A stretch of 45,704 bases of DNA from a virus. Of this stretch, positions 1-45,704 are shown in pieces. The notes under the pieces were generated by a model. It searched no databases and was not told where the DNA came from. It was given only the letters and a program-made list of their open reading frames with translations. The position numbers were made by a program, and so were the translations under genes. How positions within the stretch are numbered: the stretch's first letter is position 1; each line of letters opens with the position of its first letter. The stretch lies in the IMG/VR virus record IMGVR_UViG_3300033145_000982, positions 1 through 45,704 of that record. One strand, written 5' to 3'.

Positions 1-2
1 TA

Positions 3-695
3 ACTAAAGATGGTAAAGCTTTTCCTGATTTAGCTAAATATGATTTACCAGAAGTTTCTAGAGAAAAACTTGCTGCTTATTTAGGTACAAGTATGACAGA
101 TAGACAGATAATGGTAAGAGATAAATGGGGTAGTTCTGATTTATCAGATGCTGATGATGAAGGACAAGGTTCTGCTCTTAAAGATTTAGGATATACAGCA
201 CAAGAATTTAAGAGTGAAGTACTTAATGCTAATAAATCTGAATCAGCTATTACTACAGGTGGTATGGCACAAAATGGTCCTAAAGCAGGAATGATTGTAT
301 TAGAAGTATTAGATAAGAAGAAAGAAGGTAAAAAGAAACCTAGAAAAGTTCTCATTACAACTAATTCAGAAATGGAAGCTATTTTTAGTCCTGTTCAGAA
401 ATCATATGAAAATATTCGTAATTTTAGAACAGGTATAGTTCCAGTAGGTTTATCTATTGATGGTAGACAAGTAGGTTTAAAAAATACTCCTTATGCTGTT
501 AAAAATCCAAATAATGGTAAATGGGAATATAAGTGGACATTACATGAAGGTTATATTAATGATGATAAAAGTTTTACACCAATAAATGAGGTTTTACTTC
601 AAGATGTAGGTCGTAAACAAATCAATAGATTACAAAGATCTAATTGGATTAATTCTCAAGTAGGATATACTAAAACAGCTTCTCCAGGCTCTTAA
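3..695 (+). CDS. Virion-cluster protein, C-terminal part (start lies outside the window)
   Basis: The frame is open from position 3, so this is the C-terminal 230 residues of a longer gene cut by the window edge. An ATG at 93 is internal, and the codons before it read through without a stop. It ends with TAA ten bases before the next giant gene, in the same orientation, so the two are probably co-transcribed late genes. The visible part is hydrophilic with a Lys-rich patch (KKKEGKKKPRK). I recognise no family motif. By position it could be one of the giant proteins that precede the virion RNA polymerase gene in crAss-like phages, or a tail/ejection protein. That is inference from order only. 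Confidence 0.75.
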   Translation, partial: TKDGKAFPDLAKYDLPEVSREKLAAYLGTSMTDRQIMVRDKWGSSDLSDADDEGQGSALKDLGYTAQEFKSEVLNANKSESAITTGGMAQNGPKAGMIVLEVLDKKKEGKKKPRKVLITTNSEMEAIFSPVQKSYENIRNFRTGIVPVGLSIDGRQVGLKNTPYAVKNPNNGKWEYKWTLHEGYINDDKSFTPINEVLLQDVGRKQINRLQRSNWINSQVGYTKTASPGS

Positions 696-704
696 TATTA
701 TAAT

Positions 705-3700
705 ATGCCAAAAAGAACTATTACAGATACTGTAACAGGACAAAAGGTTCCTGTTAGAACTCAATCATCTTTATTAGATCAAGTCGTATATGGTGCTCCA
801 GATGGAGGACCATCTTTATTAGATGAAGTTGTATATGGTAGAGATATGTTTATGAATCAAGAACCTCAAGCTGCTGGAAGATTTGGTGTAGGGGAAAGTA
901 AACATGATTGGGGTATTAAATATGAAGATATAGATAATCTTGGTGATAGAAGAGCAAGAGCACAAACTGTTGGAGAACAGTTCGGTGCTTTTTTAAATCA
1001 AGCGATTATTGGTGAAATTATAGGTGGTACTATTGAAGGTACAGGTTATCTATTAGATTTATCAACCTATGGTAAATTATTAAATGGTACTGAACAAGAG
1101 TTTGGTAATTGGTTTAGTGATATAGGGAAATCTATGCGCACATGGGCTGAGGAAAAAACTCCTGTATATACTCATTCTCAACAAAATAAATTTGCTCCTA
1201 GTCATTGGTCATGGTGGATGAAAAATGGTAAATCTGTTGCTTCTACTTTATCATTAATGATACCTGCAGCTGGAGCTGTTAGAGGTGTTTCAATGATAGG
1301 TAAAGCATTAGGTTTTGCTGGTAAAATAAAACCTATGGCTAGTTGGATTGGTCGAGGTTTAAGTCAAGCTGTTGTATCACGTCATATGGAAAATATGATG
1401 GAAGCTTCTGGTGTACAAGAAGAAATGTATGATCGAGGTATAAAAAAAGGTATGTCTCATGATCAAGCAACAGAGTATGCAGCAAGAGCTGCTTCAAAAA
1501 CTTATGCATTAGATTGGGGTATGATCTTACAAGATATTCCTCAATATTTATTATTAAATAAAACATTTGGTAAAGCTACAAGTGGTTTAGCTCAGAAGTC
1601 TTTAAAAGGAGCTGCAGCTATGGGTCATAAGCTTACTCCTATTATTAAAAGTAAATCAGCTGCTATAGCTTGGGATATGATGACTGAAGGTTTTGAAGAA
1701 GGTTATCAATTTATTGCTGCTGAAGAAGCTAAATATTTATCAGATAAAATAGAAGATCCTACTAGTACTAGTTCATTTGATACTAGGTTAAATAAATATC
1801 TTAAAGATGGTGAGTTTTGGACTAATGTAGCAATGGGTGCATTAGGAGCTGGTGTTATGCAAACAGCAGGGAAAGCCATTAATGATTTAATTCAGGGTGG
1901 TGATCCTCAGGTTAAATTAGCTAAAAGTTTTACTAGTAAAGTTTCACATGCTGTACAACAAATACAATTTGCAGATATAACTGGTAAAGAATCTTTAAAA
2001 AGAGCAGCTATAACTAATCTTGAAACTGCTTTATTTGAACATGGTGCTTCTGTAGGTAGGATGGATTATGTTAAAGAATTTATCAAAAAGTCAGGTAATC
2101 CAAGTTCTGAAGATATGGTTAATTTAGGTATTGATGCAACTGAACTTGAAACATTACAATTGAATCAAAATGAAATACTTAAACATGCTGAAGCATATGA
2201 AAAATTATGGGAAAATAATTCTCGTAAATATGATGGGAAAAAAGCAACAAATGTAACTAGACAAGAGTTTCTTATTGATACTTATAATGGATATAAAAGA
2301 GAATATAAAAATAGATTATTAGAATTAGAAGATAAAATTATTAATTATGATGAATTATCTATAGAAGCAAAAGATGCTCTTTCTATTAGTTCTGAAATAT
2401 TAAGTAAAAGAAAAGCTGTTGCTTTCCAAAAGAAATTATTAGAGGATAAAGCTAATCCACAATCACCACCTCAGATTAAACAAAGAGGAAAATTAATTAA
2501 AGATACTGAAACTGCAATTACTAGATTAGAAAAAAATTTAGAAACAACATTATCTTCTAGAGATGCAGATACTGTTACAGCAGATGATGCTTTAGATATT
2601 GGTGGACCATATAATTTACTTAAAGTTAAAAACGAAAAAGATTTAACTGGTCATGCTATTCTTGAGTATGTTAAATTACAAGAAGTATTAGAATTTGCAG
2701 ATCAAACATTAAAGGCAGCACAAGATCATTTAAAAGAAGCTTTAAAAGGTAAGAAAGAACCTACTAAACCTAAACCTCAGGAAGATGATTTAAATAGAAT
2801 ACCAGTTCAAGATGATTATGTTTTATTTAAAAATAAAGATGGTATTGAACAAAGTGGAATAGTAGATTATATTGATGAAACTGGTGATTATGTTATTACA
2901 CCAACTGAAAAATTATCAGAAAGTTCAAAATTTGCTACTATACCTACAGGGGAAAATGTTATAATAAGTAAAGATAATGTTATATTAGATAGTAAACAAT
3001 ATGTTGAAGAAGATATATCTGATGATTCTACGTCATCTGACGATGTAGAAGATACTTCAGTTAAGGAAGATACATCAACATCATATCTCGATATATCATA
3101 TATGCAACGTGGTGAAGATAAAGAAGTTATATCTAGAAACATTAAATTACATGATTTTTTAGTTAATCCTAAAAGTTCATTTGAAGGTATTACAGCTGAA
3201 ATGTTTATTGATACTACTTCAGAAGATGGTTTAAAATATTTTAAAAAGGCAGGATTCAAACCAATAGAAATACGTAAGATAACTGATGGTAATTTAACAC
3301 AAAATGATATTGATGAATTTTTTGCTAGAGTTGATATAGATCAAATTCCTATTGGTATAGAATTATATAAAGATGGTAAAGTAATGTTTACTGGTGGTTT
3401 ATATTATCATCAACCTTTCTTTAGAGGAATGGAAGTTCCAGCTTATATTGAAAATCAAGGAGCAGATGTAAAGAATAAGTATATTGACAATCGTAGACAA
3501 GATATCAAAAAGAATAGAAGTAGAATTTTAAATTCTTTACTTAAAGGTGAAGAAGTATATTCTGATAATCTTAAACGTACTAATGGTCGTTATAATACTA
3601 GTGAAAGTAGAGGTACTGTTTTAGATAGGCATGGTTTATCTGTTAATGAAGTTGAAATAGGTGTGTCTAGAAAAAGAGGTAAAGTACATACTTCTAATGG

Positions 3701-6700
3701 TAGTACTATACCTGGATTATTTTCTAAAACACCAGGTACTCCTTATGTACCTACTAAGAAAACTATTAATGGTAAGAAGATTTGGGCAAAAGTTAATCCT
3801 ACTAAACTTACTAAAGAACATGCTGATATATTATGGGATGCTATTATTACAATGTATCAAAAAGGTAATGGTCGTTTAAGTCCATTTCCTGACGATCGTG
3901 TTGAAAATTTAACTGTAAGAGAAGTTATTCATATGCTTGCTTTGTTTGGTCAACTTAAAACAGATATTGATCATCCAGATTTTCGAGGTGAGAAGTCAGA
4001 ACATTTACGTAAAAAAACATTATTTGTTAATAGTGCTCGTATGTTAACATTTGGTACTACTATTGTTGATATACATGAAGATAATATAGTTATTGCTAAA
4101 GCTAATAAAGCTAAATTTATAAATTGGGCAATGGAGAATAAGAATTATTCTATATCTATTGGTATTAAATCAATGGGTTTTGAATTAAATTCAGAATTCA
4201 AACGTTCATTTAAAATTGGTTCATGGGTAAATAAACCTATTGATGGTAATTATTTAACACCTGCTCAAATATTAGCAACTGTTCCAGTTGATGGTGATAA
4301 AAAGTTTGCATTAGAATCTGATTTACAAGAATATAAAGATACTGGTTCAGCATTTATAAATCCTAATTTATTACTTGGGGATAGTTCAGCAGATATTAAA
4401 TTTCGTAAAAAATCTGTAAGAAAAGTAATTACTCCTAAAAAAGTAGCTCAGAAAAAAGCAACTGAAAAAAATGTTAGAAAACTTAAAAAGAATAATAAGT
4501 TAGATAGTCAACACGAATTACAAAATTTACCAGTTGGTGCTATATTATATTATATTATGCCAAAAGTAGTAGATGGTGTAATTAGTGAAACTATAAAAGA
4601 ACGTATTAATGTTGGTTATGTAGAATATTTTAAAGGTGAAAATTTAGGTAGAGTATTAAATTTAGAAGCTCTTAAACCTACTAAAGCATATGATATATGG
4701 CATTGGCTTTCACTTGATGATGAACGCAATTTCAAGGGTACAAAAGATCAACACTCCCAAGCAGATTTACTTATTTCTTATTTTAAAAGTAGACCTCATA
4801 TCGATCAGATGCTTATCGATTTATCAAATACAGCGGAAAATAAGGTTCAAGTTGAGCCAATACCAACTAAAAAAGAAATTCCTAAAGAAGATAAAGAATC
4901 AGATAAATTAGAAGATGTATTTGATTGGGAAACTCCTATGTTAATAGATGAGGGAAATCCTATTAAAACTTCAATTGATTTAGAAAAAGAAAGGAAATGG
5001 TTCTTTAAGAGATTTGGTAATCAGAAAGTTACTGAAGTAAATAAATTAATAAAACTTCTTAGTGATGGTCGTTTAGCATATTCTACTTTTACTTCTGATG
5101 GTATATTTATATTTAAAGGTGCTCCAGAAGGTGCTTTATATCATGAAGCATTTCATCGTGTATTATTAGGTTATTTGTCTCCTGAAGATAGAATAAGAAT
5201 ATACAAAATTGCTCGTAAACAATTTGATAAACCTAATGCTACTGAAAGTGAACTTAGTGAATTGTTAGCAGAAGATTTTAGATTGTATAGAATTAATGGA
5301 ACTAAACCTAAAAGTAGAACTATAGGTGAATTCTTTAAAGATTTATTAGATTTTATAATTACTTTCTTTACTGGACATAGTAGAATTACTTATTTTGAAT
5401 TAAATAGATTATATGATTCTATAGACAGAGGTAAATATAGACATGCTGATCTTTTAAAAATTAATGCTGAAAAGTTAAAAGGCATGCAAGTTCCAATGTC
5501 TGTAGATATTAACAGGAAAACTATTAATTCTATTGGTACTTATAGAGAGTTAGATAAGATAGTTAAATTTCTTACAGCAATATTAATTACAACTAATGAA
5601 ATAGATAATCTTAATGATATCAAAGATATTAAGATGTCTAAAATGTTTAGCAAAGTTGAAAGTATAATAAAGAGATTAGAAAATATAATAATTCAAGATA
5701 ATGATACTGAGGATAATATACAGATTTCCAGAAATATGCTTAGTATACTTAAAATTGTTATATCAGATGAATTTAGTGAATTGTTTATAGATAAAATAGC
5801 AACTAATCTTAATGCTCTTAATATTAGGCGTGTTAAAAATGAGGATAGTGAACTTGAAGGTTTAATAGATAATGATTATAAACAACTTTATGATAGAGCA
5901 TCTTATGAAATTAATTCAAAAGATAATATATTAGCTAGTGTTAAATTCTTAATTGCTACATTACCTAAAGATGGTAAATTAGATCCAAATATAGGTATAC
6001 CTGAATTTGTTGATTTTAATGAAATGTGGAATTCTATTATGTATAGATTACATGATATAAGTAGTGTAGAAGAAATGATGAATATTCTTAGAGAAAATTC
6101 AGATCAATATTCATATGCATCATTAATAAAGAAATTAGAAGCAGATAAAAGTGGTTTTAAAAAACAGCAATTACGTGCTGCTGTAGAAAAACATAGACAT
6201 AATTTTATTAATTTTTTAGTTAAATTAGGTAAAAAAGGTATACCAACTATTGAAATAACTAATGCTGATGTACAAAGTGCTGCAACATTATCTATAAAAG
6301 ATTGGAATTTAGCGTTTTATACTTCTAAATTATTAAATATAAGTTACGAAAGAGTTATTATAAATAAGGATGAAATAGAAAAAGTAATTAAAGAATATGA
6401 AACATTAGTTAGAAATGTTAATAGAGAATATAAGAATACTAATGCTTTTAAAGATAGTGTAAAAGTAATTAATGATTTTACTGAATTACTTAATAAGGTA
6501 GGTATTATGGTAGATGAATTGTCTGTTAAGGAATTAGTAAAGAATAGAGATGAAAATAGAGATACTGCTTTATTTGAAATAATTAATAATGATTTTGATC
6601 ATATTTTTAATAAAATAAAAAATATTACAGAAGAAGATTATACTAAAGTATTTTTTGATGAACAGAATATTAGGAAATTAGCAGAAGCATATGTTAATAC

Positions 6701-9700
6701 TCATCCTGAAAAAATTAGTGATATTATATTAGGACCTAGTAATAATCAATATTATGTATATTCTCAAAATAGTCATGTATCTGATATGGTACGTAAATTT
6801 AAAAAAGATTCAGCTTATTTAGAAGAACATTTAAAAAAAATATATAATGATAACTCTTATTTTGGACAACAAATATTAGAAGATGACAAAGTTAGAGAAG
6901 GTTTAGAGGTACTTACTTTTGCTATGTTTGGTAGAAGTAATGATCCTGGTAATAATTATTTAGATATTAATCCAATAGAAGATTATTTATTTAAATTTGT
7001 TGCTATGAAAAATAATTTAATTCCTTTTCCAACAATGGCAGATAGGAAAACATATTATTTATTAAAAGGTTTAAAAGCATTTGATTTTAAATATGAAATA
7101 CAAGAAGATAAAACAGTCAGAACTCCTCAAGCTGCAATAGATATATTACTTGGTTATGCTAAATCTGAAAGAAATCGTATAATAAGGGCTATTAAAGTTA
7201 GAGATGAATATAATGAAGCTAAAGAGTTAGGAGATAAAGCACGTATTGAACAATTAGAACGAAATCTAGTAGAAGGATATCATTTTGCTAATATAGATAA
7301 TAAAAAAGTACTAGAAAAAGGTACTGCTTATGAATATCATATTTTTCCATCTTTTAATCGTGAAGGATTTAATTTCGAATTAGAAGCCAGAGATGAAATA
7401 AAAAGAAATATTAGAGATAATGTTAAAGCAGAATTAGATTATGCTGAAAATTTAGGTTTAATAGTTGGTTTTCCAGATATAATAAATAAAAATAAAATAA
7501 ATTATAGTAATTTATTATTAGATAAGGATATTATAGCACAAGGTACAAAAGATTTTGGTAGTGAAAATATGTCTATTAAAAATGCTTTAGCATCATATTT
7601 TGTTAATACTGTTATTGCTAATGCAGAAACTCAGAAATTATTTTTAGGTGATCCTGCATTCTTTAAATTAGATAAAGATACTAAACGTGTAATTGAAGAT
7701 AATGTTAAACGATCTATTGTACTTAGTTCTACTGGTGATAATTTTGCTGAAACAGTAAGTGAATATGATTTAAATAATTCTACTTTTAATATATCTAATA
7801 TAAATACTCAAAAATTTCCATCTATATATTATAATAATTTAGAGAAATGGCATACTGATATTCATTTTAATAGATTAAAGAAAGATGATCCTACTATATC
7901 AGATGCAGTTGCTATAAAGAAAGCTAAGGAAATTACATTTGATACTTTAAAAGCTTATAGAGCTATGGACCCAACTGATGGTCAGGCTTGGATAACTCCT
8001 GAAATGTATAGATCTTTATCTATTCGTTTAGGTGAATGGTCAAATGATAAAGATATTGCTTTTAATTTATTACAAGAAGATAGAAAATTAACAATTGAAG
8101 AAGAAAAAATAGTATTAGATATTACATTTCAACCATTAAAACTTGTATATTTTTCATTAATACATGATGGTGATTTAGCTATTCCTACTTATCATAAAGC
8201 TTCTTTTGCTACTATATTTAGACAAATGTCTAAAGGTAAATATGGCAATCATCAAATATCTGAAGTATTAGATAGAATGGAACGTAAAGGAAAGTACTCT
8301 AATTCCACAGAAAAAGTGGATATGTTAGTTATGGATAGTGCAACTAAAGAAGGTATTAAAAAGAAAAGTAATTTATTTGATGATAATGTTGAACAATTAG
8401 CAGATCTAAATAATTTAACAGTATATAAACAACCATTCTCAGGACTTAGACGACAGTTAATAACAGATACTCATGATGTTGAAAGAACTAAAACAGGTAC
8501 TCAATTTCTTAAAATAGCATTGGCTAATTTACATTTAGATGATGCTGTTTATACTTTTAATGGTGAAAAAGTAAATGGTCGTAATATTAGAGATAAAGCT
8601 TTTAAAGCTTTAAATAATTTAAGTAATAGGGGTAGAAAGGAACTTGAAACACGATTAGGTTTTAAAAATGGTAGAGTTGATAAATCAAAATTAATTAATT
8701 TATTACGTGAAGATGCTAAAGAATCAAATTCATCAGAAGATTTAATTGATGCTTTATCAATGGACTTTGAAAATATTGAAGATTTATTTCTTGAATTAGA
8801 TTCATTAACTGATCGTAAATGGATACAACGTAGACTTATATCTTTAATTAGTAAATATACAATAGATGTTAAATTACCAGGTAATCAATTAATTCAATTT
8901 TCTAACGCTGGTATTAGAAGTATAAATAAAGAATATAATCTTGAAGAAAAATTAGAAGGTAAAGATAAACATATAGATTGGATTAAGAATGCTACAGATG
9001 ATCTCAATTTTATGACATTAGAGAATGGTGAAGTTATTCCAATGGGATGTATTATATCAATTAATTTATTTAAACACATTATACCTAATTATGATGATAT
9101 TAGTTATGCTGCTAAACTTAAATATTTGGAACAAAATCCAGATTTATTAGGATATCGTATACCAACACAGGGGCAGAACTCATTGTTTATGCTTAGAGTA
9201 ATGGCTGTATATCCTGAAACTATTGGAGATACTATTACATTACCATCTGAATTTACTGCTCTTACTGGATCTGACTTTGATATAGATAAAGCGTATGTAG
9301 TACGTTATAATTATTATAAGAGTGGTGGTAGATTAGAAAAAATTAAATTTATAGATGGTGATACTAATGATGAAGAAGTTCTTAAAACAATATATAAAAG
9401 TTCATATGGTAAACTATTAAATACACTTAAATGGTTAGAAAATAAAAAAGATGGATATGTATTTAGTGCAAGTGAAATGACTAATATTATGCACTATATA
9501 GATTTAACTGATAGTATTACATTAGAAGAACTTTTTATAAAGATGCGTACAAAAGGTAAATATGATCTTGAAGCGTATCAAGAAATTAAAGATATAGTAG
9601 ATAATATTCCAACAGAAGAAGAGTTTATTGAAAAAAACAAAGGTAAAGATATATATGAAATAAATTCTCGTAAAGCTGTAGAAAATAGATTAATAGATTC

Positions 9701-12700
9701 ATTCTTTGCAGTTATGAAAAGTGAAACTCATTTTACTTCTACTTCTGCTCCTTTAGGTAGTCTTACAGATAAACTTAAAAAAAGAGCTAAAAAAATACGT
9801 GAAAGTATTGAAAAAGATAGACCTAATATGTATTATTTATCACCTAGATTTAACGAACGAATTAAATCAACTTATAATGGTGGTAAAGCAGGTATTGGTC
9901 CATTTGCTTTAAATAATGTACATCATGTACTTGCTCAATTAGCAGAACTTGAAATGAAAGGTTCATTTGGTGAGGTAATGCATCGTGGTACAGAAGGTAG
10001 GAACATTAGTTTAAAAGAATATCGTGGTAAAGATGGTGTTGAAATATCAAATTGGTTATCTGCTCTTATTGATGCACATGTAGATATAGCAAAGGATCCA
10101 TATATTATGGATTTAAATGTTAACGCTTATACTTATAATGTAACAGCTTTATTAATACGTGGTGGTGCTGGTGAAATAACATTTGATTTCTTATCACAAC
10201 CAATACTTATAGAGTTAGCTAATGAAACTTTATTAAGTAATCTTAATAATACATTACAGAAAAGATTTAAAATTCCAACTGGTGAAGAGGATGCTGATGG
10301 GGATAGAGTAACTAAGCAAGTAGATGCTAATACATATGTAATGAATAAGTGGAGATCTGTACTTACAACACAAGAACTTAAAGATCTTGATAAGGTGCCA
10401 CTTACTAGTATTTTTGATCAATTAAATGATACTGATTTAACTAATACTGATATGTTAGATAAAGATTTTGTTAAACGTCAGTTATTAGTAGCTAAAGCAT
10501 TTGAGGAACTAAAACAAATGGGTGATAAACTCAATAATTTAGTTCAAGCTTCTCAGGTAGATACAAAGAAATTTGGTACTAATATTACAGAGTTAAGAGT
10601 ATTCCTTAATAAAATTAAAATAGCACTTAATGATAATGCTTTTATTAATTTAGAAAATATATTACCATATGATGAAGTTACTGGTAAATCTATACTAAAT
10701 GAAAATGCTAATTTTCTTGGTACATATATTGTTAATGGTATTAATTTTTCATTAGATGTATTAGGTGAATTTAGTATATATGGTACTCCTGTTTTTGAAG
10801 AAATGTTTAATCAAATTACTAAAGTAACTGGTAATCAATATACAACAGATCCTAAATTTGTTAATTTGTTATCTGATGAAATATTTGCAACTATAGTTTC
10901 TAAATTTTTTACTGATAATAAATATGTTGGTATGAACTCTGGACATTTACAAACGTTATTAAATGTTACAGGTAAGAAACTTAGTAATATTAGGAGAAAT
11001 GATAATGGGATATACGATGATTTAAAAGAGAATGCTATCATTCAATATTTACATTTAGCAGCAGCTGATAATGAAAGTTTATTAAAAGGAACAGTACCTA
11101 TGTTTGTTATGGTTCCTATAAAATCTATCAAAGATAAATTGGATAAAGATGTTATGATTAATTCTTTTAAAGAGTTATTTAGTCATAAACGTAAAGAAGT
11201 TAGAGATTTAGCAAGACAATTATTTTTTTATTCTTTCTTTACTTCTGGTTTTAGGTCAAGAATATATGGTTTTAATAATATTATACCCAATGATGTATAT
11301 AAGAGTATTGAGATAAAAAATCCTGATAATAGGGAACAAATGATACCTATTAGTTATAATGACATGATTAAAGAAATACTTGTTGAAACTAAAAACAAAG
11401 AGAATATTTTTTCGTATATAAATATGATAGATGAAGTGTTAATTAATAATCATGATAATAATAATTTGATTAAACTTATTAATAGTAGAAATATAGATTC
11501 TTATATAGAAACTTATAAAGGTAAGAAATATGATCGTCCAATAGGGGTGGTATTAACTAATGATCATGCTAAATATACTTATTTAGGTCATAATGTTAAT
11601 GGTGATCCTATACATAGACCATTAATTAAAATTGAAGATTCTCAATTAGGTCATATTATACTTAGATATATAGGTACTATGAATGGTAAACCAGTATATG
11701 TTACTCAAAATATGCGTAGTTATAGTTCAAAAGGTTTTGTTGTTAAAGAGTATAATATGGATAAAAGTATTATACCTGAATATAATGAATTGATGGTTAT
11801 TAAACCTTCAATGGAAGAAGAGTTTCTTAGTGATATAAATGAAACTAGTGATGATATATATATTTATTCTACTGATAGATATGTACTTACTGAACAACCA
11901 GATGTTATATTAGAAGGTAATGTGGTTGAACCTAATAGAATTCCTTCAAAAAATCATGCTATGTCATATGATATGCCAACTGATCAAAATCTTGAAGAAG
12001 TAGATACTACTACATTAGCTTTAGTAGAAGAAGGTAAAAGGACAGCTACAACACGTAGTTTTCCATTAGGTGAAATAGGAGATATAATTACTTTTGAAGG
12101 TAGAGAGCAACAATATATTATACAAGAAATAGAAGAGTTAACAGAGGATAATGTTAAAGATGAAGAATGGATTAAAGATTGGAGTGAAAAAGAACGATGG
12201 ACTCCTGAACATTTTAAAAATGTTTTAGGTGGTAAAACTGTTCATATTGGTTCTTGGCAAACTACTTTTGCAAAGGTTGATTCTATTAAGTCAAAATCTA
12301 AATCAAAGGTACTTAAATTAGCTAGTACTTTGTCTACTACAGATCAACCATTAACTATATATGTAGATGGTTCAGATGCTAATAAACAATCTAAAGATAA
12401 CATAATTGGTTATGGTGCTCAATTTAGTTATAATGGTAAGACATATGGTCTCTCTGGAACTAAAATGGACGTAGATGCTATTTTAAGCCAGTTTAAGGAC
12501 ATGAAGGTATCTAACCCTACTATGGAGATGCTTGGACTCTTAGAGGTCCTAAAACGCTTTAAAAACACTTCAGAACACTTATTGATTAGGCAAGACTATT
12601 CTGGTGCTGTTAATTATCCAGGTCTTTGGGAACATTCTATGGGTAGTGAACAACGTGCTGATAAACCTTGGACACCTAAAGAACCATATATAAAATATAT

Positions 12701-13040
12701 AGTAGATGAAATACAAAAAACGATTACTGAACTTGAAGCTAATGGTGGTACTTTAAATATTCAATGGGTTCCTGGTCATATAGATAATGCTAGAATTGCT
12801 AAGTATCCTAATGTATTCAAAGGTTTAGATGGTAATACATCACAAGGTATTGTAGATAATTTAACTACAGGTAATAATTTAGCTGATATATATGCTAGAA
12901 TGCAAGAATCAGTAGATGATATAACAGAGTTTTTATCTGATTATACCCCTAGTACTAAAGAATTTCGACAATTAGATTTATTTGATAATATAGATAATAT
13001 TACTGATGAACAAGCAAATGAACGTAAAGAAGAGTGTTAA
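705..13040 (+). CDS. Giant virion RNA polymerase polyprotein of crAss-like phage type
   Basis: This 4111-residue protein probably travels in the virion and transcribes early genes after ejection. The catalytic signature is DFDID at residues 2857-2861. R2818-I-P-T lies 39 residues before it, as the RxPT motif precedes the NADFDGD loop in cellular beta-prime subunits. DFDID is the active-site form known from phi14:2 gp66. Other visible parts, in order: a repeated SLLD(Q/E)VVYG motif (22-30, 37-45); a hydrophobic glycine/alanine-rich stretch (about 174-208) that could touch membrane; an HEAFH zinc-protease motif (1480-1484); an ASCH-like segment beginning GKRTATTR (3777 on); and a C-terminal RNase H fold (D3888, E3941, D3964, H in the VPGH motif, D4061). 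The ATG at 705 is ten bases after the previous stop. It ends with TAA just before a homing endonuclease gene. The polymerase and RNase H calls are strong; the ASCH and protease calls rest on short motifs. Confidence 0.9.
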   Translation: MPKRTITDTVTGQKVPVRTQSSLLDQVVYGAPDGGPSLLDEVVYGRDMFMNQEPQAAGRFGVGESKHDWGIKYEDIDNLGDRRARAQTVGEQFGAFLNQAIIGEIIGGTIEGTGYLLDLSTYGKLLNGTEQEFGNWFSDIGKSMRTWAEEKTPVYTHSQQNKFAPSHWSWWMKNGKSVASTLSLMIPAAGAVRGVSMIGKALGFAGKIKPMASWIGRGLSQAVVSRHMENMMEASGVQEEMYDRGIKKGMSHDQATEYAARAASKTYALDWGMILQDIPQYLLLNKTFGKATSGLAQKSLKGAAAMGHKLTPIIKSKSAAIAWDMMTEGFEEGYQFIAAEEAKYLSDKIEDPTSTSSFDTRLNKYLKDGEFWTNVAMGALGAGVMQTAGKAINDLIQGGDPQVKLAKSFTSKVSHAVQQIQFADITGKESLKRAAITNLETALFEHGASVGRMDYVKEFIKKSGNPSSEDMVNLGIDATELETLQLNQNEILKHAEAYEKLWENNSRKYDGKKATNVTRQEFLIDTYNGYKREYKNRLLELEDKIINYDELSIEAKDALSISSEILSKRKAVAFQKKLLEDKANPQSPPQIKQRGKLIKDTETAITRLEKNLETTLSSRDADTVTADDALDIGGPYNLLKVKNEKDLTGHAILEYVKLQEVLEFADQTLKAAQDHLKEALKGKKEPTKPKPQEDDLNRIPVQDDYVLFKNKDGIEQSGIVDYIDETGDYVITPTEKLSESSKFATIPTGENVIISKDNVILDSKQYVEEDISDDSTSSDDVEDTSVKEDTSTSYLDISYMQRGEDKEVISRNIKLHDFLVNPKSSFEGITAEMFIDTTSEDGLKYFKKAGFKPIEIRKITDGNLTQNDIDEFFARVDIDQIPIGIELYKDGKVMFTGGLYYHQPFFRGMEVPAYIENQGADVKNKYIDNRRQDIKKNRSRILNSLLKGEEVYSDNLKRTNGRYNTSESRGTVLDRHGLSVNEVEIGVSRKRGKVHTSNGSTIPGLFSKTPGTPYVPTKKTINGKKIWAKVNPTKLTKEHADILWDAIITMYQKGNGRLSPFPDDRVENLTVREVIHMLALFGQLKTDIDHPDFRGEKSEHLRKKTLFVNSARMLTFGTTIVDIHEDNIVIAKANKAKFINWAMENKNYSISIGIKSMGFELNSEFKRSFKIGSWVNKPIDGNYLTPAQILATVPVDGDKKFALESDLQEYKDTGSAFINPNLLLGDSSADIKFRKKSVRKVITPKKVAQKKATEKNVRKLKKNNKLDSQHELQNLPVGAILYYIMPKVVDGVISETIKERINVGYVEYFKGENLGRVLNLEALKPTKAYDIWHWLSLDDERNFKGTKDQHSQADLLISYFKSRPHIDQMLIDLSNTAENKVQVEPIPTKKEIPKEDKESDKLEDVFDWETPMLIDEGNPIKTSIDLEKERKWFFKRFGNQKVTEVNKLIKLLSDGRLAYSTFTSDGIFIFKGAPEGALYHEAFHRVLLGYLSPEDRIRIYKIARKQFDKPNATESELSELLAEDFRLYRINGTKPKSRTIGEFFKDLLDFIITFFTGHSRITYFELNRLYDSIDRGKYRHADLLKINAEKLKGMQVPMSVDINRKTINSIGTYRELDKIVKFLTAILITTNEIDNLNDIKDIKMSKMFSKVESIIKRLENIIIQDNDTEDNIQISRNMLSILKIVISDEFSELFIDKIATNLNALNIRRVKNEDSELEGLIDNDYKQLYDRASYEINSKDNILASVKFLIATLPKDGKLDPNIGIPEFVDFNEMWNSIMYRLHDISSVEEMMNILRENSDQYSYASLIKKLEADKSGFKKQQLRAAVEKHRHNFINFLVKLGKKGIPTIEITNADVQSAATLSIKDWNLAFYTSKLLNISYERVIINKDEIEKVIKEYETLVRNVNREYKNTNAFKDSVKVINDFTELLNKVGIMVDELSVKELVKNRDENRDTALFEIINNDFDHIFNKIKNITEEDYTKVFFDEQNIRKLAEAYVNTHPEKISDIILGPSNNQYYVYSQNSHVSDMVRKFKKDSAYLEEHLKKIYNDNSYFGQQILEDDKVREGLEVLTFAMFGRSNDPGNNYLDINPIEDYLFKFVAMKNNLIPFPTMADRKTYYLLKGLKAFDFKYEIQEDKTVRTPQAAIDILLGYAKSERNRIIRAIKVRDEYNEAKELGDKARIEQLERNLVEGYHFANIDNKKVLEKGTAYEYHIFPSFNREGFNFELEARDEIKRNIRDNVKAELDYAENLGLIVGFPDIINKNKINYSNLLLDKDIIAQGTKDFGSENMSIKNALASYFVNTVIANAETQKLFLGDPAFFKLDKDTKRVIEDNVKRSIVLSSTGDNFAETVSEYDLNNSTFNISNINTQKFPSIYYNNLEKWHTDIHFNRLKKDDPTISDAVAIKKAKEITFDTLKAYRAMDPTDGQAWITPEMYRSLSIRLGEWSNDKDIAFNLLQEDRKLTIEEEKIVLDITFQPLKLVYFSLIHDGDLAIPTYHKASFATIFRQMSKGKYGNHQISEVLDRMERKGKYSNSTEKVDMLVMDSATKEGIKKKSNLFDDNVEQLADLNNLTVYKQPFSGLRRQLITDTHDVERTKTGTQFLKIALANLHLDDAVYTFNGEKVNGRNIRDKAFKALNNLSNRGRKELETRLGFKNGRVDKSKLINLLREDAKESNSSEDLIDALSMDFENIEDLFLELDSLTDRKWIQRRLISLISKYTIDVKLPGNQLIQFSNAGIRSINKEYNLEEKLEGKDKHIDWIKNATDDLNFMTLENGEVIPMGCIISINLFKHIIPNYDDISYAAKLKYLEQNPDLLGYRIPTQGQNSLFMLRVMAVYPETIGDTITLPSEFTALTGSDFDIDKAYVVRYNYYKSGGRLEKIKFIDGDTNDEEVLKTIYKSSYGKLLNTLKWLENKKDGYVFSASEMTNIMHYIDLTDSITLEELFIKMRTKGKYDLEAYQEIKDIVDNIPTEEEFIEKNKGKDIYEINSRKAVENRLIDSFFAVMKSETHFTSTSAPLGSLTDKLKKRAKKIRESIEKDRPNMYYLSPRFNERIKSTYNGGKAGIGPFALNNVHHVLAQLAELEMKGSFGEVMHRGTEGRNISLKEYRGKDGVEISNWLSALIDAHVDIAKDPYIMDLNVNAYTYNVTALLIRGGAGEITFDFLSQPILIELANETLLSNLNNTLQKRFKIPTGEEDADGDRVTKQVDANTYVMNKWRSVLTTQELKDLDKVPLTSIFDQLNDTDLTNTDMLDKDFVKRQLLVAKAFEELKQMGDKLNNLVQASQVDTKKFGTNITELRVFLNKIKIALNDNAFINLENILPYDEVTGKSILNENANFLGTYIVNGINFSLDVLGEFSIYGTPVFEEMFNQITKVTGNQYTTDPKFVNLLSDEIFATIVSKFFTDNKYVGMNSGHLQTLLNVTGKKLSNIRRNDNGIYDDLKENAIIQYLHLAAADNESLLKGTVPMFVMVPIKSIKDKLDKDVMINSFKELFSHKRKEVRDLARQLFFYSFFTSGFRSRIYGFNNIIPNDVYKSIEIKNPDNREQMIPISYNDMIKEILVETKNKENIFSYINMIDEVLINNHDNNNLIKLINSRNIDSYIETYKGKKYDRPIGVVLTNDHAKYTYLGHNVNGDPIHRPLIKIEDSQLGHIILRYIGTMNGKPVYVTQNMRSYSSKGFVVKEYNMDKSIIPEYNELMVIKPSMEEEFLSDINETSDDIYIYSTDRYVLTEQPDVILEGNVVEPNRIPSKNHAMSYDMPTDQNLEEVDTTTLALVEEGKRTATTRSFPLGEIGDIITFEGREQQYIIQEIEELTEDNVKDEEWIKDWSEKERWTPEHFKNVLGGKTVHIGSWQTTFAKVDSIKSKSKSKVLKLASTLSTTDQPLTIYVDGSDANKQSKDNIIGYGAQFSYNGKTYGLSGTKMDVDAILSQFKDMKVSNPTMEMLGLLEVLKRFKNTSEHLLIRQDYSGAVNYPGLWEHSMGSEQRADKPWTPKEPYIKYIVDEIQKTITELEANGGTLNIQWVPGHIDNARIAKYPNVFKGLDGNTSQGIVDNLTTGNNLADIYARMQESVDDITEFLSDYTPSTKEFRQLDLFDNIDNITDEQANERKEEC

Positions 13041-13042
13041 GA

Positions 13043-13765
13043 ATGGCTATAGCTAATATACATATATATTGTTTAAAAGATCCACTTACAAATGAAATAA
13101 GATATATAGGTAAAACTATTCAAAATCCTATTAACAGATATGCTTCTCATATTTCACAAAGTAAACATAATAAGAAAAAAGATTATTGTCACTGTTGGAT
13201 AAAATCTTTATTAAATAAAAATTTAAAACCTAAGTTAGAAGTTATTGAAATAACAAATGATATTACAAGAGAAACCTTTTATATATTAAAATACAAATCT
13301 GATAAGTTAACTAAGTTAACTAATTTTACTAATGGTGGAGAATTAAGTAATATTGGTTTACATTGGAAAATAGATCCTTCTAAAATTAAACCAAAATATG
13401 GTAAAAAAACATATGTATATGACATTAATGGAAATTATAAAGAATTTAAATCTATTGTTGAATGTTGTAAAGATATAAAAGAAGAACCTAAAACATTACA
13501 AAAGCTTATAAAGAACAGAATGTTAACTAGAGATGGGAAAATTATGTCTAATATTAAATTAGATAATATAAATTATAATAATTATATAACTAGAAGGTAT
13601 GCTAATATTGATTTATATAAAAATGGAATTAATATTAAAACATTTTATTCAGCAAAAGATTTATCAAAATATCTTAATTTGGACATATCTACTGTTTGTA
13701 AATATATCAAAAATAATATTATGTATAAGGAATATTCATTTAAAAAATCTATTACATTATGGTAG
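13043..13765 (+). CDS. GIY-YIG homing endonuclease with NUMOD1-like DNA-binding repeats
   Basis: This 240-residue protein is a free-standing mobile endonuclease. The N-terminus has the GIY-YIG core as IYC (8-10) and YIG (21-23), followed by R32 in NRYASH, the position of the catalytic arginine. The C-terminal half has two NUMOD1-like helix-turn-helix repeats: one around YVYDINGNYKEFKS (about 128-180) and one around FYSAKDLSKYLN (about 205-235). Such repeats recognise DNA in homing enzymes. I chose the ATG at 13043, two bases after the TAA of the polymerase gene and preceded by AAAGAAGAG, over a GTG at 13034. The TAG stop overlaps the start of the next giant gene by 7 bases. The gene therefore fills the junction between two virion genes with no spacer, as expected of a mobile gene that must not disturb its neighbours. 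GC and codon use resemble the neighbours, so it may not be a recent arrival. Confidence 0.88.
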   Translation: MAIANIHIYCLKDPLTNEIRYIGKTIQNPINRYASHISQSKHNKKKDYCHCWIKSLLNKNLKPKLEVIEITNDITRETFYILKYKSDKLTKLTNFTNGGELSNIGLHWKIDPSKIKPKYGKKTYVYDINGNYKEFKSIVECCKDIKEEPKTLQKLIKNRMLTRDGKIMSNIKLDNINYNNYITRRYANIDLYKNGINIKTFYSAKDLSKYLNLDISTVCKYIKNNIMYKEYSFKKSITLW

Positions 13766-16700
13766 CTTGCCCATATCCCAATAGTCCTGAATGGATTAAA
13801 CTTGTTGATGCAGTAGGGGAAACTGAAGCATATAAAGTATTTCTTGCTAATGGAGAGTTAGTACCTGATATGAATACTATTGATCTTGTTATAGCAAAAT
13901 TTAAAGGTAGTAAAACTTCTATAGATAAATATAATGAATTAACTAATTATAGTGATATATTAAATATTAATTTCAAAAATTTAGATGGTAAATCATTTTA
14001 TTCTCCATATAATTCTATTTATATAGATAATTCTAATATTTATGAATATATTAATAATAGACAAGATTATATAGAACGTATTTCAGCAGGTGGTACTCAT
14101 TATTTTTTTGAATGGTTAGCTGATGTAGAAGAACGTGGAGAATTATTTAGTTATGGTGTTAAATTTACTAAACAAAATAATTCAATATTAGTACAATATG
14201 ATCCTGATACAAAACTTAGAGGTATAATAAAAGGTGAACATAAAATATTATCTGAAGAAAAACATTTTGATAATATATATGATGGTATAAAAGCACTTTA
14301 TAATAGAGTTGGGAATATAAATATTTTTATACCAGAATTAAAATATAATGGAACTACTTCTGATTTTTTAGGTATAGAATCTAAAATTAAAGATATTAAA
14401 AAAGAAGAAACTAAAGATGAGTTTATTGCTCGTAAAAATCTCCAAATTGAAAATGGTATGTATAAGGAGAAATCTGGTAAGTTAGTTCCTATTACAGATG
14501 ATTATAATCCTGAAACATGGTGGTATGAAAAAAAAGAAGGTTTAGTTACATTTCCTAGTGGTAATAGAACGCCTACTTTATTTAACTATAGTGATGCTCA
14601 TGAAAAAACAATTGAATTAAATAGAAAGTATCCAGATGAAAATGTAGTTTTTGGTAAAGAACAAATAGTATTTCCAAGCGTATATACTGCTAAAAGTCGT
14701 AATTTATCTCCTAATAAGAAACCTATATATAGGATTAAAGTTACTAGTATACCAATGCAATATAGTATTATTAATGAAATTTCTATTGATAGAGATGTAG
14801 AAAGAGAAGATGAATTAATAGTACAAGCGTTTGAATTATTAGAAGATAAGACTCCAGTTGAAGCAATTGATGTTCTTTTAAATCTTGATATAGCAGATGA
14901 ATTAAAAACATTACTTACATTTTTCAGAACTAAATTAAAAGATAATCCTACTCTTAAATTTGCAATAAAAGATTATTTATCAAATAAAAAACACGTTTCT
15001 GGTTCTTATATTCCATCTACTAATACTATTACTTTATATAGAAAAGCAATGGAGGAATATTATGGTGGTGATTTAACACAAGTAATTGGTATAAGTTTTG
15101 CTCATGAATTATTACATTCTTTTACTGAACAAGTTTTTCAAAATTATAAAGAAGGTATTGCTAATGATAAAGAAAAAGAATTTATAATTACTATAACAAG
15201 ACTTTATAATATTGCTAAAAAGCAAACTAAATATAAAAACGAACCTGCCTTTGAAAATGCGGAAGAATGGATATCTGTAATTCTTACTGATCCTATGTAT
15301 TTAAATGAAGCAATGAAAATGAGATTAAATGTATGGCAAAGAATATTAGCAGCATTTAAAAGATTATTTGGTATATCATCAGATTCAGTATATAATCAAG
15401 CTTTTGATAATGTTATAAGTTATATTTACAATACTTCAAATTTTAGAGTAACAAGTAAAGATGCTTCAATAAAATTACGTAAATTAGAAGAGGATGTACA
15501 TTTAAGAAAAGAAAATGAAACACATGTAACTATGTGGAATAAATTACAAGCCTTTGCTAATCAATTTGATTTTAATGAAGGTGATCATACTTATTTTCAT
15601 AAAGCTAGTAAAGAATTTTTTTATTCTACTACTGAGCAAATGAAAAGAATTGGAATAACTCCAAAATATAAATTAAGTGAAGATCCTGAAAAAGCAGAAT
15701 TACAAACATTTAGACAAATACGTGGTTTAAGTGTTGGTAATATAACACATGGTATAACTGAAGCTAATCTTAAACAAGTAGCAATTAATATACTTGAATC
15801 TAATAATTATAAATGGACACAAGATACAATAGATAATATTGAAAGTATTCTTAAACAATTTAAACGACCTGGTGTTACTGTATTATCTGAAGTATTAGTT
15901 GCAGATATTAGTTTAAAATTAGCCGGTTCTATTGATATTGTAGTTATTGATGAAAATAATAAAGTACATTTATATGATATAAAAACTAAAGTAGTTGGAT
16001 TTTCAAGACTTAAATTAAAAAATCCTATTACTAGACGAACACCTTTAGAAGAATATGCATTTCAACTTAGTGTTTATAAGGATGCATTTGAAAAAATGAC
16101 AGGTCTTGATGTAGAAAGTTTAAATGTTATTACTATTAAACCTGAAGTAGAAAATAAGACTGTTGTTGATATTAAATTAGATACAACACATTCAAAATCT
16201 GGTATTATTACAGTTCCTTATAATCGTGGAGTATATGCATTATATTCTCTTTTAAAAAGTAGTGGAACAGATAAAAGATTAGATACATTAAATGAATTTA
16301 ATAGAGATAAATTATCTGATGAAGAACGAGCAGAACGAGATGAAGAATTAAGAAAAGTAATAGAAACTGCTAAAAATAATCTTGAAGATTTAACAGAAGA
16401 AGAGAGAGGATTATTAAAACGTAAAGAAATTATATATAAGTCTGCAGAAGCTCTTGTTTTTAAAAGACAAGTATTATATCGTACTGGTAAACGTTCACAA
16501 ATAGAATCACATGATGAATTAATTGAACATTTACTTGATGAAGATACAGAAGTTGAAGAAGCTTTAATTAATTTAGTTAAATATGCTAATACAAGTGCTA
16601 TAAAAATTTGGAATGAATATGAAGAATACAAAAAAGAAGGTAAAACTATACCTTTAACAATACTTTATGCTTGGAAAGATTCAGTATCTGTATGGAATTC

Positions 16701-19700
16701 ATTATTAAATGATGAAGAAGGTTTACTTAATTTAATTAATAAGGAATTTGGTTTAAAAAATGGTCCTGAATATCGTAAAATACTTGAAAAAACAATACTT
16801 CTTGTAGCTCAAGTTAAAGATTTATATAGAGAAGAAGGAACAGAACAGTTAATAGATTTTCTTGCACCACATTATAATAGATTATATGCTGAATTAAAAC
16901 GAAAAAAGATCAAAGAGTATAGAAAAAAGAAAATTACAGGACAAATTCCGTCAGGATTGTCTGAAGCACAATATATTTCAGAGGCATTTGATGAAGAAGG
17001 TGAAACTTTAGAAAGAGAAACTAGAAATTTAATGCGAAAAGAGATAATAAAAGCCAGTAGGGACATAAATGTTTTAACAAGGTGGATAGACAATGTGTTA
17101 GATAGTGAAGATCCTGTTACTGCAGCTATGGTAAAAGCATTTGTATTTGCAGATGATGAATCTAGATTAGGAAGTCTCGCAAAAAGAGATGAAGTTGCAT
17201 CAGTCATTCGTGAAATGGAGAATTGGTATAAAAATAATGGTGGAATTCCAAAATCAGTTGAAGAATTTTATAATTTTATGTTAGAACGAAATGAAGATAC
17301 TGGTGAATTAACTGGATATTATATTACTAAAGCTAAATCTTCTATGATGGATCAATATAGACACGTAATTAGTGTATCTAAAGATCTTGAAACTAGTGAA
17401 CAACGTAAAGTATTTATTAAAGCTTGGTTAAATGAAAATAATCCATTACAAAAAGAAGCTTTTAGAGAAGCATATTCAAAATATTATGCAATATTAAATT
17501 CTGATGGTATTTTAACTAATAAAGAATATGATTTATTAGAAGAAAATGCATTATATAATATTAATAAACTTAGTATTGGAGAAATGCTTGAAAAGGGTCT
17601 TTTAAGTTATAGAGCACATGAAGCTCTTGATAAATGGTTAACTACTTATACTTGGGATTTTCGTATTCCTATTAAAAAATGGATTAATTCACAATATACT
17701 AAACTATTACCTATTCTTAAAGATAGTAATGATCCTAGAAAAAAACTATATGATTTAATAGTAAAATTACGTCAAGAAGGTGATAGTTTCTTACCATTTG
17801 GTTTTAGATTAGATTCAAGATTACCTGGAATTATTAAGCAAGGACATGAACGTATTCAATCAGGACAAAGTATTGGTGCTACTATAAGAGCTGGATTATC
17901 TAGAGAATTAAAGTTTAAAATAGATGACACTCATAGAATACATGAAGAATTAACAGATGAAGCAGAAAATGCTAAATATTTTTTACCTATTCATTTTACT
18001 GGTAGAGTTCAAAAGAAAGTTAAATATACAGATGAAGCAGGTGAAGAATATGAAGTATCTAAATTTGATGTAAAAGAACAATCATTTGATTTAGCTAGTA
18101 TATACTATAGGTATTGGTCTATGGCTTATGATTATAATGTTAAAGCTAAAATATTACCAGAAATGGAATTAGCTAAATTTATGATCAAAAAACGTCCTGC
18201 TATTAAATATGATTCATATGGTAGAAAAATATTACGTAAAACTCTTAAACGTAATAAAGGAATAAATGATGATGAAGGTAAACCAAGAGTTGAAAATAAT
18301 ACATATTTAGCAGAACAAGTTGAAGATTGGTTTAAAGCAGTTGTATATGGTATACAAGAAAAAGATGCTGGTAAACTTGGTAAATTAGATTTAGGTAAAA
18401 TTTTAAATTTTGTTAATAGTTATGTTTCACTTAATTTACTTGGACTTAATGTTGTAGCTGGTACAGCTAATGTTATATTAGGTAATGTATTGGAACGTAT
18501 AGAAAGTTTTGCTGGTGAATATATGTCTCCTAAAGATTTTTTATATGCTGATAAATATTATTTTGGTCATATGAAAGGTATGATTGGAGATATAGGATCT
18601 AGAGATGCTAAAGGATTAGGTACACATTTAATAGAATATTTTGGTGTATTAGATGATTATGGTATAGCAGATGCAGATAGGCGTACTAAATTTGGTCAAC
18701 TTTGGAGAACAGATACTTTATATAGTACTTCTAGAGTAGGAGAACATTATATGCAAGGTAGATTTTTATTTGGTTTACTTGCTAATAAAAGAGCTATTGA
18801 TAATGAAGGAAATGATATAGGTCGTATGCTTGATTATTATGAAATGAAAGATGGTAAATTAATTCTTAATGAAAAAGTAAATGTTGTTAAATCTAAATGG
18901 GAACAAAAAGATATAGATAATTTTAAATATAAAACACGTGGTATACTATCAAGATTACATGGTGAGTATTCTGCATTAGGTAAAGTAGCAATACAAAGAA
19001 TGGCATTAGGTCGTATGGCTTATTTATTTAGACATTTTATTGTACCTGGATTTAGACGTAGATGGGGTAGAGAAAAATATATTGAAAGATTAGGTCAATT
19101 TGTAGAAGGTAATTATATTACTACTGGAAAATTTATTGGAGATGTTGGTGGTAGAATATTTGGTAAAACAGATGAAAATTCAGAATTGGATTTCTTTAGT
19201 AGATTGATAAATAATTTACAATCTTTTAAATTTTCATTATGGAAACAAGATTGGGCAGCTATGACAGATCATGAAAAAGCAAATATACAAAGAACTTTAT
19301 ACGAAGTTGGTTTCTTAGTATTAGCTGTTATATTATCTAATATAGCAATGCATTTTAAAGGAGAAGCTGATGATGATGATGACGAATTTGCACAAAAATA
19401 TTGGTCATTTGTAGCATATCAAACATATAGATTACAAAATGAGTTATTGTTTTTTACACCTAAATTAGATAGTGCTTTTTCTATACTTAGATCACCTGCT
19501 GCTTCTATTAGTTTTTTAGAAAATTTAATAGAATTAAGTGGTCAAATATTTCATCCATTAGATATATATGAAGCAGGTCCTTGGAAAGGACGTTCTAAAA
19601 TTATAAAAACAACTAATAATATGTTACCTTTATTAAGACAATATTATAGATTAAGAGATCTTGAAGTACAAATACCATGGATGCAAAAAGCATCTTTAAG

Positions 19701-19728
19701 TGGTAGGCCTAGAGATAAAACAGAATAA
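13759..19728 (+). CDS. Giant virion protein with zincin-type protease motif and PD-(D/E)XK nuclease motif
   Basis: This 1989-residue protein probably belongs to the virion and ejection apparatus, like the giant proteins that neighbour the RNA polymerase in other crAss-like phages. HELLH (449-453) sits in a helix-like context (ISFAHELLHSFTEQ) and fits a zinc metalloprotease. Further on, D726 in AGSIDIVVID and D740-x-K742 in YDIKTK form a PD-(D/E)XK nuclease core. Two hydrophobic segments lie near residues 1553-1575 and 1850-1868; the second looks like a true transmembrane helix and is followed by a run of five aspartates. The ATG overlaps the end of the homing endonuclease gene. The N-terminus (CPYPNSPEWIKLV) is hydrophilic and looks native. 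It ends 18 bases before a strong terminator. Its exact role (ejected enzyme, scaffold protease or host-DNA nuclease) cannot be told from sequence. Confidence 0.85.
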   Translation: MVACPYPNSPEWIKLVDAVGETEAYKVFLANGELVPDMNTIDLVIAKFKGSKTSIDKYNELTNYSDILNINFKNLDGKSFYSPYNSIYIDNSNIYEYINNRQDYIERISAGGTHYFFEWLADVEERGELFSYGVKFTKQNNSILVQYDPDTKLRGIIKGEHKILSEEKHFDNIYDGIKALYNRVGNINIFIPELKYNGTTSDFLGIESKIKDIKKEETKDEFIARKNLQIENGMYKEKSGKLVPITDDYNPETWWYEKKEGLVTFPSGNRTPTLFNYSDAHEKTIELNRKYPDENVVFGKEQIVFPSVYTAKSRNLSPNKKPIYRIKVTSIPMQYSIINEISIDRDVEREDELIVQAFELLEDKTPVEAIDVLLNLDIADELKTLLTFFRTKLKDNPTLKFAIKDYLSNKKHVSGSYIPSTNTITLYRKAMEEYYGGDLTQVIGISFAHELLHSFTEQVFQNYKEGIANDKEKEFIITITRLYNIAKKQTKYKNEPAFENAEEWISVILTDPMYLNEAMKMRLNVWQRILAAFKRLFGISSDSVYNQAFDNVISYIYNTSNFRVTSKDASIKLRKLEEDVHLRKENETHVTMWNKLQAFANQFDFNEGDHTYFHKASKEFFYSTTEQMKRIGITPKYKLSEDPEKAELQTFRQIRGLSVGNITHGITEANLKQVAINILESNNYKWTQDTIDNIESILKQFKRPGVTVLSEVLVADISLKLAGSIDIVVIDENNKVHLYDIKTKVVGFSRLKLKNPITRRTPLEEYAFQLSVYKDAFEKMTGLDVESLNVITIKPEVENKTVVDIKLDTTHSKSGIITVPYNRGVYALYSLLKSSGTDKRLDTLNEFNRDKLSDEERAERDEELRKVIETAKNNLEDLTEEERGLLKRKEIIYKSAEALVFKRQVLYRTGKRSQIESHDELIEHLLDEDTEVEEALINLVKYANTSAIKIWNEYEEYKKEGKTIPLTILYAWKDSVSVWNSLLNDEEGLLNLINKEFGLKNGPEYRKILEKTILLVAQVKDLYREEGTEQLIDFLAPHYNRLYAELKRKKIKEYRKKKITGQIPSGLSEAQYISEAFDEEGETLERETRNLMRKEIIKASRDINVLTRWIDNVLDSEDPVTAAMVKAFVFADDESRLGSLAKRDEVASVIREMENWYKNNGGIPKSVEEFYNFMLERNEDTGELTGYYITKAKSSMMDQYRHVISVSKDLETSEQRKVFIKAWLNENNPLQKEAFREAYSKYYAILNSDGILTNKEYDLLEENALYNINKLSIGEMLEKGLLSYRAHEALDKWLTTYTWDFRIPIKKWINSQYTKLLPILKDSNDPRKKLYDLIVKLRQEGDSFLPFGFRLDSRLPGIIKQGHERIQSGQSIGATIRAGLSRELKFKIDDTHRIHEELTDEAENAKYFLPIHFTGRVQKKVKYTDEAGEEYEVSKFDVKEQSFDLASIYYRYWSMAYDYNVKAKILPEMELAKFMIKKRPAIKYDSYGRKILRKTLKRNKGINDDEGKPRVENNTYLAEQVEDWFKAVVYGIQEKDAGKLGKLDLGKILNFVNSYVSLNLLGLNVVAGTANVILGNVLERIESFAGEYMSPKDFLYADKYYFGHMKGMIGDIGSRDAKGLGTHLIEYFGVLDDYGIADADRRTKFGQLWRTDTLYSTSRVGEHYMQGRFLFGLLANKRAIDNEGNDIGRMLDYYEMKDGKLILNEKVNVVKSKWEQKDIDNFKYKTRGILSRLHGEYSALGKVAIQRMALGRMAYLFRHFIVPGFRRRWGREKYIERLGQFVEGNYITTGKFIGDVGGRIFGKTDENSELDFFSRLINNLQSFKFSLWKQDWAAMTDHEKANIQRTLYEVGFLVLAVILSNIAMHFKGEADDDDDEFAQKYWSFVAYQTYRLQNELLFFTPKLDSAFSILRSPAASISFLENLIELSGQIFHPLDIYEAGPWKGRSKIIKTTNNMLPLLRQYYRLRDLEVQIPWMQKASLSGRPRDKTE

Positions 19729-19746
19729 AGATAACATTGAGCTTTT

Positions 19747-19785
19747 AAAAAAAAAGGGGGCGATCATTTTTGATCAACCCCTTTT
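19747..19785. terminator. Bidirectional rho-independent terminator between convergent gene blocks
   Basis: A run of nine A, then GGGG, a two-by-two internal loop, GATCA-TTTT-TGATC, then CCCCTTTT. Read on the + strand the hairpin ends in TTTTCTTATTT; read on the - strand it ends in nine T. It lies between the stop of the 1989-residue virion gene and the stop of the coiled-coil gene at 19833, so it can serve both converging transcripts. Confidence 0.9.
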
Positions 19786-19832
19786 CTTATTTAAACAACT
19801 GTAATATTAATTTAATTTAAAGTGTTGGTATT

Positions 19833-20744
19833 TTAAGAACGATAAAGATTCATATCAGGATTTCTCCAACCATAATATATCTCTCGTATTGGATTAAATA
19901 ATTTTTCTGTTATACTTTTAAATGAATCGTATTCTCTTATTTTTCCATTTTCTTTTACCCATGTGGTACCGATATTATCAACTCGTCTTTTCTTTTCTAT
20001 AAGTTGTTTCTGAGCTTCAATTCGTTCGGCACTAAGTGTACGTAATTTGAAAACTCTATTTACAAGATTTAATTTACCTAAATCTTCTATAGTAGTTTCA
20101 AGTTCTTTAATTTGAGATTTAAGATCTTTAATTTCCTGATTACGTTTCTTTTCAACTTCAAGATCAGTCTTATTATCCTTAATTTTTTTGATATCTTCTT
20201 TAAGTTCTTTGATAGTTTCTTTATAAGATTCTGCATCTTTAGTTGCAGCATTTGTTAAGAGTTTAACATTTTTATTATAACTTTCTTCGGCATCTTCTAA
20301 TTCAATTTTAGAAGTTTCTTTAGCTTTCTTTAATTGACGTTCTTTAACATCAACACGATCTTGTACAGTCTCTACATTGTTACGTAATGCTTTGATTAAT
20401 GATTTATCTTCGTTTGCTTCATCTTCTAAAGTAGTTATTTTATCTTTAACTTCTTTTTCAGCATCTTCTTTTGCTAAATTAGTAACTTCAGATAAATTAA
20501 TGTATTCCCTTTTAAAAGTATCTTTACTAAATTCTTCATCATAGTCATCAAATGTAAGACGTGAATGTATTACTTCAATTTTAGGATTAGTTTCTTTAAT
20601 TTCAGCAATTTTATTTGTTAAGTTATTAATGGTTTCTTTTAATACACCATTTTTTTCTCTTAATGAATTACTTGTATCTTTAAGATTATTATATTCATCA
20701 AGTTGAATAGTAGTAATTCTGATAGGTGTGGTATTTTTTGACAT
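19833..20744 (-). CDS. Long coiled-coil protein, function unknown
   Basis: This 303-residue protein is almost entirely heptad-like, rich in Glu, Lys, Leu and Asn from about residue 12 to 255, and its C-terminal tail (YYGWRNPDMNLYRS) is not coiled coil. No enzymatic motif, signal peptide or membrane segment is visible. It is the last gene of the - strand block, ending against the bidirectional terminator. The 43-base gap before its ATG holds repeated AAAT-type sequence and no hairpin, so it is probably co-transcribed with the gene upstream. A structural, scaffolding or DNA-organising role would be plausible for such a rod, but nothing in the sequence selects one. Confidence 0.8.
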   Translation of the reverse strand: MSKNTTPIRITTIQLDEYNNLKDTSNSLREKNGVLKETINNLTNKIAEIKETNPKIEVIHSRLTFDDYDEEFSKDTFKREYINLSEVTNLAKEDAEKEVKDKITTLEDEANEDKSLIKALRNNVETVQDRVDVKERQLKKAKETSKIELEDAEESYNKNVKLLTNAATKDAESYKETIKELKEDIKKIKDNKTDLEVEKKRNQEIKDLKSQIKELETTIEDLGKLNLVNRVFKLRTLSAERIEAQKQLIEKKRRVDNIGTTWVKENGKIREYDSFKSITEKLFNPIREIYYGWRNPDMNLYRS

Positions 20745-20787
20745 ATTCTTATATATTTATTTGTTATTTATTTATTTATACTGATTA

Positions 20788-21264
20788 TTAATTTCTACTA
20801 GCTTTTACTATTGCTATAAATTCATTATAATCAAGATTAGATTGTACTATATCTTTGGCTTTATCAAAACCAGCTGGTTGTATTGTTGTAAGTATAGCTT
20901 TAATACGATTTTTAATAAGAGAATTAAGTTTCCATGAATCGCTTAATCCTTCATTATAATATATTCTACTTTTAGCAGATTCTTCTTTATCAGAACTAGA
21001 ATATTCAAATGATTCTTCTTTTTTATTATAACGAAATCCGTATCCATCTAAAGTTATATAATTATCTTTATTACTTGAAAGATCAAGAGAAGATGTCATA
21101 TTTATAACTTTATCTTCCATTAATTCTATTTTAGTTATTTCTTTTTCAATAAGTAATTTAATAGCATCAGATTTTCTTAAATCTTTTAAAAATTGATCAA
21201 AAGAAGGCAGTACTATATCTTCTATAGCGTCTTGTAGGTTTGTAACTTGAAATGATTTGTACAT
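20788..21264 (-). CDS. Unknown 158-residue protein
   Basis: I do not recognise this protein. It is soluble, with mixed charge and no signal peptide or membrane segment. Its N-terminal third is helical in pattern (QDAIEDIVLPSFDQFLKDL) and its middle is rich in Ser and Lys. The gene begins 36 bases after a strong terminator that ends the replication operon. It and the coiled-coil gene downstream may therefore form a separate short unit with its own promoter, or be reached by readthrough. No Shine-Dalgarno sequence is evident; the leader is A/T only, which is normal for Bacteroidetes genes. Confidence 0.7.
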   Translation of the reverse strand: MYKSFQVTNLQDAIEDIVLPSFDQFLKDLRKSDAIKLLIEKEITKIELMEDKVINMTSSLDLSSNKDNYITLDGYGFRYNKKEESFEYSSSDKEESAKSRIYYNEGLSDSWKLNSLIKNRIKAILTTIQPAGFDKAKDIVQSNLDYNEFIAIVKASRN

Positions 21265-21290
21265 AGTTTAATTTTTAATGTTTAGTTAAT

Positions 21291-21319
21291 AAAAAAAAAG
21301 GATTGACCTAAGTCAACCC
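21291..21319 (-). terminator. Rho-independent terminator at the end of the replication operon
   Basis: On the - strand, GGGTTGAC-TTAG-GTCAATCC (with one G-U pair) is followed directly by nine T. The stem overlaps the last codons and the TAG stop of the gene ending at 21308. The G-U pair forms only on the - strand. Confidence 0.88.
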
Positions 21320-21733
21320 TAATATTTCTTTGGGAATTAAAAATGATTGTATTTCCCTTTCTTTTTCGAATTTATAGTCCCAAAAAGAAAATATTCTATT
21401 TTTAGCATTTTCACTAAGAGTGGAATATTCACTCCTTATTATTTTTTCGTAATCCTCTTGCCATTTATCGGCTAGAGAATATACTAACACATATCTGTCT
21501 TTATGTTTATATTCTGAGACTGATTTTGGTAGTGTTTGTTGGTATTTTAAAGACGGATAATCAGCAAAAACCAAATGAATTTTATCATCTGTTTCTTTAT
21601 TTGTTATATCCGCTATAAAAGCGTTTAGGAATAAGTTCTGAAATGTTTCGTGATAGTCTCGATTGTTATCAAATAATAATGGTAAAATAAACTTGGTTGT
21701 TTGAGTGTACCTAGTGTATTTAAATATATTCAT
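21308..21733 (-). CDS. Unknown 141-residue protein at the end of the replication operon
   Basis: I recognise no family. The protein is rich in aromatic and charged residues (FKYTRYTQTTKFILPLLFDN near the N-terminus, FSFWDYKFEKEREIQSFLIP near the C-terminus) and has no membrane segment. The ATG lies two bases after the TAG of the RecB-like nuclease gene (TAGTTATG), which indicates translational coupling and a shared transcript. Its 3' end forms the stem of the operon terminator. Its place last in a replication and recombination operon suggests an accessory role there, but that is inference. Confidence 0.75.
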   Translation of the reverse strand: MNIFKYTRYTQTTKFILPLLFDNNRDYHETFQNLFLNAFIADITNKETDDKIHLVFADYPSLKYQQTLPKSVSEYKHKDRYVLVYSLADKWQEDYEKIIRSEYSTLSENAKNRIFSFWDYKFEKEREIQSFLIPKEILGLT

Positions 21734-21735
21734 AA

Positions 21736-22749
21736 CTAAAGTCGTTCATCACCATCACCATTATAATAGGATCTAGTATAATCCCATTGATCAGTTTCCC
21801 AATGCCATTTAAGATCAGTAAATATAGGAATTAAATCTGACTCACCATCAATTAAATGTTGTTCTGTAATATTATATACTTTAACTTCTGGTTCATCAAC
21901 TGTTTTTAATGCAATGATATATGTTTCATGTTTATAGTCTTTGATATCTAACTTAAGTTCATTAAGTAAGTACCAAGTAACAGCATACCAATAGAATGCC
22001 ATTTGTCTAAAATAATTAAATTCATTACATCTCTCCTTAAAATTGTGAAATGTATTAGCTGTTTTGAGATCCACCAACATTATGGTTTTTTTATCATGAT
22101 CGATTATTAATCTATCAATCATTGACTTACATGGTAAGTCATGTAATGGGTGTTCCCAAAATATTACTAATTCATTATATACATTTCTATTAGCCAATAC
22201 CTTTTCAGACAATAGGTCATTGGCTTTTTTATGTAATACACAATTTTCTTTTAAATCTTTAATTCTTTTCCAAGTAGAACGTGATAAAACATCTTTATAC
22301 TTTTTTCTTTTTTTTAAGTATGAGATATATCTTGATAATTTATCCAATAATTCTTTTGCAAGTTCAAGTATTTTATCATCTTTTGCTGTAGTTTTGTAAT
22401 TATTTTTATAAGCTATTTGTAAAATTAAATTTTCATCAAAATTTTCATTCTTTTTAAACGTTTTATTATGTATTATAAAATTTTCATAATATAATTTAAT
22501 ATAATCTTCACAAAACTTTTTTTGTTGTTCTGACTTAGGGGTTTCAAAATCTAAACTAGTATAGTATTTTCTAAATAGTTTTGGCTCGAGTATAGCCATA
22601 TGAATTTGTTTCCCTTTGGTAAGATAAGATTTCTCCTCAAACTCTATTTCAGAGTTAAGGAACTTCTTAAACATCAATGGTGATAATTCAAAATACTTTA
22701 AAGACGAACTACTAATACGTTTTTCTTTATAGTATTGTTTCTCTTCCAT
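21736..22749 (-). CDS. RecB-like PD-(D/E)XK exonuclease
   Basis: This 337-residue protein has the layout of a phage RecB/Cas4-like nuclease. GKQIH at 46-50 is the helix carrying the conserved histidine. D212 in SMIDRLIID, D227-x-K229 in LVDLKT, and Q249 in YFRQMAFY complete the PD-(D/E)XK active site. The likely role is processing DNA ends for recombination or replication, together with the Sak4-like ATPase and SSB-like protein encoded just upstream. The start overlaps the preceding nuclease gene by 23 bases and the stop is two bases before the next ATG. The central part (about 70-170) is lysine-rich and has no recognisable motif. There is no Cys cluster, so an iron-sulfur type such as AddB or Cas4 is unlikely. 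Confidence 0.85.
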   Translation of the reverse strand: MEEKQYYKEKRISSSSLKYFELSPLMFKKFLNSEIEFEEKSYLTKGKQIHMAILEPKLFRKYYTSLDFETPKSEQQKKFCEDYIKLYYENFIIHNKTFKKNENFDENLILQIAYKNNYKTTAKDDKILELAKELLDKLSRYISYLKKRKKYKDVLSRSTWKRIKDLKENCVLHKKANDLLSEKVLANRNVYNELVIFWEHPLHDLPCKSMIDRLIIDHDKKTIMLVDLKTANTFHNFKERCNEFNYFRQMAFYWYAVTWYLLNELKLDIKDYKHETYIIALKTVDEPEVKVYNITEQHLIDGESDLIPIFTDLKWHWETDQWDYTRSYYNGDGDERL

Positions 22750-23215
22750 AAACTGTTTTTAATAATTCTACAATGCATTCATTTACATGAGTTTGATTCT
22801 TTGGCATATATAAATGGACTTTCATATTATTCTTTTTCAAATACTGTTTAAATAATTTCCATTTAACTGGAAATATCTCATTAGGATGTCCTTTACATTC
22901 TATGATCCAACCATCTTTTAGATTAACAAAATCTGGTTTATATGTCATAGATCTTACGGACTTTGATTTGTTACCAAATAACCATTTGTTTCCTTTTTTA
23001 TATGACTCTGCACATTGAGGTTCATAGTCAAATTTAGGAATTAATTCAAATGATTGAGGTTCATATTCAAAGTCTAAACCTGCCTCTTTTAATTTTTTAT
23101 AACAATGTAATTCTAATTTACTTTGAAATTGAATATTATCATAAAAAATCTTCTGAGCATTGCGAACTTTTTTGTTTGCAGAAGACGGTTTTCTTTTAAT
23201 TGTCTTCCTTTTCAC
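22727..23215 (-). CDS. Small PD-(D/E)XK endonuclease (DUF1064/resolvase-like)
   Basis: This 162-residue protein has a complete nuclease core: E35 in SKLE, D95 in YKPDF and E106-x-K108 in IIECKG. The pattern of a short basic N-terminus, SKLE, a Tyr-rich strand, PDF and ECKG resembles the small phage endonucleases of the DUF1064 and T7 endonuclease I kind, which cut branched or recombining DNA. It overlaps both neighbours in the same direction, by 20 bases with the primase gene and 23 with the RecB-like gene, so it belongs to the replication operon. Holliday-junction resolution is a reasonable guess; the exact substrate is not visible. Confidence 0.82.
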   Translation of the reverse strand: MKRKTIKRKPSSANKKVRNAQKIFYDNIQFQSKLELHCYKKLKEAGLDFEYEPQSFELIPKFDYEPQCAESYKKGNKWLFGNKSKSVRSMTYKPDFVNLKDGWIIECKGHPNEIFPVKWKLFKQYLKKNNMKVHLYMPKNQTHVNECIVELLKTVYGRETIL

Positions 23216-24257
23216 AATTCATTATTATTTCTTTTAATAATTCTCTTGTTTTAGTGATTTTAAAATTTTTAATATAATCACTAATATCCTTAATCTTAAA
23301 CATGTTATAATATTTAATAGGTATATGTACCCATTTTATAGCATGTCCATTGGATAATTTTATAGCTCCATTTATTCCTGCAGGATCATTGTCATAAAAT
23401 ATGACAATTTTATTAAATCTATTTTTAAGATCTTTCATAATATTTTCTGGAATTGGTGTATTTTCACCACATGGTGCTATTGAGTTGTAACCTAATCTAT
23501 CCAAAACCATTACATCTTTTTTGCTTTTTGTAATGATTAATAATTTACCATATTGTGGTAATTGTTCTAGTCCATGTATATCAAAAATAGTTGAGTTTGT
23601 TCTAAATTTATTTTTGCGTTCTCCTAGGGGAGAGTATATTTGGAATTTATCAAATATTTGATATGCATAGAGAGGTTGTTTTTTACTGTAAAATAAATTA
23701 GATGGTATATCATTGACCCAAAAAGTTAATATTGGGCAAACATTATACTTTTTTAATATATCTCTTGTTATGAAATATGATAGCCAATAATCATCATCTA
23801 TCTCAGTAAAGTTTTTTCGTTGAATAGATATAGTTGTACGTACTTTTTTATAAGATTCCACTATAGCTGTACCTTTTTTAGTAGTAACTATTTTTTTGGA
23901 TTCAATGTCAGATACTATGTATTGAATTGCTTTTTCATAAGTAAGATTAAATAATTCACTTACTAACATTATTACATTACCTGTCTTACCAGTAGCCTGA
24001 TCTTTCCACATTAAGTTTCCACGTATAGAAGATTTGAATATACCAAAAGAAGGATGAATATCTTTTCTTAATGGAGATCTCATAATTTTACCAATATGAA
24101 ATTGGGTACCAATGTAGAATGAATATATATCATATTCAGTAGTTAGTTTAAGGAGATCCTTAAGACTATCTATTTCTACTGTATTTTCAAAGTCATACAT
24201 AAGTAAATATAAAAAGGGATTAGAGTTGACTAAGACAGAGTAACTGCTATTCTTCAT
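23196..24257 (-). CDS. DnaG-like primase with atypical Toprim domain
   Basis: This 353-residue protein probably makes RNA primers for phage replication. The N-terminal part (SPLRKDIHPSFGIF, then GNLMWKDQATGKTGNVIML, residues 61-98) resembles the CHC2 zinc-finger fold of DnaG but has no zinc-binding cysteines. The C-terminal Toprim domain has ITKSKKDVMVL (242-252) and the FYDNDPAG motif with D289 and D291. At the place where Toprim enzymes have a catalytic glutamate (the E of a VEG-type motif) this protein has Lys-Ser. The family assignment follows from domain order and from its place between the SSB-like gene and the nuclease genes, and crAss-like phages carry such primases. The start is 19 bases after the previous stop. 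Confidence 0.82.
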   Translation of the reverse strand: MKNSSYSVLVNSNPFLYLLMYDFENTVEIDSLKDLLKLTTEYDIYSFYIGTQFHIGKIMRSPLRKDIHPSFGIFKSSIRGNLMWKDQATGKTGNVIMLVSELFNLTYEKAIQYIVSDIESKKIVTTKKGTAIVESYKKVRTTISIQRKNFTEIDDDYWLSYFITRDILKKYNVCPILTFWVNDIPSNLFYSKKQPLYAYQIFDKFQIYSPLGERKNKFRTNSTIFDIHGLEQLPQYGKLLIITKSKKDVMVLDRLGYNSIAPCGENTPIPENIMKDLKNRFNKIVIFYDNDPAGINGAIKLSNGHAIKWVHIPIKYYNMFKIKDISDYIKNFKITKTRELLKEIIMNCEKEDN

Positions 24258-24276
24258 CCTAACCCCTTGAGTTTAT

Positions 24277-24891
24277 TTAGAATGGTAGTTTATCAACAGG
24301 TTCTTGAGATGGTGTTTTCTCAGGTGTCTGTTCTACCATGAAAGGGTTAGGTCTTAATTGTGTAATGTCAGCTTGACTTCTAATTATTTTGTCATCAGCA
24401 ATTATTTCCAATTTAGTTTCTGCTAATGGAATTTCCATTTTTTCTATAAATGGTACATAATTAGGAAATGTTGTAAAATTCTTATTGTTAAGTATAATTT
24501 TTCCTCTAAGTAATTTACCTTTATAACCATCTCCTATAACAGCTACATATGCCCTTAAAAATTCTTCAAACGAAGCAATTTTAATTGTTTTAAATAAAGA
24601 TGCATCAACTAATTTATTACCAATATGTAGTAAACGTTTAGCTAAGTTCTTTTCTTTCTTAGATAATATATTTGCATCATCTGATTTTGGTTCAAATTCA
24701 GTATGAATGAATGTTTTATTATCCGTATTCATTAAATGAAAAGCAATATATACATTTCCATTTTTAGATGATTCTACTACAAGAGGGGCAGTACCATCTG
24801 GTTTTTCAAATCTTAGATTTTCTTGAATTCCTGGATCAATATAATTCTTTTCTTGATGTTCTGTTTCAATATTTATTGTTAAATCGTACAT
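24277..24891 (-). CDS. Single-stranded DNA-binding-like protein
   Basis: This 204-residue protein is probably the phage SSB. The evidence is indirect. It ends in VDKLPF, which resembles the SSB tail (acidic residues, then a Pro-Phe end) that recruits replication proteins. Its body is beta-strand-rich (LTINIETEH, VYIAFHLMN, LLRGKIILN). It sits between a RecA-like ATPase and the primase. I chose ATG 24891 (MYDLTINIE), 19 bases after the previous stop. A frame-open ATG at 24990 would force an 80-base overlap, and the extra residues look unlike protein. A proline- and glutamine-rich linker (about 175-198) precedes the tail, as in many SSBs. No OB-fold motif can be proved by eye. Confidence 0.72.
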   Translation of the reverse strand: MYDLTINIETEHQEKNYIDPGIQENLRFEKPDGTAPLVVESSKNGNVYIAFHLMNTDNKTFIHTEFEPKSDDANILSKKEKNLAKRLLHIGNKLVDASLFKTIKIASFEEFLRAYVAVIGDGYKGKLLRGKIILNNKNFTTFPNYVPFIEKMEIPLAETKLEIIADDKIIRSQADITQLRPNPFMVEQTPEKTPSQEPVDKLPF

Positions 24892-24910
24892 GTTAATATA
24901 CTCCCTGTAT

Positions 24911-25573
24911 TTAGTTATTACTTGATAATACTTTAACGACTCGTTGTAGGAGCTCATTAGCATCATTTGACATTTCTTGTTCTGTTTCATCTTTTAAGAA
25001 CATTGGCGGTGTCTTAGCGGATGATCTGCCATCTGAATTTAATGTTAAAAAGTATTCTCGTTTCTTATCTGCTGTGAGTTTCATATCTGCATAGTTAACT
25101 AAGGTAAATTCTTTTTCAATCATACCTTTCCATTCTTTGCCTTTAACGGCTATGCGTTTTTCAACGGCTCCTTCTTCTGTTTCTACCCATTCATAATGAG
25201 CAGTCATAAAAATGTCTTTGTTATATCTTCTAATGATATACATAAGTTTTCCTATTTCTTCATTATAAAGATTCCAAACATCAAAGCCTTTTTTAATGTC
25301 TCGTGCAGTTCTTAGTAGGCTGTCTACATAAGCGGAGAAACTGTCTAAAACAACAGTTTTTATCTCCTTGTTTTGTGCGTATTCTATTAATGTCTGATAT
25401 GTTTCTTGCCAATCTTTGGGAGTTGAATAATGCTTAAATTTATTTACGAAGGGTAACGGTTTGCTTTCTATATTAATGAAACCAGTTGTTGCTGGATCCA
25501 TATTACGAAAACACATTGTTTTACCTTTACCTGACATACCTACTAAAGCAAACTGATATATTTGTCTTGCCAT
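24911..25573 (-). CDS. RecA-fold ATPase, Sak4-like recombination protein
   Basis: This 220-residue protein has a Walker A loop, GMSGKGKT (12-19), and Walker B TVVLDS with D77. An ITxH-like strand (DIFMTAHYEW, about 120-129) follows the pattern of the phage AAA_24/Sak4 group. These are short RecA-like ATPases that help single-strand annealing recombination together with an SSB, and here the SSB-like gene is immediately downstream (19-base gap). The gene starts about 30 bases after a terminator that separates it from the 180-residue unknown gene upstream. A general DNA-dependent NTPase is the alternative reading. Confidence 0.83.
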   Translation of the reverse strand: MARQIYQFALVGMSGKGKTMCFRNMDPATTGFINIESKPLPFVNKFKHYSTPKDWQETYQTLIEYAQNKEIKTVVLDSFSAYVDSLLRTARDIKKGFDVWNLYNEEIGKLMYIIRRYNKDIFMTAHYEWVETEEGAVEKRIAVKGKEWKGMIEKEFTLVNYADMKLTADKKREYFLTLNSDGRSSAKTPPMFLKDETEQEMSNDANELLQRVVKVLSSNN

Positions 25574-25598
25574 AGTAGTATTTAAGTTTGTTAATGTT

Positions 25599-25635
25599 AA
25601 AAAAATGAGGGCTCCAATTTCTCAGAACCCTCATT
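25599..25635 (-). terminator. Intra-operon rho-independent terminator upstream of the Sak4-like gene
   Basis: On the - strand AATGAGGG pairs with CCCTCATT around a 16-base loop, followed by a run of T. It lies just after the stop of the gene ending at 25644 and about 30 bases before the ATG at 25573. Confidence 0.82.
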
Positions 25636-25643
25636 ATAGAGTT

Positions 25644-26186
25644 CTAGAGTTCAATTAAAACGCCTTTACCAGTCCAAATATCCCTGTGGATTTCGTACCT
25701 TTTGCCTTTTATTTTAACATACTCATAGCCCGTAAACGGATCTATTTTTATAGAGTATTGGCTAAAACCAACTTTTACAAAGTTAGTAAAAACTCTTACT
25801 CGTTGTTTTCTTCGAGGTTTTCTCGCTTTCGGAAGTGAAATCTGTATATCAATTGTCATATCTTTCTTCTTTTTAGGTTTTTGCCCTGCAAAAAGATATA
25901 GTTCCTCAATAATTTTATTGAAGTTTTTGCTTACTGAATAGTTTCTTCTTCCAAATGCATCACCTAACCATGATTGTATCAAAGAGTTTGTTTTTGATAT
26001 TTCATAATCATAATTTGGTTTCTTGTCAAATACAAGAACGTTATCTTTTAATAAACTATTAAGCGTTACTTTTCGCTTTGGGTTTCGTTCAGTAAAATTT
26101 AGTTCTTTGATTGTCTCGAAAATAGTTGGTAGATTTTCATTTTCCCTATCAACTATTATTGTGAATCTATCATTTGATTTTTTCAT
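25644..26186 (-). CDS. Unknown basic 180-residue protein in the replication operon
   Basis: I do not recognise this family. The protein has a basic middle with KPKKKKD and KARKPRRKQR (about 100-125) and a strand-rich C-terminal section (VKVGFSQYSIKI, GYEYVKIKGKRYEIHRD) that could be a small nucleic-acid-binding fold. No catalytic motif is visible. It starts five bases after the helicase gene stop, so it shares that transcript, and it is followed by a terminator. The charge pattern and neighbours suggest DNA or RNA binding (inference). Confidence 0.75.
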   Translation of the reverse strand: MKKSNDRFTIIVDRENENLPTIFETIKELNFTERNPKRKVTLNSLLKDNVLVFDKKPNYDYEISKTNSLIQSWLGDAFGRRNYSVSKNFNKIIEELYLFAGQKPKKKKDMTIDIQISLPKARKPRRKQRVRVFTNFVKVGFSQYSIKIDPFTGYEYVKIKGKRYEIHRDIWTGKGVLIEL

Positions 26187-26191
26187 ATTAT

Positions 26192-27175
26192 TTATTTAAA
26201 GTTTAATTGGTTAATATCTCTGAGATCTACTTCATCGATTCTATTATATTTCAAGTTATTTTCAAAACTTAAAATTTTAGGCTCTCCTTCCCTGTTCTTT
26301 AAAAAATGCATATAGATTAGTCCTTTGACGGGTAATGGTTTTGGGCCAGGACCATATTGATCTATACCTAATAATTCAGGGCGGTGTAGTATTATCACGT
26401 AGTCGCTTGTCTGAAATAAGGAATCACTACCAAATATATCTCTACGCATTGGAAAATGCATGTTAGGATTGTTTACTCGGTCTTTATCTTCTATTTCTCT
26501 ATTCATTTGACTAAGTTGTATGATAGATATTTTACCATATTTTTTTCGTTCCATGAACATGTGTTGTAGATTAGAAATAATTTCTCTTTCACTTTCAGTA
26601 GATCTTCCTTTTGTTAAGAGAGTGTGATCTAATATTACTATTAACCACTTGTATTTCATTTCTGGTAACAACTGAAATGATATAATTGTGTTTCTTATTT
26701 GATTAACAGTACCTGGGCAATCTACATAATAGATTGGGTATTGTTTAATCTTGTTTGCGTGTTTGAGGATATCCTCATAGTCGACATCAGATACTTTATA
26801 AGTATCGTCAGTATTAGAAGCACTGTAGAGTTCTGCAGTTGTCTTTTTAAGTTTATAAGACAGCTTTCTTCCTACTTGCTTTGATGCCATCATTTCAAAA
26901 TTGAAATTAAGCACCACAAAGTTCTCATTTGTATTCATTTCGAATAAATCTGTTTCTAAACTATTAGCAAAGGAAGATTTCCCTGCTCCTGAAATTCCAC
27001 AAATACTGTATATAGCATTAGGTTCAATACCACCCATACATTGTCTATTAAATTTAGGCCAACGTGTTCTTAGAGATTGTACTTTACCGTGTCTACGGTT
27101 ATTGATATAGTCTAATATCTCTGTTGTTGCATCAGATATATGTTTTATTTCTAGATTATTCGATTGTGGTTCCAT
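26192..27175 (-). CDS. DnaB-like replicative helicase (RecA-fold ATPase core)
   Basis: This 327-residue protein corresponds to the C-terminal RecA domain of DnaB helicases. Walker A is GISGAGKS (60-67). The DnaB-specific strand after it is NFNFEMMASKQVGRKL (90-105), like FSLEM...R. Walker B is WLIVILDH with D183. IIQLSQMNR (218-226) matches the QLSR motif that senses ATP and DNA. An N-terminal DnaB domain is absent; only about 50 residues precede the core, so it is shorter than cellular DnaB. The gene starts 20 bases inside the preceding gene, which implies coupling. It would unwind the fork for the family B polymerase encoded two genes upstream, primed by the Toprim primase downstream. Confidence 0.87.
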   Translation of the reverse strand: MEPQSNNLEIKHISDATTEILDYINNRRHGKVQSLRTRWPKFNRQCMGGIEPNAIYSICGISGAGKSSFANSLETDLFEMNTNENFVVLNFNFEMMASKQVGRKLSYKLKKTTAELYSASNTDDTYKVSDVDYEDILKHANKIKQYPIYYVDCPGTVNQIRNTIISFQLLPEMKYKWLIVILDHTLLTKGRSTESEREIISNLQHMFMERKKYGKISIIQLSQMNREIEDKDRVNNPNMHFPMRRDIFGSDSLFQTSDYVIILHRPELLGIDQYGPGPKPLPVKGLIYMHFLKNREGEPKILSFENNLKYNRIDEVDLRDINQLNFK

Positions 27176-27731
27176 ATTTTTCAGTTGTTATTGGTACAGA
27201 ATTTATTTCGTCTTCAAAGGATTTCCACATTTGTTGTCCAATCCATTTAGACATTCGTACCATATATTTTAAGGAACCATCATGTGTTCTTTTATTTACA
27301 TCAAATTTTAAACATTTGAGTATATGTTGATGTTGTGCTTGTTGCATTTTAGTTGCTGTTAAATACAACATTCTACATTGTCTTTGATCCGTTCTTAAAT
27401 AATCTACAACTCCGTCAGATCGTATTACACTTTTAGGATATGTATTTAAGAATTCTTCAAATATTTCATCTGGTTTAAGTAAAGCATATAATGCATTACC
27501 TGTTTTACATTCACTATAATCGTATGAGTTTTGTAACCAGCTCTTAGATGTTAGGTATTTTAATTCGATTAATTTCATGAAGATCTTTTCAGATTCTTCT
27601 TTTGTAAAGTTTAAACTTAAAAATGATGTTAATAAATTAAATTCTTTCTTTTTAATAAGAATAGCTACAAAGAATTCATTTGGTGTCAGTTTCATTTTTT
27701 CTAATAATGCTACTGAAAATTCTATTATCAT
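27156..27731 (-). CDS. Unknown 191-residue protein between polymerase and helicase genes
   Basis: I recognise no motif that fixes a function. It is mostly helical by pattern (FSVALLEKMKLTPNEFFVAILI, TKEESEKIFMKLIELKYLT), with a winged-helix-like rhythm in the first 70 residues. A second helical domain contains ATKMQQAQHQHILKCL (about 125-140). The ATG follows the polymerase TAA with no gap, and the end overlaps the helicase start by 20 bases. Phages often place a helicase loader or replication initiator exactly here, and a winged-helix start would fit, but this is inference from position. Confidence 0.78.
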   Translation of the reverse strand: MIIEFSVALLEKMKLTPNEFFVAILIKKKEFNLLTSFLSLNFTKEESEKIFMKLIELKYLTSKSWLQNSYDYSECKTGNALYALLKPDEIFEEFLNTYPKSVIRSDGVVDYLRTDQRQCRMLYLTATKMQQAQHQHILKCLKFDVNKRTHDGSLKYMVRMSKWIGQQMWKSFEDEINSVPITTEKYGTTIE

Positions 27732-29594
27732 TTAAAATAAACTTAATTGTGGATTAATAATTTCGTCAACAATTTTATTGGTTTCTTTAATATAATAACC
27801 ATAATCTATGTTATAATCCTTAATATCTTTATTATTATTATTATTATTTAGAATGGATACTTGTCTGTTTATACAATAACTAATATACTTGTTTTCAAGT
27901 TTATCTACTTTGTATAATCTACCACCATTTGTTGATATATAAAAGCGTACAGTTTTCTGTAATTCTTCTATTTTGTGTGAACCATTTTCTATTGTATGAA
28001 ATTCGTTTACAAATTTTTTATCTGTTTTTTTAGCTATGCAAAAACTATATATGTTTTGCTCATCATATATAGTTGATTCAATTGGAGTATTATGTACATA
28101 CAAGTTATATAGTGCTTTAGATATAATTGGTTTATCAATGCCTTGTCTAAGACTTATCTCATCAGACTGTAAGAATACTCCCTTCTCTTTTACAGAATCA
28201 TTGTATTTTATAACTATATAATTGTTAACATCTCTTCTAACATACTTTTTATAATCAGTATATTCTAAATTAAATTTTGTGCGTTTACTCCATTTATTGC
28301 AAACTTCTTTGTACAATTCTCTATCATGAACTAAAGAAACAATACCATCTGTATTAGCTGATAGTACTGCAAATCCAGCAAGAGTTAATGCTTCTATTAA
28401 CATTAACATATACAACTGACCATTAATTGTTACTCGTAATCCTACTAGAGGATCATACAACCAATGGTGTTCATACATAGTTTTACCAAATACTGAATTA
28501 ACTAATATTTTTAACACATATGCTTCAGTAGATCGTCCTTCTTTTTTTGCTTTTAATCGTTGTTGTACAATATTTTTGTATAAATCTAAAAATAATGAAC
28601 TTAAATGTGCTGGATATAAATTATTATTAATAATTAAATTTGGATACATTGATGTTATATCACAATCTATTATTTCCACATCTTTGTCATCTTCTTTAGA
28701 AAATACACCAGGTTTGTCATCAGAGTGAATTCCTCCAATACCTAGTTTATATTTAACTCCTTCATATATAATGGATTTGTTAAAATATGGTTGATTCATA
28801 AAATATTTTTGAGATCTAATTTCATCTAAGAGTTTCTTTAAAACAGGCGTTTTAAATTCTATATCATCAAATACAATATTTTCATAGTGTATTATTTTAC
28901 GATATGTACGCATGTCTCTTAGATCCTTTATTGTTATACCAGATTCTTGTGAATACATTTTCTCAAGAATTCTATTTGCCATACCACTATCAGGTTCAGA
29001 CATTAAATCTATATTATATTTTTCTCCTATCTCCCATCTTACAGTTATATCTTTAATTAATTTATGATACAACTGTTCTGTTATTTCAACATCATTTAGG
29101 TTATATTTAAACATTAAGTCGAGATCTTTATCTTCTATTATGCCTTCTGGTTCAATTGGTAAATCCTGTATAACAGGCCAATTTAAATTTACAGCTACTA
29201 ATTTTAGTGACTTTTTGTCTACATTACCTACTTTCATTAAATCTATTGATTTAAATGGTAATCTGTATTTATATTCAGTATTATTATTATATATAATACT
29301 CCACATAAAATCAAATATTTTTTGACATAATTCTTCTTCATCTAATGTATTAAACTTTTCATAATGTATGAATATATAGTTTAATATTTGATTATCAAAT
29401 GACTTAGAATTATAACCAACAAACCATTTATCTCTATTAATTTTAATAAATTTATATAATGCTGATAATTCATTTTTATGATTGTTCTGATAACTATGAT
29501 ATATGATGTAATTTATTATTTCTTTTGTTTTTACATTTTTAAATGTTACACTAAAATAATTTTTGTAACATTCTATATCATATATGTAAATCAT
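27732..29594 (-). CDS. Family B DNA polymerase with proofreading exonuclease
   Basis: This 620-residue protein is the replicative polymerase. Exonuclease motifs are Exo I YDIECY (D6, E8), Exo II VGYNSKSFD (59-67) and Exo III YNLNDVEITEQLY (164-176). Polymerase motif A is DITSMYPN (312-319). Motif B is K362-x3-N366-S-x-F-G370. Motif C is SANTDG (412-417) with D416, where the usual form is YxDTDS, so the first aspartate is Asn and the serine is Gly. The ATG puts the Exo I aspartate at residue 6, leaving no N-terminal extension, which makes this one of the shorter family B enzymes. A run of six Asn near residue 585 is encoded by six AAT codons. It is the first gene of the replication operon, after a structured 273-base intergenic region. 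Confidence 0.92.
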   Translation of the reverse strand: MIYIYDIECYKNYFSVTFKNVKTKEIINYIIYHSYQNNHKNELSALYKFIKINRDKWFVGYNSKSFDNQILNYIFIHYEKFNTLDEEELCQKIFDFMWSIIYNNNTEYKYRLPFKSIDLMKVGNVDKKSLKLVAVNLNWPVIQDLPIEPEGIIEDKDLDLMFKYNLNDVEITEQLYHKLIKDITVRWEIGEKYNIDLMSEPDSGMANRILEKMYSQESGITIKDLRDMRTYRKIIHYENIVFDDIEFKTPVLKKLLDEIRSQKYFMNQPYFNKSIIYEGVKYKLGIGGIHSDDKPGVFSKEDDKDVEIIDCDITSMYPNLIINNNLYPAHLSSLFLDLYKNIVQQRLKAKKEGRSTEAYVLKILVNSVFGKTMYEHHWLYDPLVGLRVTINGQLYMLMLIEALTLAGFAVLSANTDGIVSLVHDRELYKEVCNKWSKRTKFNLEYTDYKKYVRRDVNNYIVIKYNDSVKEKGVFLQSDEISLRQGIDKPIISKALYNLYVHNTPIESTIYDEQNIYSFCIAKKTDKKFVNEFHTIENGSHKIEELQKTVRFYISTNGGRLYKVDKLENKYISYCINRQVSILNNNNNNKDIKDYNIDYGYYIKETNKIVDEIINPQLSLF

Positions 29595-29867
29595 TGTCAG
29601 TAGTGTTTTAAAGCTATCTAAGACACTATCTCTTTATAAGGGTATTATATACCCACTTTAAAGGATAATGTCTTAAAAGGCTTAATATTAATCCCAAATC
29701 TATGAACAGCACTTAATGCGCATTGCTTATTCACAGTTTTATATACCGTTTGGGACCGGTGTTATATATAAAATTTTGGTATACAAAATTCTATGTTATT
29801 TTTTAGTAAAATAAGGCACTTAATTATACGTGCTATACTACTATATTGTTACACCAAACAGACATAT
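29595..29867. promoter_or_regulatory. Hairpin-rich leader region upstream of the DNA polymerase gene
   Basis: This 273-base gap opens the replication operon and holds several inverted repeats. The longest is 29619-29675: about 23 paired bases around GGGTAT-TAT-ATACCC, with one pair that is G-U only on the - strand. A second pairing, 29601-29606 with 29623-29628 (TAGTGT/ACACTA), uses part of the same bases and lies 6 nt from the polymerase ATG. Others are ACCG/CGGT flanked by TATAT/ATATA (29741-29767) and AATTTTG/CAAAATT (29772-29790), which may end the transcript from the right. No promoter consensus could be assigned. Confidence 0.6.
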
Positions 29868-30248
29868 TTATTTGGTCTGCTTAGTTATCTTTCTTTTACG
29901 TTTTCGAAACATTGCTTCACGTCTTGATTTACAGGTTCCTCCTGATTTATCAAATTTTAATGCAGTTCGTTCAACTATACGTATTATACGGTTACTTCTA
30001 TTTTTACTAATTTTTGGTGTATAACCTAAAGATATAAGTATATTTAAATTAGCCATATAAGTTGAAATTGTAGTTCGTTTAATTTTAACGAAACCTTTTG
30101 CCTTTTTAGGTTTTTTAGTTCTATAAGGAGATATTTTACTATTACGAGTAACTGTAATACTTGGTATTTCTCCTCTTTTCATTCCAGCGCAGTATCGTCT
30201 ATAAGATTCTCTTGCTTGTCTTATAGTTATATGTAATTCTCTGTTCAT
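29868..30248 (-). CDS. Small very basic protein, possible nucleic-acid binder
   Basis: This 126-residue protein is rich in Lys and Arg (KKPKKAKGFVKIKR near 45-60, RKRKRKITK at the C-terminus). It contains helical stretches such as YMANLNILISLGYTP that could form a small DNA-binding domain. I recognise no named family. It starts by an ATGA overlap with the stop of the metallophosphoesterase gene, so the two are translated together. It is the last gene before the structured region upstream of the polymerase. Similar small basic genes are scattered through this - strand block (68 and 127 residues, and the 848-residue protein). Confidence 0.75.
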   Translation of the reverse strand: MNRELHITIRQARESYRRYCAGMKRGEIPSITVTRNSKISPYRTKKPKKAKGFVKIKRTTISTYMANLNILISLGYTPKISKNRSNRIIRIVERTALKFDKSGGTCKSRREAMFRKRKRKITKQTK

Positions 30249-30754
30249 ATTAATTCTTTAATTATTTGATCAATTGAAAGTATTTTATAACCACATGCTT
30301 TAAATCCAACATCTAATCTTCTATTAACTTCTTTTGATCTACCATGAGAATGTCCATGTAAATGAATTGATTTCATAGCCATCATATTTGCCCATGATTC
30401 TATAGGATAATGAAATAATATAAATCGTTGTTTTTGATAATCAAATGAATAATAATATTTTATCCATTCAAATTGATCTCTAAGATATGAACATTTCATT
30501 ATTGTTCTATAATCATGATTACCTAAAATTAAATACTTTTTACCATTTAATCTTAATAAAAATTCTTTAATTTGACTATTACTTCCACCTGCGGCAACAT
30601 CACCTAAAAGATATGTTTCATCATCATATGATATTGTTTCATTCCATACATATATAAAATACTCTCTATAAGTTTTTAAATCTGAAAAAGGTAATTGATC
30701 ATATTCAATTATATTTTTATGAAAAACATGTGGATCTGCTGTAGCATATATCAT
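30245..30754 (-). CDS. Calcineurin-like metallophosphoesterase
   Basis: This 169-residue protein has every metal-binding motif of the family in order: D7-x-H9 (ADPH), GD at 51-52, GNHD at 78-81, H115 and GHSH at 134-137. It is the length of small stand-alone phage phosphoesterases, with no added domain. The activity would be hydrolysis of a phosphoester; phage members are variously nucleotide phosphatases or 2',3'-cyclic phosphodiesterases, and the sequence does not tell which. The start is three bases after the preceding stop and the end overlaps the next start by four bases. Confidence 0.9.
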   Translation of the reverse strand: MIYATADPHVFHKNIIEYDQLPFSDLKTYREYFIYVWNETISYDDETYLLGDVAAGGSNSQIKEFLLRLNGKKYLILGNHDYRTIMKCSYLRDQFEWIKYYYSFDYQKQRFILFHYPIESWANMMAMKSIHLHGHSHGRSKEVNRRLDVGFKACGYKILSIDQIIKELI

Positions 30755-30757
30755 AAT

Positions 30758-31243
30758 TTATGATTTTAAACCAAAATTATCTAATTTACTTTCTCTATAT
30801 AATAATTCATTAGTTAAAATAGTAGTATAATATAAAGGTATTTTATATTTATTTTTATCAACATCATTGAGAATTGCTTTAATATGATGAAAATTCATAT
30901 CTTTAATAAGTATCCATTCAGTATTGGGTAATCGATTATTATTTGCATCAAAATTTCTACCCCAAAGAAGTACTTCTCTAGGTTTACAACCTTGATCAAT
31001 TAAAATATTATTTTCTTCATCTAACCAAATTTTCATCTTATCTGGTACTAAACCAAGATTGATTAGCATTTGGCCAAATCTTAAATCTGAATATTTACAC
31101 CAATAATCATATATTATACTTTTATTTTGATTAATAAATATTGCATTTCTTAATGTTTGAGGTATATCTATACCCCATCTTTCTTCAAGTTTATCATAAT
31201 TTATATTTTTGATAAATATTGGTATTCTTTCTATTGGTCTCAT
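30758..31243 (-). CDS. Unknown 161-residue protein with RFGQMLINL motif
   Basis: I cannot name a family. A phrase of the form DLRFGQMLINLGL (about 53-65) recurs in uncharacterised phage and bacterial proteins as far as I recall; it is helical and includes no catalytic residues. The rest is mixed alpha/beta without membrane segments. The ATG overlaps the stop of the upstream gene (ATGA arrangement), and the next gene begins three bases after its stop, so it is part of a tightly coupled group with the metallophosphoesterase. Confidence 0.75.
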   Translation of the reverse strand: MRPIERIPIFIKNINYDKLEERWGIDIPQTLRNAIFINQNKSIIYDYWCKYSDLRFGQMLINLGLVPDKMKIWLDEENNILIDQGCKPREVLLWGRNFDANNNRLPNTEWILIKDMNFHHIKAILNDVDKNKYKIPLYYTTILTNELLYRESKLDNFGLKS

Positions 31244-31530
31244 GATTTAAATTGTTTTAAAAAATTTCGTACACTTAGTCTTTTTTTTCGATTTGATTTA
31301 ACATTAATGTTTGTTGGATTCATTCTTTCAATCATAGCAAGTTGTACATTGGTTGGATTCATACCTAAATTATTCATACGTTTAATAAAAGCGTATCTCA
31401 TTATCCAATAAGTATGTATATCTAATTTGCTAATTTGTCCTTTACAATTAATATATGTTAAATCAGAGTGTAAGTTTTGTCGTTTTTTTAAGACGATTAT
31501 AGGCTTTTTTATTTTTTCTGATTGAGGCAT
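31240..31530 (-). CDS. Small basic protein overlapping the end of the large basic gene
   Basis: The frame is open from 31695, which would give 151 residues, but I chose ATG 31530 (MPQSEKIKK, 96 residues). GAAGGA lies five bases before this start, and it reduces the overlap with the 848-residue gene to 68 bases. The residues lost are a Lys-rich string typical of a shifted reading of the neighbour. The C-terminal part repeats the phrase N-x0-3-MNPTN (NLGMNPTNVQLAMIERMNPTN). Its function is not recognised. It is basic, soluble and coupled to the next gene by a four-base overlap. Confidence 0.6.
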   Translation of the reverse strand: MPQSEKIKKPIIVLKKRQNLHSDLTYINCKGQISKLDIHTYWIMRYAFIKRMNNLGMNPTNVQLAMIERMNPTNINVKSNRKKRLSVRNFLKQFKS

Positions 31531-34009
31531 ATTCCTTCGCTTCTTGATATGAAATATATACGGCTTTGAATGGTTTTGTGGTAAGTCTTGTTTTCTTACT
31601 TTTCTTTTTTTCCATTTTCCAAGGCTTTTCAACAATTTTTTGTGTTTTTTGATTTTGTTTTTGTTTATCATATTTTTTAGCTTTTTGACGTGCAAAATAT
31701 GTTTTTAATTCTTCATTATTTTTACGTCTAAATTTAATACCTACTTTTTTAATACCACCACCTTTATCAATTATTATATCTTTAAAGTTCTTGTCTTTTT
31801 CATATTTCCATGATACGACATCTTTTGGACGACATAAATATTCTCCAGTAACTGTATTAAATACACCTTCTTTGAATATGGCTACTTTTTCAACAATATT
31901 TTCATTACTTTCTTTAATATTGATATGAACAAGTTTATCTTGATTAGGTAATTGTTCTTTTAATTTACTATAATCAATTCTAGTAACAGATTTTATTGTT
32001 TCAAATTCAACTGGTTTGATTGAATTTTTAACTTTACATCTTTTCTTACCAGGTATAACATTTCTTCCTATAAATTCTTGTCTAAATTTATTTCGTTTCA
32101 TACCTTTAGTATATTCAAATTTAGTTCTTTTTGGTTTAATCTTTTTTCCAGTAAATATACCATGTGTAGTAAGTTTTAAATACCTAATAAAATCATAAAT
32201 TTTATTATCAGACCAAAGTAAATTATTATCTTTTAAAATATCTACGATTACTGCTACTTTAACACTTTTAGATAATGTACTAATAACAGTTTTATATATA
32301 CTTATAAAAGATTTACTCCATTTTTCTATAAGCATAAATTTATCATTTCGTCTTTCAATACTTTCAAATTCTTTTTTAAGTACATCCAAACATTTATAAT
32401 CTTTATTTTTAAGATATTTAATATTATCTTTTAAGGATTGCAATTTTCTTTGTTCTATTATTTCTGATGTAATTTTAATTTCCTTATGTGGTTGTACACT
32501 AGTAAGAATTCTTTTAAAAACCGTATAAGCTGGTCTAGTAAATTTAGTAATAAAATGAACTTTATCTTTGAGTAACTTATCATTTTCATCATATACTTTA
32601 AGAGTTGGTCTTCGAGAACTATACATTATTTTTTCTTCAGGTATAATTTTAATGACCTTTTGTTCTTTAATTAATCTAGAATGTCTTCTTATTTTTTGAT
32701 TTTTATGTCTTTGACTTCTTGCAATACCTTCACCTTCTACACCACCTATTTGAGTAAGCTTTTGTTTTTTAGGAAAATTCTTTTCTCTTAATAATTCTTT
32801 AGTTTTTAAATATATACGCCATTCTTGTTTAGTAGCATAACTATATTTGCTATTTTTAGCATTAATAAGTTTATCGGCTTTATTTTTCCTAACTCTGAAA
32901 ACTACATCTTCAGCAGATGCTGTTTTTATACATATTAATCTATTAGTAATGGCACTAGTTTTCCCTGGTTTATTAGGATCTGATACCATTTCGATATACT
33001 TTTCAGGTCGTTGCTTATATTGTTGTAAATTATATTGGTGTCTAGCTTTACGTTTTTGTTTAGCTTTGTTTCTTAGGAATTTTCTTTCAGTACTGGATTT
33101 CCTATTTGATCCAGTATATATTGTTGTATGATCTACCCAACCTGCATGAGCTTTTTCAGCTTCATCATCTGATGTATAACCATTTTCAATTTTGTCAGCC
33201 TCATATTTTTCTTGAGTAAAAATTGCTTTAGTTTTAATATAAGGTTTTCCTCTTTTTCTAATTGTATTTGTTGTTTGTTCATGTAATGTCTTCATCGGCA
33301 ATGCCTCCAACGGTGTTTGATTAAGAATTAATACTTTTTCATCAAACCAATGATATAATGGTACTTTATCATTAGTACCTTCATTTTCCCAACTAATACT
33401 ATATTGATTAGGTATATATATCCATGGTTTACTTTGTGGAAATGGTTTTGTAGCTGATAATCTACCTTTAATTTTACCTTTACTATTTGGATCATCCTTA
33501 TGAGATACAAAATCTCCTACTATAAACTTAAATTTATTAATTACCATAGGAGAGTTTTTCCATATTTTCATAAAATCTCTATTATATTCCAATATATTCA
33601 AAAATTTAGTAGGAAAGGTGTAATTGTAATAGTAAGGTAATATTTCACCTAAACCAGTAACATAACTTCCTTTTAATCTACAAGAAAATCCAGGTTTAAT
33701 TTCATTGATTTTAATATCTCGATATCTTGAATCTATATGATTTGCTTCATTTATTTGCCAATCTATCGGTTTTATACCAGTAGTATCTTTAATAAAATTT
33801 AATATTGTTTCATTATCAGCATTAGCAAATAAAGGATAAGTATTTTTTACTACATCTATTATTAGACGCAAATCATGCATATCACTAAAATATGATGATT
33901 GTATTTTATCATTTAGCATAGGAAGTTCTTTAGAATACTTAATAATACCATCCTCTTTTAAATTTTGTAGCAAGTCATATGCTTTATTTGTAAATGAGAA
34001 ATTTTTCAT
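31463..34009 (-). CDS. Large basic protein of unknown function (848 residues)
   Basis: No known family is recognisable by eye, although the gene is long and cleanly open. The N-terminal about 150 residues look globular. A short segment FIVGDFVSHKDDP with SKGKIKGRL (about 160-183) has the shape of a KOW/SH3-like barrel. From about residue 300 onward the protein is dominated by Lys and Arg (RKFLRNKAKQKRKARHQY; KGMKRNKFRQEF), with patterned repeats of the kind seen in RNA- or DNA-coating proteins. There is no cysteine cluster, ATPase loop or membrane helix. Its ATG lies 9 bases after a terminator-like hairpin. A packaging, nucleoid or RNA-binding role fits the charge; a virion protein is also possible. 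Confidence 0.78.
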   Translation of the reverse strand: MKNFSFTNKAYDLLQNLKEDGIIKYSKELPMLNDKIQSSYFSDMHDLRLIIDVVKNTYPLFANADNETILNFIKDTTGIKPIDWQINEANHIDSRYRDIKINEIKPGFSCRLKGSYVTGLGEILPYYYNYTFPTKFLNILEYNRDFMKIWKNSPMVINKFKFIVGDFVSHKDDPNSKGKIKGRLSATKPFPQSKPWIYIPNQYSISWENEGTNDKVPLYHWFDEKVLILNQTPLEALPMKTLHEQTTNTIRKRGKPYIKTKAIFTQEKYEADKIENGYTSDDEAEKAHAGWVDHTTIYTGSNRKSSTERKFLRNKAKQKRKARHQYNLQQYKQRPEKYIEMVSDPNKPGKTSAITNRLICIKTASAEDVVFRVRKNKADKLINAKNSKYSYATKQEWRIYLKTKELLREKNFPKKQKLTQIGGVEGEGIARSQRHKNQKIRRHSRLIKEQKVIKIIPEEKIMYSSRRPTLKVYDENDKLLKDKVHFITKFTRPAYTVFKRILTSVQPHKEIKITSEIIEQRKLQSLKDNIKYLKNKDYKCLDVLKKEFESIERRNDKFMLIEKWSKSFISIYKTVISTLSKSVKVAVIVDILKDNNLLWSDNKIYDFIRYLKLTTHGIFTGKKIKPKRTKFEYTKGMKRNKFRQEFIGRNVIPGKKRCKVKNSIKPVEFETIKSVTRIDYSKLKEQLPNQDKLVHINIKESNENIVEKVAIFKEGVFNTVTGEYLCRPKDVVSWKYEKDKNFKDIIIDKGGGIKKVGIKFRRKNNEELKTYFARQKAKKYDKQKQNQKTQKIVEKPWKMEKKKSKKTRLTTKPFKAVYISYQEAKEYASIRKNKKAYNRLKKTTKLTL

Positions 34010-34011
34010 AA

Positions 34012-34040
34012 TAAAAAAGGGAACTAAATTAATAGTTCCC
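34012..34040 (-). terminator. Terminator-like hairpin abutting the 848-residue gene
   Basis: On the - strand GGGAACTA-TTAATT-TAGTTCCC is followed by TTTTTT. Only 9 bases separate the stem from the ATG at 34009, so no promoter fits between them. The gene must be transcribed by readthrough, or the hairpin has a role in the message. Confidence 0.85.
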
Positions 34041-34070
34041 TTAATTGTCTTCAGTAGTTAAACTTACTTT

Positions 34071-34454
34071 TTAAATTTCAGTGACAACTTTACCAAGACC
34101 TCTTCCTCTTCGATTTGGAAGAAGTTTTTTGATAGAGCTAAAAACGTTGTCATTGTCATTATCATCATCAAACTCAACATCGGCAAAATTTCCCCCAATA
34201 ATTTTGTTTAGATTAAAGTTAAGTTTTTTCTCTTTTTTAGATTCAATTGTTTCATCTGGAACAGAAATACGAATACGAATATTAGTATCATTTTCTTCAG
34301 ATTCACCTGTAAGTTTGTCAAGTTGTTTTTTAAGAATACCTCTTCTCCTCGAAAGTATTGCAGAAGGAATACGTCCTTCCAACCTTTGAAGTTCATCAAG
34401 TCTTGCGGCAATTGCTAAAATTTTAGCAATTTTGTTAAATTGTTTTTTTGTCAT
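34071..34454 (-). CDS. Small two-part protein, basic ends and acidic centre
   Basis: This 127-residue protein is not recognised. It has a basic helical N-terminus (IAKILAIAARLDELQRLEGRI), a central strand (IRIRISVPDE, 59-68), an acidic stretch DVEFDDDNDNDN (about 92-103) and a basic C-terminus (PNRRGRGLGK). Another reading frame through it is open on the opposite strand for about 100 codons, but composition and context favour this one. It lies directly after nrdJ (18-base gap) and before the hairpin at 34012-34040, which would be its terminator. Confidence 0.72.
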   Translation of the reverse strand: MTKKQFNKIAKILAIAARLDELQRLEGRIPSAILSRRRGILKKQLDKLTGESEENDTNIRIRISVPDETIESKKEKKLNFNLNKIIGGNFADVEFDDDNDNDNVFSSIKKLLPNRRGRGLGKVVTEI

Positions 34455-34472
34455 TTGATTAATTTGATTAAG

Positions 34473-36524
34473 TTAAACATAAATACATGATTCATTATCA
34501 CAAAAAAGCTCTGGTTTGCTATCCTCTGTAATATTTTTGGTATTAAAAATCTTAATTTTACTTAAAATTTCTTCATACTTTTCTTGTGTAATTTCTTCAT
34601 ATGGCATTTGTGAATAACTTATAGATGTTGTTTTTGGTAAAAAACTTACACCTTTCAACTTATATTGAAAATAATCTAGAGCAGTTTTTATTTGATTTTT
34701 TTCCCATGGTTTAAAAGTAATGGTACAAGATACTTGATTATCTGCCCAATGTTCTTGTAGAAATGAAGCTAATAGTAATTGTTCCCATAAAGTAACTTCG
34801 TTAATTGTTTTACAATTACCTACAAATACAGGAATTTCTACAACTAATGTTGTAGTTGGATCATCAGTTGCTTCTTCAATATGATAACCACTATCTTTTA
34901 ATGGTTTAATGAGTTCAGATGATTTAGCTATTCTAATTCTACGAATATAATATTTACTCTCTGGAAAATGCATACCTGGAGTAACACCAGCTAACAATGA
35001 TACTGTACCACTTGGTTTAATTGAGGTAACTTTAATAGATTTAGGTATAGCTAACCAATCAGAATATATATCATCATATTTTCTAATTGTATCATATCCA
35101 CTTCTTGTCCATTGTTTTAATGTATCTAAGGAATTTATACTAATAAATTGAGCAATACCACTTGTAGATGTACCAATTCTTCTATTACGTAATTGTACTC
35201 TATTAGTTTCAGCCCAATGACATTGACCTAATGTAACTGTTTTAGCAAAGAGATAAGCAAATTTTAAAGTTCTATTAAAATCATCTATATTATCATTTAG
35301 TGTAGGAAATGTTTCTACTAAACAACACATTTCATAAGATTCTAAAGTTTGTTCTAAACAGGGATTACCTCCACTAGCTTTTTTGTCTTTAAAATCCTTA
35401 TGGCTATTTATTCGACTAAATTCTTTAGCATTATCTAACCAATAATATCCTGGTTCGCCATTCATTGCTGTTTGTTCAGCAACTTTACTATAATCCATAC
35501 CTAAAGTAGCTAATATACTATTATTTGATGTCCATCCATATTTAGCTCTTTCTTTACTTTCTCCTCTGTAATCATTTATTTGGGTATCCCAACGATAATC
35601 TTTAAGTTTTAAATATTCATCATTAACATTACCAAATACTATTTGTGCTGTACGTCTTACATTACCTGCCACTACACATACTCCTTCTAAATTCATTATA
35701 TCTACTATATTAGTAATAGATATTAATTTACCTATACAAGGAGTTAATTTATTTTTTAGTTCATTATGTAATATTTTTAATGGTTCTGGTCCAGCACTAA
35801 CACCACCAAATGTTCTTATTAAAGAACCAGCTAATCTAATTAAGGAATAATCAAAGATTGGCATTTCATCACCTTTAAAATATGCATTTAAAAGTAATTT
35901 TAATGATTCAACCCAACCTTCTCTTGAATCTGGTATTTTAAAATTAAATTCTTTACCAGGTTTTTGTATTGTTAATTTACCTGCACCTTTTATATCAAAG
36001 CCTACTCCTACACCTAACATAGACATATCCATCATATATTCAAATGGTTTACTATATTCTTTGTCAATGTATTCAGTAGATACAAATGAACATGCATTCA
36101 ATGCAGCATATAATTTTCTTTTTTCTATAATAGGTGTTCCCATGGCCCATAAGGATCTACCACTTGGTAAAAACTTCATGTAGTACATTCTATCATACAT
36201 TTCTTGAGCACTTCTATGTGCTTTATCTTCATTCCATCCTAAATTATATCTTAGTATATGTTCCTTTTGTATATTATATACCCCATTAACAACACGTTCA
36301 ATGGTTTCATGCCAAGATTCAGTTTTAATGTTAATAGATTTACAATCTTCACAAAAATTCTGTTTTATCTTATTTGTATTTATATTATAAGATCCACATT
36401 TAGAACATTTTAATCTAGAATAGGTTCTTAGGTATACTATTTCTCCTAAGCCATTAAATCCAAACGGTGGTTTAATGGTTTTATATTTGTTAATAAATTC
36501 TTTTTTTAATTCAAATCTTTCCAT
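34473..36524 (-). CDS. nrdJ: Adenosylcobalamin-dependent (class II) ribonucleoside-triphosphate reductase
   Basis: This 683-residue enzyme reduces ribonucleotides to deoxyribonucleotides using coenzyme B12 as radical source. It matches the monomeric Lactobacillus leichmannii type. C145 (NACSF) corresponds to C119, N387-P-C389-L-E391 to the radical cysteine and its glutamate, and C400, eleven residues later, to C419. The C-terminal C675-x4-C680 pair is the swinging reducing pair (C731/C736). An extra C40-x2-C43 and C58-x2-C61 set near the N-terminus looks like a zinc ribbon. The protein is about 55 residues shorter than the model enzyme. No B12-binding domain of the mutase type is present, as expected for this class. 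The ATG is 14 bases downstream of an 81-nt nested hairpin. It would supply dNTPs for the polymerase; the host must provide the cofactor. Confidence 0.93.
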   Translation of the reverse strand: MERFELKKEFINKYKTIKPPFGFNGLGEIVYLRTYSRLKCSKCGSYNINTNKIKQNFCEDCKSINIKTESWHETIERVVNGVYNIQKEHILRYNLGWNEDKAHRSAQEMYDRMYYMKFLPSGRSLWAMGTPIIEKRKLYAALNACSFVSTEYIDKEYSKPFEYMMDMSMLGVGVGFDIKGAGKLTIQKPGKEFNFKIPDSREGWVESLKLLLNAYFKGDEMPIFDYSLIRLAGSLIRTFGGVSAGPEPLKILHNELKNKLTPCIGKLISITNIVDIMNLEGVCVVAGNVRRTAQIVFGNVNDEYLKLKDYRWDTQINDYRGESKERAKYGWTSNNSILATLGMDYSKVAEQTAMNGEPGYYWLDNAKEFSRINSHKDFKDKKASGGNPCLEQTLESYEMCCLVETFPTLNDNIDDFNRTLKFAYLFAKTVTLGQCHWAETNRVQLRNRRIGTSTSGIAQFISINSLDTLKQWTRSGYDTIRKYDDIYSDWLAIPKSIKVTSIKPSGTVSLLAGVTPGMHFPESKYYIRRIRIAKSSELIKPLKDSGYHIEEATDDPTTTLVVEIPVFVGNCKTINEVTLWEQLLLASFLQEHWADNQVSCTITFKPWEKNQIKTALDYFQYKLKGVSFLPKTTSISYSQMPYEEITQEKYEEILSKIKIFNTKNITEDSKPELFCDNESCIYV

Positions 36525-36538
36525 ACTTTATCAAAATA

Positions 36539-36619
36539 AAAACAAGGAGCCTTTAAGATTCCTATTTACTATATTTCGACGAAACATAATAATTCTGGTC
36601 ACTTAATACTCCTTGTTTT
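36539..36619 (-). ncRNA. 81-nt nested hairpin in the nrdJ leader (terminator or regulatory RNA)
   Basis: On the - strand an 11-bp perfect outer stem (36609-36619 with 36539-36549) closes around TTAAG/CTTAA (36602-36606 with 36553-36557). An internal loop and a 12-bp inner hairpin (36581-36592 with 36566-36577, loop GTC) follow. Two of the twelve inner pairs are G-U on the - strand and would be A-C mismatches on the + strand, so the folded molecule is the - strand RNA. A TTTTTATTTT run follows the outer stem, then the nrdJ ATG 14 bases on. It may be the terminator of the gene ending at 36646, an attenuator for nrdJ, or a small RNA. Confidence 0.7.
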
Positions 36620-36645
36620 ATACATTTAATTATGATTATCTAGAT

Positions 36646-37137
36646 TTATATCAGTTCTAGTTCTGTATAGACTTCTATTTCAATTTCATGATCGTGATTA
36701 AAGTCAGAAAGTATTGTTTCGTATTCTCTGATTTTAATTTCAATCTCTTTCAATTCTTTTTCTACTTCAATATATGAAAGTTTAGCTTTGTATTCTACAG
36801 TTTTACCAGCAGATTTTAAGGTTGTTCTTTCTCCTTCAAAAGTATTAAGAGAATTTAAAAAGGCTTTACGCCTGTTAAAGTTAGATAAAGTATAGATGTT
36901 TTCATTGTTGCCTTGTTCATTAGCTTTAGCAATAACTTCTTTTACTTTTATCAATTGTTCTAATTTCAACTCGTACTGAGATTTCTTTAAAGAAAAGTCT
37001 ATTTGAGATTCTTCAGTAACAGGTCTAGAATTCCATTTTCGCATAAGACTTTCATCTTTACGAATATTATCTTCCAGATCTACTTTAACTCTTAATAATT
37101 GGTCTAGTTTTATAATTGATGTTTTTGTTTCTGCCAT
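36646..37137 (-). CDS. Coiled-coil protein, 163 residues, function unknown
   Basis: The protein is helical almost throughout, with heptad-like Leu and charged residues (LDQLLRVKVDLEDNIRKDE at the start; EVEKELKEIEIKIREYETIL near 125-145). A break around NIYTLSNFNRRKAFLNSL could be a loop between two antiparallel helices. There is no signal peptide and no enzyme motif. It follows the M23 endopeptidase gene by 37 bases; a weak 5-bp hairpin lies in that gap. No role can be assigned. Confidence 0.78.
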   Translation of the reverse strand: MAETKTSIIKLDQLLRVKVDLEDNIRKDESLMRKWNSRPVTEESQIDFSLKKSQYELKLEQLIKVKEVIAKANEQGNNENIYTLSNFNRRKAFLNSLNTFEGERTTLKSAGKTVEYKAKLSYIEVEKELKEIEIKIREYETILSDFNHDHEIEIEVYTELELI

Positions 37138-37174
37138 TTTTAATTGATTTAAGAGATTCCCGTCTTATCTCAAT

Positions 37175-37807
37175 TTATACTGTGGCCCTATACAAAGGCA
37201 AAACCTTTTGTATTTCATTAAGTGTTTGCATATACTCAGATTTACCGTTAGTTATAAATCTAATAGGATCTATAACCCTATTATTTTTAATTATCTCGTA
37301 ATGTAGATGTGGCCCTGTAGTCATACCAGTGTTTCCACTAGTAGCGATTATCATGCCTTGTGTAACGATATCTCTTTCTTTCACATTAATATGATCTAGA
37401 TGAGCATATCTTGTCTTAAAACCATTTAAATGGTTAATAAGAATGTAATTTCCATATCCATATTTCTTTAATCTAATTTCTTCAACATATCCTTGACCGG
37501 TAGCAAATATATTTGTACCAATTGGTGAAGCAATGTCAATTCCTGTATGAAATATTTTTGTTAATTTTACAGGATGAAATCTATATCCAAAACCATCACT
37601 AACTTTAATAAAAGATCCACTATCTATTGGAGATATAATGGGAATCCTATTTATGTCAAAGTTAGGTATATTGGATACTATATTTGAAATACTTGTGAAT
37701 AAACTACAATTTGTTATATTTCGTTCTTTTACTTCTTTAAAATTTGGTGCGTATGATAAAGTATGAAAAGTAAAAAGAAATAAAAGTCCGAATAGTAACT
37801 TTTTCAT
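37175..37807 (-). CDS. Secreted M23 family metallopeptidase, probable endolysin
   Basis: This 210-residue protein should cut peptidoglycan cross-bridges at lysis (or during entry). I chose ATG 37807 (MKKLLFGLLFLFTF), which gives a signal peptide of about 20 residues; an in-frame upstream ATG at 37894 adds 29 residues that bury the signal. The active site is complete: H87-x3-D91 (FHTGID) and H167-x-H169 (GPHLHYE), with H136 in YAHLD. The domain fills residues about 70-185. A secreted two-transmembrane protein is encoded two genes upstream, which fits a lysis group. The 272-base region before it contains hairpins. Confidence 0.9.
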   Translation of the reverse strand: MKKLLFGLLFLFTFHTLSYAPNFKEVKERNITNCSLFTSISNIVSNIPNFDINRIPIISPIDSGSFIKVSDGFGYRFHPVKLTKIFHTGIDIASPIGTNIFATGQGYVEEIRLKKYGYGNYILINHLNGFKTRYAHLDHINVKERDIVTQGMIIATSGNTGMTTGPHLHYEIIKNNRVIDPIRFITNGKSEYMQTLNEIQKVLPLYRATV

Positions 37808-38079
37808 ATAAATAGTATTGGTTAATACTGGATTATTAATAAAATTTGATATTTTATTTATCAATCTTATTATTCCATTTTGCTTTGAAAGCAAAAAAGG
37901 TAATAACTTATACGTTACTTATTGATTATTGTTTCCGTTTGAGGAATATTTGTTTGATACCTAAGCTTACTAAATTTTAGTTTCGCTTATATTCAGCTAC
38001 TTATGTCCATTACCACGAAAAGGTATTTAGCTAAAATGGACAGGGATGAAATTAATCATCCCATGAGCACTTAAAATGG
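37808..38079. other. Structured non-coding region before the M23 gene
   Basis: No ORF is seen in these 272 bases. Two features stand out. TTTTGCTT-TGA-AAGCAAAA (37878-37896) is an 8-bp hairpin that could terminate or delay transcription. At 38004-38062 two 7-bp stems lie side by side: TGTCCAT/ATGGACA (38004-38010 with 38036-38042), enclosing TACC/GGTA, and GGGATGA/TCATCCC (38043-38049 with 38056-38062). The adjacent stems could stack into one folded RNA. No promoter was recognised. Confidence 0.5.
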
Positions 38080-38715
38080 TTAGGCTATATTCAAAGCGAT
38101 ATTAATATCGTAGAATTGCCTGGTTATTTTCTTTACTTCTTCCCTGAAAAACATATTTAAAAAATTCCTATATAAAACAGGGTGATTTAACACAGAAGTC
38201 GCATTTTTCCAACGTTTTAACGCTTGTTTAATATATACATTAGATAATTGCGACAAGACAATACCATCTTTTTTTATCGGATTTGATAAAACTTCAGATA
38301 GTGTATGTGAGAATTCGGGCAACGTATGATGTTCAGTATGGTAAACTTTATGAATTCCATATTTGATAAAAGTATATTCATCATACAAATAATCTATTAT
38401 ATTATTTGCCCTATTATGTAATAAATCTAAAACTATATAAGAATACTTATTGTATAATTGTTTATAAGGAGTATCATTTCCATTATTTATTTTAGTTTGT
38501 AAATCTATTTTTTCTAATCTTTCTGGTATGTAAACAGTACATAATTCTGTAATGTGTACAGATTTTCGTAATGAAAACAAATTCCACCAAAAAGATTTAC
38601 TTAAGAAAACGATACCTAAATGATTAAATGTCACATAACCATATTCTGGAAAAAGTTTAAGTATCATTTCCTTAAGTTTCTTTTGTTGTAATTTTGATGG
38701 TGTTATTAATTGCAT
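38080..38715 (-). CDS. Unknown 211-residue protein in the lysis region
   Basis: I do not recognise the family. It is soluble in appearance and rich in aromatic residues and His (YGIHKVYHTEHHTLPEFSHTL near 118-138), with helical segments at the C-terminus (VYIKQALKRWKNATSVL; FLNMFFREEVKKITRQFYD). The His cluster could bind a metal, but no known arrangement is visible. It starts four bases after the stop of the membrane-protein gene, so the two are probably translated from one message. Confidence 0.75.
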   Translation of the reverse strand: MQLITPSKLQQKKLKEMILKLFPEYGYVTFNHLGIVFLSKSFWWNLFSLRKSVHITELCTVYIPERLEKIDLQTKINNGNDTPYKQLYNKYSYIVLDLLHNRANNIIDYLYDEYTFIKYGIHKVYHTEHHTLPEFSHTLSEVLSNPIKKDGIVLSQLSNVYIKQALKRWKNATSVLNHPVLYRNFLNMFFREEVKKITRQFYDINIALNIA

Positions 38716-38719
38716 AAAA

Positions 38720-39307
38720 TTATGTATATAATGCTATTAACTCTTGTAACATGTAATATTCATGATTCCAGAGTAGTGTCAATACATTAGATATACAAAA
38801 ATAACCTACAAAACCAATAACAGTAAAAAGTAACAGCTGTATTAATAATATAGGCCATGGTTTTCCATCTCCGTATGTCCAAACTTTATAAATTGATAAA
38901 TATCCTAAGTATAGAATCACTATAAGATATGTTATTAAATTTAAAGTTCTTTGAATTCTAATGATAGACTCAATTTTTGTAGTAGTATAATTTAATTTTT
39001 CTGTAATTAATTCACCATCAGATTTATTTCTTTTTTCAATTTCTTTAATATAAGCACTAGCTATTGGTGTAAAATCAGTTAAAGTTTCTATAATTGATTT
39101 AGATACAGAGCTTTGGTTATTTATACTTTGAGTAAGAGCTCTTTGTAAATTATCAATTTTATTTGCATGTGACTGATTTGCTACGCTAATACTTATATTC
39201 ACTGTATCTTTATCAACAGTGTTTATAGTGTTAGGTTTTGATTCCTGTGTTGTAAATGACAACAGTGGTGTTACCAATAACACTAACAACATAATTAGCT
39301 TTTTCAT
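38720..39307 (-). CDS. Signal-peptide protein with two transmembrane helices, holin or spanin candidate
   Basis: This 195-residue protein begins with a signal sequence (MKKLIMLLVLLVTPLLSF). A Ser/Thr/Asn-rich helical ectodomain follows (about 25-125), then two hydrophobic helices: LITYLIVILYLGYLSIY (about 128-145) and ILLIQLLLFTVIGFVGYFCI (about 153-172). Such a topology is seen in holin-like lysis proteins. A secreted M23 peptidase is encoded two genes downstream on the same strand. The assignment to lysis is inference from topology and neighbourhood; an envelope or superinfection-exclusion protein is the alternative. Confidence 0.78.
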   Translation of the reverse strand: MKKLIMLLVLLVTPLLSFTTQESKPNTINTVDKDTVNISISVANQSHANKIDNLQRALTQSINNQSSVSKSIIETLTDFTPIASAYIKEIEKRNKSDGELITEKLNYTTTKIESIIRIQRTLNLITYLIVILYLGYLSIYKVWTYGDGKPWPILLIQLLLFTVIGFVGYFCISNVLTLLWNHEYYMLQELIALYT

Positions 39308-39320
39308 AATTTTGATTAAT

Positions 39321-39527
39321 TTAATTTATTTGTCTTGCTAATTTTGCATTGATTTTTTTTAGAATTTTTTGTTTACGGGTAATTTGAACTTTAATAGGAT
39401 TAAATCCTGGTTTTCTAGTAAAGTTTGTAAAAACTTTTTTACCTCTAGTAATAGCAATGCTCCATTGTTTACGTAAACGTTTGGTACCTTTTATACCAAA
39501 CCTAAGTTTTATTTGTTTTATTGTCAT
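39321..39527 (-). CDS. Very small basic protein
   Basis: Sixty-eight residues, very rich in Lys and Arg, with the phrases GIKGTKRLRKQW and ITRKQKILKKINAKLARQ. I recognise no family. It fits snugly between neighbours (13 bases before the next gene, 11 after the previous stop) on the coding strand, which supports it as a real gene. Charge suggests nucleic-acid binding, like the other small basic proteins of this phage. Confidence 0.65.
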   Translation of the reverse strand: MTIKQIKLRFGIKGTKRLRKQWSIAITRGKKVFTNFTRKPGFNPIKVQITRKQKILKKINAKLARQIN

Positions 39528-39538
39528 CTTAAGAAATT

Positions 39539-40042
39539 CTAATGATGAATTTCCTCAAGAGCTTCTGTCAAATAATTCTGAGTACGTTCAAGTAATTTAG
39601 CTCTTCTTTCGCATTCTTTAACAGATACTGCCATAAGAGCTTTGAATTTCTTCATAGCTTCATCTTCATCATAAATAACAAGAACTTTCTTTTCTTTACG
39701 ACCAAGATCGCCAGTAAGATCAATTGTGTGATCACCATTGACAATACATTGTTCAAGATCATCTGTAAGAACAGAAGCTTTAACCATTACTGGTGTATAG
39801 CTATATGCAAACATTGGAAAAATCTTTACATCATCTTCAGTTATTTTAACTCCTGATTTTGAATCAATAGTTCCTATGTCTGCAGGATCAATAACTGGAT
39901 ATGGACGAACAATATAGATTGATTCTCCAGGTTTAGGTATTAAATCCATTACATGATCTGGAAGAGCTTTAGGTTTTTTAACCTTATTTGTATCTTTTCC
40001 AGTAATTTCAATTTTAATGTTTGTTGCTTTTTCGTTGCTCAT
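39539..40042 (-). CDS. Unknown 167-residue protein
   Basis: No family recognised. It appears to be a compact beta-rich domain (ESIYIVRPYPVI, VKIFPMFAYSYTPVMVKASVL, KVLVIYDEDEAM) ended by a C-terminal helix (ALMAVSVKECERRAKLLERTQNYLTEALEE). The first 20 residues are Lys- and Thr-rich and probably disordered. Codon use is slightly less AT-biased than that of its neighbours. The start lies 29 bases inside the end of the preceding gene, indicating coupling. Its predicted acidity contrasts with the very basic gene next to it. Confidence 0.75.
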   Translation of the reverse strand: MSNEKATNIKIEITGKDTNKVKKPKALPDHVMDLIPKPGESIYIVRPYPVIDPADIGTIDSKSGVKITEDDVKIFPMFAYSYTPVMVKASVLTDDLEQCIVNGDHTIDLTGDLGRKEKKVLVIYDEDEAMKKFKALMAVSVKECERRAKLLERTQNYLTEALEEIHH

Positions 40043-40490
40043 TTTGATTGTTTATTAATGTTGGTTTAACATAAAACTTATCATTTTGACTAAATAAATA
40101 AGAAGCAATTTTTTTACTTCTTAGCATATGTCCAAACAATTTAACTTGTTGATTGATAAGACTGATCTCAGGTATAATTTTAGTTATACCTAGTGGATAA
40201 TTGTTGGGTATTACTACCCATAACCTGGTTAAGGGATGTTTTTTATTTCCCCAATAAACATACGGTAAGCGATACGTGTGTTTATCCCAATATTTTTTAT
40301 ATGGTCTAAGAAATGTTTTAAGGCCTATCTTTTTTCTAAAGTATTGATATTCTCGTCCTTTTAGGATTATGAAGTAACATCGGTAAACTTTATAAATTAG
40401 ACGTATACCACCATATAATTGATCTTTGTCTGTTTTTTGTGTCAAATCTGGTACATAGCTTTTTTTTAATTTAAATAAAAATTTTACCAT
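40014..40490 (-). CDS. Unknown basic 158-residue protein
   Basis: I recognise no family. The protein is rich in Tyr, Lys and Trp (YKVYRCYFIILKGREYQYF near 33-51; RPYKKYWDKHTYRLPYVYWGNKKH near 62-85), with no membrane segment. It is the first gene after the 1.8 kb region without genes, whose 3' end (on the - strand) lies directly before its ATG, with no terminator between them. Whatever transcript crosses that region could therefore continue into this gene. Confidence 0.72.
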   Translation of the reverse strand: MVKFLFKLKKSYVPDLTQKTDKDQLYGGIRLIYKVYRCYFIILKGREYQYFRKKIGLKTFLRPYKKYWDKHTYRLPYVYWGNKKHPLTRLWVVIPNNYPLGITKIIPEISLINQQVKLFGHMLRSKKIASYLFSQNDKFYVKPTLINNQNEQRKSNKH

Positions 40491-42303
40491 GATTTAACAT
40501 ATTAATGATTATTAAAATTATGTAGCCAAGTAAGGGAGAAGAGCACATGATTAGTTGCATTTTAATCGTAAACCGCTGTAGTGTCCTTGAACTCTGAATG
40601 TTTTAGCTCTGATATGTCTGGTATATGATTTCAGAAGGTTTACACCTTACTTCTTTGCTAGCCCACGGAATTTCATCCATGCCTATATCTGCGTTTTAAT
40701 TCATGCAGAAATGAATTTTGAATTTTCCTTTTAGTTTGCCTTATTCTTGATACTCATTATTTAGCTACTTACATAGATTTCATCCTATGTACTACTATCA
40801 TAATATCTATATATATGACACAACAAACTCTAATGAAAAGTTTCCCCAAACGTTAGATTCGTGTTCACTAAATAAATTCACCCTCTACACCTGACAAGCT
40901 ATTTGTAAATAGAATAAACAAATATTTGTCTCCCTTGTAGGTATGAATACTAACAAATAATTTTTTTTGAATACTACTTAATTATCGACCTCGGTCGGTG
41001 ATTGGTTCTATGATTTTGGACATCATATCGTAGAAACTGCTACGACCAGTTGTGTACCCTTAGTATATCTTTTTCGAAATCTGATATAATTTGGAATTTA
41101 AATACTACTGTACATCTCATATGTAGAAACGACTAGCTTTTACCCCTCATTTTATATATACTTTTTTGGCAACTAATTTACCAATTAACTTCCCAATCAC
41201 AAATATTAGTCTATTTGCAACGATTCTTAAATCTTGCGAAATATTAAATAACAGTAGTTAAAGATTTTTTTGTAATTTTGATCAGTACATCTAGGCTCTT
41301 AGACTACATCATGAATCCATAGTTAACTCAGATAATAGGAGATGCAGAAGCACTACCAACGGTACAATTACTAAAAACATTAGTTTTCTTTTCGTTTTAG
41401 AGTGTATAATTCTCTTTTCTTGAATACGACCGATATTTTACACAATACTTTCATATTGTAACGGCGGTGGGTTCTTACCACGAAGCCTTATGTATTTTAA
41501 TATAAGTATATAGTCTTGGTTTTGTATGTGACTTCAATAACTCATCTTAGATATGCTCTTGCCAAGCATAGTTTTAGACCTGTTAAAGTTTCAATTGTTG
41601 TTATTCCAATCTTTTACTCAACCCTAGAGAATTACTAGGTATCAAACTCCTCAATATTTTACTGTGAGGTGGCAGATTCCATCTAAATTAGTTGTCAATC
41701 ATTTAAAATGTATGTTAGTTAAGTGCTTCCTATAGTTCGTTGTAATATTATCAGGTAAATGCTAAATTACCCTAATTAGTCCTTACTATAGTTTAAGTTC
41801 CTTTTCCCCCAGTAGGAGATAGTTCAGTAAGTTGCATCTGAACAACATTAACATACAAATACATTACAGTTTCAGTAATGTATAAATGGTTTCTAATTGA
41901 TTTTAGACTTTACAACCTTAACGAATTAACCCAAGGATTTTCACCTTTTGCGTTGTATTTCGAATTGTATAAAAGCTGTACATGAACATTTATTCCTTAT
42001 TGTGATATCGTTGAACAACTTATATGGTTCCAGAGACTAATATATAGTATTAATACTTTTTCTAGAGTAGCATATAGTAGGTTTACAGTTCTGATTGTCT
42101 CACAATTGTAATTTTACAACAGGAAGTATTTTCATAGCGTACCCCGTTTGATTTAGTTAATATGTCCATTTGCCTAGGATGGCTACATTATAACTTATCC
42201 ATCTGACGGTAGTATACATCACGTTGTGCACATTTTATGAAGTTAACTTTGAATATATATCCTCGCAGTAGTCCTCAAAAGTATTGCGTGTACTCGGTGC
42301 AGT
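40491..42303. ncRNA. 1.8 kb region without genes, hairpin-rich; candidate large structured RNA
   Basis: No ORF of useful length exists on either strand here, whereas the rest of the window is packed with genes. GC is locally higher (about 38-40% in several 60-base blocks, near 22% in others). Perfect or near-perfect stems recur: 40633-40651, 40770-40791 (7 bp), 41028-41045, 41552-41570, 41623-41639, 41649-41669, 41754-41771, 41859-41883 (9 bp, loop AGTTTCA) and 42166-42182. These properties are shared with giant phage RNAs such as GOLLD and ROOL, but I could not match it to either. G-U pairing does not settle the strand: some stems favour + and some -. Decayed coding DNA and a replication or packaging region remain alternatives. 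No tRNA was found in it. Confidence 0.45.
41859..41883. repeat. Strongest hairpin in the region without genes (9-bp stem)
   Basis: ATACATTAC (41859-41867) and GTAATGTAT (41875-41883) are perfect inverted repeats with a 7-base loop AGTTTCA. The stem is equally good on both strands and has no following T-run, so it is not a terminator. Confidence 0.7.
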
Positions 42304-43995
42304 TTATAGCGTATAATACTGCAATTTATCAACAACATTACGCATACCATTAAATTTTAGTATAGCAAAGTTGCTGAGACGAATCATTGAAGTTTTATCA
42401 AGTTCTGTTGCCATAGTGTGGATAATTTCTCTAACATTATCCCATGTCATATGTCTTGAATCAAGAAGATCTTCTCTTATTTCAACATATAAATTGTAAA
42501 CAGGATTTTTGTAATCTTTATCCCAATTACGTTGAAGAAAACAATCTCTTATTAACCAATTATCTTTTAAGGTTTTTTCAAATAAATCAAGACTTGTTAA
42601 CCAAGGTTCAGTTATTTCACGTAAATCATCTTCATGTCTACGTTTTTTACCATAAATAAATAAATAATGACGATCTCCTTGATTAGGTACATTTTTTATA
42701 AACATACCAAGATCTTCGGATCTAATTAATCTATTATGTTCTTCTAAACAAACTTCTCCAACAGTTAAGTTAGTAGATGTAATAAATCCGTTTCCTTTAC
42801 TTCCATCAATATATATTTTATCATACAATTCATTTGTAGTTTTTAATAAAGTTCCACCTGATTTATAAATAAATTCCTTGTGTGAAAATAATTCTGGATC
42901 TTTAAATGCAAGAAAATTACCTTCTTCTAAAAATCCATAACTAGATGAAAACATTATTTTAGAATGCTTTAATATATCCAAAACATTACATCCTAATTCT
43001 TCATTTAAAATGTGTATCTTTGTTACTTGTTCTCCAACAATAGATCTAAGTTCAGCATTTAACCTAAATGTAACTATAGGTTTAGTTAAATACCATTTTG
43101 AAAATGCAAACCAAATTTTATTTGAAAGAACATTAAATAGTATTGTATCCCAAATTACTTTAAAATTATTTGATGAAATAAAAAGTACGGTTGGTTTATG
43201 TTCTGAATTATTAAACATTTCTTTTAATTCTTCACCAGAAGTTAAAGTAGCATCTGTTTCAGCTAATATGTATTGTGTACCATTTAGTAATCCTAATATG
43301 TTGTATACACCTGGATAAAATTCCATATCTGCAATAACGCTTACTTTATCGGTAATCTTAAGTCCCATAAAATGAGATAAAGCTACCATGGATTTTCCAA
43401 GTAGTCTGTATGGTATATTTACAATTCCTGATGAGGTACTTGTGCCTGGTGATAAAATACTAACTGATCTGTTTGGATCGTTTGTTAAAATAGTTCTTCC
43501 TCTTTTAAATAAATTAATAAATTGAGAATTTTTTACATACTTTTGTTCTCCCATAATTTCTAACATTTTCATGATAGTTTCTATATTTCCAAAAAACTGA
43601 AGTATATTTATACCCTCTAATTCTTCTAATTGTTCAATAGCAGATAATATTTCTTTATCTACAAATAAAACATTGATATCTCTTCTAGATAAAATAGAAT
43701 TAACTATTTCATCCAATGAAAATTTAGGAGATATCATAAGTAATTTACTACCTGTTAAAAAACAATACAAAAATAGTATAGATTTAAATAAAATATTTTC
43801 TGATATTACTACTATTTTAGCATCATTAAATGGATCGACATTTTTTAACTTATTGGTAATATATTTGTCTAGAGCTGTTAATGCACCATATAACGTTTTG
43901 AAATGAAGTATCAAATTGTTATTGGTCGAAGTGTAAAACATACGATTTGTATGATGTTTACATTTGTTGAGTACATGTGCAAATACATTTTTCAT
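42304..43995 (-). CDS. AMP-binding (ANL superfamily) adenylate-forming enzyme-like protein
   Basis: This 563-residue protein has the length and motif order of acyl-CoA synthetases and related adenylating enzymes. SILSPGTSTSSGIVNIP (179-195) stands where the P-loop T/S-SGTTG-x-PKG is found, with the lysine missing. KVSVIADMEFYPGVYNILGLLNG (217-239) matches the region after it. SSSYGFLEEG (350-359) stands for YG-x-TE. GEVCLEEHNRLIRSEDLGMF (413-432) stands for the TGD motif. YLFIYGKKRR (444-453) is the hinge. The C-terminus has LSNFAILKFNGMRNVVDK, where the catalytic Lys of the small domain would lie. Such enzymes activate a carboxylate with ATP. The motifs are degenerate, so it may be an active divergent enzyme or a binding protein. 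It is co-translated with the two genes upstream (TAATG overlap) and precedes the 1.8 kb region without genes. Confidence 0.75.
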   Translation of the reverse strand: MKNVFAHVLNKCKHHTNRMFYTSTNNNLILHFKTLYGALTALDKYITNKLKNVDPFNDAKIVVISENILFKSILFLYCFLTGSKLLMISPKFSLDEIVNSILSRRDINVLFVDKEILSAIEQLEELEGINILQFFGNIETIMKMLEIMGEQKYVKNSQFINLFKRGRTILTNDPNRSVSILSPGTSTSSGIVNIPYRLLGKSMVALSHFMGLKITDKVSVIADMEFYPGVYNILGLLNGTQYILAETDATLTSGEELKEMFNNSEHKPTVLFISSNNFKVIWDTILFNVLSNKIWFAFSKWYLTKPIVTFRLNAELRSIVGEQVTKIHILNEELGCNVLDILKHSKIMFSSSYGFLEEGNFLAFKDPELFSHKEFIYKSGGTLLKTTNELYDKIYIDGSKGNGFITSTNLTVGEVCLEEHNRLIRSEDLGMFIKNVPNQGDRHYLFIYGKKRRHEDDLREITEPWLTSLDLFEKTLKDNWLIRDCFLQRNWDKDYKNPVYNLYVEIREDLLDSRHMTWDNVREIIHTMATELDKTSMIRLSNFAILKFNGMRNVVDKLQYYTL

Positions 43996-44426
43996 TATCT
44001 TTCAGCTTCTATTCTTAAAACTATGTTTTTACCTACATTTACTTTTTGAATAATAGTAGCTTGAACAAAGTTATCGTGTACTTCAATAGTATAAAATATG
44101 AATTTGTCTTTAAGATCTTTTTGGTAATATATTTCTTTAGAGCTGTTAATGCACCATGTTTTACTAAGTTTATCTTCATTAAAATTAGTAAATTCAAGCA
44201 TTAAGGTTTTAGATGACATATATTCTGGTATAATTATTCTAAAAAGACCATTATGATTTCTTTTTATAAAAGCCATAATTTGTGCTTTAAGATTTTTTAT
44301 TCTACCAGCTCTTTGCACTGTATTAAGATTAGGTTCTGTGCTTTCTTGTGCTATTCGATAATCAAATATAGCACGCATAACTGCGGCAGTAGTTTCACCT
44401 ACTATCATTTTTTTAATATCACTCAT
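43995..44426 (-). CDS. Unknown 143-residue protein coupled to the AMP-binding enzyme
   Basis: I recognise no family. The N-terminal half is helical (TTAAVMRAIFDYRIAQEST; RIKNLKAQIMAFIKRN). The C-terminal half is strand-rich (FRIIIPEYMSSKTLMLEF; KFIFYTIEVHDNFVQATII), with no catalytic motif. Its stop overlaps the ATG of the AMP-binding gene, and its start overlaps the previous gene by eight bases. The three genes therefore appear to be one translational unit, and the small proteins may be partners of the enzyme (inference). Confidence 0.78.
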   Translation of the reverse strand: MSDIKKMIVGETTAAVMRAIFDYRIAQESTEPNLNTVQRAGRIKNLKAQIMAFIKRNHNGLFRIIIPEYMSSKTLMLEFTNFNEDKLSKTWCINSSKEIYYQKDLKDKFIFYTIEVHDNFVQATIIQKVNVGKNIVLRIEAER

Positions 44427-44991
44427 CTGCTAATAATTTTGATGTTCTGTAACGCATAGCCATAGCTGTAGTGTTCACCATAGCATCGTATAATCCTTTT
44501 TGTTTATCGCTTTTGGGTATTATTTTATCTATAAAATGAATTGCTTTTTGTAATTCAATTAGTTCTCCACTATAGAAAATACCTAAGGTTGAGTCTGTAA
44601 AATTTTCGTGAAGTAATATAAACTTTCTACCATATATTTGAGATTGTTTTTTACTACCGTATCTTACAATTTCCTCAAGTTCAGTATATCCTTGTTTGAT
44701 ATCTCGCATATTAACTGACCAATTATCTACATGTTTATGACCAAAATCAATACCATTTAGTAAAGGCTCAATTAACAATTTACAAGCTTGTTGTATTTGT
44801 AATTGATTATGTATCAAATTTAATTCAACATCTCTCAAGTCTGTAAAATGAGGAGCAGATACACTAAGACCACGTATCATTAACATTGTTTTACGTAATT
44901 GTAATAATGTGAGTCTTATATTTCGTATTAGAATAGAATAATATATTATCCTATTCATAGCTGTTTTACTTGGTTTCACAAAATTTATCAT
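44419..44991 (-). CDS. Unknown helical 190-residue protein, first gene of the AMP-binding group
   Basis: The protein is mostly helical (TAMNRIIYYSILIRNIRLTLLQLRKTMLMIR at 10-40 in pieces; VELNLIHNQLQIQQACKLLIEPLL near 55-78) with no clear membrane span or motif. It begins 15 bases after the end of the multibranched element at 45007-45123 and is followed by two genes with overlapping ends, so that element is the leader of this three-gene unit. Function unknown. Confidence 0.76.
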   Translation of the reverse strand: MINFVKPSKTAMNRIIYYSILIRNIRLTLLQLRKTMLMIRGLSVSAPHFTDLRDVELNLIHNQLQIQQACKLLIEPLLNGIDFGHKHVDNWSVNMRDIKQGYTELEEIVRYGSKKQSQIYGRKFILLHENFTDSTLGIFYSGELIELQKAIHFIDKIIPKSDKQKGLYDAMVNTTAMAMRYRTSKLLADE

Positions 44992-45006
44992 TTAAATAAA
45001 ATAAAA

Positions 45007-45123
45007 AGTTCTAGTGCCTATCTGTATTAAACAGGATATAAAAACAAATATCGAAAGTTTAGAAAAAGCTAGGATAGTGCTTATCATAACAATGATAAAT
45101 ATTTTAAATTAAACACTAGAACT
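45007..45123 (-). ncRNA. 117-nt multibranched RNA-like element before the AMP-binding operon
   Basis: A 10-bp perfect outer stem (CACTAGAACT at 45114-45123 with AGTTCTAGTG at 45007-45016) encloses a 7-bp hairpin (TTATCAT/ATGATAA, 45081-45098), a CTATC/GATAG helix (45018-45022 with 45073-45077) and, inside that, GATAT/ATATC (45035-45052) and CTGT/ACAG. On the - strand the outer stem is followed by TTTTTATTTTATTT, then the ATG at 44991. The architecture matches the nrdJ leader element. It may end the upstream transcript or regulate the downstream one. Confidence 0.62.
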
Positions 45124-45146
45124 AAATTATTTATGAATACTAACTA

Positions 45147-45704
45147 TTAACTTTTAGTAATAGTTTGACCAATTTCAACAATTCCTTTAATCATGTTTAA
45201 CATTTCCAGATCTGTGGAATGAACATAATTATGAATTTGATTCTTTTTATAATGATGATCTTCTTTTGCTACTTTTAATACAGTTAGTACAGATTTTATT
45301 CCATCTTCAAAATTTGAAAATTCTTTAACTTTATCAAAAATAGCAATATTAAATTTATGCTTATTTTTAGCTTTTAGAATTTCATCATATCCTTTATATA
45401 GAATATCCGGATTAATTTTATTGGAATTGGTAGAAGGTTCTCCAGCAGTATTCTCTTCGTTGCTCTTGCCACTTTTTTGGGAAATCTGATTTTGACTTTT
45501 TTCTTGTGATTCCACTGAAGAGTCTTTGTCTACTACTGGTTTGGATTCCCCCGATTCATTACTTTCATCCTTTACAGTAAATATTGTTTCCAATGTTTCT
45601 TTAGTATCAGTTTCTTTAGTTTTAACTGGTTCAACTTTTGTTTCCTTAGGTTTAATAGTTTTATTATCTAAAGATCCCGCTACAACAGCAGGGCCATGTT
45701 CTTT
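45147..45704 (-). CDS. C-terminal part of a Lys/Glu/Ser-rich protein (runs off the right edge)
   Basis: The frame is open to the window edge, so 186 codons counting the stop are visible and the start is missing; a TTG at 45593 is internal and not needed as a start. The first 90 residues are low in complexity and hydrophilic, with the repeated phrases KPKETK, KTKET and DTKET, then many Ser, Glu, Gln and Asn. This looks like a disordered linker. The final about 90 residues (YKGYDEILKAKNKHKFNIAIFDKV onward) form a more ordered helical domain. No motif is recognised. It would be transcribed before the element at 45007-45123. Confidence 0.7.
   Translation of the reverse strand, partial: KEHGPAVVAGSLDNKTIKPKETKVEPVKTKETDTKETLETIFTVKDESNESGESKPVVDKDSSVESQEKSQNQISQKSGKSNEENTAGEPSTNSNKINPDILYKGYDEILKAKNKHKFNIAIFDKVKEFSNFEDGIKSVLTVLKVAKEDHHYKKNQIHNYVHSTDLEMLNMIKGIVEIGQTITKS

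Follow-up and report, generated by a model that had tools for sequence, protein, structure and literature searches.

What does a phage genome hold between two minus-strand genes when no reading frame can be found there under any plausible genetic code? Positions 40491-42303 of the IMG/VR virus record IMGVR_UViG_3300033145_000982 raise this question (the whole stretch of 45,704 nucleotides that was analysed is called the window below). A reading of the same DNA without comparison to other genomes, hereafter the sequence-only reading, had proposed a giant structured phage RNA. The evidence gathered here supports that proposal, since the homologues show conserved structure that covaries and no sign of a decayed gene, and Rfam has no match in the gap, and we regard it as nearly certain, from comparison of sequences and in the absence of expression data, that the region is an RNA gene, its expression being inferred.

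The locus and its neighbours

By its DNA polymerase and its genome layout, the window is a Crassvirales phage: the best matches of the polymerase among GenBank phages are gut crAss genomes (31% over the full length), and the layout is crAss-like, with gene blocks that diverge and a giant protein of 4111 aa. The borders of the gap are exact: it is flanked by two minus-strand genes, one of 563 aa that ends at 42304 and the following one, which has its start at 40490. No other ORF-free stretch in the whole window exceeds 900 nt. The longest stop-free run in the gap is 47 codons, both strands considered, and when TAG, TGA or both are read as sense the runs are no longer than those of shuffled sequences, so that the absence of any reading frame, claimed by the sequence-only reading, is exact. 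The GC content is 31-32%, versus about 25-29% in the adjoining genes.

The same reading had called the region rich in hairpins. Hairpins are present, but their richness in the single sequence is not significant on the correct strand: the fold z-score of the kilobase 40500-41490 is -0.5 on the genes' strand and -2.7 on the opposite one. Because this signal is unconvincing, local stems of one sequence are no proof of structure. Evidence for promoters or terminators in 40491-42303 was not above chance, which leaves the transcript ends undefined; the reported lack of a terminator at the second border agrees with our finding none on the minus strand.

The upstream protein, described beforehand as AMP-binding, had no match in a Pfam scan, but a profile built from nine of its homologues hits acyl-CoA ligases of the ANL family (Table 1); it is kept beside the RNA in the window's clade, and its motifs appear degenerate. 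The downstream basic protein belongs to an uncharacterised family that is also kept beside the gap. AlphaFold models of the two proteins were too poor in quality for use.

A syntenic gene-free slot in related phages

Protein scans with the window's ANL and basic proteins retrieved no loci, the sequences being too diverged. The ribonucleotide reductase (RNR) gene, 4 kb from the gap, was the bait for relatives. Eight of the contigs found with it keep the gene order, the basic-protein gene lying close by and being preceded directly by an ORF-poor gap of 1311-1944 nt. Further members came from a pattern scan (L027), an RNR profile (L049) and a GTDB contig (L265), giving 12 with the window; the pattern scan, with AAGGGTGGAATTCCC, hit 25 contigs, the genuine ones being L027 and one already known. 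The gene-free slot, of ~1.3-1.9 kb, is syntenic in all 12 crAss-like phage contigs, upstream of the same basic-protein gene. GenBank phages searched with the RNA or the basic protein of this clade yielded no relative. One relative (L016) carries a group I intron at 19663-19900.

The gaps are conserved as nucleotides. DNA identity is 62% over 1314 nt between the window and L002, 64-72% among L004, L005 and L006, and 69-80% among L007, L016 and L019. In this last trio the gap is conserved about equally with the two directly flanking genes, only 3 of its 50 indels are multiples of three, and substitutions lack codon phase. A decayed protein gene in homologues, which would have refuted the sequence-only reading, was not seen.

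Comparative evidence for RNA structure

We aligned the gaps in three groups: A (window, L002), B (L004, L005, L006, L027) and C (L007, L016, L019). On the genes' strand, the consensus-fold energy (alifold) was -143 kcal/mol in group A, against -78.6+-7.8 in column-shuffled alignments (~8 s.d.); the corresponding values were -123 against -45+-5 in group B (~16 s.d.) and -232 against -130+-8 in group C (~13 s.d.). Whole-length folds of the sense strand outscore those of the antisense strand in each group. Windowed z-scores averaged -2.5, -4.6 and -3.9 in groups A, B and C, versus -1.3 to -2.0 in coding controls taken from these genomes (their RNR and DNA polymerase genes). The diverged pair L003/L049 gave no significant consensus fold on the sense strand (mean z -0.5). 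Since group B windows score equally well on the antisense strand, as is often so with strong helices, the strand call rests on whole-length energies, G-U tolerance and gene orientation.

The sequence-only reading had looked to homologues for covariation, and they provide it: compensatory changes occur in dozens of helices over most of the region, with 62, 82 and 78 compensatory pairs in groups A, B and C versus shuffle means of 45, 30 and 29. Long-range helices are predicted in all three groups, and block order is constant within the clade. The window and L002 alone share 18 stems, a modest excess over shuffles (mean 10.7, maximum 16), and for that reason the structure is uncertain in parts of the window itself. 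Structure is proved by the homologues, and it is this comparative evidence that carries the claim.

Individual RNA elements

Four elements were scored by hand-specified structure: domain I, the T-arm hairpin, the UGAAA hairpin and a UCGUAA hairpin, the last found in seven members (coordinates of the window's features are in Table 1). The 5-bp closing helix of domain I pairs in 12 of 12 sequences, and each of its five pairs is changed on both sides. Its covariance model (R1) gives one strong match per genome in all 12, while about 130 other loci yield none; a model from which the window and its nearest relative, L002, were left out still recovers both as top matches (E 2.4e-6 and 2.7e-4). The UGAAA hairpin stem has 20 double-changed cells, against 6.4 expected, in the 12 sequences. 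Three loop sequences, UGRRAUU, UUCRAAU and (G)UGAAA(N), agree with what we take to be the T-loop consensus.

ORF-free stretches longer than 1 kb also occur in other viral contigs (L023 2473-4128, L053 13376-14395, L054 994-2166, L132 17060-18189, L185 10475-11609, L206 7364-8742). Neither these stretches nor the other ORF-free gaps among the loci analysed match the R1 model.

Table 1. Positions of the putative RNA, its elements and its flanking genes in the window.
Feature	Position	Strand	Basis
Whole putative ncRNA locus (5' terminus around 42303, 3' terminus around 40491)	40491..42303	-	ORF-free; conserved as nucleotides; alifold energy
Upstream gene, diverged ANL (AMP-binding) superfamily protein	42304..43995	-	Profile match, 2-succinylbenzoate-CoA ligase, E 1.3e-9
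Domain I, 5-bp helix closing T-loop-like hairpin AAGG-UGAAAAU-CCUU (41933-41947)	41912..41956	-	Covariation and covariance model
tRNA T-arm-like hairpin GGCUUC-GUGG-UAAGAAC-CCAC	41466..41493	-	Stem covaries in 12 sequences
Hairpin UCGUAG..CUACGA	41028..41045	-	Compensatory changes versus L002 (ACUGUAG..CUACAGU)
T-loop-like UGAAA hairpin ACAUAG-GAUGAAAU-CUAUGU	40771..40790	-	Covariation of 5-bp stem
Second UGAAA hairpin CAUGGA-UGAAAU-UCCGUG	40664..40681	-	Covaries with L002 (UGUGGA..UCCACA)
Conserved 3' motif CUAAAACAUUCAGAGU	40591..40606	-	Similar motif near 3' end in most members
Conserved 3' motif GGUUUACGAUUA	40563..40574	-	Similar motif in L002, L003, L004, L006, L049, L265
Downstream basic-protein gene, family A1	40014..40490	-	Directly 3' of gap in clade members

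Searches against known RNA families

At the gathering threshold, no Rfam family was found in the gaps of the window and eight relatives. Scans at permissive E-values of the gaps of the window, L005 and L016 gave no GOLLD or ROOL match; they yielded a tmRNA T-arm fragment in L005 and otherwise chance-level matches, including MALAT1- and snoRNA-like ones in the window. The tmRNA fragment is the L005 homologue of the T-arm-like hairpin (E 3e-4, below threshold), and a tmRNA identity was rejected, the match reaching 16.8 bits versus the 47 needed and ARAGORN finding none in the window. The sequence-only reading had pointed to GOLLD, ROOL, OLE and introns as families to be searched, and none of them matches the gap. 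As Rfam includes models for GOLLD, ROOL and OLE (PMC12286853), these three are excluded at the sensitivity of such scans. In a literature search whose coverage lacked most subscription journals, no account of an RNA of this sort in crAss-like phages came up, nor do the main texts of PMC7886860 and PMC8040213 mention one.

A likely counterpart in gut Suoliviridae

Unannotated gaps of 1.9-2.5 kb fill the matching slot in 13 of the 13 gut Suoliviridae records examined, from five subfamilies. The gap of cr52_1, at 76311-74257 on the minus strand, precedes the DNA polymerase cluster, spans 2.06 kb and has no long frames. Its DNA is recovered by blastn from seven further records that belong to three annotated genera, and Cacepaovirus and Cohcovirus give weaker partial matches. 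Three further genomes, picked by DNA polymerase only (cr6_1, cr10_1, cr118_1), have the same slot: a sigma factor gene is followed by a small gene or a spacer, a gene of ~500 aa, one or more small genes, the gap of 1.9-2.1 kb and two ~180-aa genes. No long frame occurs in their gaps, where the longest runs without a stop measure 62-131 codons. DNA similarity of the gaps is seen between subfamilies. Seven Loutivirinae-type sequences fold at -218 kcal/mol versus -101+-5 in shuffles, with 103 compensatory pairs versus 28. The shared slot, the DNA similarity and the strong covariation, which was seen in the seven sequences tested, show that a structured RNA locus of ~2 kb is conserved in Suoliviridae.

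Some observations concern these genomes individually. Two gut reference genomes annotate an opposite-strand hypothetical protein inside the RNA gap, likely spurious (L290 3935-4372, L291 3937-4374). There is one tRNA near the gap in cr4_1, and cr52_1 (L288 31877-35107) has RAGATH-20, RAGATH-9 and hatchet ribozyme RNAs near an annotated tmRNA gene. No 2-kb gap exists in the annotated part examined of crAss001 (L299, NC_049977; 42966-45289 region). This phage has an unannotated 905-nt gap directly downstream of gp96, a protein with TROVE/Ro60 and Ro60-vWA domains; the gap contains a tRNA-family match of 46.6 bits with an insertion, and the two might represent a Ro60 protein of the phage and an RNA partner resembling Y RNA.

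Are the environmental and gut RNAs one? Synteny of the two slots is conserved: in three gut genera the gene family at 36646-37137 of the window has homologues (E 1.7e-9 to 3e-6), which are found 1.4-1.9 kb downstream of the gap. Both slots precede a DNA polymerase cluster, and their RNAs are similar in size, covary strongly and have T-loop-like hairpins, but no significant sequence match joins them and the T-loop hairpin lies elsewhere. The R1 T-loop hairpin match within the gut gap is weak and at a different place in the order, no DNA similarity between the gaps of the window's clade and those of gut phages is convincing, and no relationship to the ANL protein could be detected for the ~510-aa protein encoded upstream of the gap in gut phages. 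The best score of the R3 hairpin model in 269 kb of gut sequence falls inside the gap, on the right strand and mid-gap as in environmental members. Homology of the RNAs is only suggested; it is unproven because R3 matches are confined to Loutivirinae among the gut subfamilies (E 0.06-0.12 per search) and absent from environmental groups A and C. We lean towards a common origin, which lacks proof and rests on an indirect link. The wider proposal, a single ancestral ~2 kb RNA kept at a fixed locus in gut Suoliviridae and environmental crAss-like phages and forming an RNA particle needed in infection, is one that we entertain seriously without quite favouring it. We know of no phage ncRNA as large as this.

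One large RNA or something else

We hold with good though incomplete confidence that the region is one very large structured ncRNA gene acting in trans, its transcription being inferred. A very long cis-acting leader, a structured 5' untranslated region through which the basic-protein operon would be regulated in its translation or in the processing of its transcript, would account for the gap always ending just before the same gene, on the same strand, in the window's clade. This we find improbable: at 1.3-2.5 kb the region far exceeds leaders known to us, conservation spans most of it, and the slot persists in gut Suoliviridae though the first downstream gene differs there and no homologue of the window's basic protein is present. 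A set of several smaller, separate RNAs in one intergenic region is no more credible. The many local covarying hairpins and the variation in size through insertions between conserved blocks fit such a set, but the predicted long-range helices, the constant block order and the lack of internal minus-strand terminators speak for continuity. Neither the leader nor the cluster of small RNAs is excluded by computation.

That the gap is an element acting at the DNA level, such as a replication origin or packaging site, or else a protein gene that has decayed or been recoded, is very unlikely: its location in the replication-gene half of the genome would suit the former, but whole-length folds are biased to the sense strand, and the non-triplet indels, the missing codon phase and the lack of a frame under TAG/TGA reassignment led us to reject the latter. 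A self-splicing intron, ribozyme or mobile-element remnant can be dismissed almost outright, for although Crassvirales do have group I introns and ribozymes, no intron (group I/II), riboswitch or ribozyme model matches at the gathering threshold in the gaps of the scanned members, and the gap sits in conserved synteny between intact genes, not within one.

For the single large RNA, we infer that ~1.3-1.9 kb would be read on the minus strand as part of the transcription of the replication-side genes and probably released from the operon transcript. The RNA may then fold into a compact particle, with T-loops docking in tertiary contacts. Action in trans is likely, although no computed result shows it; it could proceed as an RNA-only assembly like GOLLD or ROOL, whose cages are precedents for an RNA particle (PMC12286853), or with a protein, e.g., the adjacent basic protein. 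During infection the RNA might, for example, hold or sequester tRNAs, ribosomes or some phage protein as a scaffold or sink, and this is a guess; a cage or sink role is the best guess available but less likely than not, and no computed result shows oligomers.

Significance and comparison with known RNAs

Giant phage RNAs are few, to our knowledge, and we know of none with an established function. The window's RNA, about twice the length of GOLLD, has no match among curated RNA families and has a likely counterpart in human gut crAss-like phages, where reference genomes show an unannotated gap. If the proposal of a single ancestral RNA is true, viruses that rank among the most abundant of the human gut have a hallmark molecule that was left unannotated, and it seems that a major viral molecule was overlooked in common gut phages.

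OLE is likewise a large ornate RNA with extensive covariation (PMC12286853), but it is bacterial rather than from phages and has no Rfam match in the window's clade. The tmRNA resembles the present RNA in having a T-arm and an acceptor-like helix within a larger RNA, and crAss-like phages also have annotated tmRNA genes; it differs in that only one member shows a weak partial match, and the window none. The megaplasmid lncRNA of L. salivarius is a ROOL-type RNA. Its length is 520 nt (PMC5643018). ROOL is, like the RNA described here, a large phage or prophage ncRNA with a complex conserved fold and no known function (PMC12286853), but it measures about 500-600 nt and has no Rfam match in the window's clade. 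GOLLD is also a large ornate phage-encoded ncRNA of unknown function, often beside tRNA genes, and its linker region can hold tRNAs (PMC12286853), where the window's RNA has a T-arm-like hairpin in place of a full tRNA. One tRNA gene lies ~2 kb downstream of the gap in L002, L004, L005 and L006, which in these four recalls the setting of GOLLD and ROOL (PMC12286853), and ARAGORN finds none in the window. GOLLD has around 800 nt and no Rfam match in the window's clade, versus 1.3-1.9 kb for this clade of crAss-like phages. The expectation of an RNA larger than these or composite was met in part: it is longer than both, but its size is typical of its own family rather than exceptional. The RNA, with expression inferred, is not a member of either family and is most likely GOLLD/ROOL-like in kind: large, phage-encoded and extensively structured.
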